DNA of 64,000 nucleotides, from contig NZ_CP047950.1 in the NCBI RefSeq assembly GCF_014280075.1, positions 558,001 through 622,000 of the forward strand, written 5' to 3'. This document shows, in pieces, positions 1-64,000 of the stretch (its first letter is position 1; every line of letters begins with the position of its first letter). Source of the stretch: Synechococcus sp. A15-62 (lineage in GTDB: Bacteria > Cyanobacteriota > Cyanobacteriia > PCC-6307 > Cyanobiaceae). Below the pieces are notes generated by a model, which was given only the letters and a program-made list of their open reading frames with translations, was not told the DNA's origin and ran no database searches. Both the position numbers and the translations under genes were made by a program.

Positions 1-1152
1 ATCCTTCTGATAAAGCCCGGCGTAATCGGAAATTCGATCGCTTCCTGTGCGGATCGAGAAGAGGATGATGCAGGCGAAGGCCCCCAGGTTCATGAACAGG
101 TAGGCCGCCATGTACAGAACCATGGCCGCGAAACCGTCCTCGGTGCCGCAGACCATGCCGATCATCACGAAGCCGGCTTGGCCGATCGAGCTGTAGGCCA
201 GCATGCGCTTCATCGAGGTCTGGGCGAGGGCAACAACGTTGCCCAGGGTCATGCTCAACACCGCCAGAACGGTGAACAGCAATTTCCATTGATCGTCGAA
301 GGCACCAAAGCAACCCACAAGGATGCGAAGAGCCAGGGCGAATCCGGCTGCTTTGGAACCCACAGAAAGGAAAGCCACCACAGGGGTTGGTGAGCCTTCG
401 TAGACGTCAGGCGTCCACTGGTGGAAGGGAACGGCTGCGATCTTGAATGCAACGGTGGCCAAGACGAACACCAGGGCCAAAGCCGCCAGAGGTGTGGTGC
501 TGGTTTGCAGAGCCAGGCCGATGGTGTCGAGGCTGGTGCTGCCGCTCAGTCCGTACAGCAGAGAAGAGCCGTAGAGGAAAACAGCAGCGGCTGCCGATCC
601 CACGAGCAGATATTTGAGTGCTGCTTCCGAGCTGCGGGCATCCCGCTTCATGTAGCCCGACAGCAGATAGCTGGCGACGGAGAGCGTCTCTAGCGAGATG
701 AACACACTCACCAGATCCGTTGCCCCGCAGAGGAGCATGGCGCCAAGGGTTGCGGCGAGAAGGATGGCGGCGTACTCGCCAACGGGTGTGCCGCTCTTCT
801 CCGCGTAACGCCAGCTGATCAGCAGCGACAGAAGCGTGGACAGGGCAATCACAGCCCGGAATGCCACTGCCAGGTTGTCGGCGAGGAAGGCTCCAAGGAA
901 CGAGGGCTCCAGCGGTGCGTTCCACTGCAGGGCGAGTAGCACCAGGGAGGTGCTCAGGCCGAGATAGCAAATCGGCGGCACCCAACGTGCGGCGACCTTT
1001 TCGCCGGCCAGGTCCACCAAGAGGGTGGCGATCATCGCCAGCAGAACTGCACCTTCGGGCAGAACGGCGGAGGCGTTGAGAGAGAGATTCAGCAGCTCAC
1101 CAGGGGCAGCCGTGGCCTGGGTGGCGAGAAGGAAAGCACCCATGTCGGGCAT
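1..1152 (-). CDS. ndhB: NAD(P)H-quinone oxidoreductase subunit 2 (NdhB), C-terminus cut by the window edge
   Basis: Membrane subunit of thylakoid NDH-1, which oxidises ferredoxin, reduces plastoquinone and pumps protons in respiration and cyclic electron flow. The 384 visible residues are highly hydrophobic, with many membrane helices. They carry the proton-channel-type core of the family ([19 protein letters not shown] and later SSIGQAGF). The family is about 520 residues long, so roughly a quarter lies beyond position 1. I chose the ATG at 1152 (MPDMGAFLL); an in-frame ATG at 1212 would add 20 residues and almost reach topA, which is divergent. Family assignment is firm; the start is less sure. 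Confidence 0.93.
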
Positions 1153-1263
1153 GGCAGCCTGGAACCGTTGCGCTGCGGCGACTGTAGCGGCGCTTGACGC
1201 GCCAACGGTCATGCAGAGCGTTGCTCGGTGCGATAAAGAAGGGGAACGGTTTACCTGCCGCTA

Positions 1264-3963
1264 GTGGCGCACACCCTCGTCATCGTTGAGAGCCCCACGA
1301 AGGCCAAGACCATCCGTGGCTTCCTTCCCAAGGAATTCAAGGTCGAAGCCTCCATGGGGCATGTCCGCGACCTTCCCAACAACGCCAGCGAGATTCCGGC
1401 ATCGGCCAAAGGGCAGAAATGGGCCAACCTCGGTGTGAACACCGAGGCGGATTTCGAGCCGCTCTACGTGGTCCCGAAGGACAAGAAGAAGACGGTTCGC
1501 GAACTCAAGGACGCCCTCAAGGGTGCTGATCAGTTGCTGTTGGCGACGGACGAAGACCGGGAAGGTGAAAGCATCAGCTGGCATCTTCTCCAGCTGCTGG
1601 CGCCGAAGGTGCCGGTGAAGCGCATGGTGTTTCACGAGATCACCAAGGAGGCCATCGGCAAGGCCCTGGATCAGACCCGCGATCTGGACATGGAGCTGGT
1701 CCATGCCCAGGAAACCCGGCGCATTTTGGATCGCCTTGTGGGATACACCCTGTCCCCTCTCCTTTGGAAAAAGGTGGCCTGGGGACTCTCCGCCGGGCGG
1801 GTGCAGTCCGTTGCGGTTCGGCTCCTGGTTCAACGGGAACGGGCCCGCCGCGCCTTCCGCAGCGGCAGTTACTGGGACCTCAAGGCCCAGCTTGAGCAGT
1901 CGGGCAGTGGCTTTGAGGCCAAGCTCACCCATGTGGGTGGCCAGCGGATCGCCACCGGCAACGATTTCGACGAGAGCACCGGCGGGCTGAAGGCGGGCAG
2001 TGCCGTGCGGCTGCTCAGCCAGAGCGAGGCTAAGGCCTTGGCTGAATCCGTGCGATCCAGTGCCTGGACTGTGGATGCGGTGGAGGAGAAGCCCACCGTG
2101 CGCAAGCCGGTGCCTCCCTTCACCACCAGCACCCTCCAACAGGAGGCGAATCGCAAGCTGCGCCTCTCAGCCCGGGAAACCATGCGCTGTGCCCAGGGGC
2201 TCTATGAACGCGGTTTCATCACCTACATGCGGACCGACTCGGTTCACTTGTCGGATCAGGCGATCAACGCATCCCGCAACTGCGTGGAGAGCCTCTACGG
2301 CAAGGAGTATCTGAGCAAAGGGCCGCGGCAGTTCAGCACCAAAGCCCGCAATGCCCAGGAGGCCCATGAAGCGATTCGTCCGTCGGGCGAAAGCTTCCGA
2401 ACCCCCGGTGAGACCGGACTTGATGGGCGAGATCTGGCGGTCTATGAGCTGATCTGGAAGCGCACCGTGGCCAGCCAGATGGCTGAAGCCAGGCTCACGA
2501 TGCTGTCGGTGGATCTCAGCTCAGGCGAGGCCAGTTTCCGGGCCAGCGGCAAACGCATCGACTTCCCCGGTTTCTTCCGCGCCTATGTGGAGGGCAGTGA
2601 TGATCCGGACGCGGCCCTCGAGGGTCAGGAAGTGTTGCTGCCGGCGTTGAGCGTTGGCGATGCACCGGAGCCGAAGAACGTTGAGCCCCTCGGCCATCAA
2701 ACCCAGCCCCCGGCACGCTTCAGCGAGGCATCGCTGGTGAAGATGCTCGAAAAGGAGGGCATCGGCCGGCCGTCGACCTACGCCTCGATCATTGGAACGA
2801 TCGTGGATCGCGGCTACGCCACGCTGCTGGGCAATGCCCTGACCCCCAGCTTCACCGCCTTTGCGGTGACGGCGCTGCTCGAGGAGCATTTCCCTGAACT
2901 GGTGGACACCAGCTTCACCGCCCGGATGGAGAACACCCTTGATGAGATCTCCCACGGCAAGGTGCAGTGGCTGCCTTACCTCGAGGGCTTCTACAAGGGT
3001 GACGAGGGTCTTGAAAACCAGGTGCAGCAGCGGGAGGGAGACATCGATCCCGGTGCATCCCGCACCATTGATCTGGAGGGCTTGTCCTCCGTGGTTCGCA
3101 TCGGCCGTTTTGGCGCCTACCTGGAGGCCAAACGGGTCAGCGACGACGGTGAGGAAGAGCTGATCAAGGCCACCTTGCCCCGGGAGATCACGCCGGCTGA
3201 TCTGGATGAAGAGCAGGCCGAACTGATTCTCAAACAAAAGGCCGACGGCCCAGAAGCCATCGGTGAGGATCCGGAAACGGGGGATTTGGTCTACCTGCTC
3301 TTCGGTCAGTACGGCCCTTATGTGCAGCGAGGTCAGGTGAGTGATGAGAATCCCAAGCCCAAACGCGCGTCTCTCCCCAAGGGGCAGAAGCCGGAAGATC
3401 TCACCCTGGAGGATGCCCTCGGACTGCTCCGCTTGCCGCGTCTTCTCGGCGAACATCCCGATGGTGGTCGCATTCAGGCGGGGCTGGGTCGCTTTGGCCC
3501 CTATGTCGTCTGGGACAAGGGCAAGGGCGAGAAGGATTACCGATCGCTCAAGGGAGATGACGATGTTCTGGCGGTAGGGCTGAGCCGTGCCCTTGAGCTG
3601 CTGGCCATGCCCAAACGGGGTCGGGGTGGACGCACCGCCCTCAAAGACCTCGGTAAGCCAGAGGGCAGTGATGAAACGATTCAGGTCTATGACGGCCCTT
3701 ACGGCCTGTACGTCAAACAGGGCAAGGTGAATGCCTCCCTGCCGGAAGGCAAGGGTGCTGACGATGTGACCCTTGAGGAGGCGGTGGAACTGCTTGCCGC
3801 CAAGGCAGCATCGAAGAAGGGCGGTCGTAAAACCACTGCGAAAAAAACGGCGGCCAAGAAGCCAGCCGCCAAAAAACCAGCCGCCAAGAAACCCCCTGCC
3901 ACCACCAAGACCGGTCGGCTCAGGGCCAGTGCGGTGCGGGTGATCAAGCCGGCTGACAATTGA
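1264..3963 (+). CDS. topA: DNA topoisomerase I (type IA)
   Basis: Relaxes negatively supercoiled DNA by single-strand passage. The N-terminal Toprim domain has the acidic motif TDEDREGE (D96, D98). The catalytic tyrosine is in FITYMRTDS (Y321). The C-terminal part has no cysteine zinc fingers. It has four related repeats ([36 protein letters not shown]), as in other cyanobacterial enzymes, and ends in a lysine/alanine-rich tail of about 50 residues with AAKKP repeats, probably for DNA contact. The start is GTG. The TGA stop overlaps the next ATG (TGATG), so the downstream lipoprotein is probably co-translated. Confidence 0.97.
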
Positions 3964-4391
3964 TGGTCCGTTTGCTTTGGCTGCTGCCTGTGGGGTTCCT
4001 GCAGGCCTGTGCCGGTACACCGGTCGCCGAGCAGTTGGAGCGATCCTTTGCGGTGCCTGAAGCCAGGCCCGCCCAGGCCGCTGAGCCCATGCCGGCTGTG
4101 AAGACCAGCCCAAGAGTTGTCAGCCCATCGGTTGCCAGCCCCACTGCTGAGCGCCCCTCCACGCCGGGGGCCGAACCTGTTTCCTTGCCTGAGGCAACGG
4201 ATGCTCCTGAGCCTGATCCGCAGCCGAAACCGCAGACGGTGTTATCCCAGCGTCAGCCCCAGGAGCCTTACCGGATCACCATCCGTTTGGCCGGAGCGGA
4301 CCCTGCCGCTCCTGCTGAAGCCGTCACCCGCGCCCTGCGTGAGGCGGATGTTGGATTCGCGGTGGAACGGATTGAGCGGGTCGAACCATGA
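3963..4391 (+). CDS. Proline-rich predicted lipoprotein, unknown function
   Basis: 142 residues. A short hydrophobic signal ends in a lipobox (LQAC, Cys16), so the product should be lipid-anchored after Lgt and signal peptidase II processing. A low-complexity region rich in Pro, Ala and Glu follows. The last 45 residues (RITIRLAGADPAAP onward) look folded and may be the conserved part. The ATG overlaps the topA stop, and its own stop overlaps the next start (ATGA), so it sits in a coupled run topA - lipoprotein - DUF2232. I do not recognise a function. Confidence 0.75.
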   Translation: MVRLLWLLPVGFLQACAGTPVAEQLERSFAVPEARPAQAAEPMPAVKTSPRVVSPSVASPTAERPSTPGAEPVSLPEATDAPEPDPQPKPQTVLSQRQPQEPYRITIRLAGADPAAPAEAVTRALREADVGFAVERIERVEP

Positions 4392-5041
4392 CCGACGCGA
4401 ACCCCCGGTTGAGCCGCCAGCAGGCTCTGAGGCTGGTTGAGGGGGCGTATCTTGCGGCCGCGACGGGGCTGATCTGGTTGGCTCTCTACTACTTACCGGT
4501 CGGTGGGGCGCTGTTCCGGCTGGCCCTTCCCCTGCCCCTGATTCTTCTGCAGTTGCGTCGCGGCAGCCGTTCCGGTGTCGAGGGGCTGCTGCTCTCTGTG
4601 CTTCTGCTCACGGCCTTGATGGGCCCTTTGCGTGGGCCGCTGCTGCTGTTTCCCTACGGGCTTTTGTCGCTTTGGCTGGGCTGGAGCTGGTGCCGGGGGA
4701 TCAGCTGGTGGCTGAGCTGGTCGGGGGGCATCGTTCTTGGAACTGCAGGGTTCTTGGTGCGGGTTCTCGTGCTCTCGTTGCTGCTGGGAGAAAACCTCTG
4801 GGTGGTGATCACCCGGGCCGGTTCCGCTTTGCTGGACCGCTTGATCGCGGCCCTGCATCTGCCGATCACACCGGATCTCACCCAGGTGCAGTTGATGGCG
4901 TTGCTGTTGGTGGTGGTTCAGGAGGTCATTTACGTCCTGTCCCTTCATGCGCTGGCGTACTGGATCTTTCCCCGCCTGAAATCACCGATTCCGGAGCCCC
5001 CGAGGCTGCTGCATGGACTCGTTGCCCTCGATCCCCTCTGA
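4388..5041 (+). CDS. DUF2232 family integral membrane protein
   Basis: 217 residues with about six predicted membrane helices, no catalytic motif, and a short hydrophilic N-terminus. The pattern resembles the DUF2232/YybS-like membrane proteins common in cyanobacteria, some of which act as substrate-binding S-components of ECF-type transporters. That role is inference only. The start overlaps the preceding lipoprotein stop by 4 bp, and the 3' end overlaps the next ORF if that gene begins at 5013. Confidence 0.75.
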   Translation: MTDANPRLSRQQALRLVEGAYLAAATGLIWLALYYLPVGGALFRLALPLPLILLQLRRGSRSGVEGLLLSVLLLTALMGPLRGPLLLFPYGLLSLWLGWSWCRGISWWLSWSGGIVLGTAGFLVRVLVLSLLLGENLWVVITRAGSALLDRLIAALHLPITPDLTQVQLMALLLVVVQEVIYVLSLHALAYWIFPRLKSPIPEPPRLLHGLVALDPL

Positions 5042-6212
5042 AGCCTCGATGTTTCCTGAGGGCTGTCAGCAGCTGGGACGTCTCGGTGCAAGCGTTCTGG
5101 ATGCAGCGGCACTGCGCCCCTGGACCTCCAACGATCAACCGCTAGATCTGTTGCTCGTTCTGGCGGCCACACGAACGGCGGAGCATGAGGGGATTTCCGC
5201 CGCTGGATCCACCGTGGCTTCGCGGCGCTACACCGCCCTGGCTGATGCGGAGCTCCTGATCCAAGGGCCGGCCCGGAAGCGCCGTTGGCCTCTGCCGCCT
5301 CTGCCCGCTGGAGTCTCCCCCGCCCTGCTCAGCCATGTTGCGGCGCGACGTCTGAACTTGACGCCGCAGGTGGCGGCCCTCGGCTTGGTCCAGAAACCCG
5401 ATTTTCCCCACCTGGACATTGAGCCCCTGGATCAAGGCCCCTCGGCTTGTCTGTCCAGTGGTGCGGCGATGCCATTGCCGCGGGTGCAGCAGTTGTGGCG
5501 ACAGGGAGAACGGCTGGGGCGGCGCTTGAAACGCCCCCTGGTGGTTGCGGAGTGTGTTCCAGGAGGGACCACAACCGCTCAAGCGGTGTTGACGGCCCTC
5601 GGTGTGGAGGTGGGCCATCTGATCAGCGGTAGTGCGCTTCATCCGCCGCAGCAGCTCAAGCAGGAGCTTGTGATCCGAGGGCTTCAGCAGGCCTCCCTTG
5701 GTGCGCATCCTTCGGCCGAACAGATCCTGGCCGCTGTGGGTGACCCTTTTCAGGCCTTCACCGCAGGGGTGCTGGTGGGTGCGGTGTCCACGGGACAACC
5801 GTTGTTGTTGGGGGGCGGTTGCCAGATGCTGGCTGTTCTGGCCTTGGCGATGCAGACTTTGCCGGCCCCTCAGCGGGACCACCTGGCGGCCCAGGTGCTG
5901 ATCGGCACCACCGGCTGGCTCGCTGATGAGGGAGCGGATGCTGCAGGTCAGTCCCCTTTCGGCGGGCTGGTGGATGCCACCGCGAGCCACCTGGCTGCCG
6001 CACTGTCCGTTGTGGCCTGTGGGGTGCGTTTTCACGGCAGCACCCATCAACCCTTACGGGACTACGAACGCGGCTATGTGAAAGAGGGGGTGGGGGCGGG
6101 CGCTCTTTTGCTGCTCGCCCAGCTGCGTGGATGCTCTTGTGCCGAGCTGGTGCTGGATTGTGAGGATGCCCTGGAGCAGCTGCTCAGTCGCCCCGTAACG
6201 TCAAGCTCATGA
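5013..6212 (+). CDS. UPF0284 protein, CobT-like (nicotinate-nucleotide phosphoribosyltransferase related)
   Basis: Matches the cyanobacterial UPF0284 group, distant relatives of CobT, which activates the lower-ligand base of cobalamin. Visible family features are VVAECVPGGTTTAQAVL in the middle and the glycine-rich QPLLLGGGCQM segment, both typical of CobT folds. The long start at 5013 overlaps the DUF2232 gene by 29 bp; the ATG at 5049 (MFPEGCQQ) gives 387 residues and is equally plausible. It ends 4 bp into the next gene. Family membership is secure; the reaction is inferred. Confidence 0.82.
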   Translation: MDSLPSIPSEASMFPEGCQQLGRLGASVLDAAALRPWTSNDQPLDLLLVLAATRTAEHEGISAAGSTVASRRYTALADAELLIQGPARKRRWPLPPLPAGVSPALLSHVAARRLNLTPQVAALGLVQKPDFPHLDIEPLDQGPSACLSSGAAMPLPRVQQLWRQGERLGRRLKRPLVVAECVPGGTTTAQAVLTALGVEVGHLISGSALHPPQQLKQELVIRGLQQASLGAHPSAEQILAAVGDPFQAFTAGVLVGAVSTGQPLLLGGGCQMLAVLALAMQTLPAPQRDHLAAQVLIGTTGWLADEGADAAGQSPFGGLVDATASHLAAALSVVACGVRFHGSTHQPLRDYERGYVKEGVGAGALLLLAQLRGCSCAELVLDCEDALEQLLSRPVTSSS

Positions 6213-7222
6213 ACGTCTGGAGTGAGCGGTTGGGTCCCCTGAACCGGCGCCATGTGCTCCAGATGATCGGGGCGATGGGAACCGCGCTGCTGGCGGGCTG
6301 TCGTCCGGCGACTTCCGCCCCAACCCTGATGGCTCCGGCTGGGGTTTTGCCGAAACCGTGGGCTGATGCCTTGCCCAAGCCCTGGCGCCTGACACTGGCT
6401 CCAGCCCAGCAGGATTGGACGCCGGCGGATCAGGCGCGTGCTGATGTGCTGGTGATGGGTGATGGGTGGCTCGATTCCCATCCGGCGGACACGCTCCAGC
6501 CCATTGCCTCTGAACCGCTCGTCAGCCAGTTGGATGGTCAGGCCAAGGCTCTGCTGGCCAGCCTCGGTGCCCTGCAGGATCGGGTGTTGCCGCTGGCCGT
6601 CAGCCCCTGGGTGATGCTGTTGCGGGATAACCCGGCCATGATCCAGCAGGGGTGGCCCCTGTTGCTGGATTCCTCCATGGCAGGGCGTGTGGTGCTTCCC
6701 GCCAGCCCACGCCTGGTCATGAGCCTGGCGGACCATTTGGGCGGAGGCCAGACTTTGCCTGCGTTGCGTCACCAGACTCTCACCTACGACGACCGTCAAG
6801 CCACCAACTGGCTGCTCAAGGGTGAGGCCAAGGTGGTGGTTCTTCCGCTGAGCCGCTGTATCGCTCTGTTGGGGCGGGACCCCCGTCTTCGGGCGATCTT
6901 GCCTGCCTCCGGTGCCCCCTTGCACTGGACTGTTCTGCTCAGGCCAGAGGCCAGTCGTGAACCGGTTCCCCAGAGCTGGGTTGAGCAGGGATGGCGGGAT
7001 CCCCTGCGTCGCCGCTTGGTGCAGCAGGGATGGCGGGCGCCGATTGCATCGTCAGGGGCGATTGTGGATCAGAACGCCCTTTCGGAGCGCCTGCGGCCTC
7101 TGCTCTTTCCGTCTTCAGACACCTGGTCGCGCTGCTGGTCGCTGCCCCCGCTGTTGCCCGACGACCGGCGTGCATTGGAAGAGCGCTGGCGTGATTCAGC
7201 TCCAGAGCCGCCGTCGCGGTGA
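6209..7222 (+). CDS. Periplasmic-binding-protein-like lipoprotein with twin-arginine signal
   Basis: 337 residues. The N-terminus has an RR pair followed by a hydrophobic stretch and a lipobox-like LLAGC (NRRHVLQMIG, then Cys), so a Tat-exported lipoprotein is likely. The body resembles extracellular solute-binding proteins of the polyamine/iron type (VLPLAVSPWVMLLRDNP, SMAGRVVLPASPRLVMSLA), but no permease or ATPase lies beside it. The ligand is unknown. It overlaps the UPF0284 gene by 4 bp and its last 27 bp overlap the convergent aldo/keto reductase gene. Confidence 0.7.
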   Translation: MNVWSERLGPLNRRHVLQMIGAMGTALLAGCRPATSAPTLMAPAGVLPKPWADALPKPWRLTLAPAQQDWTPADQARADVLVMGDGWLDSHPADTLQPIASEPLVSQLDGQAKALLASLGALQDRVLPLAVSPWVMLLRDNPAMIQQGWPLLLDSSMAGRVVLPASPRLVMSLADHLGGGQTLPALRHQTLTYDDRQATNWLLKGEAKVVVLPLSRCIALLGRDPRLRAILPASGAPLHWTVLLRPEASREPVPQSWVEQGWRDPLRRRLVQQGWRAPIASSGAIVDQNALSERLRPLLFPSSDTWSRCWSLPPLLPDDRRALEERWRDSAPEPPSR

Positions 7223-8317
7223 AGCCTTCAAGCGTTGGTGGGTGTCCGCCAACAGATCAGGAATGGGCAAGTGATGCGGGCAACGGGGAAGGCACGCCCC
7301 ACAGCGTTCACAGGCGGAGGCATCGTGCGCTTCCCACCAGTGGCCAGCACGGCCGATGAGGTTGTAGCGCTCCTGCGCATATTCGTTGAGCCCATGCCCC
7401 GTGGCCAGATTGCGCAGCCGCAAGAGTTCGGGGATCGGAACCTCATTCGGACAGGGAATGCAGGCCTGACACTGTTTGCAATGCTCCTGGCCAAGCCGTT
7501 CCTGCTGCCGCCTTTCTGCCGTCATCAGAGCCTGTTGCTCGGCCTGACTGAGGGGGGCATCTGCCTGCGCCAGGGTTGCGGCAAGTTGAAGATCACCTGC
7601 AGCTGCGGCACCAACGGTCAGGGTGCTGATGCCCTGTGCCAGCAGGAACCGGTAGGCCAGCTCGAGGGGGGCAAAGGGGGTGCAGTCGTCCACCAGTGTT
7701 GGGCTTGGGGCCTGCAGGCGACCGCCTTTGTCGGCAGGGGAGATCGCCATCACCCCGAGGCCGTGTTCCAGGGCCCAACGGGCCAGGGGCAGGCGCTGGG
7801 GATCCAGCCAATGCAGGTGCAGGCTGCAGAAACTGAAGCGCAGACTGCGCAGCGCCCGATCGATCAGCTGGTTGCTGCCATGGCTGCTGAAGCCCACCTG
7901 GCTGACGCGGCCACTGCTGAGGGCCCACTCCAGAAGCTTGGACCCATCGCCCGCCAGGGCCCAGTCCAGATGCTCCTCCCGGTTGATGCCATGGATGGCG
8001 AGGTTGTCGAGCTGTGGACAGCCCAGCCGCTCCAGAATCTGATCAAGGCGGCGTTGTCCTTCCTCGAAACTCAGCCCTGGCAGCAGTTTGCTGGTGATCA
8101 CCCAGTGGTCTGATCCTTTCCGGCTGTTATGGCGAAGTGCTTCTCCAAGAAATCGTTCCGCAGGTCCGTAGGCCGGGGCGGTTTCCAGATGATTGATCCC
8201 AGCTTCCGCTGCTGCATCCAGCACCTCGGCCATCTGCGCCGCTGAGTTCAGGGCGCGCATCGTGCCGAGGGTGAACAGGCTGACGGGGCGGCCGCTGCCG
8301 AAGGCGCGGGTGTTCAC
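7196..8317 (-). CDS. Aldo/keto reductase with C-terminal double [4Fe-4S] ferredoxin domain
   Basis: An aldo/keto reductase barrel (about residues 1-270) is followed by a ferredoxin-like segment with two cysteine clusters (CKQCQACIPCP and CERCGACLPRCP). Of the usual Asp-Tyr-Lys-His tetrad, Tyr50, Lys77 and His109 are present, but the Asp position reads Glu45 (HLETAPAYG). The Fe-S part suggests electron exchange with ferredoxin or flavodoxin instead of, or besides, NADPH. The start codon overlaps the stop of the upstream nuclease gene by 4 bp, so the two are probably co-translated. The physiological substrate is unknown. Confidence 0.85.
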   Translation of the reverse strand: MNTRAFGSGRPVSLFTLGTMRALNSAAQMAEVLDAAAEAGINHLETAPAYGPAERFLGEALRHNSRKGSDHWVITSKLLPGLSFEEGQRRLDQILERLGCPQLDNLAIHGINREEHLDWALAGDGSKLLEWALSSGRVSQVGFSSHGSNQLIDRALRSLRFSFCSLHLHWLDPQRLPLARWALEHGLGVMAISPADKGGRLQAPSPTLVDDCTPFAPLELAYRFLLAQGISTLTVGAAAAGDLQLAATLAQADAPLSQAEQQALMTAERRQQERLGQEHCKQCQACIPCPNEVPIPELLRLRNLATGHGLNEYAQERYNLIGRAGHWWEAHDASACERCGACLPRCPHHLPIPDLLADTHQRLKASPRRRLWS

Positions 8318-8862
8318 TCCTCCGAGGGCGCTTCGCTGTCTTGGTTGCGCAAATGGCGCACCAAGGCGGCAGGGCTGAGGTCGTCAACGAAACGGCTGAA
8401 GGCGCTTTGATCTTCAGCATCCGCCTCCGCATCCACTGGAATCGAGGCTTCCGCCACCACCTCTTCCAGCATCCAGATGCCGCTGCCCGTGCGGATCGCC
8501 AGGGCAATGGCGTCGCTGGGTCGGGCATCCACCTCGATCAGTTCCAGCACTTCGTTTTCGGCCAACTCCGCTTCGTCCAGATCAGGCCTCAGCTTCAACA
8601 CCGCATGAAAGGTGCTGTCCTCAATCGCGTGCACGATCACGCGCTCCAGTTCGAGCCCCCCAGCCACCAAAAGTGCTGCCATCAGGTCATGACTGAGGGG
8701 TCGTGGTGGTGCTCCCCCCTGCAATCCGGCCATGATGTTGTGGGCTTGCGCCTGATCGATCCAGATCGGCACCTGACGTCGACCGCTTGGATCCCGCAAC
8801 AGCACCATGGGTGTGCGGCTGGCGGCATCGAGGGCAATTCCGGCGACGCTCATTTCGACCAT
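8314..8862 (-). CDS. Bifunctional nuclease (BFN/DUF151) domain protein
   Basis: 182 residues. The N-terminal 130 residues match the BFN domain (VPIWIDQAQAHNIMAGLQG and the DARPSDAIALAIRTG motif). Plant and bacterial members have been reported with RNase/DNase activity. The C-terminus is acidic (DAEADAEDQ). It ends 4 bp inside the aldo/keto reductase gene and is divergent from ribE with only about 50 bp between, so the two promoters must be close or overlapping. Confidence 0.88.
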   Translation of the reverse strand: MVEMSVAGIALDAASRTPMVLLRDPSGRRQVPIWIDQAQAHNIMAGLQGGAPPRPLSHDLMAALLVAGGLELERVIVHAIEDSTFHAVLKLRPDLDEAELAENEVLELIEVDARPSDAIALAIRTGSGIWMLEEVVAEASIPVDAEADAEDQSAFSRFVDDLSPAALVRHLRNQDSEAPSEE

Positions 8863-8911
8863 GTCGGCGGCGCAGCTCTATCCGATTATGGCCAGAGAGC
8901 TGCTGCGAGCG

Positions 8912-9580
8912 ATGTTCACGGGGCTGGTGCAGTCAGTGGGAAGGATTGAGCGCCGTGCCGGGGCGGTGGTGGTTTGGGGTTGTGCTCCCTTTGCCCCCCT
9001 GGCCCTCGGCGACAGTGTGGCTGTGGATGGCGTCTGCCTCACGGCGGCAGAGCTGATGGCGGATGGTTTCCGCGCCGATGTGAGTGAGGAGACCCTGCGC
9101 CGCACCACGTTGGGACGCAAGGCGGACCGTGGGGGAGCGGTGAATCTCGAGCCGGCGCTTCGGCTGAGCGACCGCCTTGGTGGTCATCTGGTGAGCGGTC
9201 ATGTGGATGCCACCGGTGAAGTCACCCACCTGGAGAGCCTCCCTCACTCCTGGGACGTGTCGATCCGCTGGTCGGATCCCCGATTCGGCCGTTACGTCTG
9301 TGAGAAGGCCAGCATCGCGGTGGATGGAATCAGCCTCACGGTGGCTGAATGTTCGGCCGATGGAACGACGTTCAGCCTCGCTGTCATCCCCCACACCTGG
9401 GAGGAGACGACCCTGAAACACCTGGCGGTCGGGGACACTGTGAATCTGGAGGCCGATCAACTGGCCCGCTACGCCGAGCGGCTGCTGCATGCCACCGCTG
9501 CCGACGCCGGAAACGCCGATGGCCAGAACAAGAATGGGACTCTGTCAGCCAGCTGGCTGGCGGCTCACGGCTGGTCTTGA
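8912..9580 (+). CDS. ribE: Riboflavin synthase, alpha subunit
   Basis: Dismutates two 6,7-dimethyl-8-ribityllumazines to riboflavin and the pyrimidinedione. 222 residues in two tandem lumazine-binding halves: the first begins MFTGLVQSVG, the second around SGHVDATGEV. I chose ATG 8912 because MFTGLV is the invariant N-terminus; the upstream in-frame ATG at 8807 would overlap the divergent nuclease gene. The last 16 bp overlap the convergent abrB-like gene. No FMN riboswitch is visible in the short upstream gap. Confidence 0.95.
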   Translation: MFTGLVQSVGRIERRAGAVVVWGCAPFAPLALGDSVAVDGVCLTAAELMADGFRADVSEETLRRTTLGRKADRGGAVNLEPALRLSDRLGGHLVSGHVDATGEVTHLESLPHSWDVSIRWSDPRFGRYVCEKASIAVDGISLTVAECSADGTTFSLAVIPHTWEETTLKHLAVGDTVNLEADQLARYAERLLHATAADAGNADGQNKNGTLSASWLAAHGWS

Positions 9581-9936
9581 TCCATCTGTTGAAGAACGAT
9601 CATTCCTGAGTCCCGCTGCAGCTCGATCTTGAACTCCTGGCCCGGTTCCAGGCCGAGCCGACGGGTGTAGGCGTGGCCGATCAGCAGGTTGCCGTTGCCA
9701 TGCACACGGGTGCGGAATTCGGCCTGGCGACCCCGGCTGCCGCCTGAGGAACTGCTGCTGCTTTTCGGCAGTTGCCATCCCTGGGCTGCCGCTTTGGCCT
9801 CCACCAGGGCCCGATAAAAACTCTTCTTGAGCAGACGACCACTCGGGCCCACATAGCCGCAGCCGCGGGCGATGTCATCTTCCGGCCGATTGCTGAGCGA
9901 TCTGGCCTTGTCCAGCAGTTCCTTGCCGACCAGCAT
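9565..9936 (-). CDS. cyAbrB-family transcriptional regulator
   Basis: Cyanobacterial AbrB-like DNA-binding protein, a family that tunes carbon/nitrogen balance genes. The N-terminal cyanobacterial part is MLVGKELLDKARSLS...RGCGYVGPSGRLLKKSFYRALVEA. After a serine-rich linker comes the AbrB/SpoVT-type segment (RVHGNGNLLIGHAYTRRLGLEPGQEFKIEL), which in this family lies C-terminal. I prefer ATG 9936 (123 aa) because MLVGKELL is the family N-terminus; ATG 9981 would add 15 residues. The 3' end overlaps ribE. Confidence 0.87.
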   Translation of the reverse strand: MLVGKELLDKARSLSNRPEDDIARGCGYVGPSGRLLKKSFYRALVEAKAAAQGWQLPKSSSSSSGGSRGRQAEFRTRVHGNGNLLIGHAYTRRLGLEPGQEFKIELQRDSGMIVLQQMDQDQP

Positions 9937-9990
9937 TTCAGGAGTTGATTCAACTGAATTCTGGCCACGCTCGCCAATCAAGGCAAGGGA

Positions 9991-10590
9991 TCAGAGCAGA
10001 TAAAGGATCACAAAAAGAATCACCCAGATCCCATCAACAAAGTGCCAGTACAACTCAGCCGCTTCCAGGGGGAAGTGGTCGGCTGAAGTCACACGGCCCT
10101 GTGGCTGCCTCGCCTGCCACCAGACGATCAGGATCATCAGGGCACCGAGGGTCACGTGGAGACCATGAAATCCCGTGGCAGCAAAGAAGGTGCTGGCGTA
10201 AAGGTTGTCGGTGAGGCCGAAGGGGAGTGTGAAGTACTCCACCATTTGGCTCACCAGAAAGGCCAGGCCGAGGCCTGCGGTGATCAGCAGCCAGCGTCGA
10301 CAGCGGCCGTGGTCGTCCTGTCGGATCGCCTGGCCGGCCCGGTGGAAGGTGGCACTGCTCACCAGGAGCAAAATGGTGTTGAGGATGGGCAGGGGCAGCT
10401 CCAGTTCATAGATGGCTCCATCCGGGAGGGGGTTCACAGCTTTAAAGGTGAGGTAAGCCGCAAAGAAGCCAGCGAAGGTCATGGCGTCCGCCACCAGAAA
10501 GGTGGCCAGGCCGAACATGCGGTGATCGGGATGCTCGGCATGCTCCCCGTGGCTGTGGTTCTGATCCTTCGTGGGAAGTGTGGTGGTCAT
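9991..10590 (-). CDS. ctaE: Cytochrome c oxidase subunit III
   Basis: 199 residues, five predicted membrane helices, with the characteristic MFGLATFLVADAMTFAGFF and GFHGLHVTLGALMI segments. Core subunit of the aa3-type oxidase, stabilising subunit I. Last gene of ctaC-ctaD-ctaE; its start overlaps the ctaD stop by 4 bp. Confidence 0.96.
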   Translation of the reverse strand: MTTTLPTKDQNHSHGEHAEHPDHRMFGLATFLVADAMTFAGFFAAYLTFKAVNPLPDGAIYELELPLPILNTILLLVSSATFHRAGQAIRQDDHGRCRRWLLITAGLGLAFLVSQMVEYFTLPFGLTDNLYASTFFAATGFHGLHVTLGALMILIVWWQARQPQGRVTSADHFPLEAAELYWHFVDGIWVILFVILYLL

Positions 10591-12254
10591 TTGCCGCTGC
10601 TCCAGAGATCACGACCGCTGGCAGCGGTCAGGTCCAGCTCGTCCGGCGGGACGCCGTAGCCGTAGGGCTCTTCCACCAGAGGGGCCTCACCAATCCAGTT
10701 CTCGACCGGTGGCGGAGAACTGGTCAGCCATTCGGGCGTCAGTGCTTTCCAGGGGTTGTCGCCTGCGACTGGGCCACTGAGGGCGCTGTGGATCACATTC
10801 CATAGGAACGGCAGGGTGCTGATGGCCATCAGCAGGGCTCCAACGGAGCTGATCTGATTGATCAGGGTGAATTGGGGGTCGTATTCAGCAACGCGTCGCG
10901 GCATCCCATTGAGGCCCAGCCAGTGCTGAGGGCCGAAGCACAGGTTGAAGCCGATGAAGGTGAGGGCACAGTGCAGGCGGCCGAGATCTTCGTTGAGCAT
11001 CCGGCCGGTGAACTTGGGATACCAGTGGTAGATCGAGGCGAAGATCACGAACACCGATCCACCGAAGACGATGTAGTGGAAGTGGGCGACGACGAAGTAG
11101 GTGTCGTGCACATGAATGTCGAATGGCACCTGCGCCAAGGCGACCCCTGTGATGCCTCCGAGCACGAAGTTCACAATGAAGCCGCAGGAAAACAGCATGG
11201 CGCTGTTGAGGCTGATGCGTCCGCCCCAGAGTGTTGCCAACCAGTTGAAGAATTTGATGCCGGTGGGAACGGCGATGAATGCGGTTGCAATGGTGAAGAA
11301 CAGGCGCATCCAGGGAGGTGTCCCGCTGGTGAACATGTGGTGCGCCCACACAATCAGGCCCAATACAACGATGGCCATAATCGAATAAACCATCGTTACG
11401 TAGCCGAACAGCGGCTTGCGGGCATGAACCGGCAGGATTTCGCTCACCAAGCCGAAGGCCGGCAAGACCATGATGTAAACCGCTGGGTGGGAGTAGAACC
11501 AGAACAGATGCTGGTAAACCACCACATTGCCCCCGAGGGTGGGGTTGAAGAAGCCTGTATGGGCAACGATGTCGAAACTCAGTAACACCAACGTTCCCGC
11601 CAGAACCGGTGTCGAGAGAACCACAAGAATGCTGGTGCCCAGCATCGCCCAGCAATACATGGGGAGTTGCATCAATTTCAAACCGGGGCGACGCAGTTTG
11701 AGAATGGTGGCGATGAAGTTGATGCCTCCGAAGATCGAACTTCCTCCCAGGAGCAGCACGCTCAGGATCCAGATGATCTGGCCAGTTGCTGGTGTGGTGA
11801 TGCTGAGAGGTGGATAGGCCGTCCAGCCCGATTGCGCAGCTCCTGTGAGGAAATAGCTGGTGATCAGCATCAAACCTGCTGGTGGAATCAGCCAGAAAGC
11901 CACGGCATTGAGGCGTGGGAAGGCCATGTCACGAGCACCCACATAAAAGGGGATCAAATAGTTCCCAAAAGCACCATTCACCACGGGAACGATCCAGAGA
12001 AAGATCATCACTGTGCCGTGGAGGGTCAGCACCTGGTTGTAGACATCCCGTGCCATGAAGTCGGACACGGGACTGGTGAGTTCCGTACGAATGGCACCGG
12101 CTAGTGCGCCACCAATCAGATAAAAAACAAAGCCGCAGACGAGGTACTGCAGCCCGATCACTTTGTGATCAACGCTGAAGCTGAAATACCGCAACCAGCC
12201 ACTGGGTTGAAGCCGTGGAGGGCTGGATGTCTCCGGGGGCAAGCTGATGGTCAT
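10587..12254 (-). CDS. ctaD: Cytochrome c oxidase subunit I
   Basis: Catalytic subunit with low-spin haem and the haem-CuB oxygen-reduction site; 555 residues, twelve helices. The CuB/haem histidine motif VHDTYFVVAHFHYIVFGG is present. The segment YSHPAVYIMVLP has Tyr-Ser before HP and lacks the Glu of HPEVY, the signature of A2-type haem-copper oxidases, which use a Tyr/Ser pair in the D proton channel. I chose ATG 12254 (MTISLPPETS), one base after the ctaC stop; a TTG at 12401 is open but lies inside ctaC. Confidence 0.96.
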   Translation of the reverse strand: MTISLPPETSSPPRLQPSGWLRYFSFSVDHKVIGLQYLVCGFVFYLIGGALAGAIRTELTSPVSDFMARDVYNQVLTLHGTVMIFLWIVPVVNGAFGNYLIPFYVGARDMAFPRLNAVAFWLIPPAGLMLITSYFLTGAAQSGWTAYPPLSITTPATGQIIWILSVLLLGGSSIFGGINFIATILKLRRPGLKLMQLPMYCWAMLGTSILVVLSTPVLAGTLVLLSFDIVAHTGFFNPTLGGNVVVYQHLFWFYSHPAVYIMVLPAFGLVSEILPVHARKPLFGYVTMVYSIMAIVVLGLIVWAHHMFTSGTPPWMRLFFTIATAFIAVPTGIKFFNWLATLWGGRISLNSAMLFSCGFIVNFVLGGITGVALAQVPFDIHVHDTYFVVAHFHYIVFGGSVFVIFASIYHWYPKFTGRMLNEDLGRLHCALTFIGFNLCFGPQHWLGLNGMPRRVAEYDPQFTLINQISSVGALLMAISTLPFLWNVIHSALSGPVAGDNPWKALTPEWLTSSPPPVENWIGEAPLVEEPYGYGVPPDELDLTAASGRDLWSSGK

Positions 12255-12255
12255 G

Positions 12256-13086
12256 TCAGGCGTTCGCGATGGTGAGCGTTTCGTCTTCAGGTGCGGCTTT
12301 GGCGTTGTCCCTGTACCAGCTGTCCCAGTCCTCCGGGCTTTCAACCACAACGGTGGAGCGCATTCCACCGTGGTAAGGCCCACAGAGTTCGGCACATACA
12401 ATTGGATAACGGCCGGTGCGTGTGGGGGTGAAGCTCAGCTGGGTTGGCTGGCCTGGAATGACGTCCTGCTTCAAACGAAATTCAGGAACCCAGAAGGCAT
12501 GAATCACATCTTTTGCTTCCATCCGCAGGGTGATCGGCCGGTCGGCTGGAACATGAAGCTCACCTGATGTGATGTCTCCCTCTGGGTAATGAAAGAGGAA
12601 GGCAAATTGCATGGCTGTCACTTCAACGGGCAAAACATTTGTTGCTGCCGCTGATTCAATCGAGCCTGAACTGATGCCTCCCCAGATCTGTTGTTCGTGG
12701 GCTTCGCCCATGTGGTCGTGGGCCAGAGGCACCATGCCACCCATGCGGTCGTAAATGTCGTAGCTGTACAAGCCAACAAACAGCACCACAACAGCAGGAA
12801 CAGCTGTCCAGAAAATTTCAAGGGGCAGATTTCCTTCGATGGCCACGCCGTCGCCAATCTGGCCATTGCGTCGCCGAAAGCGAATCAAGCTGAAGACGAG
12901 AAGACCAACGATTCCGATAAACAGAATGCTGCCAATCGTGAATAGAACCTTAAAAAGTTCGTCATAAATCGGCGCGTTGGCGCTCGCATCGATGGGGAGG
13001 AGGTTGATGTTCTGGCCGATCCAAAGACCGCCCAGAGCAAGGACCATCCCGATCACCAACGTGAGAATGGCGGATGGGATCTGCAC
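12256..13086 (-). CDS. ctaC: Cytochrome c oxidase subunit II
   Basis: 276 residues: two N-terminal membrane helices (about 5-27 and 47-70), then a periplasmic/lumenal cupredoxin domain. The binuclear CuA site is complete (CAELCGPYHGGM). It accepts electrons from cytochrome c6 or plastocyanin. First gene of the minus-strand ctaCDE operon, facing ctaA across about 200 bp. Confidence 0.96.
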   Translation of the reverse strand: MQIPSAILTLVIGMVLALGGLWIGQNINLLPIDASANAPIYDELFKVLFTIGSILFIGIVGLLVFSLIRFRRRNGQIGDGVAIEGNLPLEIFWTAVPAVVVLFVGLYSYDIYDRMGGMVPLAHDHMGEAHEQQIWGGISSGSIESAAATNVLPVEVTAMQFAFLFHYPEGDITSGELHVPADRPITLRMEAKDVIHAFWVPEFRLKQDVIPGQPTQLSFTPTRTGRYPIVCAELCGPYHGGMRSTVVVESPEDWDSWYRDNAKAAPEDETLTIANA

Positions 13087-13286
13087 CTGATCAATCCCAG
13101 GTTTTCAACAGCGTATGGGCCTGGCTGCGGTTCTCCATGAAGTGATTGTTAAGGCCTTATTTCTGTCAGGAAAAGGGGATGATTTTTCCTCATTTGTGTT
13201 GCAGACATCCACACAGCGTGACGTCATCTTCTGCATCGCTACGGTCCAAGCAATCCCGTTTGGGTGCATCGGATGGAGCTTGTTCG
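13087..13286. promoter_or_regulatory. Divergent control region between ctaC and ctaA
   Basis: A 200-bp gap separates the two halves of the oxidase gene set, which are transcribed away from each other, so both promoters should lie here. It is visibly more AT-rich than its surroundings and holds a weak hairpin (7-bp stem, 13168-13174 with 13184-13190). I see no recognisable operator. Confidence 0.5.
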
Positions 13287-14213
13287 ATGATGCTTTCTTC
13301 AATGTCGACATTGCGTCGACGTCTTGGGTTGTTATCAGCTCACCTTGTGGTTGCCGTGATCGCTTTGGTGGTGATCGGTGGGGCAACCCGGGTCATGGAG
13401 GCCGGCTTGGCCTGCCCGGACTGGCCCCTGTGCTTCGGCTCGTTGTTACCAGGGCGCCAGATGAATGTTCAGGTGTTCCTTGAATGGTTTCACCGCCTCG
13501 ATGCGTTCGTCATCGGCATTGCTCTGGTGGTGATGGCCGTGGCGACGACGCTTCAGCGGCGTCAGCTGCCGGGATGGCTGCCCTGGCTTGCCGTCGGTCT
13601 GATGGTTCTGGTGGCGATGCAGGGAGGCTTGGGTGCGCTGACGGTGACCCGGCTGCTGCCTTCCGGTGTGGTGACAGCCCACCTGGCACTCGCTCTCACC
13701 CTTGTGGCCCTTCTGAGTGGGCTGACCCAACGCTTGCTTCATCCCACTGCCGTCGTCGCGCCGCTCTGGTGGCGCATCGGGGCATCGCTTGGCCTGATGT
13801 CGGTCTTTGTGCAGTGCCTGCTCGGAGGTCGCATGGCCACCGCCTGGGCAGGGCAGCGTTGCCTTGCTGGAGGAGAGGCCTGCCAGCTGGTTCTTTCCCA
13901 TCGCCTGACGGCGATGCCGGTGGTCGTTGTTGTGCTCGGCTTCGCCGGGGCAGCAGTCCTGGCGGGTGGTTGGGCTCGCCAGCAGTGGCCCTGGCTGGGT
14001 GGGGCCGTTCTCCTGGTGCTGATTCAGGTGGCCCTTGGCGTTTTCACCCTTCGTCTTGGCTTGTCGCAACCGGCAGTGACCGTTGCCCATCAGCTCGTGG
14101 CGGCCCTGTTGATCGCTCTGTTGGCGGCGCTTCTGGTCCGCTCGCCGGACCGCCCCTCACCGTCCCGTTCCGTCGTCCTCGACGACACCTCGTTGGAGGC
14201 CTGTCATGGCTGA
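13287..14213 (+). CDS. ctaA: Haem A synthase (CtaA/Cox15)
   Basis: Membrane enzyme oxidising the haem O C8 methyl to the formyl group of haem A for the oxidase. The first helix leads into [19 protein letters not shown], the conserved first loop of the family; histidine pairs in later helices ([21 protein letters not shown]) are the expected haem ligands. I start at ATG 13287 ([12 protein letters not shown]); ATG 13302 is also possible. It overlaps ctaB by 8 bp. Confidence 0.93.
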
Positions 14214-15189
14214 AATCACTGCAACCGTTCGTCCGACCCGTGAGGAGGTGGTGCCCTCCCGCAAGCGGGTGAAACTTCCGGCCTGGCTGGAAGTTGCCAA
14301 ACCCCGCCTCATCCCTCTGCTGCTGGCCACCACCCTTGGTGGAATGGCTCTTAGTGAAGGCTGGCCTCTCTCATCGCCTCGGCTCGTCTGCACCCTGGGG
14401 GGAGGGGCGCTTGCCTCCGCTGCTGCAGGGGTTCTGAACTGCTTGTGGGAGCAGGATCTCGATGGCCGGATGGCCCGCACCAGCGGTCGCGCACTCCCCT
14501 CCGGTCGGCTGTCGCCCACCAGTGCATTCATCGGCGCCATCGCCTGCACCCTGGCGGCGGCGATGCTTCTGGTGAGCGGTGTGAATTGTCTCGCTGCTGG
14601 GTTGTCCCTGCTCGGCCTCTGCAGTTACGTGCTGCTCTACACAGCCCTGCTCAAGCCGCGCACGTCCCAGAACATCGTCATCGGTGGGGTCGCCGGGGCC
14701 ATCCCACCCCTTGTTGGGGCGGCTGCCGCCACGGGCCATGTTGGCCTCGGGGGCTGGTGGCTGTTCGCTCTGGTGATGGTCTGGACGCCAGCCCATTTCT
14801 GGGCTTTGGCCCTGTTGTTGCGTGAGGACTATCGCGCTGTCGGGATCCCCATGCTGCCCGTGGTGAAGGGTCCTGTGGTGACGGCACGGGCGATCAAGAC
14901 CTACGGCTGGATCACCGTTCTTCTCAGTGGTTTGGGCGTGTTTGCGTTGCCTTCAGGTGGCGCCTTCTACGGCGTGATGCTGCTTCCTTACAACGCTCGG
15001 TTGCTGCAGCTCGTCGATCGGCTTTCGCTGGATCCCGACAGTCTTGTGAATGCCAAGGCTCTGTTCCGTTGGTCGATCCTTTATCTCTTTGGTGTCTGCC
15101 TGCTGCTCATTCTCAGCCGGACGGATCTGGCCTCAGGCTTCACCCACCAGGTGATTCAGCTTCTCTCCCTGCCAACGGGGGTGCATTGA
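14206..15189 (+). CDS. ctaB: Protohaem IX farnesyltransferase (haem O synthase)
   Basis: UbiA-superfamily membrane prenyltransferase that attaches farnesyl diphosphate to protohaem. The first Asp-rich motif is present as [18 protein letters not shown]. The loop with [28 protein letters not shown] is typical of CtaB/Cox10. 327 residues. Coupled to ctaA by an 8-bp overlap, giving a haem A pathway unit divergent from the oxidase structural genes. Confidence 0.95.
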
Positions 15190-15239
15190 GCACTCTCTAG
15201 ATTCCCTGAATTGGCCGAGCAAGTCCCTGACGGTGCCTG

Positions 15240-16253
15240 ATGGCGTTGATTGAACTGCGGAAGATCTCCAAGGCATACGGCGCGGTACCGGCCCTGCGTG
15301 AGCTTGATCTCACCGTTCCGGAAGGGTGCCTTTACGGGCTTCTTGGACCGAATGGTGCCGGCAAAACAACGGCTATGCGCATCCTGGCCACCCTGCTCGC
15401 CCCCGATAGCGGCTCAGTTGTCGTTGGCGGTGTTGACGGTCTGGCCCAGCCACGAGACGTGCGCCAGCTCATGGGCTATGTGGCCCAGGAGGTGGCCATC
15501 GACAAGATCCTGAGTGGCCGGGAACTGCTGCAATTGCAAGGTGATCTTTATCACTTGCCGCGGAATGATCGCGATAGCCGCATCGCTGATCTGATTGATC
15601 GCCTCGCCATGGCCGACTGGATTGATCGCCGCTGCGGCACCTACTCCGGTGGCATGAGGCGGCGTCTGGATCTAGCCGCCGGACTGCTGCACCGCCCCCG
15701 GTTGCTCGTGCTCGATGAACCCACGGTGGGGCTGGATATCGAGAGCCGCAGTGCCATCTGGCAGCTGCTGCGTCAGCTGGTTGAAGAGGGCACCACTGTT
15801 CTGCTGAGCAGTCACTACCTCGAAGAGGTGGAGGCTCTTGCGGATCAGATGGCGATCATTGATGCCGGTCGTGTGATTGCCGAAGGCAGCCCCGACCAGC
15901 TCAAACAACGGCTTGGGGGTGATCGCGTGACTCTGCGAATCCGAGAGTTCAGCAATGCCGATGAGGCGACCCAGGTGCGTGCCCTTCTCGAACCCTTGGA
16001 TGGGGTGCGTCAGGTGGTGGTGAACCGCTCCCAGGGGTTTTCTCTCAACCTGGTGATTGAGGGTGGGGCCGTGATCGATCAGCTGCGTCAGACCCTCGAG
16101 GCTGCAGGTTTGCCTGTGTTTGCCCTGGCCCAGAGTCGTCCCAGCCTGGATGATGTCTACCTTCAAGCCACAGGACGCACCCTGATGGACGCTGAACTAG
16201 CCATCGCAGGCCAGCGCGACGTCAAACAGGAAAAGCGTCAATCCATGCGTTGA
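15240..16253 (+). CDS. ABC transporter ATP-binding protein (DrrA/CcmA-like)
   Basis: 337 residues. Walker A (GPNGAGKTT), signature ([12 protein letters not shown]), Walker B ([12 protein letters not shown]) and the H-loop histidine in LLSSHYLEE are all intact. The C-terminal 100 residues match the extension of drug/polysaccharide-type ABC-2 exporters. The stop abuts the permease start. It lies 50 bp behind ctaB and the same pairing recurs in picocyanobacteria; the exported substrate is unknown. Confidence 0.92.
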
Positions 16254-17117
16254 GTGCCAACGATGACTTCCCCAACAGCATCTGTTGCCCTTCAGCAGCA
16301 GCAATCCGGAGCCCTCGCCGAGCTCAGCCAGGAAACGTTGGCCCTCACCCGGCGCTTGTTTCTTCAGTTGATGCGACGCCCCTCAACCTTGATCGCCGGG
16401 GTTCTGCAACCCCTGATCTGGTTGATTCTTTTTGGTGCACTGTTCGCCAATGCCCCTGAGGGTCTGTTGCCAGGGGGCATGAGCTACGGACGTTTTCTTG
16501 GTGCCGGAGTGATTGTCTTCACGGCCTTCAGCGGTGCTTTGAATGCCGGCCTGCCGGTGATGTTTGACCGCGAATTCGGTTTCCTCAATCGGCTGCTGGT
16601 GGCACCGCTGCGAAGCCGCAGTTCCATCGTGCTGGCGTCGGTGATCTACATCACAGCGCTGAGCCTGTTGCAGAGTCTGGCGATCATGGGCACGGCAGCT
16701 CTGCTCGGTTACGGATGGCCCGGCATCAGCGGCTTGGCCCTGGTGCTGGTGACGTTGCTGCTGCTGGTTTTTGCTGTGACGGCCCTCAGCCTTGGACTGG
16801 CCTTCGCTTTACCGGGGCACATCGAGTTGATCGCTGTGATTTTCGTTGCCAACTTGCCGTTGCTGTTTGCCAGCACGGCCTTGGCCCCGCTGTCGTTCAT
16901 GCCGACCTGGCTGGGCTGGCTTGCGGCCTTGAATCCCCTTACCTTCGCGATAGAACCCATTCGAGCGGCTTACCAGGGTCCATTGGATCTTTCGGCCGTT
17001 CTGCTGGAGGCCCCCTATGGGGATGTCACCGGCACCAGTTGCCTGCTGATCCTTCTGCTCCTCACCATCGGGCTGTTTCTTGCGATTCGGCCTCTGCTCA
17101 ACCGCAAACTTTCCTGA
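16254..17117 (+). CDS. ABC-2 type transporter permease
   Basis: 287 residues with six predicted helices and the ABC-2 pattern (PLIWLILFGALFAN; FDREFGFLNRLLVAPLRSRSSIVLASV). It begins with GTG directly after the ATPase stop, or with ATG at 16263. It forms one exporter with the preceding gene. Confidence 0.9.
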   Translation: MPTMTSPTASVALQQQQSGALAELSQETLALTRRLFLQLMRRPSTLIAGVLQPLIWLILFGALFANAPEGLLPGGMSYGRFLGAGVIVFTAFSGALNAGLPVMFDREFGFLNRLLVAPLRSRSSIVLASVIYITALSLLQSLAIMGTAALLGYGWPGISGLALVLVTLLLLVFAVTALSLGLAFALPGHIELIAVIFVANLPLLFASTALAPLSFMPTWLGWLAALNPLTFAIEPIRAAYQGPLDLSAVLLEAPYGDVTGTSCLLILLLLTIGLFLAIRPLLNRKLS

Positions 17118-17121
17118 ATCC

Positions 17122-17670
17122 GTGCTTTCTTCTCCGTTCCAGCAGCCGTCACCCCGACAGAACGCTCTGGCTCTTCAGATCCAGGAGGCCAGAACCTCAG
17201 GTGATCAGGCTTTGCTGGCGGGTCTGATCAGTCAGTGGGTTCACCGTTACGGCTTTGAAGGAGCAGCTGAGCTTGATCTGAGCTTGCCGGAGCCTTCAGC
17301 TTCGAACCATGGGTTCAGTGCTGCGCCAATGCCTGTCATGGAGGAGGAGATTGCTCCTGAAGACGAGGTTTTGGTTGAGAACGAGGCCGTCGTTGAGGAC
17401 GAGGTGGTTGCTGAGGACGAGGAGGTCGTCGAAGACGAGGAGCAGATTGCGGCTGAAGACGACCTGTTGATTGAGAGCGAGGTGATGGAGAACGGGGTGG
17501 TCGCTGAAGAAGAAACGATCGTCGAAAAGGACGAGATCGCAGCTGAAGAAACGCCGCTTCAACGCAGCTTCCCGACTGTTCCTGTGCCGGCCCCACCGAT
17601 CAGCACGCCCCGTTCGCTGCGGCGTTGGCTTCCCCGCCGCGAAGATGACGCTTTCCCCAAGGCGTCCTGA
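17122..17670 (+). CDS. Acidic low-complexity protein, unknown function
   Basis: 182 residues. The N-terminal 50 residues look helical (LQIQEARTSGDQALLAGLISQWVHRYG). A stretch of about 80 residues (roughly 73-155) then consists almost only of Glu, Asp, Val and Ala in imperfect E-D-E-V-V repeats, and the protein ends in a short basic segment (RSLRRWLPRRED). I chose GTG 17122, four bases after the permease stop; an upstream ATG (17080) lies inside the permease gene. No family recognised; the first 50 residues are probably the conserved part. Confidence 0.65.
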   Translation: MLSSPFQQPSPRQNALALQIQEARTSGDQALLAGLISQWVHRYGFEGAAELDLSLPEPSASNHGFSAAPMPVMEEEIAPEDEVLVENEAVVEDEVVAEDEEVVEDEEQIAAEDDLLIESEVMENGVVAEEETIVEKDEIAAEETPLQRSFPTVPVPAPPISTPRSLRRWLPRREDDAFPKAS

Positions 17671-17675
17671 ACACC

Positions 17676-18365
17676 ATGATTCCCAACCCTGAATCCCTGG
17701 ATCAGGGGCTGATCGTTTCGGTGCAGGCCCCCCAGGGTTCGCCGATGCGCGATCCCGATGTGATCGCTGCCATGGCGGATGCCGCCCTGCGCAATGGGGC
17801 TGTGGGTGTGCGCTTGGAAAGCCCTGAACACATCGGGGCTGTGCGCCGGCGCTGTCCGGACGCCTTGATCATCGGCCTCTGGAAGTGCACGTTCCCGGAC
17901 AGCTCGGTGTACATCACCCCGGGCTGGAAAGAAATTCAGGCTGTCTGGTCGGCGGGGGCCGATGTGATCGCGATCGATGCCACAGCCCGTCCGCGGCCTG
18001 CAGGGCAGCACCTGGCCGCGTTGATTCAGCGCAGCCGTGATGAGCTGAGGGCCCCGCTGATGGCGGATGTGGATTCGCTCGCGAATGGTGTGCGGGCAGC
18101 AGAACTGGGCTGTGATTGGGTTGGGACCACGCTGTACGGCTACACGGAAGACACGGCACAGCAGCGCCCCCCTGCGTTTGATCTGCTTCCCCAACTTCGC
18201 GATGAGCTTCCCCGCTCGGTTCGTCTGATCTGTGAGGGGGGAATCGCCTCTCCAACGGATGCACGGTTGGCATTACAGGCCGGAGCCGACACCGTTGTGG
18301 TGGGCACGGCGATCACCGGAGTGGATCTCCAGGTGACCGCCTATCGCCAGGGAATGATTAGCTGA
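17676..18365 (+). CDS. Putative N-acylglucosamine-6-phosphate 2-epimerase (NanE-like)
   Basis: 229-residue TIM barrel resembling NanE, which interconverts ManNAc-6-P and GlcNAc-6-P. Family segments visible are IGLWKCTFPDSSVYITP, DVIAIDATARPRP, PLMADVDSLANGVRAAELGCD and VRLICEGGIASPTDA. No other sialic acid catabolism gene lies nearby, so the true substrate may differ. The stop codon abuts the convergent groEL stop. Confidence 0.8.
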   Translation: MIPNPESLDQGLIVSVQAPQGSPMRDPDVIAAMADAALRNGAVGVRLESPEHIGAVRRRCPDALIIGLWKCTFPDSSVYITPGWKEIQAVWSAGADVIAIDATARPRPAGQHLAALIQRSRDELRAPLMADVDSLANGVRAAELGCDWVGTTLYGYTEDTAQQRPPAFDLLPQLRDELPRSVRLICEGGIASPTDARLALQAGADTVVVGTAITGVDLQVTAYRQGMIS

Positions 18366-20045
18366 TCACATCATCCCGGGCATGCCCATGCCACCCATTC
18401 CGGGCATGCCCATGCCACCCATTCCGCCCATGCCACCCATGGGGTCTCCATCTCCGGCGGGAGCCGGTGCAGGGGGTTCCGGCTTGTCGGCAATTACAAC
18501 TTCGGTGGTGATCAGGAGAGAAGCGATCGAAATTGAATCCTGCACTGCCAAGCGCACCACCTTGGCGGCATCAACGATGCCAGCTGCCATGAGGTCTTCG
18601 TAGGCACCACTGAGGGCATTGAATCCCTGGCCGCTGCTGCGCATGCCCGCAATTACAACGTCACCGTTCTGACCGGCATTGGTGGCGATCTGATGAATCG
18701 GCGCCGTCAGTGCCCGCTGCACGATCTCCACGCCGGTGCGCTGGTCGCCGTTCAGGGATGAAGCCAGGGCGTCCAGGCTGTCGGCGAGTTGCAGCAAGGT
18801 GCTGCCGCCTCCCGCAACAATGCCCTCCTCGACGGCGGCCCGGGTGGCATTCAGGGCGTCCTCGATCCGCAGTTTGCGGTTCTTCAGTTCCGTTTCCGTC
18901 GGTGCACCGACCTTGATCACAGCCACGCCGCCGGCCAGCTTGGCGATTCGCTCCTGGAGCTTTTCGCGGTCGTAGTCGGATTCAGTGGCCTCCAGTTCAC
19001 GTCGAATCGCGCAGACGCGCTCGCTCACCGCCTGGCGATGGTCGTCGGTGGCGACGATCGTGGTGTTCTCCTTACTGATGGTGACGCGGCGTGCTTTGCC
19101 GAGATCCTCGAGGGTCACTTTGTCGAGGGTCATCGCCTTGTCTTCGCTGATCAGCGTTCCGCCCGTGAGGATGGCGATGTCGGCCAGGGCTGCCTTGCGA
19201 CGTTCGCCAAAGGAGGGTGCGCGAACAGCGGCCACCTGCAGAACCCCACGGCTCTTGTTCATCACCAGGGTGGCCAGGGCCTCGCCTTCCACTTCTTCAG
19301 AAAGGATGAGCAGGGGAGAACCACTCTTCTGAACGGTTTCCAGCACGGGGACCAGATCGGTGATCGTGCTGATCTTGCGGTCCGTTAGCAGGATCAGAGG
19401 ATTTTCGAATTCACAGACCTGACGGTCAGCATCCGTGACGAAGTAGGGGGAGCTGTAGCCCCGGTCGAAAGCCATGCCTTCGGTGATTTCCAGTTCCGTT
19501 GCCAGAGATTTCGATTCCTCAACTGTGATCACCCCATCGGTGCTCACCTTGTCCATCGCCTCCGCAATCATCCGACCGACTTCTTCATCACCCCCGGAGC
19601 TCACGGTGGCCACCTGACGAATGGCATCGCCGGCGACGGCCTGGCTCCGCTCGCTCAGGCCTGCCACGATCTGTGCAGCGGCCTTCTCCATGCCTCGGCG
19701 GAGTTCCACAGGACTCGCTCCAGCAGCGGTGTTGCGCAGACCTTCCCGCACCATGGCCTGAGCCAGAACGGTTGCCGTCGTGGTGCCGTCTCCGGCCTTG
19801 TCCTTGGTCTTCGAGGACACCTGCTGCATCAGCTTGGCGCCAAGGTTTTCGAACGGGTCGTCCAGTTCGATTTCACGGGCGATTGAGTCGCCGTCATTGA
19901 CGATGTCGGGTGCGCCGAATTTCTTTTCGAGCACGACGTTGCGACCGCGCGGGCCGATCGTGACGCGCACCGCATCGGCGAGTGCATCTACACCCCGCTC
20001 GAGGGCGCTGCGGGATTCGTCAGAGAAGGAAAGGAGTTTGGACAT
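18366..20045 (-). CDS. groL: Chaperonin GroEL (stand-alone copy)
   Basis: 60-kDa chaperonin subunit. The nucleotide-binding motif [12 protein letters not shown] and the GGG motif of the equatorial domain are intact, and the C-terminus is an extended Gly-Met tail ending [11 protein letters not shown]. No groES precedes it, unlike a groESL operon, which fits the second, monocistronic groEL of cyanobacteria. I chose ATG 20045 ([10 protein letters not shown]); ATG 20069 adds eight unlikely residues. No CIRCE inverted repeat is visible upstream. Confidence 0.95.
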
Positions 20046-20176
20046 AGTCGCGGGCACGCCGTTGGTCACTGTCCCACAGCGATGTGGTGCTCGTGGAGAG
20101 GTGATGTGGTGGGGAAAGCCGAATGGTTGGAGGCTGCCTGGATGCCGCCCCCAAATGAACTGATTAGGGTCCGGTC

Positions 20177-20353
20177 ATGGGTGAATCCGGAGCACTTTTC
20201 TTTGTTCTGATGGCAGGCCTGGCCGGTTCGATGGCCTTGGTTTACGTGCCCCTGCGCATCTTTCTCACCGCCACTGCCCGCAGCCGTCGGTTACGCCTGC
20301 TCCAGCGCATCCGCCGCTTGCGGGATGAATTGGCGCAACCCCTTGATTCCTGA
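20177..20353 (+). CDS. Small membrane protein (58 aa), unknown function
   Basis: ATG 20177 to TGA 20353. The product has one strong hydrophobic helix (about residues 5-30, containing FFVLMAGLAGSMALVYVPL) followed by an arginine-rich cytoplasmic tail (SRRLRLLQRIRRLRDEL), a positive-inside single-pass topology. It lies between divergent groEL and convergent fabG, where no other frame is meaningful. Not recognised by name; I think it is real because of its composition and placement. Confidence 0.6.
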   Translation: MGESGALFFVLMAGLAGSMALVYVPLRIFLTATARSRRLRLLQRIRRLRDELAQPLDS

Positions 20354-20362
20354 TCCTGGGGC

Positions 20363-21115
20363 TCAGGCCATCACCATGCCGCCATCCACCTGCAGCACCT
20401 GGCCTGTGATGTAGGCCGCTGCCGGGTCGGCCGCAAGGAAGCGCACAGCGCCGGCCACCTGCTCCTGGGTGCCAAAGGTCCCCAGAGGGATGTCTTTGAG
20501 GATGGCCTCCGCATCGAGGTCCTTGGTCATGTCCGTGGCGATGAAACCCGGAGCCACAGCGTTCACGGTGATGCCACGGCTGGCAAGCTCTTTGGCGGTG
20601 CTGCGGGTGAGACCGATGACGCCGGCTTTGGCGGCGGCGTAGTTGGCCTGTCCTGCATTGCCCATCAGCCCCACGACAGAGGTGATGTTGATGATCCGAC
20701 CACTCTTCTGCTTCAGCATCGGGCGTGCCACGGCTCGCGTGCAGAGGAACACTCCACTGAGGTTGAGGTCGATCACCGATTGCCAATCGTCGGTTTTCAT
20801 CCGCATCAGCAGGCCGTCCCGCGTGATGCCGGCGTTGTTGACCAACACATCCAAACGGCCGCTGCGCTCAAGCACCGTCTTGATCAGGCCATCCACCTCG
20901 GTCTCGACCGAAACGTTGGCTTGCAGGGCGTAGGCCTTGCCCCCTGCCGTGGTGATGGCAGCGACCACTTCATCTGCTGCCGCGGCTGAACTGGAGTAGT
21001 TCACAACCACTTCTGCACCCGCTTCACCAAGGGCGAGAGCGATGGCACGGCCGATGCCACGCCCTCCTCCCGTCACCAGGGCGGTCTGTCCGGCAAGAGA
21101 AGCGCTGGGAGACAT
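20363..21115 (-). CDS. fabG: 3-oxoacyl-[acyl-carrier-protein] reductase
   Basis: NADPH-dependent reductase of the fatty acid elongation cycle; 250 residues. SDR features: TGGGRGIG cofactor loop, VNNAGITRDGLLMRM, active-site Ser (NITSVVGLMGN) and YAAAKAG (Tyr-Lys pair), and the C-terminal YITGQVLQVDGGMVM. I chose ATG 21115 (MSPSASLAGQ), leaving 47 bp to the upstream channel gene on the same strand. Confidence 0.95.
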   Translation of the reverse strand: MSPSASLAGQTALVTGGGRGIGRAIALALGEAGAEVVVNYSSSAAAADEVVAAITTAGGKAYALQANVSVETEVDGLIKTVLERSGRLDVLVNNAGITRDGLLMRMKTDDWQSVIDLNLSGVFLCTRAVARPMLKQKSGRIINITSVVGLMGNAGQANYAAAKAGVIGLTRSTAKELASRGITVNAVAPGFIATDMTKDLDAEAILKDIPLGTFGTQEQVAGAVRFLAADPAAAYITGQVLQVDGGMVMA

Positions 21116-21162
21116 GAGGGCACCGTTGATCGCAGGATCGTACGGAGCCGTCGATATCCCGC

Positions 21163-22218
21163 TCAACCCGGCATGCTTTCAATCGTGTCGACGGCCTCCC
21201 CAAGCAACCTCTGAAAGGTGGTGAGTTGGGTCTTGCTTCCCAGCACGATCAGGAGCTGCCCCGCTGCCATCTGGGTGGCGCCGCCTGGATTGGCGATCAG
21301 CTTTCCGTTGTCCCTGATCGCCAGCACCATGGCTCCACTGCGACGGCCCAGCTCAAGTTCAGACAGGCTTTTCCCTTCGATCTCTTTGAGAAGCAGGGGG
21401 TTCTGACTCAGCTGGAATTCCTCGATTTCATAGTCGGAGCCCGCCAGCAGCTCCATGAAGTTGAGGGCCAGTGGTCGCAGCGCTGAAGCGGCCATCACCC
21501 GACCACCAGCTACATAGGGACTGACCACCACAGTGGCGCCGGCCAGCCGCAATTTGGACGCAGCCTCATCACTGTTGGCGCGTGCAATCAAGCGGCAATC
21601 CGGTCGCAGATCCTTGGCGCTGAGGATCACGTACAGATTGGAGGCATCGCTGGGTAGAGCTGCCACGAGGCTGCAGCAGCGTTCCAGACCTGCGTCCAGC
21701 AAGGTTTCATCGAGGGTTGCATCGGCCTGAAGCACCCAGAGGCCATTCTCGTCAGCCACGGCCTTTCGTTCTGGATCGGTTTCGATCACCACGAGTGGCA
21801 CCGCGTCCCGTTGCAGTTGGGCTGCAATCTCCTGCCCGATCCGGCCGTAGCCGCAAAGAATCACGTGGTCGTGAAGGCCTTCCAGCATGCGGAGAAAGCG
21901 GAACTCCCGCAGTCTGCGGAAATATCCCGACTCCTTCAGCCCGAGAACGCGTTGGATGGCCAGTTGAACAACCACCAAGCCACCCACCACGATCAAGACG
22001 GTGACCAGGCGGCCTGGAGGTGAAAGCGGGGCGACTTCTCCAAAACCGATGGTGCTGATCGTGATCAGCACCATCCAGAGGCAATCGCCCCAGTCCCATC
22101 CCTCGGTGATCCGATAGCCGAGGGCACCCGCGAAGATCACAGCACTGAGGGCACTGATGGGCCCTCGCCATGGAGCCGTGATCAGCTTCAGCTGTCCCCT
22201 GGCTCGGCGCCGCCTCAT
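21163..22218 (-). CDS. Potassium channel with RCK (TrkA-N/TrkA-C) domains
   Basis: 351 residues: two membrane helices flank a pore loop with selectivity filter TIGFG (TISTIGFGEVAP). A Rossmann RCK-N domain follows (ILCGYGRIGQEIA; Asp at the end of strand two in VVIETDPERKA) and then a TrkA-C-like domain. Architecture of a two-helix ligand-gated K+ channel. It begins 11 bp behind the GT9-like gene, suggesting co-transcription. Confidence 0.9.
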   Translation of the reverse strand: MRRRRARGQLKLITAPWRGPISALSAVIFAGALGYRITEGWDWGDCLWMVLITISTIGFGEVAPLSPPGRLVTVLIVVGGLVVVQLAIQRVLGLKESGYFRRLREFRFLRMLEGLHDHVILCGYGRIGQEIAAQLQRDAVPLVVIETDPERKAVADENGLWVLQADATLDETLLDAGLERCCSLVAALPSDASNLYVILSAKDLRPDCRLIARANSDEAASKLRLAGATVVVSPYVAGGRVMAASALRPLALNFMELLAGSDYEIEEFQLSQNPLLLKEIEGKSLSELELGRRSGAMVLAIRDNGKLIANPGGATQMAAGQLLIVLGSKTQLTTFQRLLGEAVDTIESMPG

Positions 22219-22229
22219 CGGACGTCTCC

Positions 22230-23063
22230 TCAGAAACCGAGGGCCGTCAGCACATCACTGCTCTGCAGCGTGGCGAGCTCCTGCGAGCGGCCGAGGCAGC
22301 GGATCTCCTGGCGCTCCGGAAGGTCTTCGGCCTCGGCTCCGAGAGCAACCAGGGGGGTGCCGCAATAGGTCGCCAGGCGCTGGGACACCGGGCAGCTGCT
22401 GAGCACGACATCTGCATTGGCCACCAAGGCCGCCCGCTTGGTCAGGCTGAGCCCCGTTGGCAGCACCATGCTGCGCAGCGCTGGTAGGCGGCTTTTGATC
22501 GTCTCAGGCAGCTTGTGCCACTCCGCGGCAGGCCAGTCATCCCCCTGGCCGGATGGAGACAGCAGCAGCAGGGGGCCGTCACCGCTAGGCAGTGCTAGAC
22601 GGGCTTCCTCAAGAGTCTCTGCCGCCAGGGGCAGGCGGAACTGATCGGCCTCGAGTTCAAGCCCCAGGGCCTGGAGAAAAGGGTTGAGACGCTGGGGCCT
22701 CCAGCCCGGGCCAAAGCTGACCTGGTCGGTGCAGGCAAATCCCTCAATGGCCAAGCGTTTGGGGATGTGGCTCATCGATAGCATCAGGTTCACCTGTTGC
22801 CCTTCAGCGAAGTTGATGCAGATCTGAAAGTCGGGTTCGCGCACGCAGCCGAGCAGGTTGGCCCAATCCGCAAGCGTGGGGTTGGCCTCGAAGCTGAATG
22901 GCACCAGCTTCTCCAGGCACGGCAGAAGCTTCCATGGGGCTGCCTGCTGGGGGTCACAGGCCACCTGCAGGGTGGCGTTGAGCTTCTGACAGATATCGGC
23001 CAGAGCCGGTAGGCGGTCCAGCTGGTCTTCGAGCGAACCCGGGCTCAGGGCAAGAACTCGCAT
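22230..23063 (-). CDS. Glycosyltransferase family 9-like protein
   Basis: 277 residues beginning [15 protein letters not shown]. The layout resembles ADP-heptose:LPS heptosyltransferases (N-terminal [21 protein letters not shown]-terminal [46 protein letters not shown]). The usual GT9 catalytic details are weak, so it may be a divergent or non-enzymatic relative. ATG 23063 is the only sensible start; the ORF is open further upstream but runs antisense into ispD. Confidence 0.7.
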
Positions 23064-23135
23064 GCAGCGCCGCCTTCCATGGTGCGAGCTGATTGTATGG
23101 AGGTCGTTTACGCCTGTCCGGGGCAGGAGTCGCTT

Positions 23136-23816
23136 GTGCATCTGTTGATTGCTGCGGCAGGAAGCGGTCGGCGCATGGGTGCGGATCGCAACAAGCTGCT
23201 GCTGCCGTTGGCTGGACGCCCCGTCATTGCCTGGACCATTGAGGCGGCCCTCCGGTCTGAGCGGATTGAATGGATCGGGATCGTCGGCCAGGAGGTTGAT
23301 CGAGAGGCCATCCTTGCGGTGCTGGTTGAGCCCAGCAAGCCAGTGCAATGGATCCAGGGCGGCAGCACGCGGCAGGAGTCAGTTCTGTGTGGTCTGGCTG
23401 GGTTGCCGGAGCAGGCTCGCCACGTCTTAATTCATGACGGCGCCCGTTGTCTGGCTGAACCGGAATTGTTTGATCGCTGTGCAGCTGTGGTGGAGGACGG
23501 CACGGCGCTGATTGCTGCAACGCCGGTGAGCGACACGATCAAGCGTGTGGCATCCGACGGTGTGATTCGCGATACGCCGGATCGATCGGAGCTCTGGGCG
23601 GCGCAGACGCCGCAGGGCTTTGCTGTTGATCAGCTGCGTCGCGGCCACGCTGAGGCGGTTGCCCAGGGCTGGACGGTCACCGACGATGCGTCGTTGTATG
23701 AGCGTCTGGGTTGGCCTGTGCAGGTCTTGGATGCCGGCCCGGCCAACATCAAGGTCACCACACCGTTTGACCTCACCGTTGCGGAAGCGGTTCTCGCCCT
23801 CAGGTCAGCAGGCTGA
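23136..23816 (+). CDS. ispD: 2-C-methyl-D-erythritol 4-phosphate cytidylyltransferase
   Basis: Third step of the MEP isoprenoid pathway: CTP + MEP to CDP-ME. The nucleotide-binding motif [17 protein letters not shown] is at the N-terminus, then [10 protein letters not shown] and [10 protein letters not shown], and [10 protein letters not shown] near the end. I prefer GTG 23136 ([11 protein letters not shown]) because homologues start there; ATG 23079 or 23097 would add up to 19 unrelated residues. The 3' end overlaps the convergent LD-carboxypeptidase by 17 bp. Confidence 0.93.
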
Positions 23817-24684
23817 GCTGGCCGTTCTGCCCGTCGAGGCGTGCCATCGCCCCCATGGGTAGGGCTGCGTTGCCGGATCGGTGACCAACGGGCAGGTCCA
23901 TCACTCTGGGAATGCCGAGATCGGCCGTGCGTTCTTCAAGGACCTGCTCAAGCTTGAAGCATTCGGAGGCGTCTCTGGTTTCGTCGGCGCATCCCTCGAA
24001 ATTGCCAAACGCCAGACCCGCCAACCCCTGCAAACTGCCATTCAGCCTCCATTGAGTGAGCATCCGATCAATGCGGTAGGGGGCTTCGCCCACGTCCTCC
24101 AGCACCAGAACGGCTCCTTTGAGGGGGGGCACGAAAGGGCTGCCCAACAGGTGGGTGGCCACGGTCAGATTGGCCACAAGCAGAGGACCGCTCCCCACAC
24201 CGCCGCCGCCGCCACGACCTTGCAGGTCAGGGACGGCGTTGCCGAAGAGCAGGTTGCGCAAACGGTCACGGCTCCAATGCGGCTCCTCCGCAAGCGTTGT
24301 GAGCAAGGGGCCATGGATGCCCCCTGCAAACCCTGCTGCCTGGCGGGCCCAGAGCAGAGCTGTGACGTCGGAAAAGCCCAGCAGCCAGCCGCTCTGCCAG
24401 CGGATGGGCTGCTCCAGCAGCCGAGCAGCCCCCCATCCACCGCGGGCACAGGCCAGCAGCGCTGCGGGTTCGGCCGGATGCAGATCGGCATGACGCGCGT
24501 CATCGCCCCCTGCGAAGTAGCCCCAACGTCGGCTGGCCAAGGTCTGGGGTTGAACATCGAGGCCCCAGCTCTGGAGGACCGCAATGCCCTCCTGCAGCTT
24601 GATGTCGTCCTGCAGGGCTGAACTGGCGCCCACACAGGCCACACGGTCTCCAGTTTTGAGTGGTGGAGCCGGGGTGATCCGCAT
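23800..24684 (-). CDS. Muramoyltetrapeptide LD-carboxypeptidase (peptidase S66)
   Basis: Removes the terminal D-Ala from recycled murein tetrapeptides. S66 features: the nucleophile serine in [11 protein letters not shown], the conserved [18 protein letters not shown], and the C-terminal [18 protein letters not shown] with the catalytic His. 294 residues from ATG 24684, which overlaps the stop of the upstream prenyltransferase (TGATG). ATG 24696 is also in frame. Confidence 0.88.
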
Positions 24685-25577
24685 CAGGCTCCCCATCCCC
24701 TGGCCAGAACCAGGCCGAGCCAGAGCAGCGTTCCCGCCTGCACTTGCTGGGCAAAATGCTTGCCGTAGGTGCCCATGGGGGCACCCTTTTGGTTCAACGG
24801 GTTGCAGCTGAGCTGCATGAAGACGGTGGCAAGTAACCAGAGAGGCCAGAACGGAGCCGGGATCCCAGCCGACCAGGCCGCCATGGCAAGGGTGATGGCT
24901 GTCACGAGGTAGCAGCCCCGCACCACAGGCACCACACGGGGTCCGAGGCTCAGGGCGCTGCTGCGCAGGCCAAGGCTTGCATCGTCACGTCGGTCGGCCA
25001 TGGCATAGACCGTGTCGAAGCCAAAAGTCCACACCACGGTTGCCAGCCAACTGCACACCAGGACAGGACTCCAGCTCAAGGAGGCCGTTGCAGCGGCCCA
25101 TGGGATCAGCACTGCGAAACCCCAGCACAGCGCCAAGATCACTTGGGGGAAGGCGAACCACCGCTTTGCTGATGGATAGCCGAGGATCGGCAGCACGGCC
25201 GTGCAGGCCAAGGCGAGACAGAGCCTGAGGCTGTCGGCTGGAAGACTCAGCACGACAGCCAGGCTGAGGCCCAACAGGGTCAGCAGCAGAGCGAAGGCTG
25301 GGCCTCGCTGCAGAGCACCACGGGCCAGAGGCCGACGTTTTGTGCGTTCCACCTTGCCGTCGAAGCGCTGGTCCCAGAGGTCATTGGCGATGCAACCCGC
25401 ACCGCTCACCGCCAGCCCCCCCAGCAGGATCTGCAGGATCAGCACGAGACTGGGGGGAGCGCTTGGATTCAGCCAGAGGGCCCAGCCTGCTGGGATCAGC
25501 AGGATCAGCCGGCCGGTGGGTTTGTTCCAGCGGAGCAGTTCGATCCAGGGCTGAAGACGGGCAGAGCTGCTGATCAC
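24684..25577 (-). CDS. ubiA: 4-hydroxybenzoate polyprenyltransferase-like (UbiA family)
   Basis: Membrane prenyltransferase thought to act in plastoquinone synthesis in cyanobacteria. Both Asp-rich motifs are present: NDLWDQRFDGKVERTKRR and DTVYAMADRRDD. About eight helices, 297 residues. I propose GTG 25577 (VISSSARLQPW) because everything upstream is antisense to ppx; TTG 25583 is an alternative. Coupled to the LD-carboxypeptidase gene. Confidence 0.9.
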   Translation of the reverse strand: MISSSARLQPWIELLRWNKPTGRLILLIPAGWALWLNPSAPPSLVLILQILLGGLAVSGAGCIANDLWDQRFDGKVERTKRRPLARGALQRGPAFALLLTLLGLSLAVVLSLPADSLRLCLALACTAVLPILGYPSAKRWFAFPQVILALCWGFAVLIPWAAATASLSWSPVLVCSWLATVVWTFGFDTVYAMADRRDDASLGLRSSALSLGPRVVPVVRGCYLVTAITLAMAAWSAGIPAPFWPLWLLATVFMQLSCNPLNQKGAPMGTYGKHFAQQVQAGTLLWLGLVLARGWGA

Positions 25578-25664
25578 AATCAACGGGATTTGAAGAACCC
25601 TAGTCAGGGTCTGATGGCCCCGGCCGTCAGTGGCAGAGTGGATTTCATTGCCGCTCTGACGTTG

Positions 25665-27302
25665 ATGCTGGATGCCAAGGCCCCAGCCCAGCCAACGGAA
25701 CAGAACAACGGTGTGCCTCAGGCAGTGAACGCTGATCTGCGTCGGATCGCCGCCATCGATATCGGGACCAATTCCTTTCACCTTCTGGTGGCAGCCGTTG
25801 ATCCGAAGCTGCGCACGTTTCGGATCATCCAGGCCGAAAAGGCCACCACGCGTCTGGGGGAGCGTGATCCCGAGACCGGTGAGCTGACTGAGGCGGCGAT
25901 GCAACGGGGGCTGGAAACCCTTCGCCAGTTCCGAGATCTCGCCGCCAGTCACCGGGTTGAGCAGATCGTCACAGCGGCGACGAGTGCCGTTCGAGAAGCA
26001 CCCAATGGTCGCGATTTTCTCCAGACCATTCACGACGATCTGGGGATGGAGGTGGATTTGGTCAGCGGCCCCGAGGAGGCCCGGCTGATCTACTTGGGCG
26101 TCCTCTCAGGAATGCCGTTTGGAGATCGTCCGCATCTTCTGCTCGACATCGGCGGTGGCTCCACGGAACTGATCCTGGCCGATGGTCGTGATGCCCGCGC
26201 CCTGACGAGCACCCGTGTGGGGGCTGTGCGACTTCAGCGGGACTTTGTTCGGGATGATCCGATGCCCCCCCAACGGCGATCGTTTCTGCAGGCCTTCATT
26301 CAGGGGTCGCTTGAACCCGCGGTCGACAAAGTCCGTCGCAGGATTAAACCCGGTGAAACCCCAGTGTTGGTGGCCACCAGCGGCACGGCGATGGCCATTG
26401 GCTCCCTTGCGGCGAGTGAGGAGGAGCGCCCACCCCGCAAATTGCATGGCTACCGCGTCACTCGGCAGTGCCTGGACAAGGTGGTTGATCGTCTGATCAC
26501 GATGACCCCTGCTCAGCGACGGGAGTTGGCGTCCATCAATGATCGTCGGGCCGAAATCATTGTTCCCGGCGCGCTGATCCTGCAAACCACCATGAAGATG
26601 CTGGGTGTGGAGGATTTCGTGCTCAGTGAGCGGGCGCTCAGGGAAGGTTTGATCGTTGATTGGATGCTTCGCCAGGGTCTTCTGGAAGACCGCTTCAGCT
26701 TTCAGAGCAGCATCAGGCAACGCACCGTGATCCATCAGGTGCAGCGCTTTGCGGTGAACCTGAGCAGGGCTGAACGGGTCGCCAGCCATGCCCTCAGCCT
26801 CTACGACGCCACGCGAGGCGTGATGCATGACGACAGTGGCGAAGGGCGCGAACTGCTTTGGGCTGCAGCCATGCTCCATTCCTGTGGCCAGCACATCAAC
26901 ATCAGCGCTTACCACAAGCACACCTGGTACTTGATTCGTCATGGTGAGCTGCTGGGTTATTCCGAGGCGGAGCATCTGATGGTGGCGGCGATTGCTCGCT
27001 ATCACCGCCGCAGCCTGCCGAAGAAACGCCATGAGTCTTGGCAGCTTGTGGCCACCCGAGACAACCGACGTTGTGTTCAGCAGATGGCCCTGTTGCTGCG
27101 CTTGGCCGCGGCATTGGATCGCAGGCCTGAGCCGGTGATCTCAGCACTGCGCATTCACGCGGTGAAGGGAACTCTGGATCTGGAGATCGTGCCTGACCGG
27201 ATCAATCAGAACGTCAGCCTTGAACAGTGGAGCTTGGAGAGCTGCGCTGAGGTGGTGAAAGAGGCGGTCGGGGTGGAGCTGCGCGTCAGCGTTCAGGGTT
27301 GA
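25665..27302 (+). CDS. ppx: Exopolyphosphatase / pppGpp phosphohydrolase (Ppx/GppA)
   Basis: Degrades polyphosphate processively. The actin-like N-terminal half has AAIDIGTNSFHLLVA and LLLDIGGGSTELIL (phosphate loops), and the C-terminal half is the HD-like domain of long Ppx proteins (MLHSCGQHINISAYHKHTWYLI; MVAAIARYHRR). 545 residues from ATG 25665 (MLDAKAPAQP); ATG 25614 and TTG 25590 are possible but leave almost no room for promoters between it and divergent ubiA. The 3' end overlaps the rodZ-like gene by 17 bp. Confidence 0.92.
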   Translation: MLDAKAPAQPTEQNNGVPQAVNADLRRIAAIDIGTNSFHLLVAAVDPKLRTFRIIQAEKATTRLGERDPETGELTEAAMQRGLETLRQFRDLAASHRVEQIVTAATSAVREAPNGRDFLQTIHDDLGMEVDLVSGPEEARLIYLGVLSGMPFGDRPHLLLDIGGGSTELILADGRDARALTSTRVGAVRLQRDFVRDDPMPPQRRSFLQAFIQGSLEPAVDKVRRRIKPGETPVLVATSGTAMAIGSLAASEEERPPRKLHGYRVTRQCLDKVVDRLITMTPAQRRELASINDRRAEIIVPGALILQTTMKMLGVEDFVLSERALREGLIVDWMLRQGLLEDRFSFQSSIRQRTVIHQVQRFAVNLSRAERVASHALSLYDATRGVMHDDSGEGRELLWAAAMLHSCGQHINISAYHKHTWYLIRHGELLGYSEAEHLMVAAIARYHRRSLPKKRHESWQLVATRDNRRCVQQMALLLRLAAALDRRPEPVISALRIHAVKGTLDLEIVPDRINQNVSLEQWSLESCAEVVKEAVGVELRVSVQG

Positions 27303-28062
27303 GGGGCATCCAGCGGATGTCATCGACAGCGCCCAGGGTTCGTGTCTCGGCGTTGGGTGAACTCAGCTGAACCAGATCAGGCCGGCCGGCGTAGATCTCC
27401 ACCAGATCAGGATTCTCAATCCTGCGTTCGCCGTTCAGGAGTCCTTCGAATTCCACAATTCCCTCACGCCGCAGGGTGATCCAGCTGGGTTCGCTGCTGC
27501 TGATTGTGAGCCCCAGTTCTGCAGTCGGTGGCGCCGGAACGATGAGGGCATCGCGTTCATCTGAAACCTCGGCCACCTCGAGATCGGCTTCGCTTGGCTC
27601 AAGGGTTGGATTGGCAGGTCTCAAGCTCTGAGCGAAGCGTGTGAACTCGGAGGCGTTGCTCCACACAACAAACCCAAGCCCAGCAAGCCCGGCGAGGGCC
27701 ACAAGGGGAAGCGGATTGACTGCTCTTTGGCGTTGCGGAGTGATGCCCCGCGTTGTGGCCTTGGGAGCTGGCCGTTTGGGCTGGTTGGTGTTGAGCGGGC
27801 CGAGGGCCTGAACCATGGCATCAGCATCCAAACCCAGGTGGGAGCTGAGCCGGCGCACCATGGCCTTGATGAACACGGGTTCAGGCAGTTCGGCTTGATC
27901 GCCGCGTTCCAGTGCTGCCAGTTGCTCTTCGCCCATGTGCATCTGGCTGGCGAGCTGGTTCTGGGTCAGGCCCGCCGCAGCTCGTGCTTCGGCCAATTGT
28001 CGCCCTGCTTCGACCAGCCCCGTGGCTTTGCCTTGGTCGTCCACAAGACTCGGCTCGTTCAT
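27286..28062 (-). CDS. RodZ-like protein (HTH, single membrane helix, periplasmic tail)
   Basis: 258 residues. The N-terminal HTH_25 domain (AEARAAAGLTQNQLASQMHMGEEQLAALERGD), then a basic linker, one helix (LPLVALAGLAGLGFVVW) and a periplasmic C-terminal domain (SEPSWITLRREGIVEFEGLLN) similar to DUF4115 of RodZ. RodZ links MreB to cell-wall synthesis; whether this divergent picocyanobacterial form does so is inference. ATG 28062 follows a TTG at 28065. Confidence 0.8.
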   Translation of the reverse strand: MNEPSLVDDQGKATGLVEAGRQLAEARAAAGLTQNQLASQMHMGEEQLAALERGDQAELPEPVFIKAMVRRLSSHLGLDADAMVQALGPLNTNQPKRPAPKATTRGITPQRQRAVNPLPLVALAGLAGLGFVVWSNASEFTRFAQSLRPANPTLEPSEADLEVAEVSDERDALIVPAPPTAELGLTISSSEPSWITLRREGIVEFEGLLNGERRIENPDLVEIYAGRPDLVQLSSPNAETRTLGAVDDIRWMPLNPER

Positions 28063-28162
28063 CAATGGGTAGGTCGACCTAATTCAGGGCTGAACCTAAG
28101 CCCATTCCACAGTGCAGTCAGCACTTGGTGAACACCATGTGGCTAAGGGCCACCAAAAAACA

Positions 28163-28234
<72 letters not shown>

Positions 28235-28259
28235 GCACAAGTCGATCCTAAACCACCGC

Positions 28260-29021
28260 CTATTGGGCCTTCGGACGGAAGAGATGGTCGTGGTCAGGCG
28301 AGTAAAGACGTGAACGCTGAGGACCACCGGCGAGGGCCGGACTCACCACGTAAAGCGTTGTTCGAATCAGATTGCGTTCCCGGCTAACAGCAGCCATCTC
28401 CCTGAGAGGGACCACTGTCAGCATCTGATCGGGCCAGCTCACCCGATGTCCGATGGCGACGGGCGTGTCGGCGGAGTAGTGCTGCAGAAGAGTGGTTTGC
28501 ACCTCTTCAACGTGTCGTGCACTCAGATAGATGCAAAGGCTGGCGCGCAGGGCTGCCAGCCGATCCAGCTGTTCCCGTTCCGGAACGCCGGTGCGACCTC
28601 CAGCGCGACTGAGAACAATGGTCTGCACCACGCCTGGAAGGGTGAGTTCGCTGGCAAGTCCGGCGGCTGTCGCTTGGTAGGCGCTGATTCCAGGGATCAC
28701 TTCCACAGGGATTTCGGCGTCACTCAAGGCGCAGATCTGCTCGTTGATGGCGCTGTAGAGAGCCGTGTCTCCGTCATGGAGCCGCACCACCCGTTTGCCC
28801 TGGCGCTGTCGATCGATCAGCAACGGGATTAGGTCTTCGAGCGTGGTCGTGCTGGTACGGATCCTTTCGCAAGAAGCCGGAGCCAGATCTGCGATAGCAG
28901 GACAGACCAGGGAATCCGTCCAGACCAGCACATCGGCCTTGTTCAGACGTTCAGCCGCGCGAAGGGTGAGCAGGTCTGGAGCACCCGGGCCTGCTCCGAC
29001 GAAACTGACAACGTGACTCAA
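28260..29021 (-). CDS. cobM: Precorrin-4 C11-methyltransferase
   Basis: SAM-dependent methyltransferase of corrin ring synthesis. 253 residues with the uroporphyrin-III methyltransferase fold: [19 protein letters not shown] (SAM loop), [14 protein letters not shown], and [26 protein letters not shown] as in CobM/CbiF. The only start is TTG 29021, overlapping the lgt stop (TTGA), so translation probably depends on coupling to lgt. No cobalamin riboswitch is seen. Confidence 0.92.
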
Positions 29022-29896
29022 CTGCGTTGGCCTGATGGATCAGGCAAGGGTTGCTTTCGTCCGTATAGCCACCAAAGCCCGATCATGCCCAGCGCCACCA
29101 AGGTGAAACTCATCAACTGGGCAATGCGGATTCCCCCATCGCATGCCGGTGGAAGCGATCCGATGCAGAGGGGATCAATGCGCAGACCTTCGATCCAGAC
29201 GCGGCCGAGGCTGTACCCCACCAGATACACACAACTCATGGCCCCAGATGGGAGCATCCCAGGAGTCTTCAGTCCGCGGCGAAAGAGCAGGAGCAGAATT
29301 CCGAAGAGCAGCAGGTTCCAGATCGATTCGTAGAGGAACGTCGGGTGGAAGAACTCCGATGTGCCGTAGATCACCGGGCGGCTCTGCGCCGGGATGAACA
29401 GTTTCCACGGCAGATCGGTTGGAACCCCGAAGGCCTCTGAATTAAAGAAGTTCCCCCAGCGTCCGATGGCCTGCCCCAAGGCCACGGAAGGAACCAGAAC
29501 ATCCAGAACATCCCAGAAGGGTTGCCGGCGCCAGCGGCAGAACAGGATCAGCGTGAGTGTTCCCGCCAGCAGAGCACCGTGGATGGCAATCCCTCCTTCC
29601 CAGATGGCCAGGGCCTTGAGCGGGTGGGAGGCGTAGTTGTGCCATTCGAAGGCCACGTAGTAGATCCGTGCTCCGATGACGGCAAACAGAACGAGCAACG
29701 GCAGCAGGTCGCTGATCAGGCCGTTTTCCAGCTGTCGCAGCTTGGCCAGGCGGCTGGAGAGGTTTAGTCCAATCAACACGGCTGTTGCAATCAGCAGCCC
29801 GTACCAACGGAGAGGAAGAAACCAGTTTTCGGTATGAGGCAAAAATTCCCCTGGCGACTGGAAGGTCGCCAGGGGAAACAGGGCTTCAACAGCCAT
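29018..29896 (-). CDS. lgt: Prolipoprotein diacylglyceryl transferase
   Basis: Transfers diacylglycerol from phosphatidylglycerol to lipobox cysteines. Seven-helix membrane protein of 292 residues: [28 protein letters not shown], and the Lgt signature [13 protein letters not shown] with the [11 protein letters not shown] motif. The ATG at 29896 is five bases behind petA, and codons 7-17 contain a perfect terminator-like hairpin (29846-29877). It may supply the lipidation needed for the two lipobox proteins in this window. Confidence 0.95.
29846..29877 (-). terminator. Perfect 13-bp hairpin with T run, inside the 5' end of lgt, behind petA
   Basis: Read on the minus strand, a 13-bp perfect stem (arms 29865-29877 and 29846-29858) with a 6-nt loop is followed at once by five T. 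This is the form of an intrinsic terminator for petC-petA, yet it lies in lgt codons 7-17, which encode a conserved part of that protein (FQSPGEF). It may end most photosynthetic transcripts while letting a fraction read into lgt-cobM. Confidence 0.7.
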
Positions 29897-29901
29897 AGCG
29901 A

Positions 29902-30834
29902 TCAGACGCCCTCAGCTGCCTGAACCTTTTCGATCTGCCTCTTCTTCAGCACCAACATGATCTGAGCCAGAGCCACAGCCGCGAAGAAGGCGAGCAAGCC
30001 ATAGATCCGAACAGGGTTCTGAAGAACGATCTCTGCGTCCACCTGGCCGAAGCCGCCCACGTTGGGGTCATTGGTCAGGGCAGCACCAGCTTCGATGGTG
30101 TCGCCAACGCTGACCAGAACCTCAGGACCCACGGGAATGGTCTCGCTCACGCTGCTGCCGTCAGCAGCCTTGATGCTGACCACGCTGGCGCCGTTGTCAC
30201 CGGGTTCGATGGAGGCAATGGTGCCGCTGGCAGGAGAGGTATAGACAGAGTTGTTGCTCTTCTCGCCGGTCGGATACACCTGGCCACGGCCGCGGTTGCC
30301 ACCCACGTGGATCTGGTATTTGCCGAAGTGGATGTTGCTGTCGGTGGCGGGGTCAGGAGAGAGAACAGGGAAGACGATCTCTTGATGCTCGTCACCAGGA
30401 ATCGGTCCCACCAGCAGGATGTTTGGCTGCTCGTCGCTGTACTGGGTGAAATAGACCCCTTCGGTCTCTTCCTTTATCTCGTCGGTCCAGCGGTCCTGAG
30501 GAGCCAGGGTGAAGCCGTCAGGAAGCATGACAACAGCGCCCACCTGAAGGCCCACATCGCTGCCGTCAGCACCGATCTCCTGGAGCCCGTCCTCGTAGGG
30601 AACCTTGACGCTGGCGGTGAAGACGCTGTCGGGGAGGACCGATTGAGGAACTTCAGCCTGGGTCAGCTTTTTGGCCAGGTGGCAGTTGGCACAAACAATC
30701 TTGCCGGTGGCTTCCCGGGGGCTGTCGTAGTTCTGTTGAGCCCAGAAGGGGTAGGCCCAGCTGGCAGCTGGGGCAATCAGCAGAGCCAGTCCGATGACCA
30801 GTGATCCAAGGAAAAGCGAAAGGTGACGACGCAT
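29902..30834 (-). CDS. petA: Cytochrome f (cytochrome b6f complex)
   Basis: c-type cytochrome passing electrons from the Rieske protein to plastocyanin or cytochrome c6. 310 residues: a Sec-type signal ending ASWA, mature N-terminus YPFWAQQ (the N-terminal Tyr is a haem ligand), haem site CANCH, a long lumenal domain and a C-terminal anchor ([21 protein letters not shown]). ATG 30834 gives the normal signal peptide. It follows petC by 38 bp. Confidence 0.97.
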
Positions 30835-30872
30835 GGGACGGTGAGGGGATGCAGGCGTAGGGAAGGGAAAAA

Positions 30873-31409
30873 TCAGGCCCACCAGGGCTTATCACCAGTT
30901 CGGAAGTCGGTCTCGGTCCACTGGCTCACGAACACGTTGTCGTTTTCCACGCTGACGTTGGCCAGGGCCAGAGAGAGAGGGGCAGGGCCACGAACCACCT
31001 TGCCGGTGGCGTCGTACTGACTGCCATGGCAAGGGCACATGAACTTGTTGGCACCGCTGTTCCAAGGAACGACGCAACCGAGGTGGGTGCAGATGGCGTT
31101 GATGCCGTAGCTGCCGATGGCGTCCTCGCCTTCGACGATCAGATAGGTGGGATCACCCTTGAGGCCCTGTACAAGGCTGCGATCGCCTTCGGGGTGGCTG
31201 GAGAGCCAACCACTGGCTGTGATGGGATTGCCCAGCTCATCTTTGGCACTGGTCCCACCGCCGCTGCCGGCGGCCTTGGGGGGAATGAAGTAGTTCGCCA
31301 CCGGGTAGAGGGCTCCCAGGGCGACACCAGTGACGGAGCCGAACGTCAGCAGATTCATGAACTGCCGACGACCCATTCCGGGCACATCGCTCGAGGAAAG
31401 TTGGGTCAT
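30873..31409 (-). CDS. petC: Rieske iron-sulfur protein (cytochrome b6f complex)
   Basis: 178 residues. A Tat-type N-terminus ([13 protein letters not shown]) and one anchor helix precede the lumenal Rieske domain. The cluster ligands are CTHLGC (C107, H109) and CPCHGS (C125, H128), with C112 and C127 forming the disulphide. First gene of petC-petA; the roughly 100 bp upstream (31410-31513) should hold its promoter. Confidence 0.97.
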
Positions 31410-31513
31410 GGCGGACGTTCATCCAGCTCGGAATGGCGTCCATTATGGATGCTTAAGTGCCTGTCAAGCTTTGCAACGACTGGTGTCTTCCTGTCCCTGC
31501 CTCTTCTGCTTCT

Positions 31514-31873
31514 GTGCTTGAAATCGCCAGGCCCGTGCCCGAGCCGCCGCTCAGTATCGATGAGGTGATGGCCTGTCTACGCCAGCGCTGGCGGGCGACT
31601 TACGACCTTCAGCTCGTGGTTCGACGCCGTCGTTTGTACCTCCAGGTGATGTGGGCCTATCTCGAGCAACAGTCGTTTCCGATGGACCTTGAGGCCTATC
31701 GGCAGCATCTCGGTGAAGTGCTGGATGTTGTGAATCGTCTTGGTTTGGCGGGTGAAGTGCGCCAATGGATGGGTTCCACCCGTGACAAACCCCGTCTCGG
31801 CAAGGCGTTGAGTCTTCCGCTTGAGGCGACGGGGCCGGAGGCGGAAACGCTGATCAAGGAGTTTCTGGTCTGA
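31514..31873 (+). CDS. DUF3067 family protein
   Basis: 119 residues from GTG 31514. The core LSIDEVMACLRQRWRATYDLQLVVRRRRLYLQVMWAYLEQQSFPM...TRDKPRLGKALSLPL matches the cyanobacterial and plastid DUF3067 family of unknown function. GTG 31457 would add 19 residues of non-conserved, Cys/Trp-rich sequence overlapping the presumed petC promoter, so I prefer the shorter form. The 3' end overlaps tatC by 20 bp. Confidence 0.82.
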   Translation: MLEIARPVPEPPLSIDEVMACLRQRWRATYDLQLVVRRRRLYLQVMWAYLEQQSFPMDLEAYRQHLGEVLDVVNRLGLAGEVRQWMGSTRDKPRLGKALSLPLEATGPEAETLIKEFLV

Positions 31874-32657
31874 AGGATTCGGTCAGGGCCACCAGACCGA
31901 CGCCGATCAGGAACAGTGCCGTGATGGCTCCAGCCAGAAGCAACATCGTGATCGGATCTGTGGATGGCGTCAGCACAGCTCCAGCAAGGGCTGAACCCAA
32001 TACAACCCAGCGCCAGGCCCCAAGCATCGGCCTCCAGCGCACTAGCCCCAGGGCCCCGAGGAGCAGCTGCAGCACAGGGAGCTGAAACGCCAGCCCGGTG
32101 GCCAGCATGAGCAGCAGAACAAAATCCAGATAGCGCTCGATTGACCAGAGCGGCTCCACCACATCGGCGCCGTAGCTCACCAGAAAACGCAGGGCGGCTG
32201 GTACTAAGGCCCACCAGGCAAAGGCCAGGCCCGCCATGAACAGCACTGCGGAGCCGGCGACGGCAGGGGCAATCAGGCGTCGTTCGCGGATCGTCAGACC
32301 CGGCAGCACGAAGGCCAGGATCTGGAACAGCACGTAGGGCAGGGCCAGGGTGAGGCCGGCGTAGCCGGCCACCTTGAGCGAGACGAACAGAAATTCACCC
32401 GGCGCAAGTTGAAGAAAATGAATGCCACTGGCTGGCGCTTCCAGCAGGCGCACAAGAGGTTTAACCCCCAGCAGGCAGGTCAGTGCTGCAATGACAACGG
32501 CCAGCAAGCTGCGCAGAACCCGTTGACGCAGTTCCTCAAGGTGATCCACCAGAGGCATCTCCACCTCATTGGGTAGATCGGCATCGCCAGGTGCCCTCCC
32601 AATGCGAATGGGTGGTGGTGGTTGCAGAGCTGGGGGACCTTCGGGGCGCTCAGACAC
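31854..32657 (-). CDS. tatC: Sec-independent (Tat) protein translocase subunit TatC
   Basis: 267 residues, six helices. TatC signatures: MPLVDHLEELRQRVLRSLL at the cytoplasmic N-terminus and a proline-rich second helix (LTLALPYVLFQILAFVLPGL). It recognises twin-arginine signals and sits close to petC, whose product is a Tat substrate. tatA is not in the window. It lies 26 bp behind rqcH on the same strand. Confidence 0.95.
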   Translation of the reverse strand: MSERPEGPPALQPPPPIRIGRAPGDADLPNEVEMPLVDHLEELRQRVLRSLLAVVIAALTCLLGVKPLVRLLEAPASGIHFLQLAPGEFLFVSLKVAGYAGLTLALPYVLFQILAFVLPGLTIRERRLIAPAVAGSAVLFMAGLAFAWWALVPAALRFLVSYGADVVEPLWSIERYLDFVLLLMLATGLAFQLPVLQLLLGALGLVRWRPMLGAWRWVVLGSALAGAVLTPSTDPITMLLLAGAITALFLIGVGLVALTESFRPETP

Positions 32658-32683
32658 GGACGCGGGTCGGGCGGCGCAACAGG

Positions 32684-34363
32684 TCAGCCCGAATGTGGGC
32701 TCAGGCTAGGGGCAAGCAGCCGCTCTTCCGCGCCCTGGGGATCCCCCCAGCGAATTTCAGCCTGGCCGTGGCGCACGGTGCCCGGGCCCGCACCGGGAAT
32801 GCGCTGCAGCTGATCGGTGGGCACCATCACAACCGCCACCCGCGTGTTGCCCCGAGCGCGGCTGAAATAGGCCGCCAGATCCGTTGCCATTGCCAGGTCG
32901 GATTCCTCGGCCAGCCCGTTGGAACTCTTCAGCACCACATGGCTTCCTGGGCACTCCTGGGCGTGAAACCAGAGGTCACCACTGCGGGCTTGCCGCAGCG
33001 AGATCCAATCGTTCTGGCGGTGGTTCCGCCCCACCTGCACCTTGAGACCTCCCGGAGTGGTCAGTTCCAGCGGCTTGGGCTGGTCCTGTTGACGCTGCTG
33101 TCGCGTGGAGCGACGGCGTTCCTTGGGCTGCAACAGCTCATCGAGTTCCTCCCGCAGATCATTCAGGGCGGAGAGGCGCGCCGGGCTGTCCTGCCAGGTT
33201 GCGCTCAGTTGATCCTCGATGAAGGTTTCGCTCTCGCTGATCAGCTCAAGACGTTGCTGATGGTGCTCCAGCCGCTGCTCGAGGATCGGGCGCGATCTCC
33301 GCAGTTTTTTGGCCCGGCGATAGAGCGACTGGGCTTCATCGACCTGGTCGCGGCTTGGATTGCCGAGGCAGAGGAGAGCGTCCGCCTGGCGTTGAAGGGT
33401 TTCGTGCCCATCGGTAGCGCTCAGGCGCTGGTGTTGGTCTTCCTGGGCGGCCTGTTCTTTGCTGCGCCAACGCTCCAGGCGTTGACGCAGGTCATGGCTG
33501 ACCCGTGCCAGGGCCCGTTGCTCTTGGCAGTGCTGGTGCAGGGATCCCAGCGTGAGAGCCAGAGCGGGTTGTGGATGCACCTCGCCACGGGGAGATCCCC
33601 AGACCCGGTAGCGACCGTCGTTCTCCACCACGAGGGCGAACTGCTCACGCTCGAGCTGGTCCAACCAGAGCGACCAGCGCTCAAAGAGATGGCTCCAGTG
33701 GCGTGCATCCAGGCTGTCCACCAGGGTGTTCACGTGGTCACCGGCGAGCTGTAGAGCCAGGGCTGGGCTGATCCCCTGATAGGTCTGCTGCAGGGCCTTG
33801 CGCAGAGGGACCGGAACGAGAGAAAGCCGCTCCTTCCAGCGTTCAAAGCCCTCCGTTCGATCCGGTGCCAACCCCTGCAGCATCGGTGGTGGGCTGTAGG
33901 AATCACCGGTGGAGAGAGGGCGCACGCGGGACTGATGGTCCCGGACCTGTCGCCCCAGGGCAATGATGCGGCGCTGCTCATCGAGCAGCAGCAGGTTGCT
34001 GTGCCGTCCCATCAGCTCCAGCACGAGAACCCGCTGGATCGGTTCCCCAGGGCGTTGGGCAAACCGGAATTCCACCACCCGTTCAAAGCCGCTCTGGTGG
34101 AGCTCCACCAGTGCCAGTTGGCGGAGGCTGTGTTGCAACTGTTGGGCGAAGGTGCTGCCGCTGCCGCTGCGCGGGGGAGGGTTGACCTCCACCAGCCGAG
34201 GTGCGTCGGCTTGCCAGCTCAGTTCCAGCCACACCATCCCCTCGAGGCTGCGGCATCCCAGTTGAATCGTTGCCGGGTCCGGTTGTTGGGCCTTCTCGAA
34301 GCGGCTGGGCAACAGCTTCGGCCGCAGATCCCAGAGCACCGCGCGAAGCGTGGTGAGATCCAT
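32684..34363 (-). CDS. rqcH: RqcH/NEMF-like ribosome quality control protein (NFACT)
   Basis: 559 residues: NFACT-N domain ([21 protein letters not shown]...[10 protein letters not shown]), helical coiled-coil middle with many Arg/Glu/Gln, and C-terminal NFACT-R (DUF814) domain ([39 protein letters not shown]). Bacterial RqcH binds obstructed 50S subunits with peptidyl-tRNA and adds Ala tails. Older annotation calls this family fibronectin-binding protein. I chose ATG 34363. Confidence 0.9.
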
Positions 34364-34449
34364 TGGCTGCAGGCTGGTGGAAGCGTTCACCTGGAGCACC
34401 GGGCGGGGCAATGGGGCTTCCTACTCTGCTGACCCACGCAGACGCCGCG

Positions 34450-35007
34450 ATGTCCACCAGTGGAAAACTCACCTTGATCACCGGCCCCAGTGGCGTCGGC
34501 AAGGGAACCCTGGTGAACCAACTGCTGGAACGGCATCCCCAGATCTGGCTGTCGGTGTCGGCCACCACCCGTTCGCCGCGCCAGGGGGAGCAGGACGGCA
34601 TCAACTACTTCTTCCACAGCCGTGCGGGGTTTGAGGCTTTGGTGGAGCAGGGAGGTTTTCTGGAGTGGGCGGAATTTGCGGGGAATTGCTACGGCACCCC
34701 CCGAGGTCCCGTTGAGCAAAAGATGGTGGCGGGGCGCCCCGTGCTGCTGGAGATTGAGCTGGAAGGTGCCCGTCAGGTGCGTCGCAGTTTTCCGGACGGT
34801 TTTCAGATTTTTCTGGCGCCCCCCAGCTTTGAAGAGTTGGAGCGCCGGATTCGGGGGCGCGGAACCGATTCAGAGGACGCCATTCAGCGCCGCCTGACTC
34901 GCGCTCGCGAAGAACTCGAGGCCCAACAGGAATTCGACGCTGTCGTGATCAATGACGATCTCGAATCCGCGTTGAACCAAGTGGAGACCCTGATGGGGCT
35001 GGGATGA
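34450..35007 (+). CDS. gmk: Guanylate kinase
   Basis: Phosphorylates GMP to GDP. 185 residues with P-loop [29 protein letters not shown] (GMP site) and [15 protein letters not shown] 34450 ([12 protein letters not shown]) matches the usual N-terminus; ATG 34411 is upstream in frame. Divergent from rqcH across 86 bp. Confidence 0.96.
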
Positions 35008-35023
35008 CGCGGAGCTGAGCTTC

Positions 35024-35083
35024 GCAACACCGATCGAGGCAACACCGATCGAGGCAACACCGATCGAGGCAACATTGATCGGC
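35024..35083. repeat. 15-bp tandem repeat, four copies
   Basis: Unit GCAACACCGATCGAG, with three identical copies and a fourth that differs (ATTGATCGG at its end). It lies in the gap between the gmk stop and the psaJ terminator. The period of 15 keeps any frame open (reading VASIG on the minus strand), but I see no gene using it. Confidence 0.9.
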
Positions 35084-35100
35084 AACGTGGTGCAGGCACA

Positions 35101-35126
35101 AAAAAAGGGAACCCGAAGGTTCCCTT
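35101..35126 (-). terminator. Intrinsic terminator of psaF-psaJ
   Basis: On the minus strand, a perfect 9-bp stem (35118-35126 with 35105-35113) closes a TTCG tetraloop. The lower A-T pairs and the following bases give six T in a row. It begins 24 bp behind the psaJ stop. Confidence 0.9.
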
Positions 35127-35149
35127 GGCTGTTGAAGATCACCCCAGAT

Positions 35150-35266
35150 TCACATCGGGTGGAAGAGGAGATCGGGGAAGAAGCGGTTCCACTCGATCAG
35201 GATTCCTGCGGTGGCGGTGAACCAGATGGCTGCAACCACTGGAGCTGCGGTCAGAAACTTGTTCAT
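35150..35266 (-). CDS. psaJ: Photosystem I reaction centre subunit IX
   Basis: 38 residues, ATG 35266 to TGA 35150: [20 protein letters not shown], then [18 protein letters not shown]. Single-helix PSI subunit next to PsaF that helps position it for electron donation from plastocyanin or cytochrome c6. It follows psaF by 32 bp and is followed by a strong terminator. Confidence 0.97.
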
Positions 35267-35298
35267 TGTTGAGGGAGCAATGGTTGAAGTCGTCGGAA

Positions 35299-35775
35299 TC
35301 AGCGTGGTGAAACGGTCACCTTGCTGTCGTCTTCGAGCAGCTTGCCGCTGGTGAATTCACCGAAAGCAGCCAGTGGCCAGGTGGCAGCAGCCAGAAGGCT
35401 CTTGATGGCGATGCTGCGATCGATGAAGATTTCGTATTGGGCAGCATTCTTGCCGCGAGTTGCTTTCAGGTACTCACGACCGGCCCAGCCGATGCAGCCG
35501 GCGATGTACAGGAACATGATGCCGGGATAGACAAAATCACCGGCATGGCTCCAGCGGCCATCGACGATCAGGTGGGGAAGGCCATCCTCACCACAGGAGG
35601 CCTGGCTGTACATCTCGAAGCGAGCTTTGGCCTGAGGCGTGGTGGCAGCGGCAGCACGTTGCTGGAAGCGGGCACTTTCTGAGCAGGGTGTGAGGCCAGC
35701 CACATCCGCCTTGGCGACGGGGGCGAAGCCGAACACCAGGAGTGCTGAAAGCACGACGGCGAAGAGACGACGCAT
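35299..35775 (-). CDS. psaF: Photosystem I reaction centre subunit III (plastocyanin-docking)
   Basis: 158 residues: signal peptide ending VAKAD, lumenal domain with LTPCSES and [18 protein letters not shown] (disulphide cysteines), then the hydrophobic anchor ([21 protein letters not shown]). ATG 35775 gives the right signal peptide; the ORF is open further up to 35958, but that part is antisense to tsaD. Divergent from tsaD across 77 bp. Confidence 0.97.
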
Positions 35776-35852
35776 CGGAACAATTCCTCTGAACGGTGCC
35801 CCGAAAGGGCAATATGTCACAAGTCGGACAGTAGGGGAGGCGCATCGCTTCG

Positions 35853-36926
35853 ATGCATGCAGTGCTTGCCCTCGAAACAAGTTGTGACGAGTCCGCTGCA
35901 GCGGTCCTGCGCCGTCACGCTGATGGGCGAATCGACGTTCTGGCGTCGCGGATTGCATCTCAGGTTGAGGAGCATGCCCGTTGGGGTGGTGTGGTGCCCG
36001 AAATCGCTTCGCGCCGGCACGTTGAGGCCCTGCCGGGGCTGGTGGAGGCCGTGGTTGACGAGGCGGGCGTCGCTCTGGGGCAGCTGGATGCCATTGCGGC
36101 CACGATCACTCCAGGTCTGGCCGGGGCTCTGATGGTGGCCTCAGTGACCGGCCGAACCCTTGCCGCGCTTCATCAGCGCCCCTTCCTCGGCGTTCATCAC
36201 CTCGAGGGTCATCTGGCCTCGGTGATGCTTGGAGATGCTCCACCGCAAGCTCCTTATCTGGTGTTGCTTGTGAGTGGGGGGCACACCGAGCTGATTCTTG
36301 TGGCTGAGGACGGCGGGATGACGCGGCTCGGCCGAAGCCATGACGATGCCGCTGGAGAGGCTTTCGACAAGGTGGCCCGCCTGCTCGGTTTGGGATATCC
36401 CGGAGGTCCTGCCATCCAGGCTGTAGCCGAAACGGGTGATGCAACGCGCTTTCGCCTGCCCAAGGGGCGGATTTCATTGCCGGGCGGCGGTTTTCACCCC
36501 TACGACTTTTCCTTCAGTGGTCTGAAGACCGCCATGCTCCGCACCGTGGAAACCCTGCGGCAGACCACCGATCCGCTGCCTCTTGCCGACCTGGCCGCCA
36601 GTTTCGAACAGGTGGTGGCTGATGTTCTGGTGCAGCGCAGCCTTCGCTGTGCCGCAGACCATGGTGTTCAGCAACTGGTGATGGTCGGCGGTGTCGCCGC
36701 GAACCGTCGCTTGCGCCAAAGCATGCTCGAACAGGGAAAGCAGCGGGGCATAGCGGTTTCCATCGCTCCGCTGGCCTTCTGCACCGACAACGCCGCCATG
36801 ATCGGAGCTGCGGCCTTGATGCGTCTGGGCCAGAACGCCGCTTGCACCTCTCTTGAATCAGGCGTTGCAGCCCGCTGGCCTCTGGATCAGGCCAATGCGC
36901 TTTACACACCAGACCCACCCTTTTAG
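35853..36926 (+). CDS. tsaD: tRNA N6-adenosine threonylcarbamoyltransferase
   Basis: Transfers threonylcarbamoyl to A37 of ANN-decoding tRNAs with TsaB/TsaE. 357 residues of the ASKHA fold: [14 protein letters not shown], the metal site HHLEGHLAS (HxxxH), [12 protein letters not shown], and the terminal [14 protein letters not shown]. The stop is followed by a direct repeat CCTTTTAGG (36919-36927 and 36932-36940), the second copy sitting in a weak 5-bp hairpin. Confidence 0.95.
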
Positions 36927-36968
36927 GAAAGCCTTTTAGGCTTGAACGCACTGTTCGGTCTCTGCGTC

Positions 36969-37145
36969 GTGGACCAACCGGAAACCAGATCAGATGCTCC
37001 AGAGCCCGTTGAGGCTGATGAGCTGAACGCCTGGAAGCGTGGCTTCACCCCACAGGCCGAAATCTGGAATGGCCGTCTGGCGATGATCGGCCTTTCCGCA
37101 GGCATCGCTGTTGTTCTGTTGGTGCGAGTGTTCAGCGGTGGCTGA
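36969..37145 (+). CDS. High-light-inducible protein (Hli/Scp)
   Basis: 58 residues from GTG 36969. Single chlorophyll-binding-type helix with the signature AEIWNGRLAMIGLSAGIAVV (ExxNxRxAMIG). Such proteins bind chlorophyll and carotenoid and protect photosystems or pigment synthesis under light stress. TTG 36942 is an alternative start. It lies 42 bp behind tsaD, and its stop abuts the pilT stop of the opposite strand. Confidence 0.92.
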   Translation: MDQPETRSDAPEPVEADELNAWKRGFTPQAEIWNGRLAMIGLSAGIAVVLLVRVFSGG

Positions 37146-38183
37146 TCAGCTTCGGCCCCGCAGGGCCTGAGCCAGCTCGTTGGGCTTGAGGCTGACGGCC
37201 ACCGCTTGATCGCCGTCAATTCGATCCGCCTCCACCAGGGCCAGCAGCGATTGATTGGTGGTCACCATCCCATCGAATCCACTGCGTTCCATGATTTCCT
37301 CCACCTCATCGAGCGCCCCCCGCTGGATGTAGTCCTTGCAGGCATCGGTGTTGATCAGGATGTCGTGATACGCAGCCCGTTTTCCATCTGTTGTCTTGAT
37401 CAAGCCCTGGGCGATCACCCCCAGCAGCGACTTGGATAACGAACGGCGAACACTCTCCTGCTCTTCAGGCGGATACATGCCGAGGACCCGTTCCACGGTT
37501 TTCACAGCTGAATTGGTGTGCAGCGTCCCGAACACCAGGTGGCCGGTCTGGGCCGCTTCAAGGGCCGTGGAGAGGGTTTCCTGATCCCGGATTTCGCCCA
37601 CCAGAATCACATCGGGATCTTCCCGCAGGGCTGCCCTCAGGGCGTTGTGGAACTTGAGAGTGTGCGACCCCACTTCCCGGTGCCGGATGAGGGATTTGCG
37701 GCTCTCATGCACGAACTCGACGGGATCCTCGATCGTGAGGATGTGGCGTGCCTCATTGCGGTTGATCCAATCGATCATCGCCGCCAGGGTTGTGCTCTTG
37801 CCAGACCCTGTCGGTCCGGTGACCAGGATCAGTCCCTTCGGCCGGGCGGCGAGGCTCTGCAGCACGCTGGGGAGATGCAGCTGCTCCATGGTGAGGATCG
37901 TCTGCGGAATGAGGCGCAGCACCATGGCCGGGCCTCGCAGGGAATCCATCAGGTTGATGCGCACGCGCACGAAGGGGAAGGCATGGGAGCCGTCAAATTC
38001 CTTGTCGCGGTTGAAGCCATCGATCTGCTGTGGCGTCAGGATTTCCTGGAGCCATCCCTGAAAGACCTCGGCGTGGGTGACCGGCCATTCCGTGCCTTGC
38101 ATGTCTCCCCGGGCCCGGTAGCGCGGGACTTCCCCCACTCCGAGGTAGACATCGGAATGGCCTGCATCATGGGCGATTCGCAC
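37146..38183 (-). CDS. pilT: Type IV pilus retraction ATPase (PilT), N-terminus apparently frameshifted
   Basis: AAA+-type secretion ATPase that depolymerises type IV pili. Walker A GPTGSGKSTT, Asp box ILTIEDPVEFVH, Walker B DPDVILVGEIRDQETL and His box (TGHLVFGTLHTNSA) are intact. The only usable in-frame start is GTG 38183, but the same frame is open and PilT-like further upstream (SPSLEEI before the GTG) with no start codon. A GTG at 38320 in the neighbouring frame joins it through a C7 run (38298-38304). One missing C there would explain the break, giving about 392 residues. Confidence 0.88.
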   Translation of the reverse strand: MRIAHDAGHSDVYLGVGEVPRYRARGDMQGTEWPVTHAEVFQGWLQEILTPQQIDGFNRDKEFDGSHAFPFVRVRINLMDSLRGPAMVLRLIPQTILTMEQLHLPSVLQSLAARPKGLILVTGPTGSGKSTTLAAMIDWINRNEARHILTIEDPVEFVHESRKSLIRHREVGSHTLKFHNALRAALREDPDVILVGEIRDQETLSTALEAAQTGHLVFGTLHTNSAVKTVERVLGMYPPEEQESVRRSLSKSLLGVIAQGLIKTTDGKRAAYHDILINTDACKDYIQRGALDEVEEIMERSGFDGMVTTNQSLLALVEADRIDGDQAVAVSLKPNELAQALRGRS

Positions 38184-38433
38184 GATCTCCTCGAGGCTTG
38201 GAGAGCCAGAACCATGCGCAGCGGCCCTGGGCGCCGGGTTGTGAACCTCCCGAGATCGTCCTGAACTTTGGCCGGAGGTTGGGCGCGGCGGGAAGCTGGG
38301 GGGGAAACCGGCTGAGCCACGTTGATGGCAAGGGATCTGTCTTCAGGATCGTCTCGATGCTGGAACTGGCAAGGATTTCTCACTGTTCTCTCCGGGTTGA
38401 CGCCCGTAAACTCCAGCGGTCCGTCTGGATGGA
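38184..38433. other. Gap between pilT and wecB; probably holds the true pilT N-terminus
   Basis: A 250-bp stretch without a complete ORF in standard calls. On the minus strand 38184-38320 reads as a proline/arginine-rich N-terminal extension of PilT split between two frames. The remaining 38321-38433 should carry the divergent promoters; I see no convincing consensus. Confidence 0.5.
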
Positions 38434-39546
38434 ATGGCTGAACAGCCCCGCGTCACGATCGTTCTGGGAACGCGTCCGGAGGCGATCAAGCTGGCTCCGG
38501 TCATCCGGACGTTTCAAGCCTGTGATGCATTGCAGACCCGTGTTGTCCTGACCGGTCAGCACCGCGAGATGGTGGGTCAGGTGATGGATCTGTTCCATCT
38601 CCAAGCGGATCAGGATCTCAATCTGATGGCCCCCCGGCAGACCCTGACCCATGTCACCTGTGCTGCGCTGCAGGGGCTGCGGGAAGACTTTCAGGCCTAT
38701 CCACCGCAATTGGTCCTGGTGCAGGGCGACACCACTACGGCGTTTGCCGCTGGTTTGGCTGCGTTTTACGAGCAGATCCCGGTTGGTCATGTGGAGGCCG
38801 GTCTGCGCACCGACAATCTTTTGGATCCCTTCCCGGAGGAAGCCAACCGCCGGCTCCTCTCCCAGATCGCGACCCTTCATTTCGCGCCGACGCTCAAGGC
38901 CGAATCCAACCTGAAAGCATCCGGTGTGGTCGGGGAGATCGCCGTGACCGGTAACACCGTGATAGATGCGTTGTTGTTGATGGCGGAATCGGCACCGGAT
39001 GTTCGGTTTGATGGCCTCGACTGGGACCAACAGAGGGTGATCCTCGCCACGGTGCATCGCCGTGAAAACTGGGGTGAGCGGCTAAATGACATCGCTGCAG
39101 GAATGCTGCAGGTGCTTGAGCGCTTTCCCGACACAGCGCTGCTGCTGCCGATGCACCGCAACCCGACGGTGCGTGAACCGCTGCAGGCCCTGCTTGGAAG
39201 CCATCCCCGTGTCGTTCTGACCGAACCTCTCGACTACGACCGTCTCGTTGCAGCGATGAAAGGCTGCTCCCTGTTGCTCACCGACTCCGGTGGTCTCCAG
39301 GAGGAAGCCCCTGCGCTCGGCAAACCCGTGCTGGTTCTGCGGCGCACCACAGAGCGGCCGGAGGCCGTTGATGCGGGAACGGCCCGGCTGGTGGGTACCG
39401 ATCCCGATGTGATCCTGGAAGAGACCTCTCGGCTGTTTGGGGATGCCACGGCCTATCAAGAGATGTCCCGCGCCGTTAACCCCTTCGGCGATGGTCACGC
39501 GAGCGAACGCATCCTTGAGCTTTGTCGCCGACAGCTCGGCGTCTGA
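38434..39546 (+). CDS. wecB: UDP-N-acetylglucosamine 2-epimerase (non-hydrolysing)
   Basis: Interconverts UDP-GlcNAc and UDP-ManNAc for cell-surface polysaccharide. 370 residues of the GT-B-like fold: VLGTRPEAIKLAPVI, QGDTTTAFAA, GHVEAGLRT, ILATVHRRENWGER and LLTDSGGLQEEAPALGKPVLVLR are diagnostic. The 3' end overlaps the next gene by 56 bp if that begins at 39491. Confidence 0.95.
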   Translation: MAEQPRVTIVLGTRPEAIKLAPVIRTFQACDALQTRVVLTGQHREMVGQVMDLFHLQADQDLNLMAPRQTLTHVTCAALQGLREDFQAYPPQLVLVQGDTTTAFAAGLAAFYEQIPVGHVEAGLRTDNLLDPFPEEANRRLLSQIATLHFAPTLKAESNLKASGVVGEIAVTGNTVIDALLLMAESAPDVRFDGLDWDQQRVILATVHRRENWGERLNDIAAGMLQVLERFPDTALLLPMHRNPTVREPLQALLGSHPRVVLTEPLDYDRLVAAMKGCSLLLTDSGGLQEEAPALGKPVLVLRRTTERPEAVDAGTARLVGTDPDVILEETSRLFGDATAYQEMSRAVNPFGDGHASERILELCRRQLGV

Positions 39547-40117
39547 AGCGTCCCTCAGCAGCGATGGCTGCTACCGCTGGTGGCTGCGGCGCCGCCTGGG
39601 TACGGGCGAAGGGTGTCTGTTTTTCGTGGGTCTGAATCCCTCGAGAGCAGATGGCCAGCACGATGACCCGACCCTGCGCCGTTTGATCGGCTTCGCCAGG
39701 CATTGGGGATATCGGGAGTTGCTGGTGCTGAATCTGTTCGCCCGGATGTCGCCGTCTCCGGCGGCGCTGCTGCGGGTCAAGGACCCCATCGGAGGGCTTA
39801 ACGACGCGATCTTGAACCGCTGGTTCAACCACTGGTCCCGGACCTCTGGGGTCGATCTCTGGTGTGGATGGGGGGCGAATGGGGCGCGATGGGACCGGAC
39901 TCAGCTGGTTCTTGGAAACATTCAGCGTTTGCTCCCGCAACGCCGACGCTCCGTTCCCGACTCGCCTCATCCGCTGATGCTGGGGCAGACGGCCTCGGGG
40001 CAACCGCGCCATCCGCTTTATGCCCCGCGCAACACCTGTCTTCGCCCTTTTCTCTGGGCAGACCCGGAACCGATCCGTCATCCTGTGGGGACCTTGACGG
40101 ATGTCCTTCCTCGCTGA
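39491..40117 (+). CDS. DUF1643 domain protein
   Basis: 208 residues. The core CLFFVGLNPSRADGQHDDPTLRRLIGFARHWGYRELLVLNLFA...WGANG is the DUF1643 signature, an uncharacterised family. ATG 39491 overlaps wecB by 56 bp; a TTG near 39512 would shorten it. Its TGA overlaps the next ATG (TGATG). Function unknown. Confidence 0.8.
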   Translation: MVTRANASLSFVADSSASEASLSSDGCYRWWLRRRLGTGEGCLFFVGLNPSRADGQHDDPTLRRLIGFARHWGYRELLVLNLFARMSPSPAALLRVKDPIGGLNDAILNRWFNHWSRTSGVDLWCGWGANGARWDRTQLVLGNIQRLLPQRRRSVPDSPHPLMLGQTASGQPRHPLYAPRNTCLRPFLWADPEPIRHPVGTLTDVLPR

Positions 40118-40362
40118 TGTCCCGTACGCCCCGCCGTTACGCCGTCCATCTCCACCTTGTGGGAGGCCAAACCGAACGGGTGTTTTTTCCGAAACTCGAG
40201 ACCTTTCAGGAGTGGTACCAAGGGGTTGTTAATGCCGAGAACCAGGGCGGTTTCGTCAACGTTCCCCTCAGTGATCTGGAAGGCGAGTATCTGGTCGTAC
40301 GCCCCCAAGCCGTGATCGGCGTGCGCGTGGAACCTCAGTTCTCCTCTGTCGATGACGCCTGA
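40117..40362 (+). CDS. Conserved hypothetical protein (81 aa)
   Basis: MSRTPRRYAVHLHLVGGQTE followed by RVFFPKLETFQEWYQGVVNA and VNVPLSDLEGEYLVVRP. A small soluble alpha/beta protein with no known motif, of a type widespread in cyanobacteria. It is coupled at both ends: TGATG with the DUF1643 gene and an 11-bp overlap with the antiporter gene. Confidence 0.78.
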   Translation: MSRTPRRYAVHLHLVGGQTERVFFPKLETFQEWYQGVVNAENQGGFVNVPLSDLEGEYLVVRPQAVIGVRVEPQFSSVDDA

Positions 40363-41617
40363 GCGTCTGGGCCTCCTCTGGGGCGTCACGGTCTCCTCGG
40401 GTGCTGCGGCCCGTTTTTTGGCGGCCAAGTCGGAATTTCCTGGGGTGGTGTTGCTGCTCCTGTCGGGGCTGCTGATCGGCCGCTCTGGTCTGGGTTGGGT
40501 GGAACCCCTTGATCTCGGCTCAGGGCTTGGAACTGTTGTGGGTCTTCTCGTCAGCCTGGTGTTGTTCGACGGCGGCCTGAATCTGCGTCTGCCTGGGGAC
40601 ACGATCAAGGCCACGGTGCAGCGCATCGCAGTCCTGCGTCTGTTGATCTCCCTGGGAGGCGGACTGTTGGCGGCCCATTGGCTTGCCGGCCTCAGCTGGT
40701 CGCTTGCGGCTGTGTTCAGTGCCATCGTGCTGGCTACGGGGCCAACGGTGGTCACACCACTGGTGCGTCAGATTCGGCTTGCACCACCTCTGGGCGAAGT
40801 CCTGGAGGCTGAAGGTCTGGTGCTTGAGCCGATCGGCGCCGTTTTAGCCCTGCTGCTGTTGGAGCTTGTCCTTGGCAACCTGCACGGCTGGCGTGAGGTG
40901 ATGCTCGGCCTGCTGTATCGATTGGGCGGTGGTGTGCTGATTGGCGCGAGCGTCGGCTGGCTGCTGTCTGAGCTGCTGCGACGGCTAAAACCAGATCAGT
41001 TGAAGGGACTGCCGCTTCAGCTCAGTCTGGGTTTGCTGTTTCTGATGTACGGCGTCAGTGAGTGGCTGCTGCCGGAATCCGCCCTGCCTGCTTCGGTGGC
41101 GGCGGGAATCGTTGTCGGTCGACGTCCAGGCCCCCACACCGCTGAATTGGATGGCCTGATTCAGGAACTGGCGCAGTTGGCGATCACGATGCTGTTTCCG
41201 CTGCTGGCTGCTGACGTTTCCTGGGCTGAACTCAGTCCGCTGGGGTGGGGCGGCATCCTTTGCGTGCTGTCGTTGATGCTCGTGGTGCGTCCGATCGGCG
41301 TGGGTTTGGCCACCATCGGGTTGCCCTACAAGCTTGAGCAACGGCTCTTTCTGGGTTGGCTTGCGCCGCGAGGCATCGTCACCGCAGCGGTGGCCTCTCT
41401 TTTCGCGATTCGTTTGGAGCAGGCCGGCATCCTGGGGGCAGGACGCCTTCAGGGGTTGGTGTTCCTAACCATCCTGATGACCGTTGGCCTCCAGGGCCTC
41501 ACGGCCCAGCCGTTGGCTCGGGCTCTTGGCCTGGTCGAAGCCGACGATGACGAGCCTGCCTCAGCCGAGGCAGCGGCGCAGTCGCGGCAGGTCCTCACCG
41601 ATTCGGGCCAGCAATGA
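40352..41617 (+). CDS. Monovalent cation:proton antiporter (CPA1/NhaP-like)
   Basis: 421 residues, about twelve helices. Family positions: [31 protein letters not shown] (acceptor-loop region, with TGP where many members have TDP), [21 protein letters not shown] and [17 protein letters not shown]. Probably Na+/H+ exchange, relevant in a marine cell. The polar C-terminal tail overlaps the convergent gltX by 57 bp. Confidence 0.87.
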
Positions 41618-42994
41618 CCATGTGGTGATCAGATCAGGCCCTTGAAGGCGCCCCAGCAGAGCGGCCCGCAGGGATTTCATCACCACCCCTTTCTTCACAC
41701 CGGCTGCTTTGGCGGCATCCCCCAGCCAAGCCTTGGCTTGATCGACGTCGTTGCCATCCCAAGGGTTGTTCTCGAGCCGTTGAAGCAGGTCGGCCATGGC
41801 CGCTTTGGCTCCTTCGATCCCGAGTTGCTTGAGCGCATCCTCCTGGAGCTCCGGACGATCAAAGAACGGTTCCGCCTGATCGACGCCATCTTTGAGCAGG
41901 GTGAGGGAGGGGCCCAGCAAGGCGCAGAGGTCCAGGCACCAGCTCTTGTCGCTGGTAGGAGTCCAACCGCGTTCGGCCCAGAGGGGCGTCAGCTCCTCAA
42001 GAAGATGGTCCGCCGTCCAGCCGTGCAGAACCTGGGCATTCAGCCAGTTGAGCTTGTCCCAGTCGAAACGCGCCCCGGCTTTGTTGACGCGATCGAAACC
42101 AAAGACGGCTGCGGCCTCACGCAAGCTGAACCGTTCCTCCATGCCCTCCGGCACGGACCACCCCAACAACGTCATGTAGTTGGCGATGGCGTCAGGGGTG
42201 TAGCCCATGGCGCGGAAATCGTTGATGGAGGTCACCCCATCCCGTTTGGAAAGCTTGCGTCCCTCGGCATTGAGGATGAGGGGAGCGTGGGCAAAGGTCG
42301 GCAAGGGCAGGCCAAGCGCTTCGTAGAGGAGCAGTTGCTTAGCGGTGTTGGCAATGTGATCTTCACCGCGGATCACATGGGTGATTTCCATTGCGGCGTC
42401 ATCCACCACCACAACAAGGTTGTAGAGGGGGTCGCCGATTTGATCCGCCGGAGCACGACGGGCGATCACCATGTCACCGCCAAGGTCAGCCCCCCGCCAG
42501 CTCATGGCCCCACGCACCAGATCATTCCAGCGAATTTCGGCAGCGTCATCAATGCGGAAGCGGATCACCGCTTCACGGCCTTCGGCCTGAAACGCCTGCT
42601 CCTGCTCGTGCGTCAGAATTCTGTGGCGGTTGTCGTAGCGCGGCGCTTGATTGGCCGCTTTCTGCGCATCGCGCATGGCCGTGAGTTCCGTTTCGCTGGC
42701 ATAGCAGCGGTAGGCCAATCCCCGATCGAGCAGGGTCTGGATCGCTTCACGATGCTGCGCCACCCGTTCGCTCTGGATGACGGGTTGCTCGTCCCAGTTG
42801 ATCCCGAGCCACTGCAAGCCTTCGAGAATATTCTGGGTGTACTCGGGTTTGGACCGCTCCTTGTCGGTGTCTTCAATCCGCAGCACAAACGCCCCTTGCT
42901 CGTGCTTGGCATAAAGCCAATTGAAAACAGCGGTTCGCGCCGTTCCAATATGAAGCGTGCCCGTCGGGCTGGGGGCCAATCGAACGCGCACCAT
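41561..42994 (-). CDS. gltX: Glutamyl-tRNA synthetase
   Basis: Class I synthetase charging tRNA-Glu (in cyanobacteria also mischarging tRNA-Gln, and feeding tetrapyrrole synthesis). 477 residues with [18 protein letters not shown] (HIGH-type motif) and GRKLSKRDG (KMSKS-type). ATG 42994 is the normal start; the ORF is open to 43042 into tRNA-Asp. The C-terminal 57 bp overlap the antiporter gene. Confidence 0.96.
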
Positions 42995-43015
42995 CGTGGC
43001 TTTTGGTGGTGAGAA

Positions 43016-43089
43016 CGGGACCGACGGGATTCGAACCCGCAACTTCCGCCGTGACAGGGCGGTGCTCTAACCGGTTGAACTACGGTCCC
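43016..43089 (-). tRNA. tRNA-Asp (anticodon GTC)
   Basis: 74-nt cloverleaf on the minus strand. Acceptor GGGACCG/CGGTCCC, anticodon stem CCGCC/GGCGG with loop CTGTCAC (GTC), T loop TTCGAAT, discriminator G as expected for Asp. Same strand as gltX, 21 bp upstream of its start. Confidence 0.96.
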
Positions 43090-43303
43090 AGATCTGATTC
43101 AGAACTCGCGAGACGCGCTCCGAAGAATCTGATCTGTGTCGCCTGCGCGACCTGATCAGTATCAACTGTTGCCCTGCCCTCCGTCAACAACTGAGGGTGG
43201 ATCCTCCCTGTTTTGTCATCAGTGTGATGCCAAAAAAAATTCCCGGTGACATGGTCGCCGGGAATTGAGGGAAGCATCGGTTTATCACCGAGTTCTCAAT
43301 GAA
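43090..43303. other. Gap between tRNA-Asp and the small hypothetical gene
   Basis: 214 bp with no credible ORF. It holds the terminator at 43231-43266 and, nearer the tRNA, an imperfect inverted repeat (CAGATCTGATTC near 43088-43099 against GAATCTGATCTG near 43125-43136). The repeat might belong to the tRNA promoter region. Confidence 0.55.
43231..43266 (-). terminator. Intrinsic terminator behind the small minus-strand gene
   Basis: A 13-bp stem (43254-43266 with 43238-43250, one G-T pair) with a 3-nt loop, followed on the minus strand by a run of at least eight T. It lies about 40 bp behind the stop at 43304. Confidence 0.9.
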
Positions 43304-43492
43304 TCAGGGACGGAATCCTGCAGGCTCAATGAGTCGAACCTGATTGCCGCGGGCAGTGAATTCACGACCTTGATCGCTTTGTACGACCACACGGCCGCCG
43401 GACTTGACGCGTATCACTCGGGCGCGGACCCAGCCGAGGGCGGCTGACTCCAACACCTTCACAACATCACCAGGTTGAAGATCCAACTCCAT
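43304..43492 (-). CDS. Small conserved hypothetical protein (62 aa)
   Basis: MELDLQPGDVVKVLESAALG, then WVRARVIRVKSGGRVVVQSDQGREFTARGNQVRLIEP. The alternation of short beta strands with GDVV and GGRVVV suggests a small SH3-like barrel. No family is firmly recognised. ATG 43492; an upstream ATG (43525) runs close to tRNA-Trp. A strong terminator follows. Confidence 0.75.
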   Translation of the reverse strand: MELDLQPGDVVKVLESAALGWVRARVIRVKSGGRVVVQSDQGREFTARGNQVRLIEPAGFRP

Positions 43493-43529
43493 GCTCAGAA
43501 CCGGGAAACTGCACGAGGGGAACATCGGA

Positions 43530-43602
43530 CGCGCCGTGGAGGACTCGAACCCCCGACATCAGGTTTTGGAGACCTGCGTTCTACCAACTGAACTAACGGC
43601 GC
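43530..43602 (-). tRNA. tRNA-Trp (anticodon CCA)
   Basis: 73-nt cloverleaf on the minus strand. Acceptor GCGCCGT/ACGGCGC, anticodon stem CAGGT/ACCTG with loop CTCCAAA (CCA), T loop TTCGAGT, discriminator G. It follows rplS by 60 bp; the gap holds a weak 6-bp hairpin (43622-43639). Confidence 0.96.
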
Positions 43603-43662
43603 AAGGCGATGTACCCCTCAGCCAACGTTGAAGTTGGCAACTGATTGAACGAGGTCGAAACC

Positions 43663-44139
43663 TCAGCGATCGAAGCGCTGCTTCACGCGGGTGGCCTTGC
43701 CCACCCGTTCCCGCAGATAGAAAAGCTTCGCCCTGCGCACTTTACCGCGCCGTTCCACCTTGATGGAAGCCACCTGGGGGCTGTGCAGCATGAACACCCG
43801 CTCAACGCCGATGCCCTGGAAAATTCGGCGCACGGTGATGGTCTGGTTGAGACCGCCATGGCGCTTGGAAATCACCACGCCCTCGTAGGGCTGAACGCGC
43901 TCCTTGTTGCCCTCGCTGATGCGAACACCAACGCGCACGGTGTCTCCCACATAGATCTCAGGAAGATCATCCTTCTGCTGAGACGACTCAAAGGAGCGAA
44001 TCAGAGCTTCGGGGCTCAGTTTCTTGGCAGGAGCACTGGAAGCCTTGCTGGACTTCGCCGCTGTGGCCTCTGGTGCTGCTTCCACAGCCGTTTCGGTGTT
44101 CTCGTCGGTCACCGCTGTGTCCTTCGAATCGGCTGCCAT
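43663..44139 (-). CDS. rplS: 50S ribosomal protein L19
   Basis: 158 residues. The last 110 are standard L19 ([65 protein letters not shown]). The N-terminal 45 residues are an Ala/Glu/Ser-rich extension common in picocyanobacterial L19. ATG 44139 ([10 protein letters not shown]) preferred over 44163. Confidence 0.96.
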
Positions 44140-44164
44140 CCCAGCTCCGCGTTGTATCGCCAAA

Positions 44165-44452
44165 CTACGAGTGTACCTTTCGACGCCATCGCTCTATAAG
44201 AAGCACCATCCCTGTGATCAGCATCCACAGCAGGCCGATGGCGTTGAGAAGAACAACCATCGGTTCCAGCATGGAACCGAGCCATTCCCCTTCATGCACC
44301 ACCATTAACCAGTGAACCTGTTCCCGACTGGCTCCGAACCAGTCCCGGGCCAGGCGGTAACTGACACCTGAGAACACCGTCACCAGCAAAGGCGCCAGAA
44401 CAAAAGGTGCAACGCTCCGATGCAGTTCACGCAAGCGCACAAGCAGCGACAT
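44165..44452 (-). CDS. PepSY-associated-like small membrane protein
   Basis: 95 residues with helices near both ends ([20 protein letters not shown] and [20 protein letters not shown]) joined by a segment with [13 protein letters not shown]. The spacing resembles PepSY-type membrane helices of cyanobacteria. ATG 44452 or 44464. It lies 25 bp upstream of rplS on the same strand. Role unknown. Confidence 0.68.
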
Positions 44453-44505
44453 GACCGGCATCAATTCGGTTGCTGTTGATAGCGTGACGGATATTGGGTT
44501 GAGTC

Positions 44506-45351
44506 ATGAATCTGTTTGCTGATCTTCTGGCATCCACCCAGGCAGCGCAGGGGCAGGTGACGGCGACCGGTCCGCGCATTCAGAAGCGTCGCGGTGTTGA
44601 GATCAAATCAGCCCGTGAAGTGAAGATCATGCGCCAGGCCAGCCACATCGTCGCCACCGTGCTGCGCGAGGTGATGGGAATGGTGGAGCCCGGCCAGACG
44701 ACGGGAGATATTGATGCCTATGCCGAAAAACGCATCCGCGAAATGGGGGCGACCCCAAGTTTCAAGGGCTATCACGGTTTTCCGGCGAGCATCTGCGCCA
44801 GCATCAACAACGAAGTGGTGCATGGCATTCCCAGCCCGAAGCGTGTGATCCGCCAGGGCGATCTTCTTAAGGTGGATACCGGCGCCTACTTCGAGGGCTA
44901 CCACGGCGATAGCTGCATCACGATCTGCGTTGGAGACGCGCCCCAAGAAGCACAGACCCTGAGCCGCGTTGCTAAAGCAGCCTTGATGGCTGGCCTGAGC
45001 CAGGTCAAAGCAGGCAACACCTTGCTGGACATCGCTGGAGCCGTTGAAGACCACGTCAAGGCCAACGGTTTCAGTGTTGTGGAGGACTACACCGGCCACG
45101 GAGTTGGCAGGAACCTTCACGAAGAGCCTTCCGTGTTCAATTTCCGTACCGATGAGCTTCCCAACGTCACCCTGCGTCCTGGCATGACCCTGGCGATTGA
45201 GCCCATCCTCAATGCCGGCAGCAAGGCATGCCGCACCCTGCGGGACCAGTGGACCGTTGTGACCCGCGATGGCTCTCTCTCGGCGCAGTGGGAGCACACC
45301 GTTCTGGTGACGAGTGATGGATGTGAAATCCTCACCGATCGGGGCGACTGA
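44506..45351 (+). CDS. map: Methionine aminopeptidase, type I
   Basis: Removes the initiator Met. 281 residues with a 40-residue N-terminal extension. Pita-bread fold metal ligands are seen in [16 protein letters not shown] (two Asp), the [12 protein letters not shown] His, and the terminal Glu residues in AIEPI and [30 protein letters not shown] is the substrate loop. Overlaps the convergent SDR gene by 20 bp. Confidence 0.95.
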
Positions 45352-46051
45352 GGATTCGGCTGTAGACCCGCCGTCCAAGCTCGGTGAGAGGCATCAAGAC
45401 ATAGGTCAGGGGGTTTGGCGTCACGATCACCAGGCGAAATCCCCAGCTCGCCTGGCGCAGCACCTGACCTGCGACGAAATCAGCGCCCATCACCCCGATC
45501 GGATTGAGCGATGAGCGAAAGGGACCCAGCACCAGCTTGCGCAGAATCAGGGCCTCCCGGCCTGAGGCATCAAGCACAGCGCCGCGGATGCTCACCAGTT
45601 GTCCAAGCATCCTCTTGGTGAGCTCGTAAATAGGACTCAAAGCAGGCTGGATTTCAGCCTCCGAGGTGTTGACCCACACCTCCTTCGGGCTGCCCTGCGG
45701 CGATGCTCTGCTGATGGCCTCAAATCGCTGCATCAGCCGCCAGCTGCTCAAGGTGTTGATCTCCAGCGCCTGATTGATCACATCGGGGCTTTGACCGCCT
45801 TGAGGATTGATTCCGTGATTCAGGATCAGAACATCGATCTCCGCGAGATCCTCATCCAGGCTGGCTTCGTCTCCGCAGCTCCAGCTCACCCAGCGGTGTG
45901 GACCCTCCGGTTGCTTTGGCGGAGTGGAACCGTGGGTGAAACCGGTCACGTGGGCGCCTGCGGCACGGAAGCAACGGGCCAGGGCTGCGCCAAGGGCTCC
46001 ACGAGCGCCTGTGATGCCGATCCGTTTGCCGTGGAAAGGGGACTGGGCCAT
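45332..46051 (-). CDS. Short-chain dehydrogenase/reductase
   Basis: 239 residues from ATG 46051. Rossmann loop [21 protein letters not shown], active-site Ser in [11 protein letters not shown] and Tyr-Lys in IYELTKRM. The C-terminal part is divergent with hydrophobic segments ([21 protein letters not shown]) that may touch the membrane. Substrate unknown. Confidence 0.85.
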
Positions 46052-46105
46052 GGGGCCAGCTTGGGGCATCCTTGAAATGAGCGGAGCAAGAGTCGAGCAC
46101 CAGCT

Positions 46106-46474
46106 GTGTCAGATGCCGCCCAACTGGTTCTGTTTGCTCCCTACTGCGGTGGCGTCAAGCGCGAGCAGGATCTCTCCGCAGCGCTTCAGATCCTGGGGCG
46201 TGGCGCACTGCAGGGGCGGCGTCCGGTGGCCGGAAGCGATGGACACCCTTACGAACTCCGCTGGAATGGGGTTGCTGCACCGATGGAGAGGCTGGACTGC
46301 CAACTTTGTTTTCCCGGTCATCCCGAGGGGAATGTTGATTTCGCCGTCACCACCCATCAGCTGGTGACCTGGCTCATGGATTGTTCCCATCTCCAACCAC
46401 CGGAGCCTGATCTGCCCGATGGGTTCTGGCAGTGGTTGTTGATCGAGCGCGGAGATGCGCCAGAACAGGCCTAG
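46106..46474 (+). CDS. Conserved hypothetical protein (122 aa)
   Basis: Starts with GTG 46106 (VSDAAQLVLFAPYCGGVKRE). Soluble, with tryptophans near the end (FWQWLLIERGD). No domain recognised. Divergent from the SDR gene across 54 bp and 26 bp before the DRTGG gene, so possibly in its operon. Confidence 0.65.
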   Translation: MSDAAQLVLFAPYCGGVKREQDLSAALQILGRGALQGRRPVAGSDGHPYELRWNGVAAPMERLDCQLCFPGHPEGNVDFAVTTHQLVTWLMDCSHLQPPEPDLPDGFWQWLLIERGDAPEQA

Positions 46475-46500
46475 ATTCGGCAATCTCAGGCATCACCTCC

Positions 46501-47598
46501 ATGGGAACGACACTGTTGATCGGATCGTGTGAGCCGTTCAGTGGGAAGTCAGCTCTCGTCCTTGGAATTGCTCAGCAGCTTGCCCGTTCCGGACAGCAGA
46601 TCAGGTTCGGAAAGCCCCTGGCCACAAGCCTGGATTGGGATCCGAACCAGGGGCCGTTGCCTCAACCGCTCATCGATGACGACGTTCGCTTTGTTGGTGA
46701 AACGCTGAATCTGCCGCCTGAGCGTCTGATTCCTTCGATGCATCTGCTGTCGCCGACAACAGCTGCCCAGCGCCTTGGCCAGGGCGAGTTGGACGCTGGC
46801 CAAGGTTTCGCGGAGCTGCGCCAGCACATTCAGGCTGATGACGGACTCACCCTCCTGGAATGTGCTGGAAGCCTCCAGGAGGGATTGTTGTATGGCCTCA
46901 GCCTTCCGCAGCTGGCCACAGGTCTGGATGCCAAGGTCGTCTTGGTGCACCTCTGGCAGGACAGCCGCAGCGTCGACGCACTGTTGGCGGCCAAACAGAT
47001 CCTGGACGACCGTCTGGTTGGAGTGGTGCTGAACGCTGTCACGCCAGAGGAGGTCGAAAGCTTGGAGCGACAGGTGGTTCCTGCCTTGCAGGGGCTGGGC
47101 TTGCAGGTGTTCGGTGTCATGCCCCGTTCCCCTTTGCTGCGCAGCGTCACCGTCGGCGAGTTGGTGCGGCGGCTGAATGCCCGGGTGATTTGCTGCCAGG
47201 AACGGCAAGAACTGCTGGTGGAAACCCTGAGCATCGGCGCGATGAATGTGAATTCGGCCATGGAGTTCTTCCGAAAACGACGCAACATGGCTGTAGTGAC
47301 GGGGGCGGATCGCACCGACATCCAGTTGGCCGCTCTGGAGGCCTCAACCCAATGTCTAATTCTCACTGGCGCTGGTGAACCTCTTCCTCAATTGATCAAT
47401 CGCGCGGAAGAATTGGACGTGCCTTTGCTCAAGGTCGAGCACGACACTCTGGCCACGGTGGGGGTGATTGAGCAGGCCTTCGGCCATGTGCGCCTGCATG
47501 AAGCTGTGAAGGCCACCTATGCCTTCCGTCTTGTGGAAGAGCACTGCAAGCTCGATCAACTCTTCAGTGCATTGAATCTGACGGTTCAGCACGCCTGA
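46501..47598 (+). CDS. P-loop (BioD-like) + DRTGG domain protein
   Basis: 365 residues. The N-terminal half resembles dethiobiotin/cobyrinic-acid synthetase P-loops (LLIGSCEPFSGKSALVLGIA; TLLECAGSLQEGLLYGLSLP), and the C-terminal half is a DRTGG domain (MEFFRKRRNMAVVTGADRTDIQLAALE), as found fused to phosphotransacetylases, but here without the catalytic Pta domain. Probably a nucleotide-sensing regulator. ATG 46501; the next gene starts 16 bp after its stop. Confidence 0.82.
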   Translation: MGTTLLIGSCEPFSGKSALVLGIAQQLARSGQQIRFGKPLATSLDWDPNQGPLPQPLIDDDVRFVGETLNLPPERLIPSMHLLSPTTAAQRLGQGELDAGQGFAELRQHIQADDGLTLLECAGSLQEGLLYGLSLPQLATGLDAKVVLVHLWQDSRSVDALLAAKQILDDRLVGVVLNAVTPEEVESLERQVVPALQGLGLQVFGVMPRSPLLRSVTVGELVRRLNARVICCQERQELLVETLSIGAMNVNSAMEFFRKRRNMAVVTGADRTDIQLAALEASTQCLILTGAGEPLPQLINRAEELDVPLLKVEHDTLATVGVIEQAFGHVRLHEAVKATYAFRLVEEHCKLDQLFSALNLTVQHA

Positions 47599-47614
47599 TG
47601 GTTGCTAACTTCCG

Positions 47615-48151
47615 ATGAAATCAGGCGGCAAGTTTTCCTTGGGTAAGTCACTGGATCTGCCGGCTCTTGATCGGGTTGACACGCTTGCGCAGGAACTCGC
47701 TCTTCTGCAGGACAAAAGCCAACGAAGGATCGCCCTCCTCGGTAGCCGCCATGTGCCCGTTGTGGCGGTTCATCTGATCGAATTGGTGGCCCGCTCATTG
47801 GTGCAGGAAGGCCATTCTCTGATCACATCCGGATCTCAGGGGGTGAATGCCGCAGTGATTCGCGGGTGTCTTGAGGTGGATCCCTCCAAACTCACCGTGC
47901 TCTTGCCCCAGAGCCTCGATCGGCAGGTGCCTGAAATCAGAGATCTTCTGGATCGGGTGTTGCACCTTGTGGACAAGCCCGAGCAGGACGACCTGCCCCT
48001 GCCGATGGCCAGCAGTTTGTGCAATCAAGAGATCATCAACCGCTGTGATCAGTTGATCTGTCTCGCATTTCACGACAGTGAAACCCTGCTGGCGAGTGCA
48101 CGAACTGCTGAGGACATGGGGAAGGTGGTGAGCCTTCTGTATTTCGACTGA
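47615..48151 (+). CDS. DprA/LOG-like Rossmann protein, cyanobacterial
   Basis: 178 residues. The fold pattern (IALLGSRHVPVVAVHLIELVARSLVQEGHSLITSGSQGVNAAVIRG) resembles the SLOG/DprA nucleotide-binding Rossmann group; the later part (NRCDQLICLAFHDSETL) fits the second half. It lacks the DprA DNA-binding surroundings, so a nucleotide or nucleoside binding role is more likely than recombination. It pairs with the DRTGG gene. Confidence 0.72.
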   Translation: MKSGGKFSLGKSLDLPALDRVDTLAQELALLQDKSQRRIALLGSRHVPVVAVHLIELVARSLVQEGHSLITSGSQGVNAAVIRGCLEVDPSKLTVLLPQSLDRQVPEIRDLLDRVLHLVDKPEQDDLPLPMASSLCNQEIINRCDQLICLAFHDSETLLASARTAEDMGKVVSLLYFD

Positions 48152-48158
48152 TCAGCTA

Positions 48159-48575
48159 TCAGCCGGCGGCGCTGATCACAGCCCGCAGTCCCTCCACGTA
48201 GCAGATGCCTACGGCAGTCACCCCCGCAGCCCAGCAGAGTCCCCTCAGGGGAGGCACGTTGCCGACATAGGCGAACAGATAAATGAAACGGATCCCCGGC
48301 CAGATCCACGCTGCCGCGATCGCCGTCGGGCTGCTGACTCCGCTGATCAGACACAACAGCATGGCCGGTGCTCCCAGGGTCAGTGCTTCCCAGCTGTTTT
48401 CCTGTGCCCACACGGCGCGCTGCCCGAAGGCTGGCAGCCGTTCAAACATCGCCCGAGGCGCCTGAAGATCAGCCATGGTGAAATCTGCTTTGGCTCGTCC
48501 GGCTCCGGTGAGCACGATGCTCACCATGACGACGGCTCCCATCAGGCAGAGGGCCCAAGCAAACGCAGGAGTCAT
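48159..48575 (-). CDS. MAPEG family membrane protein
   Basis: 138 residues, four helices, with FERLPAFGQRAVWAQENSWEAL, the MAPEG motif (polar Glu-Asn pair in helix two), and WPGIRFIYLFAYVGN. Relatives are glutathione-dependent microsomal transferases; the bacterial role is not established. ATG 48575, or TTG 48584. Confidence 0.85.
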   Translation of the reverse strand: MTPAFAWALCLMGAVVMVSIVLTGAGRAKADFTMADLQAPRAMFERLPAFGQRAVWAQENSWEALTLGAPAMLLCLISGVSSPTAIAAAWIWPGIRFIYLFAYVGNVPPLRGLCWAAGVTAVGICYVEGLRAVISAAG

Positions 48576-48627
48576 GACATCCAATTAATCTCCGGGACCC
48601 TAACGGGTTCGGGTGAACCTCACCCTG

Positions 48628-48674
48628 CTGGAGATCGACGGGTTTCTAAACTGGAGGATCGACAGGTTTGCAAA
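48628..48674. repeat. Two-copy tandem repeat (23 and 24 bp) ending at the yajQ start codon
   Basis: Copy one 48628-48650 and copy two 48651-48674 are near-identical (CTGGAG, then ATCGAC, then GGTTT, then TAAA or CAAA) with one inserted G and a few substitutions. The second ends exactly before ATG 48675. Each copy carries a GGAG-like ribosome-binding element. Confidence 0.85.
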
Positions 48675-49172
48675 ATGGCCAGCACTTATTCCTTCGATGT
48701 GGTCTCTGACTTTGATCGTCAGGAGCTGGTGAACACCCTTGATCAGGTGCGTCGTGATGTTGGCAACCGTTATGACCTCAAGGATTCCGGCACCGAGATC
48801 GATCTTGAGGAAACGGAGCTGGTGATCACCACGGCCAGTGATATGACGCTTCAGGCGGTGGAGGATGTGCTGCGAACCAAAGCGACCAAACGCAACCTAT
48901 CCCTCAAGATTTTTGATTTTCAAACACCTGAAACCGTCGGAGGCAATCGGGTGAAGCAAGTGGTGAAGCTGCGTAAGGGCCTCAGTCAGGAGATTGCGAA
49001 GAAGTTGAGCAAGATGGTGCGCGATGAGCTCAAAAAGGTGACGGTGGCGATCCAGGGAGAAAGTGTGCGGATCACGGGCAAGAGCAAAGATGATCTCCAG
49101 GCCGCGATTCAGCTCGTCAAGAGTAAGGAGGATGAGCTTGATGTTCCTCTGCAGTTTGAGAACTATCGCTGA
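48675..49172 (+). CDS. YajQ family nucleotide-binding protein
   Basis: 165 residues. YajQ/UPF0234 signatures: SFDVVSDFDRQELVNTLDQV, NRYDLKDS, FQTPETVGGNRVKQVVKLRKG, and the terminal DELDVPLQFENYR. Two ferredoxin-like halves; a Xanthomonas member binds c-di-GMP. A tandem repeat abuts the start. Confidence 0.94.
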   Translation: MASTYSFDVVSDFDRQELVNTLDQVRRDVGNRYDLKDSGTEIDLEETELVITTASDMTLQAVEDVLRTKATKRNLSLKIFDFQTPETVGGNRVKQVVKLRKGLSQEIAKKLSKMVRDELKKVTVAIQGESVRITGKSKDDLQAAIQLVKSKEDELDVPLQFENYR

Positions 49173-49323
49173 TGAGGAGATTGCAAGATTTTGCTTTGGG
49201 TGATGCAAGCCAAAAGCCTGTCTTGATGATGCCTCTGAAATTGTGAGTTCCTGCCAAAAATCCAGCGCTGAACATGTTTGGTTCAGGTGTTTTTGGTAAT
49301 TTAAATGAAAATCTTTGGTTTAA

Positions 49324-50313
49324 GTGAGCAGCTTTGCCATCGCGGTTCGTGTTTTTGATGGTGAGGCTCCCTATCTCCAGTCTTTCATTGATCACCACCG
49401 CCGCTTGGGGGTTGATGCTTTTTATCCGGTGCTCGCTCCGGGGGCTGCGCCACTATGCCGAGAAATTTTTGCGCGTAACGGTATCGGTGTCCACGAGTCT
49501 GACGGGCAGAGGATCAGCTCTGTTCAGGATCTAATTCGTGAAGATTATGTCGCTGTTGTTGATGCTGATGAATATCTGCATCCCGGCTTATTCGACTTTC
49601 TTGTTGAAGAAAAAGTTGAATCATTGTCGATGCCATGGCGGCTAACAGCGTCACTGGATGACAACTTCTTTGAGTCCAGTCAAAAGAAATTTTTTGTTTT
49701 TCCTCAGGTTAAGTCGATCGTTAAAACATCTGCTCTGAAGTTGCTTCGTCTTCATGAGTCCAATACCAATGGATCTGGGAGGAGACTGGGGATTGCTCAG
49801 GGACAGCACTTTCCTGTGCAGCACTATTACCTTCGCGGTCTTGATGACCTGCTGCTGAAAGAGGGTGGTGTTGTGAAGCGAACCCTGGCGCAGAGTTCGG
49901 GGCGAAAGCCAGTCAACCTCAGCGGGAATGCTGAATCATTGGATTTCCCTAGCCGTCATGCTCGTGTCGCTTATCTGCTGAAGATTCTTGATTCCGTTTC
50001 TCCGCAGGCTGACCCGTACGGCATGTCATTGGATCGTTCGATGTTGGATCGTCTTCGGGCCAATGTTGAGGGTGATCCTGAGGTCGCCAAGCAAGCGTTG
50101 CGCGACAGTGTTGTGAAGATCCAAAGGGTTTATCGGAATCGCACGATCCGTTGTGAAATCAACGCAATGCAACAGCTGCTTGCTCATGATCCGCGCAAGA
50201 TCAGTTATCAAAAAAGGGTGCTGAAATTGCTCCGGCAGGATTTTCAGTTTCGTCGCTCATGGTTGGGACGTCTAGAAAAAGCACGTGACTCCCTGTTGAT
50301 GCCTTGGAGTTGA
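49324..50313 (+). CDS. Glycosyltransferase-2/92-like protein in a lower-GC islet
   Basis: 329 residues from GTG 49324. The N-terminal 130 residues follow the pattern of GT2/GT92 enzymes without signal (RVFDGEAPYLQSFIDHHRRLGVDAFYPV; the acidic metal motif VVDADEYLHPGLFDFL), and HFPVQHYYLRGLDDLLLKE resembles the acceptor end. The gene and the 150 bp before it are clearly more AT-rich than their surroundings, suggesting transfer. Probably surface sugar modification. Confidence 0.75.
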   Translation: MSSFAIAVRVFDGEAPYLQSFIDHHRRLGVDAFYPVLAPGAAPLCREIFARNGIGVHESDGQRISSVQDLIREDYVAVVDADEYLHPGLFDFLVEEKVESLSMPWRLTASLDDNFFESSQKKFFVFPQVKSIVKTSALKLLRLHESNTNGSGRRLGIAQGQHFPVQHYYLRGLDDLLLKEGGVVKRTLAQSSGRKPVNLSGNAESLDFPSRHARVAYLLKILDSVSPQADPYGMSLDRSMLDRLRANVEGDPEVAKQALRDSVVKIQRVYRNRTIRCEINAMQQLLAHDPRKISYQKRVLKLLRQDFQFRRSWLGRLEKARDSLLMPWS

Positions 50314-50336
50314 GCCGCATGGGTCAGGGGCGATGC

Positions 50337-50591
50337 TCAGCTGATCGGTTCCCGGGCCCGACGAGCATCGATGATCCTCGCCAGCTCCAGCACATAGCCC
50401 GCGGTGCACCAGCGTCCATGACTGCGGGATCGGTTTTCAGGGTCCGATCGGATCTCAGCCGTCTCGGCCATCAGTAGATCCAGGTCGTCCTGCGGCAGGT
50501 CATAAAGCTCCTGCAACTCCAGTTCCCGGTTGAGCAGATGGCTGCGAAACCATTTGCGGTTTTGTTCCTGGGGCGGGATGTCTCGGCTCAA
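50337..50591 (-). CDS. Conserved hypothetical protein (84 aa)
   Basis: MSRDIPPQEQNRKWFRSHLL, then NRELELQELYDLPQDDLDLLMAETAEI. Soluble, charged and mostly helical, with no recognised domain. Divergent from the phosphoribosyltransferase across 35 bp and 23 bp from the convergent glycosyltransferase stop. Confidence 0.65.
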   Translation of the reverse strand: MSRDIPPQEQNRKWFRSHLLNRELELQELYDLPQDDLDLLMAETAEIRSDPENRSRSHGRWCTAGYVLELARIIDARRAREPIS

Positions 50592-50626
50592 GGGGGATCA
50601 CAGCGTGGATGTGTCATTCTCCGGCT

Positions 50627-51019
50627 ATGCAGGTACTGAGCTGGGCCCAATTCGATCAGGCGGTGCAGCAGTTGGCTTCACGCTTTGCCGGTTCTGCGGT
50701 GACCGGCGTTTATGGGGTTCCCCGTGGAGGGCTGTGCCTTGCCGTAGCCCTCAGCCATGCCATCGATCGACCCTTGCTCTCAGCACCTGAGCCATCAGCC
50801 CTGATTGTGGATGATGTCTATGAAACCGGTCGCACCTTGCAGGCGTTGAAAGTTCAGGTGCCGCAGGCATCCTTTGCTGTTTGGGTCAGCAAGGTGAGTC
50901 CTGATTGGTGGGTGGCAGCCGAGGTTGCCGAGTCGTCGGAATGGATGGTGTTTCCTTGGGAGAACCTTGAACAGGCCCGTGCCGATGAGCAGGCGTACCG
51001 CTCTTCCCGGGGCCTGTGA
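50627..51019 (+). CDS. Phosphoribosyltransferase family protein
   Basis: 130 residues, short for the family. The PRPP-binding motif is ALIVDDVYETGRTLQAL, and VYGVPRGGLCLAVALSHA gives the pyrophosphate loop. The hood that selects the base is minimal, so specificity cannot be read. It ends where the deoxyribosyltransferase begins (overlapping GTGATG), so the pair is co-translated. Confidence 0.85.
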   Translation: MQVLSWAQFDQAVQQLASRFAGSAVTGVYGVPRGGLCLAVALSHAIDRPLLSAPEPSALIVDDVYETGRTLQALKVQVPQASFAVWVSKVSPDWWVAAEVAESSEWMVFPWENLEQARADEQAYRSSRGL

Positions 51020-51489
51020 TGAACAACAGCGCACGCACGATTTATCTGGCGTCTCCTTACGGCTTTTCGGAGCAATGGAAGCGGCTGTTATTGCCGGAGT
51101 TCATTGGGGCATTGGAAGCCCTGGGATTGGAGGTCTGGGAGCCTTTTGCTCGCAATGGTCAGGTGAACCTGGCGGAACCGGGATGGGCCTATCGCGTCGC
51201 GCAGCGTGATCTACAGGATGTGCGTGATGCCGATGCGATGTTCGCCATTGTGAATGGAACGCCTCCCGATGAAGGGGTCATGGTGGAGCTTGGTGCCGCC
51301 ATTGCCCTGGGTAAACCCACTTTCCTGTTTCGGGATGATTTCCGCAGGTGCACCGATTCCGAGCAGTATCCGCTCAACCTGATGGTGTTTGCCGGTCTCC
51401 CTGAGCGGGAGTGGCAGAAGTACGTCTACAGCGATGTGTCTGATATCAATGATCCCCACAAAGCCTTGGCCTGTTGGGCGCGATCCTGA
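51019..51489 (+). CDS. Nucleoside 2-deoxyribosyltransferase-like protein
   Basis: 156 residues: RTIYLASPYGFSEQWKRLLLPEF at the start, DLQDVRDADAMFAIVNGTPPDEGVMVELGAAIALGKPTFLFRDDFRR in the middle. The catalytic Glu of the family lies in the DEGVMVELG segment. It exchanges bases on deoxyribonucleosides, or hydrolyses them. ATG 51019 or GTG 51016. Confidence 0.87.
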   Translation: MNNSARTIYLASPYGFSEQWKRLLLPEFIGALEALGLEVWEPFARNGQVNLAEPGWAYRVAQRDLQDVRDADAMFAIVNGTPPDEGVMVELGAAIALGKPTFLFRDDFRRCTDSEQYPLNLMVFAGLPEREWQKYVYSDVSDINDPHKALACWARS

Positions 51490-51561
51490 TTTTCGGTTGA
51501 ATCGTGGTCTGTTGATGCTGCTCGCTCTTGGATGAGCGCTGCAGGGCTGTGATGGCGATGA

Positions 51562-51981
51562 TCAGTTGGTGTTTGGTTGTTTCAGTTCGAAGGGAGCAGG
51601 AAGAAGTTGCTCGAGTTGCCTTGTGCCTACCCCGTCGATCTGTATTGCTGCATTGGTTGGCAGCAGTTCTTGCATCACCTGACGGCAGGCGCCGCACGGC
51701 ATGCGGGATCCTGGAGGCGCATCGCTCTGGGCATCGATGCAGCTCACGGCCAGTTCAATCGGTTGTTTGCCCTGGCTGATCGCTGTGAAAAGGGCGACTC
51801 GCTCGGCACAGATGCTCAGCCCATAACTGGCATTTTCCACATTGCAGCCGTCGATCACACTGCCGTCTTCACAGCGCACTGCAGCCCCCACGTGGAAGTT
51901 CGAGTAGGGGCAATGGGCACGGCTGGCGGCCCGGCGAGCCCGCACAAGTAAAGACTCAGCGTTGTTCTCGGCAGGAGCCAT
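51562..51981 (-). CDS. cdd: Cytidine deaminase
   Basis: 139 residues. Zn-site motifs NVENASYGLSICAERVAL (CAE) and PCGACRQVMQEL, and YSNFHVGAAV for substrate binding. Converts (deoxy)cytidine to (deoxy)uridine. ATG 51981 (MAPAENN) or 51993; its 5' end overlaps the upstream gene on the same strand by 26 bp. Confidence 0.93.
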   Translation of the reverse strand: MAPAENNAESLLVRARRAASRAHCPYSNFHVGAAVRCEDGSVIDGCNVENASYGLSICAERVALFTAISQGKQPIELAVSCIDAQSDAPPGSRMPCGACRQVMQELLPTNAAIQIDGVGTRQLEQLLPAPFELKQPNTN

Positions 51982-52420
51982 GGGCTGTTTCAAGAAGGCT
52001 GCTCAGAGTTCGCGTCCCAGCCGATTGAGTCAGCCGGGATTGCTGGCTGAGTTCGAATCCCTTCTGGGGATCAATGACCAGATCTCCGCTGACAGCGACG
52101 CGACTCTCCTGGGCAGATCCGCTGGAGGCTCCGGAGTCATTGAATGTCAGCGCTCCTAACGAGGCTTCGTAGGACCAGTGATAGGTCAAGCGAGACCCCT
52201 CGATCTGCTCAACTCCGGAACTGCTGAAGTGTTCCACCAAGGGGGTGAGCCTGCTTTCGATCACCGTTTTTGGTTCAATCCCAGGGTTGTCACCCTGCAC
52301 AACCAAAAACTGCTGCTGCTCGAGCTGTCGGATGCCTGAAATCGGCTGGCCAGACCACCGTCTCTCCACGTTCTGGATGGTGCAGACCAGTGGAGGTGGA
52401 GGTGGTGCTGAGGCCAGCAC
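51956..52420 (-). CDS. Conserved hypothetical protein (154 aa)
   Basis: From GTG 52420, seven bases behind hemL. A short hydrophobic, proline-rich beginning (VLASAPPPPPLVCTIQNVERR) is followed by a beta-rich body (FLVVQGDNPGIEPKTVIES; GDLVIDPQKGFELSQQSRL). Cys near the start might suggest export, but I see no clean signal. The frame remains open upstream into hemL but is not coding there. Function unknown. Confidence 0.6.
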   Translation of the reverse strand: MLASAPPPPPLVCTIQNVERRWSGQPISGIRQLEQQQFLVVQGDNPGIEPKTVIESRLTPLVEHFSSSGVEQIEGSRLTYHWSYEASLGALTFNDSGASSGSAQESRVAVSGDLVIDPQKGFELSQQSRLTQSAGTRTLSSLLETAHGSCREQR

Positions 52421-52427
52421 GGAACGA

Positions 52428-53744
<1,317 letters not shown>

Positions 53745-53865
53745 AGGGCTGATGCAAACCGTGCAACATCCTGACTCAGGAACGACCGGTTCCGTTTGCT
53801 GTGTTTCTTAATTGCCCACTTCGCACGCATTTTGATGCGTAGTCTTTGATCAGATCGAGATCAAT
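53745..53865. promoter_or_regulatory. Divergent control region of hemL and glcD
   Basis: 121 bp between two divergent metabolic genes. It contains a short inverted repeat (ACGCATTTTGATGCGT) about 40 bp before the glcD GTG and a GATCAGATCGAGATCA stretch just before it. These are candidate operator elements; no known regulator is implied. Confidence 0.4.
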
Positions 53866-55317
53866 GTGGCCCACGACTGGTCAGTGCTGGAGAGGGATCT
53901 GCGGCGATGTCTGCCCCCTCGGGCCATCGTGGCGAAGCGTCAGGAACTGCTCAGTTACGACTGTGACGGACTGACACTTGAGCGCCACTGTCCGCCCCTG
54001 GCGGTGCTGCCGGAGACCACCGAAGAGGTGGCTGCGGTGTTGCAGTGCTGCCATCAACACGGTGTGCCGTTTGTGGCCCGTGGAAGCGGTACCGGCCTCT
54101 CAGGGGGAGCGTTGGTGGATCAGCAGGCGCTTCTTGTGGTGACCAGTCGCATGCGTCAGGTGCTCGACCTCGATCTGGCCAATCAGCGGGTCACGGTGCA
54201 GCCCGGGGTGATCAACAGTTGGGTGACGCGTGCTGTTGCAGGCGACGGGTTTTATTACGCCCCGGATCCGTCCAGCCAGGTGGTGTGCAGCATCGGCGGC
54301 AATGTGGCGGAAAACTCGGGCGGGGTGCACTGCCTCAAATACGGCGTGACCAGCAACCATGTGCTGGGGCTTGAGGTGGTGCTGCCCGATGGAACCATCA
54401 CGCAGTTGGGTAATGGGCTGGCTGAATCGTGCGAACTGGATCTACGTGGTGCATTCATCGGCAGCGAAGGAACCCTGGGCATCGCAACGGCAATCACCCT
54501 GCGCCTGCTTCGGGCTCCTGAGTGCGTGAACGTGCTGTTGGCGGATTTCGCCACGATGGAAGCAGCAGGGGAGGCGGTGCGATCGGTGACCGCGAGCGGC
54601 CTCTTGCCGGCGGGGATGGAAATCATGGACAACGTCACCATCAACGCCGTCAATGATTTCTTCGGGTACGACGAGTACCCCCGTGATGCTGCGGCCGTTC
54701 TGCTGATTGAGCTCGATGGCCAAGAGGCTGAGGTGCAGGCCTCATCAGAACGGGCTGAAGCGCTTTGTCGTGCGGCAGGGGCCCGTGGTCTGCATCGGGC
54801 CCAAGACCCCACGGAGTGTGCGGTGCTCTGGAAAGGCCGCAAATCTGCGTTTTCAGCCGTGGGAAAAATCACACCGACTTATTACGTGCAAGACGGTGTC
54901 GTTCCCCGCAGCAGTCTTCCATCGGTGCTTGCGGCGATTGAACGGCTCAGCCAGGAGCACGGCCTGCCCGTGGCCAATGTTTTCCATGCCGGAGATGGCA
55001 ACCTTCATCCACTGATTCTGTATTCACTGAATCAGCCCGATGTGGAGCGGAGTGTGAAGGAGCTCGGTTCCGCCATCCTGCGGGTGTGTCTTGATGCCGG
55101 TGGCAGCATCAGCGGAGAGCACGGCGTCGGCGCCGACAAGCGTTGCTATCTCGACTGGATGTTCACTCCCGATGACCTGGAAACGATGGGGCTGTTGCGG
55201 TCTGCCTTTGATCCGGACAACCGCGCCAATCCGGGCAAGGTGCTGCCTACGCCGCGAACCTGTGGGGAATCGGCCAAACGGATGGTGACGCTGCCCGCTG
55301 GCGTGGAGGTTTACTGA
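53866..55317 (+). CDS. glcD: Glycolate oxidase subunit GlcD (FAD-linked)
   Basis: 483 residues of the FAD-binding type 4 family: PFVARGSGTGLSGGALVD (FAD loop), GVTSNHVLGLEVVLPDG, GSEGTLGIATAITLRL, and the C-terminal VFHAGDGNLHPLILY and SGEHGVGADKR. Oxidises glycolate to glyoxylate in photorespiration; glcE and glcF are not adjacent. GTG start. Confidence 0.93.
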   Translation: MAHDWSVLERDLRRCLPPRAIVAKRQELLSYDCDGLTLERHCPPLAVLPETTEEVAAVLQCCHQHGVPFVARGSGTGLSGGALVDQQALLVVTSRMRQVLDLDLANQRVTVQPGVINSWVTRAVAGDGFYYAPDPSSQVVCSIGGNVAENSGGVHCLKYGVTSNHVLGLEVVLPDGTITQLGNGLAESCELDLRGAFIGSEGTLGIATAITLRLLRAPECVNVLLADFATMEAAGEAVRSVTASGLLPAGMEIMDNVTINAVNDFFGYDEYPRDAAAVLLIELDGQEAEVQASSERAEALCRAAGARGLHRAQDPTECAVLWKGRKSAFSAVGKITPTYYVQDGVVPRSSLPSVLAAIERLSQEHGLPVANVFHAGDGNLHPLILYSLNQPDVERSVKELGSAILRVCLDAGGSISGEHGVGADKRCYLDWMFTPDDLETMGLLRSAFDPDNRANPGKVLPTPRTCGESAKRMVTLPAGVEVY

Positions 55318-55323
55318 ACAGGG

Positions 55324-56157
55324 TCAGAAGAGCGGTTCGTCGCCTTCGTCATCGTCGGCTGGAGGCCAGTCGAGATCAACGCTGACCGGGGCATGGTCGC
55401 TGGGTTGCTGGTTGCCACGCATGCCTTTGTGGATGACGCAGCTGCGGGCGAGTCCCATCAGCTCGTCGCACAAATAGATGTGGTCGATCCGCCAGCCGCG
55501 GTCCCTGTCCCAGGCACCGCTGCGGTAGTCCCACCAGCTCCAGTGGCCGGAGTCCGGCTCGAACACCCGGAACACGTCCTGAAGCCGGTCACCGAGCGCG
55601 TCACGAAGGGCCTGGCGTTCGGCATCGCTCGCCATGATCCCGCCGGTCTGGCGGTCGGGATCAGGAAGATCACGTGCTTCAAGGCCGATGTTGAAGTCGC
55701 CGACCATGCACAGCGGCTCGCCGCGTTGCTGTTGAGCATCGAGATAACGCTTCAGGCAGCCGAGCCAGGTCAGTTTGTAGGGGTATTTCTCCGACTTCAG
55801 GCTCGATCCATTCGGTACGTAGAGGTTGAGCACGCGAACGCCATTCAGAAGTGCGCTGATCACGCGCTTCTGTGCCCCGAGATCGTCCGCTTCTGCATCA
55901 TCCGGGAGCTCCCCAATGAAGCCGCAGCGCACATCCTCCAGGGGCTCGCGGCTGATCAGGGCGACGCCGTTGTAGGCCTTCTGGCCATGGATGTGAACGT
56001 GCCAGCCGGCAGACTTAAAGGCTTCAACGGGAAATAGAGGGTCATCCACCTTGGTTTCCTGCAGACACAGCAGATCCGGTTGCTCGCGATCCAGCCAGCT
56101 GAGCACCTGATCCAATCGCGTGCGAACCGAGTTCACGTTCCAGGTGGCGATCTGCAC
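55324..56157 (-). CDS. xthA: Exodeoxyribonuclease III
   Basis: AP endonuclease/3'-5' exonuclease in base excision repair. 277 residues: ATWNVNSVRTRLDQVL, LLCLQETKVDD (catalytic Glu), VGDFNIGLEARDL (Asp/Asn), DYRSGAWDRDRGWRIDHIYL and SDHAPVSVDL (Asp-His). GTG 56157 aligns with the family N-terminus (QIATWNVNS); ATG 56190 would add eleven residues. Confidence 0.93.
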   Translation of the reverse strand: MQIATWNVNSVRTRLDQVLSWLDREQPDLLCLQETKVDDPLFPVEAFKSAGWHVHIHGQKAYNGVALISREPLEDVRCGFIGELPDDAEADDLGAQKRVISALLNGVRVLNLYVPNGSSLKSEKYPYKLTWLGCLKRYLDAQQQRGEPLCMVGDFNIGLEARDLPDPDRQTGGIMASDAERQALRDALGDRLQDVFRVFEPDSGHWSWWDYRSGAWDRDRGWRIDHIYLCDELMGLARSCVIHKGMRGNQQPSDHAPVSVDLDWPPADDDEGDEPLF

Positions 56158-56212
56158 GGTTGATTCAGTGGCCTCAAAGACCCTTAGCATCAGCTAACTC
56201 TGGATTCCGCTG

Positions 56213-56497
56213 ATGTCTCGCCGTCTTGCGGCTGTCGCTCAGGTTGTGTTTTCTTCCCTGTTGGTGACAGCCATCCCGATGGGTGCAGAGGCCCAGGTTG
56301 AAGCGCCTTTTCAGAACCGCGAGGAACGCGAGATCTATGGGGACACCAATGGCAGCGGTTCAATTCTGGATGCTGCCAACCCGATGGATTTCTTGAACCA
56401 GATCCGGCGGGCGACGGCCATGGATGACGCCACACCACCATCCGATGCCATTGATGCGGCCCTCAAGGTCTATCAGAACCCTCCTGAAACGCCTTAG
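56213..56497 (+). CDS. Small exported protein, unknown function
   Basis: 94 residues. Signal peptide MSRRLAAVAQVVFSSLLVTA with a cleavage-like GAEAQ, then a polar chain (NREEREIYGDTNGSG; NPMDFLNQIRRATAMDD). The pattern recurs in picocyanobacteria. Its last 35 bp overlap the convergent TPR gene. No function inferred. Confidence 0.7.
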   Translation: MSRRLAAVAQVVFSSLLVTAIPMGAEAQVEAPFQNREEREIYGDTNGSGSILDAANPMDFLNQIRRATAMDDATPPSDAIDAALKVYQNPPETP

Positions 56498-57278
56498 CGC
56501 TGGGTTGGTCAGACGCGGTGGCGCGGGCTGCGCTCAATCCGAGCTGTCCTGCCACTACATCGATCAGCGGATTGATCCGTCCGTTGGCATCCCGCCGTTC
56601 CCGGGCCTGCTTGAGCAGGGTGTGAACCGCCTCTGAATCGCCTCGCTCTTGCTGCAACAGGGCTAGGGCCAACAGGGGTCTTGCGTCAGTTTTGTTCTCT
56701 GTGGCCAGCTGGCCGTACAGCTTCATCGCGGTCTGATCGGATCCGCCCTGTCGCAGCAGATCAGCCAGGAGCAAACCGATCTCCAACCGCTGGCCAGGCT
56801 CCAGGCCCTTGAACCGGGTGGTGAGCTCAGCAGTCACCTGACCCTGACGTCCCAGCTCTTGGTCCAGGAGCACCAGCAATTGCAGAACCTGCAGATCATT
56901 CGGATGCAGCCGCAGCAGATGGTGGAGGCTCCGCCGGGCTGCCTCGGGCTGGCCATTGCGACGTTGCAGTTCCGCTTTGAACAGGGTGAGTTCGCGAGGC
57001 GTGGAGTGGCCAGACAGCCACGGTTGCAGCACCACTTCGGCGTCCTGCAGGCGCTCCAGTGTCACCAGGCGTTCCAGCAGCAGGCCCCGTTCTGCTTCGT
57101 TGAGGTTGTCATGGTGCTGTAGCTGCTGCATCAGCAGCTCAACCTGCTGATCTTCTTCAGCCAGGCGACTCGCGCGTGCCCGGGTTTCCGGGGCCATGGA
57201 GGCTGCAGCGATCAAACCGACCAGGGCAGCCCCCACCATGGACGCCAGCAGCAACAGGATCCGGCGCAGGCTGGGCAT
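56463..57278 (-). CDS. TPR-like repeat protein, membrane-anchored
   Basis: 271 residues. One N-terminal helix (ILLLLASMVGAALVGLIAAA), then about five degenerate TPR-type helix pairs (RLVTLERLQDAEVVLQPWL; FKAELQRRNGQPEAARRSLHHLLRLHP; LYGQLATENKTDARPLLALALLQQERGD). Probably an envelope scaffold. Divergent from the next gene. Confidence 0.75.
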   Translation of the reverse strand: MPSLRRILLLLASMVGAALVGLIAAASMAPETRARASRLAEEDQQVELLMQQLQHHDNLNEAERGLLLERLVTLERLQDAEVVLQPWLSGHSTPRELTLFKAELQRRNGQPEAARRSLHHLLRLHPNDLQVLQLLVLLDQELGRQGQVTAELTTRFKGLEPGQRLEIGLLLADLLRQGGSDQTAMKLYGQLATENKTDARPLLALALLQQERGDSEAVHTLLKQARERRDANGRINPLIDVVAGQLGLSAARATASDQPSAKAFQEGSDRP

Positions 57279-57371
57279 CCGATCTCGAATCAGCCACTTC
57301 AGTTTGAGGAGATTGCAGTGGCCTGGCTACAGTCTTTACAAGGGCTTTTGACTCCGCCCGGATCAGCATCA

Positions 57372-57992
57372 ATGCGCGCCCATCCGATTCCCCCGGTCAC
57401 AGAGCCGTTGCAGTACCGGGCCATCGGTCTTGTGCGCGGCACGTACACCCCAACCGATCCCGAGCAACTCACCCGTGGCACCTTGACCGATGCCCAGGGC
57501 GTCCCCCTTGAAACGGTTGTGCTCGGACGTGTGCTCACCCTGATTCGGCGGCATCTGCCTCTGGATCAGCCCCACCTCTGGGTCGTTTATCCCAGAAGCC
57601 GTGAAAGCGATCATCTGCATCTGCAGATTGCTGGGGTCTGGGAACCCAGCACCCTGGCGCCTGATCAAGCCGATGCCTCAGACACCCTGCCGGAGGGTGA
57701 TGACTTCTTCTCTGTTCGAGGCGAATTGATCTTCACCAAGCCAGAAACCGGCGAAATGGTGGTGAAGGTGCGGCAGCAGGCCCGCGCCGATGGCCAACGA
57801 CCGCTTCCCTTCAAACTCCAGATCAAGGGTGAGCTTCCCCTGGAACACCTGCGTCACTTCGTCAGCCTTGACCTGCGTCGCCAGGGCCAGGAACTGCACC
57901 TCGAAAACCACGAGGTGATTGCTCCAATGCCGACGCGTGGCGGCAAATCCAAGGGAGGTCGTGGGCGTGCCACCTCCCGCGCTCGCAGCTGA
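57372..57992 (+). CDS. Conserved cyanobacterial protein, unknown function
   Basis: 206 residues from ATG 57372; GTG 57318 would add 18. The core RAIGLVRGTYTPTDPEQLTRGTLTDAQGVPLETVVLGRVLTLI and HLWVVYPRSRESDHLHLQIAGVW recurs in cyanobacteria. The middle is beta-rich and OB-like, and the tail is basic (TRGGKSKGGRGRATSRARS). Its stop overlaps the HEAGH gene start by one base, and a nucleic acid role is possible but only inferred from the tail. Confidence 0.72.
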   Translation: MRAHPIPPVTEPLQYRAIGLVRGTYTPTDPEQLTRGTLTDAQGVPLETVVLGRVLTLIRRHLPLDQPHLWVVYPRSRESDHLHLQIAGVWEPSTLAPDQADASDTLPEGDDFFSVRGELIFTKPETGEMVVKVRQQARADGQRPLPFKLQIKGELPLEHLRHFVSLDLRRQGQELHLENHEVIAPMPTRGGKSKGGRGRATSRARS

Positions 57993-58639
57993 TGGCAGAG
58001 GGAGGGCAGGGCTCCACAGGGGCCTTACGGGCAGGCGTCGCCGTTGCCGGCATCACTGTCCTCGGCGCCTTTGGTCCAGCCCTGGGTCTGTCTGCTGCCT
58101 GGATCGTGGTGGCGGTTGGGGGTGCCTTGGTCACCCTCAGCGTTGATGCCGCCACCTGGGAAGGCATGGGCGGACACATCCTTGCTGAAGCGCTGCCCGG
58201 TGGGCAGGAGCGTCTGCGTCGGATTGCGGTGCATGAGGCCGGTCATGTTCTGATCGCGGAAGAGGAGCAACTCCCGGTCCAGCAGGTGCTGGTGGGAACC
58301 CTGGCCTGTGTGCGTGCAGGACTGCGCAGCAGCGGCGCCACTGAGTTCGCGGTGCCGGACAGCGTCCGCATGCCGCTTGAAGATCTACGCCGTTGGAGCC
58401 GGGTGCTTCAGGCCGGCATCGCCGCTGAAACCGTGGTTTTTGGTAAGGCTCGAGGTGGGGCCGATGACCGCGCTTTGTTGGGACGGCTGTGGGGACTTTC
58501 AGGCCATGACGTGGCCACGGCCCAGCGGGAGCAGCGTCGCGCCCGCCGGGAGATTGAACAGCAGTTGCGTCAGCAGCGTGAGGCGCTTGACCAGCAGGCC
58601 GGTGTTCTGTTGGAGGCGGCCCCGCGTCTGGGGCGATGA
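57992..58639 (+). CDS. M41 (FtsH protease domain)-like protein lacking the AAA+ domain
   Basis: 215 residues. Two N-terminal hydrophobic helices (GVAVAGITVLGAFGPALGLS; AAWIVVAVGGALVTLS) are followed by HEAGH (H81, E82, H85), the Zn motif, and ETVVFGKARGGADDRALL, whose Asp159 or Asp160 matches the third metal ligand of FtsH. The C-terminus is a charged helix. No Walker motifs. Probably a membrane metalloprotease or an inactive relative acting with another factor. Coupled to both neighbours by overlaps. Confidence 0.8.
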   Translation: MAEGGQGSTGALRAGVAVAGITVLGAFGPALGLSAAWIVVAVGGALVTLSVDAATWEGMGGHILAEALPGGQERLRRIAVHEAGHVLIAEEEQLPVQQVLVGTLACVRAGLRSSGATEFAVPDSVRMPLEDLRRWSRVLQAGIAAETVVFGKARGGADDRALLGRLWGLSGHDVATAQREQRRARREIEQQLRQQREALDQQAGVLLEAAPRLGR

Positions 58640-59844
58640 GTGCTCTTTGGGTTGATGCACCGACGGGGTTGGCAGGGGACATGCTCCTGGCCGCACTGTT
58701 TGATTTGGGCGTGGACCAGGCTGTGGTGGAGTCGCCGCTGGCGGCCCTCGGTTTGGCAGGGCGGTATCGCATCACCCAGCAGGAGGCGCGCAGCGCCGGG
58801 CTGCGGGGGGTCAGGGTTGATGTGCAGGGTCTTGAGGCTCAGCCGCCCCACCGCCACTGGTCGGGGATCCGTGATCAGATCAATGCAGCTGCTTTGGCGC
58901 CATCGCTGAAGCAACGGGTGCTCGCCGTGTTCACCCGTCTGGCGGAAGCCGAGGCCACCGTTCATGGAACTCCAGTTGAGGCCGTTCACTTCCATGAGGT
59001 GGGAGCCATCGATGCCCTTGTGGATGTGGTGGGCGTCTGTGCGGCGATTGACGATCTCAATCCAGCCAGGATCGTCTGTTCCCCGTTGCCTGCGGGGAGC
59101 GGAACGGTGGCAACCGCCCATGGCCTGTTGCCCGTGCCCGTTCCAGCTGTGCTTGAACTGGCGCGACGTCACCGCATTCCTCTGCTTCAGGGCGGAGACC
59201 TGCCTCCAGGAGAGTTGGTGACGCCCACGGGCCTCGCCCTGGTGTCGGTGCTGGCGGATGAGTTTGTCGCTCCTGAGCGTTTGGTTGCCGAAAAGGTTGG
59301 CGTCGGCCTTGGCCACCGCCAGCTGGATCGCCCCAACCTGGTGCGCCTGGTGCTGCACACCCCAGCCGTTACTGCGGAGGAAGCTCCCCGGTGGGAGTCG
59401 TTGGTGGTGCAGGAAGCCTGGATCGATGACGCCACTCCAGAGGAGGTTGCGGTCTTGGCTAATCGCTTGCGTGAGGCCGGAGCGATCGATGTGGCGGTGC
59501 AGCCGTTGCTGATGAAAAAGGGCCGCAGTGGCCAGTTGGTGACGGCACTCGTGCGGGATGGGGATGCCGATCAGATCCGCTGCCTCTGGCTAAGTGCTGG
59601 CAGCAGCATCGGCCTGCGGGAGCGGCGTCAGGGTCGCTGGGTGCTGCCAAGGCGGCATGGCGTGCTCGAAACGCCCTGGGGCCCCGTCGCTGCCAAACAG
59701 GTGCGTCGCCCCGATGGCCGTTGCACCGTCAAAGCCGAGGCGGATGCCCTTGAGGCTCTGCAGGCCAGCACCGGGTGTTCCCTTGATGAGCTGCGTGCTG
59801 CTGTTGCAGTAGCGCCATTCGTTTGCACGGACGATTGGGCCTGA
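58636..59844 (+). CDS. larC: LarC-like nickel insertion protein (DUF111)
   Basis: Nickel-pincer nucleotide cofactor assembly factor that inserts Ni in a CTP-dependent way. 402 residues: DAPTGLAGDMLLAALFDLG at the start, HFHEVGAIDALVDVVGVCAA (His-rich segment), GELVTPTGLALVSVLA, and the C-terminal LLMKKGRSGQLVTALV. The family is clear; larA, larB and larE are not in the window. Overlaps its neighbours at both ends (4 bp and TGATG). Confidence 0.9.
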   Translation: MSALWVDAPTGLAGDMLLAALFDLGVDQAVVESPLAALGLAGRYRITQQEARSAGLRGVRVDVQGLEAQPPHRHWSGIRDQINAAALAPSLKQRVLAVFTRLAEAEATVHGTPVEAVHFHEVGAIDALVDVVGVCAAIDDLNPARIVCSPLPAGSGTVATAHGLLPVPVPAVLELARRHRIPLLQGGDLPPGELVTPTGLALVSVLADEFVAPERLVAEKVGVGLGHRQLDRPNLVRLVLHTPAVTAEEAPRWESLVVQEAWIDDATPEEVAVLANRLREAGAIDVAVQPLLMKKGRSGQLVTALVRDGDADQIRCLWLSAGSSIGLRERRQGRWVLPRRHGVLETPWGPVAAKQVRRPDGRCTVKAEADALEALQASTGCSLDELRAAVAVAPFVCTDDWA

Positions 59845-60758
59845 TGGTCAAGCTTCTCCGTCAACCCAAGCTCTGGATCACGTTGGCCAGCCTGATCTTC
59901 ATCGCTGTGGCTCTGGCCCAGCAGGCGGGGCAACTGCGCCAGCTGAGCTTGGTGGCCAACGGTTGGTGGTGGCTGGTGCTGGGGCTGGGCCTCACCTGGC
60001 TCAGCATCCTGATCAATGGTCTGGCCTGGCGTGATCTGCTGGTTTGGTTGAGACACCCTCCCCAGGGGGTTGCTGTGGTGCCGCTGTTTGTGCGCAGCAA
60101 CCTGCTCAAGTACCTGCCGGGAGGGATCTGGCATCTGGTGGAGCGGGTCCGGGTGCTGCGTCCGGCGATTGGCGGCGGCCCTGCCCTGGCCGGGGTGATC
60201 CTTGATCCACTCCTGATCGTGGCGGCGTCCGTTCTTGTTGTGATTGCTGGGGGATGGCAGCAGGGCCTTGCCCTGCTGGCTCCATGGCCCGCGCTGTTGA
60301 TGATGTCCCGCTGGCGCGAGCCCCTTCTGCGTCGGCTCGAGCGTTCCAAGGCGGCGCAACTGCAGTCGGTTGGCAGTGGGCCCCTGGAAAGTGAGGGAAG
60401 CGGTCGCGGTGGCTATCCCTGGCGGCCCCTCAGCCTTCAGCTGCTGTTTGTGCTTTGCCGCTTTGCCGGGTTCTGGTGCAGCGTGCAGGCTTTCGGCATT
60501 CAAAGTCCGGCACCGTTCACCTGGCTTGCGGCCTTTGGCCTGGCCTACGCCGTTGGGCTGGTGGTGCCTGGTGCCCCCGGGGGGCTCGGGGTGTTTGAGG
60601 CCACCCTGCTGCTGCGTTTGGGTACTGCCGTGCCGGAGGCGCAGCTGCTCGCGGTGGTTCTCAGCTACCGACTCCTCTCCACCCTGGCCGATGTTGTTGC
60701 CAGCGGGGCCCTGGTGGCCGATCGGATGTTGGGCCAACGTTTGAAACGCCACCGCTGA
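59844..60758 (+). CDS. UPF0104/LPG-synthase-TM-like membrane protein
   Basis: 304 residues, about eight helices, with NLLKYLPGGIWHLVERVRVL and AVGLVVPGAPGGLGVFEATLLL, both typical of the lysylphosphatidylglycerol synthetase transmembrane (flippase) family. Likely moves or interacts with lipids or glycolipids. ATG 59844 overlaps the larC stop. Confidence 0.85.
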   Translation: MVKLLRQPKLWITLASLIFIAVALAQQAGQLRQLSLVANGWWWLVLGLGLTWLSILINGLAWRDLLVWLRHPPQGVAVVPLFVRSNLLKYLPGGIWHLVERVRVLRPAIGGGPALAGVILDPLLIVAASVLVVIAGGWQQGLALLAPWPALLMMSRWREPLLRRLERSKAAQLQSVGSGPLESEGSGRGGYPWRPLSLQLLFVLCRFAGFWCSVQAFGIQSPAPFTWLAAFGLAYAVGLVVPGAPGGLGVFEATLLLRLGTAVPEAQLLAVVLSYRLLSTLADVVASGALVADRMLGQRLKRHR

Positions 60759-60771
60759 CCCCCGCGCTGTT

Positions 60772-61764
60772 GTGTTGCTGAGTCGTCGACGGATGCTGCA
60801 GTTGGTGCTTGGCACCGGTCTTACGGCAGCGGCCCTGCCCTTGAGCGCCGCAAGGGGAGCTGTTCAACGGGTTGGGCTGATCAGCGATCTCAACAGCAGC
60901 TATGGCTCCACCCGCTACATCCCTGCCGTGGATCAAGGGCTGGATCAGCTCATTGGCCTGCAGCCGGATCTGGTGGTGTGTGCTGGCGACATGGTCGCGG
61001 GTCAGATGCGAGGCCTCACTGGTCAGCAGCTGGATGCCATGTGGCGGGGCTTTGAGACGTCGGTTCTGCAGCGGCTTCAGGCGGCGGACATTCCACTGCT
61101 GCCAGCGATCGGGAACCATGACGGTTCACCGGGTTTCCCCGTGGATCGTGCTGCTGTGGGTCGGTTCTGGACCCCGATCCGTGAACGGATGGGATTGGCG
61201 TTTGTGGATGCCTCGCAGTTCCCGTTTCGCTACTCGGTGCTGCAGGACGGGATCTTCTGGCTGGTCTGGGATGCCAGCTCAGCCCGTGTTCCTGAGGATC
61301 AGCTGATCTGGGCACAACAGCAGTTGGCCAGCACCGAGGCACAAAAGGCTCGTGCTCGGTTTGTGGTGGGTCATCTCCCCCTGGCTGGGGTTGGTCTGGG
61401 CAAGGATCGCCCCGGTGAGGTGTTGGAGCGGGGAGGTGCACTTCAGGCCTTGATGGATGCCGCCGGCGTGCAGGCCTACATCAGTGGTCATCACCACACC
61501 TGGTTCTCCAGTCGTCGTGGCCAGCTTGATCTGATCCAGCTCGGCGCCTTGGGCAGCGGCCCCCGGCGCCTGTTGCGTGGTGAAGCGCCAGCACAGCAGA
61601 GCTTCACCTTGTTGGAGATCGATGGGGGCAGGGGCACCCTGCGGGAGACCACCTACGCCGTGTCCACGGGACGGCCGATCTCCTGGTCCACACTCCCGCT
61701 CCGTCTCAACACCCGTGCTGGCTTGCTCCAGCGCAACGCATCAGAGCGTTTGCTGCGGGGGTGA
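60772..61764 (+). CDS. Metallophosphoesterase with Tat signal
   Basis: 330 residues. Signal LSRRRMLQLVLGTGLTAAALP (RR pair followed by a hydrophobic core). The calcineurin-type metal motifs are VGLISDLN, VVCAGDMVAG, AIGNHDG, GHLPLAG and SGHHHTW, all present; the first metal motif is altered (D-L-N instead of D-x-H). Secreted, substrate unknown. GTG start; the 3' end overlaps the iron permease by 24 bp. Confidence 0.88.
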   Translation: MLLSRRRMLQLVLGTGLTAAALPLSAARGAVQRVGLISDLNSSYGSTRYIPAVDQGLDQLIGLQPDLVVCAGDMVAGQMRGLTGQQLDAMWRGFETSVLQRLQAADIPLLPAIGNHDGSPGFPVDRAAVGRFWTPIRERMGLAFVDASQFPFRYSVLQDGIFWLVWDASSARVPEDQLIWAQQQLASTEAQKARARFVVGHLPLAGVGLGKDRPGEVLERGGALQALMDAAGVQAYISGHHHTWFSSRRGQLDLIQLGALGSGPRRLLRGEAPAQQSFTLLEIDGGRGTLRETTYAVSTGRPISWSTLPLRLNTRAGLLQRNASERLLRG

Positions 61765-63312
61765 CGAGCCCTCTCGTCTGGAGGCGTGATCCAGGGTTGG
61801 CACCAAGGCCATGGCGGCGACCAGCCCCAGAACAAGGATCATCAGGGCCGGCAACATCGCTTCGGCCAGCCGTTCATCGCCGGCGTACTGGAACACGCGC
61901 ACCGAGAGCGTGTCGAAGTCGAAAGGCCGTAGAGCGAAGGTGAGGGGAAGCTCTTTCACCGTGTCGACAAACACAAGCAGCAGTCCGACGGTGATCGGTC
62001 CGCGCAAGAGCGGCAGATGCACCCGTTTGAGCACGCGCTGCCACGGTGATCCCATCCCCGTCGCCGCCTCATCGAGGCTCGGGCTGATCCGTTCCAGGGC
62101 TGCGTCCAGGCCTCCTTTCGCCACCGCCAGAAATCGATCGCTGTAGCCCCACAGCAGCAGGAGCAAGGGGGCGACCTGCCAGGGGGCGCCCGTGAGCAAC
62201 AGGGCCAGAGCCAGGACGGTGCCGGGGATGGCGTAGCCCGTTCCGGCCAGGAAGGTGAGGCTTTTCAGCCATGGGGCGCTGGACCAGCGTTTGGCGATGG
62301 CCAGCACCAGTGCTGCCGTTACCGCCAAAACAGCAGCGACCAGAGCCAGCAAAAGACTGCGGCCGCTCAGACTGATCAGATCGTCGTTCCAGCTGGTTTG
62401 GAGCTGGTCCAAGTTGCTGGCGGCCCACAGCAGTGGGGTGCCCAGGCTCACGATCGGAGGGATCACGGCGAGCAGTTGCGCCACCCCAGCGCGGAATCCA
62501 TGCAGGTGCCAAGCGGTTGCATCCCCGCCGGCCACGCCATCGCTCCAGCGTCGACTGCGCCTGCGCAGGCTGCGTTCACACACCACCAACGTCAACACGA
62601 TCACCAGCGTGATCAAGGCCAAGCTGATGGCGCCTGCGGGATCGCCGTTGGACTGCCAGGTTTCCAGGATGCCCGCGGAGAGACTCGGGATGCCGAGCAG
62701 CTGCACGGCACCCAGTTCATTGACCACTTCCATGCCCATGAGAGCGACGCCGGCGCCGATCGCGGGCAGTGCAATGGGCAAGGCCACACGCCGGAAGGCT
62801 GACCAGGGACCAACCCCCAGGCTCCGGCATGCCTCCAGCTGACGCTGACCGCTGACGGAGAAACTTTCCGTGCTCAGCAGGAACACATAGGGGTAGGTCG
62901 TCAGGGCCATCACAGCGATGCCCCACCCCATGCCGTGAATGGTCCAGCTATGGCGACTGCCCAGATCAACGAGGATCGCCGAGAGGAGATAGGCCGGCGT
63001 TGCCAGGGGAATCAGCTGGGCGATGCGCAGCCATGCCCGACCGGGAAAACGGCAGTTGCACAGCAGCCAACCGTTCGCAGTGCCAAGCAAGGTGCCCAGC
63101 GTTGCTGTTCCGAGCAGCAGCTGGATGGTGCCAACGATCTGGCGCATGCCATCGGGGCCAAGATCGCTGAAGCCGCTGTGCAAAGACGTCAGGGCCTCCC
63201 TCACCAGCGTCAACACCGGCCAGATCGCAACCAGGCCAGTGATGGAGGCGATCAGGATCAGGGCCAGCCGGGTTGGGCTTGGAACAACACTCCGGTTGGG
63301 CAGCAACTTCAC
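61741..63312 (-). CDS. futB: Iron(III) ABC transporter permease (FutB/SfuB-like)
   Basis: Fused two-domain permease, about twelve helices. Each half has the EAA-like loop: EACRSLGVGPWSAFRRVALPIALPA in the first half and DEAATGMGSPWQRVLKRVHLPLLRGP in the second. 523 residues from GTG 63312 (VKLLPNRSVVPS); the ORF is open to ATG 63435, which would shrink the divergent promoter region. It pairs with the ATPase across the gap; the iron-binding FutA is not in the window. Confidence 0.88.
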   Translation of the reverse strand: MKLLPNRSVVPSPTRLALILIASITGLVAIWPVLTLVREALTSLHSGFSDLGPDGMRQIVGTIQLLLGTATLGTLLGTANGWLLCNCRFPGRAWLRIAQLIPLATPAYLLSAILVDLGSRHSWTIHGMGWGIAVMALTTYPYVFLLSTESFSVSGQRQLEACRSLGVGPWSAFRRVALPIALPAIGAGVALMGMEVVNELGAVQLLGIPSLSAGILETWQSNGDPAGAISLALITLVIVLTLVVCERSLRRRSRRWSDGVAGGDATAWHLHGFRAGVAQLLAVIPPIVSLGTPLLWAASNLDQLQTSWNDDLISLSGRSLLLALVAAVLAVTAALVLAIAKRWSSAPWLKSLTFLAGTGYAIPGTVLALALLLTGAPWQVAPLLLLLWGYSDRFLAVAKGGLDAALERISPSLDEAATGMGSPWQRVLKRVHLPLLRGPITVGLLLVFVDTVKELPLTFALRPFDFDTLSVRVFQYAGDERLAEAMLPALMILVLGLVAAMALVPTLDHASRREGSSPPQQTL

Positions 63313-63499
63313 TTCAGCGATGGGCCGGACACCGTTGTCGCGACGTGGTGTTGCGACATTGCCATGGAACGAGTCTGGCGATGAACGATGGGGATCTGAT
63401 CGAGGACGTGCAAACCGCACACCGGCTTCGATCATTTGTCACACTCATAAGCTCGGTCGGTTCCCAAGCTTCATCTGATCTGTGGAACAGCTGCTCCCG
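63313..63499. promoter_or_regulatory. Divergent control region of the iron-type ABC transporter
   Basis: About 190 bp between the permease and ATPase genes. Fur control is expected for an iron transporter, but no clear Fur-box (GATAATGATAATCATTATC type) is visible; only short GATC/CATT pieces near 63430. Confidence 0.4.
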
Positions 63500-64000
63500 A
63501 TGGAGCCAACGGTTGCTTTAAACGGGGTCTGGCACAGCTACGGCGACGCCTATGACGGCTGGACCCTGAAGGGGGTGGATCTTCAGGTGGCGCCAGGGGA
63601 GCTGCTGGGCCTGCTGGGCCCCTCCGGCTGTGGCAAGACCACCCTGCTCCGCTTGATCGCTGGCTTTGAACGCCCCCGGCGCGGCACGGTGCAGCTAGAT
63701 CAGCGCATGGTGGCTGGAGATGGGATCTGGATGGAACCAGAACGTCGGGGCGTTGGCATGGTGTTCCAGGATTACGCCCTCTTCCCTCACCTGAACGCTT
63801 GGCAGAACGCCAGTTTCGGTTTGCCCCGGCGGAATCCCAACCGTGAGCGCGTCGCCTGGTTGTTTGCGTTGCTGGGGCTGAAGGGGCTCGAGCAGCGCTA
63901 CCCGCACCAGCTCTCCGGTGGCCAGCGGCAGCGGCTGGCGTTGGCACGCGCTCTGGCCCCAGCACCCAGGGTGGTTCTGCTTGATGAGCCTTTTTCAAGC
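63500..64000 (+). CDS. futC: Iron(III) ABC transporter ATPase (FutC-like), C-terminus cut by the window edge
   Basis: The visible 167 residues carry Walker A GPSGCGKTTLLR, Q-loop VFQDYALFP, signature LSGGQRQRLALARAL and Walker B VVLLDEPFSS. The order and the RR-G-V-G-MVFQ pattern fit the Fut/Sfu/Pot branch. ATG 63500; an in-frame GTG at 63482 is possible. Symbol inferred from the divergent permease. Confidence 0.85.
   Translation, partial: MEPTVALNGVWHSYGDAYDGWTLKGVDLQVAPGELLGLLGPSGCGKTTLLRLIAGFERPRRGTVQLDQRMVAGDGIWMEPERRGVGMVFQDYALFPHLNAWQNASFGLPRRNPNRERVAWLFALLGLKGLEQRYPHQLSGGQRQRLALARALAPAPRVVLLDEPFSS

Follow-up and report, generated by a model that had tools for sequence, protein, structure and literature searches.

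The window studied here, a stretch of 64,000 nucleotides, belongs to a genome of Synechococcus sp. A15-62 that consists of one contig of 2,294,140 bases (G000 from here on; the other G-numbers are the compared genomes of the same genus). It carries a pilT gene whose beginning is divided between two reading frames. The features involved are, in window coordinates:

35853 to 36926, plus strand: a gene that we take to be tsaD-like, the basis of the genus tree.
37146 to 38183, minus strand: the PilT2 core frame read from the internal GTG 38183, 345 amino acids (stop codon within the coordinates), with a match to TIGR01420.
38036 to 38320, minus strand: the frame from GTG 38320, which starts as the proline-rich N-terminus, passes through the tract, goes off frame and stops inside the core.
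38184 to 38342, minus strand: the upstream continuation of the PilT2 core frame, open to a stop and with no ATG, GTG or TTG, coding for a linker and SPSLEEI.
38187 to 38192, minus strand: GAGGAG, a match resembling a Shine-Dalgarno sequence that derives from Glu-Glu codons, a possible chance re-start site.
38298 to 38307, minus strand: the T3C7 tract, junction of the two frames, one base below the in-frame length.
38318 to 38320, minus strand: the GTG that is the counterpart of the pilT2 start of the relatives (VAQPV...).
38434 to 39546, plus strand: a neighbour gene, presumably UDP-GlcNAc 2-epimerase-like, that adjoins pilT2 also in G004, G013, G028 and G029.

The PilT frame of the minus strand is open over 398 codons, from 38342 to 37146, and the first ATG, GTG or TTG in it is the GTG at 38183, immediately preceded by SPSLEEI. 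The neighbouring frame from GTG 38320 begins VAQPVSPPASRR... and has its stop at 38036, so that it overlaps the internal start GTG 38183. Between both lies the T/C tract, with three T (38305-38307) ahead of seven C (38298-38304) on the minus strand. The gene is split between frames in the G000 sequence, and the reading of the ORFs agrees with a preliminary description of this DNA, according to which the PilT frame runs upstream of GTG 38183 with SPSLEEI and meets no start before a stop.

The core matched the PilT/PilU profile TIGR01420 with 427.8 bits (cut-off 319.1) over profile positions 7-343 of 343, and it aligned to chain residues 5-335 of the solved PilT 3jvu_A with an E value of 1.3e-84. 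The motif GPTGSGKST, which we take to be the Walker A, is present. Since a distinct pilB-pilT1-pilC locus exists elsewhere in the genome (C1:20-24 kb, with the gene under study at C1:595-596 kb), the gene is the second cyanobacterial PilT, PilT2, a PilT/PilU-like ATPase with a proline-rich N-terminal peptide. This N-terminus (FPPSFPP) is the part that the frame has lost; it is encoded in the DNA of G000, but out of frame with the core. In a search for the family 126 of 151 genomes matched, and among the 30 loci listed (nine from the same genus, including G000) N-termini of the FPP type recur, as VFPPSFPP, VFPPGFPP or SPFPPSPFPP, being weaker in a few. Many cyanobacteria are described, in extracts of PMC12288463, as having a second PilT homologue, PilT2, marked by a proline-rich N-terminus.

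In the relative G033 the frame is unbroken and reads VAQPVFPPSFPPR, then 31 residues closing with SPSLEEI, then VRIAHD and the whole core. When the G033 protein, with its upstream residues included, was used as query of a translated search, the G000 match appeared in two frames with the junction at query residues 50-53. The interval from CAGCCGGT to AGC has 9 nt in G000 versus 10 nt in frame. Among the relatives the in-frame tracts are T4C7 (G033, G030), T5C6 (G002, G026) and T3C8 (G022), so that the G000 tract does not tell whether the missing base is a C or a T. The preliminary description had joined the two frames by one added C: the fusion holds, as G033 reads through, and the C is one choice among several equivalent ones. 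The comparison also bore out its start of the neighbouring frame at GTG 38320, given that the same N-terminus is in frame with the core in G033, and its estimate of about 45 extra residues (about 44-46 in our reading). The tract length, which it had proposed to compare across relatives, is smaller by one base in G000 than in the homologues that read straight on. The frame break is absent from G033 and from G002, the sister of G000.

Of 19 sequences compared at the position of GTG 38183, G000 among them, 18 have GTG, GTT, GTA, GTC or CTG, and the 19th, G004, is unaligned there. By alignment, GTG 38183 is an internal Val or Leu codon in the relatives and no conserved start. It was ruled out as the native start because the codon varies and similarity continues upstream; what the preliminary description had named as decisive against its view, relatives starting at GTG 38183 and devoid of upstream similarity, is the opposite of the strong upstream similarity found. 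In G023 and G008 there is an in-frame stop a little upstream, and the counterpart of GTG 38320 is the first ATG, GTG or TTG after it.

The rest of the type IV pilus (T4P) machinery of G000 is damaged as well. With G033 as reference, pilB lacks 1 nt and pilT1 has 1 nt inserted, both genes being left in two frames, and a deletion of 196 nt has taken away the last part of pilT1 together with the first part of pilC. At this locus, outside the window (G000:C1:20284-24355, L035 10284-14355), the end of pilT1 consequently runs on, without a change of frame, into pilC at about codon 40. The secretin search of G000 gave no match. Between genes that we take to be pyrD-like and murG-like, pilMNOQ is gone save for a pilM stub of 81 codons (C1:2104676-2105012, L225), by comparison with G033, where pilM, pilN and pilO were named by position, their family matches being weak or none. 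The sister G002 also lacks pilMNOQ, with end points other than those of G000 and no pilM stub, and its pilB and pilC are broken by different lesions, with pilT2 in frame. In G033 (L109 2015-5755) a protein of 1247 residues with repeats of the ELWxSDGT type adjoins pilM, and G000 has no DNA match at the site. A competence gene of the comEC type (G000:C1:740263-741057, L229) has a frame of 633 codons in G000 and G002 and looks intact despite the broken pilus; G004, G027 and G028 have it in fragments, and its frame is shorter (476) in the T4P-complete G033.

We searched 34 genomes of the genus and kept the 19 with a completeness of 90% or more and a contamination of 5% or less. The machinery was considered complete when pilB, pilT1 and pilC were unbroken and a secretin was present, which applied to G005, G006, G007, G008, G022 (counted for its pilMNOQ-like DNA at the usual pyrD-like/murG-like site, its only secretin sitting near a second pilus cluster), G023, G030 (secretin counted as present, its frame of 803 codons matching only positions 39-168 of the 169 in the model) and G033. 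The pilT2 gene was intact in all eight of these genomes versus 1 of the 11 incomplete ones (Fisher p 1.2e-4, or 4.1e-4 without G000), where incomplete refers to the main pilBTC set, as a secretin does occur in G003, in a second pilus cluster of another kind. Among those 11, the frame is broken in G000, G001, G003, G004, G021, G024 and G027, the core is deleted in G013 and G028, which keep only the ends of the gene, a weak match is all that G029 has, and G002 is the one with an intact pilT2. The tsaD tree gave three independent pairs on starred (well-supported) branches, all of them in agreement (3/3, p 0.25), and with only three usable pairs no significance is attainable. The link of pilT2 loss with loss of the machinery is consistent and phylogenetically thin, and we call it suggestive because only these three pairs were testable on the tree. 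A second, shorter pilB (frame of 547-599 codons) was seen in G003, G014, G015, G016, G019 and G022, apparently in a pilus cluster of its own; the main pilB is kept alongside it in G016 and G022, and not in G003.

The tract has changed length in other decayed copies of the gene. Frame-changing intervals were found in five of them: 9 nt in G000, G027 and G015, 12 in G024 and 14 in G028. In G028 (L212, about 2797-2952) and MU1642 (L154) the core of pilT2 is deleted, the ends remain and the tract has grown to eleven C; the sequence is identical in the two, which may be one genome. Counted by the state of the gene, 5 of 11 broken copies have an off-frame tract and 0 of 16 unbroken ones (p 0.006), a comparison that is partly circular because unbroken means in frame, the unbroken set being 16 of 26 pilT2 loci and including G023, G008 and G025, flagged for a stop upstream of the start, and G010, with unknown bases. 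Dividing the genomes by their machinery is fairer, and gave, where the tract was readable, 4 of 9 incomplete genomes out of frame versus 0 of 8 complete ones (p 0.08). The tracts of G032 and G011 were read by eye.

A T/C run close to the 5' end, with frame-changing lengths in G000, G015, G024, G027 and G028, is also what phase variation would use, slippage in the tract switching the N-terminus of PilT2 on and off across the population. However, the eight T4P-complete genomes are all in frame, with the incomplete ones out of frame in the 4 of 9 above, a homopolymer is not preserved in the tract of the intact relatives G005, G006 and G007, and with pilMNOQ gone there would be nothing left in G000 for a switch to act on. 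Moreover, runs of this length are ordinary. Over 400 kb, G000 contains 23 stretches of G or C that are at least seven long, versus 90 expected from neighbouring-base frequencies, and none reaches nine; these runs are ordinary yet avoided in this genome. The window holds three more runs of seven G or C, at 24123, 25416 and 26265. We consider phase variation very unlikely. A broader version would make the tract a contingency site of the lineages with a working pilus, where slippage would reversibly part the peptide from the ATPase and tune retraction in a fraction of the cells, with G000 and the other four decayed copies caught or fixed in the off state while losing the pilus; to this we give a similarly small chance.

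The fused protein could also be produced from the split gene by programmed ribosomal frameshifting or transcriptional slippage, and re-pairing on the C7 might be possible in principle. This explanation, offered in the preliminary description as programmed frameshifting, does not fit because the region is in a single frame in each of the eight relatives whose machinery is complete. Besides, no Rfam family was matched at the gathering score between 36500 and 39600. Its probability is close to nil.

An error of sequencing or assembly, by which one base of the T/C run was dropped from a gene that is intact in the cell, is another explanation. A T3C7 run is a typical site of such errors, the core is free of stops and the tract of the sister G002 is in frame. 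Compared with 100 kb of G033, G000 had 3 breaks in 88 genes, pilT2 being one of them, versus 1 in 92 in the reverse direction (p 0.36). Yet against G002 frame breaks were not in excess over the 400 kb that surround the window, with 5 junctions in 306 genes and 5 in 309 in the reverse direction, which leaves a poor assembly as the whole cause unsupported. The five breaks of G000 comprise pilT2 and one G5/G6 case, both in runs of at least five, and three outside such runs; the four that are not pilT2 lie at C1:417.5k, 632.2k, 656.4k and 730.8k, and some are possibly genuine pseudogenes. Neither are the large lesions of pilT1/pilC and pilMNOQ errors of base calling, and the tract length is altered too in the decayed copies of G027, G015, G024 and G028, known from their assemblies alone. 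An error at this single base is, in our opinion, unlikely, though less so than the two kinds of frame switching considered above.

Nonsynonymous and synonymous changes of the core were counted by branch. With G002 as sister, the G000 branch had 3 nonsynonymous to 9 synonymous changes and no stop, and the G002 branch 4 to 5. Pooled, these two branches (7:14) differ from five T4P-complete branches including G022 (14:143) with p 0.005 (0.002-0.005 across poolings). The G000 branch alone gave p 0.08-0.11 against the T4P-complete branches, the value being 0.11 with G022 in the pool; without the G022 branch (3:9 in one trio, or 5:26) the pool is 11:134. If G033 or G022 is taken as the sister, the G000 branch becomes 3:25 or 3:29 (p about 0.7). 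Several broken copies are nearly as constrained as intact ones (G024 5:34, G021 4.5:28.5, G001 6.5:28.5, G003 9.5:36.5), and the only clearly relaxed copies are G027 (20.5:26.5) and G004 (77.3:33.7). The ratio separates broken from intact copies poorly, because G022 gave 3:9 and several broken copies stay low. The counts of the G000 core would suit a recent break.

The same figures bear on a shift of the start site, by which the gene would now be expressed from GTG 38183 and work without its proline-rich N-terminus. The stop-free core, with 3 amino-acid changes versus 9-29 silent ones depending on the sister, counts in its favour, GAGGAG stands ahead of the codon and, by alignment, only about the first six residues of the solved PilT would be missing. 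But relatives do not keep this codon as a start, the proline-rich N-terminus recurs throughout the genus and, in looser form, in the loci listed for the family, and the pilus on which the ATPase would act is broken. We regard this shift as unlikely too, marginally more so than a base-call error.

Our preferred explanation, to which we assign a probability of about 75%, is that the break of pilT2 is ordinary gene decay in a genome whose type IV pilus machinery is already broken. It explains the break better than sequencing error, phase variation or programmed frameshifting, the three mechanisms put forward in the preliminary description, which was right about the anatomy, the tract and the extension and omitted decay from its list. 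In favour of decay, pilB, pilT1, pilC and pilMNOQ are broken or missing in the same genome. Against it, the sister G002 still has an in-frame pilT2 with pilB and pilC broken and pilMNOQ absent, the G000 core is free of stops, the G000 branch by itself is not significantly relaxed, and comEC looks intact in G000. Under decay, the pilus would have been lost first, relaxing selection on pilT2, and a slip in the T/C tract, probably a weak point of the gene, would then have broken it. A ribosome starting at GTG 38320 would make 94 residues and depart from the PilT2 frame on reaching the tract. The most that could arise besides is an ATPase re-started at GTG 38183, after the chance GAGGAG, that lacks the proline-rich peptide and about six of the first residues of the PilT fold.

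The case is of modest weight: marine Synechococcus is known to lose T4P, and this is one more example, a partly decayed one. It suggests that the second retraction motor goes along with the rest of the pilus machine, and it hints at the order of the losses: pilMNOQ is gone and pilB and pilC are hit, differently, in both G000 and G002, and pilT2 is off frame only in G000. For annotation, pilT2 starts in the relatives some 44 codons ahead of the start codon that remains in the PilT frame of G000.

The gene resembles the cyanobacterial PilT2 in being a second PilT outside pilBTC, with an FPP-type N-terminus and a PilT/PilU core, and differs from it, as far as extracts of PMC12288463 describe it, in that the N-terminus of G000 is out of frame with the core. 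The loss of T4P in marine Synechococcus is already published, and the case of G000 looks like another instance. According to PMC7994388, clades II and III of Synechococcus carry pilA1 less often (44% of 18), and strains without pilA have the pilus apparatus absent or partly lost. The likeness is this absence or partial loss in some marine picocyanobacteria; the markers used in the extracts are PilB, PilC and PilQ, and these extracts contain nothing on decay of pilT2 or on the type of lesion. The extracts of PMC7994388, PMC12288463 and PMC10068330 contain no description of the pilT2 tract. A frameshift in a cyanobacterial pilus gene has a precedent in Synechocystis GT-Kazusa, where, according to an extract of PMC10068330, one in pilC abolishes competence. 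That strain is a laboratory substrain, whereas here several lesions are found in one genome and the losses extend across the genus.
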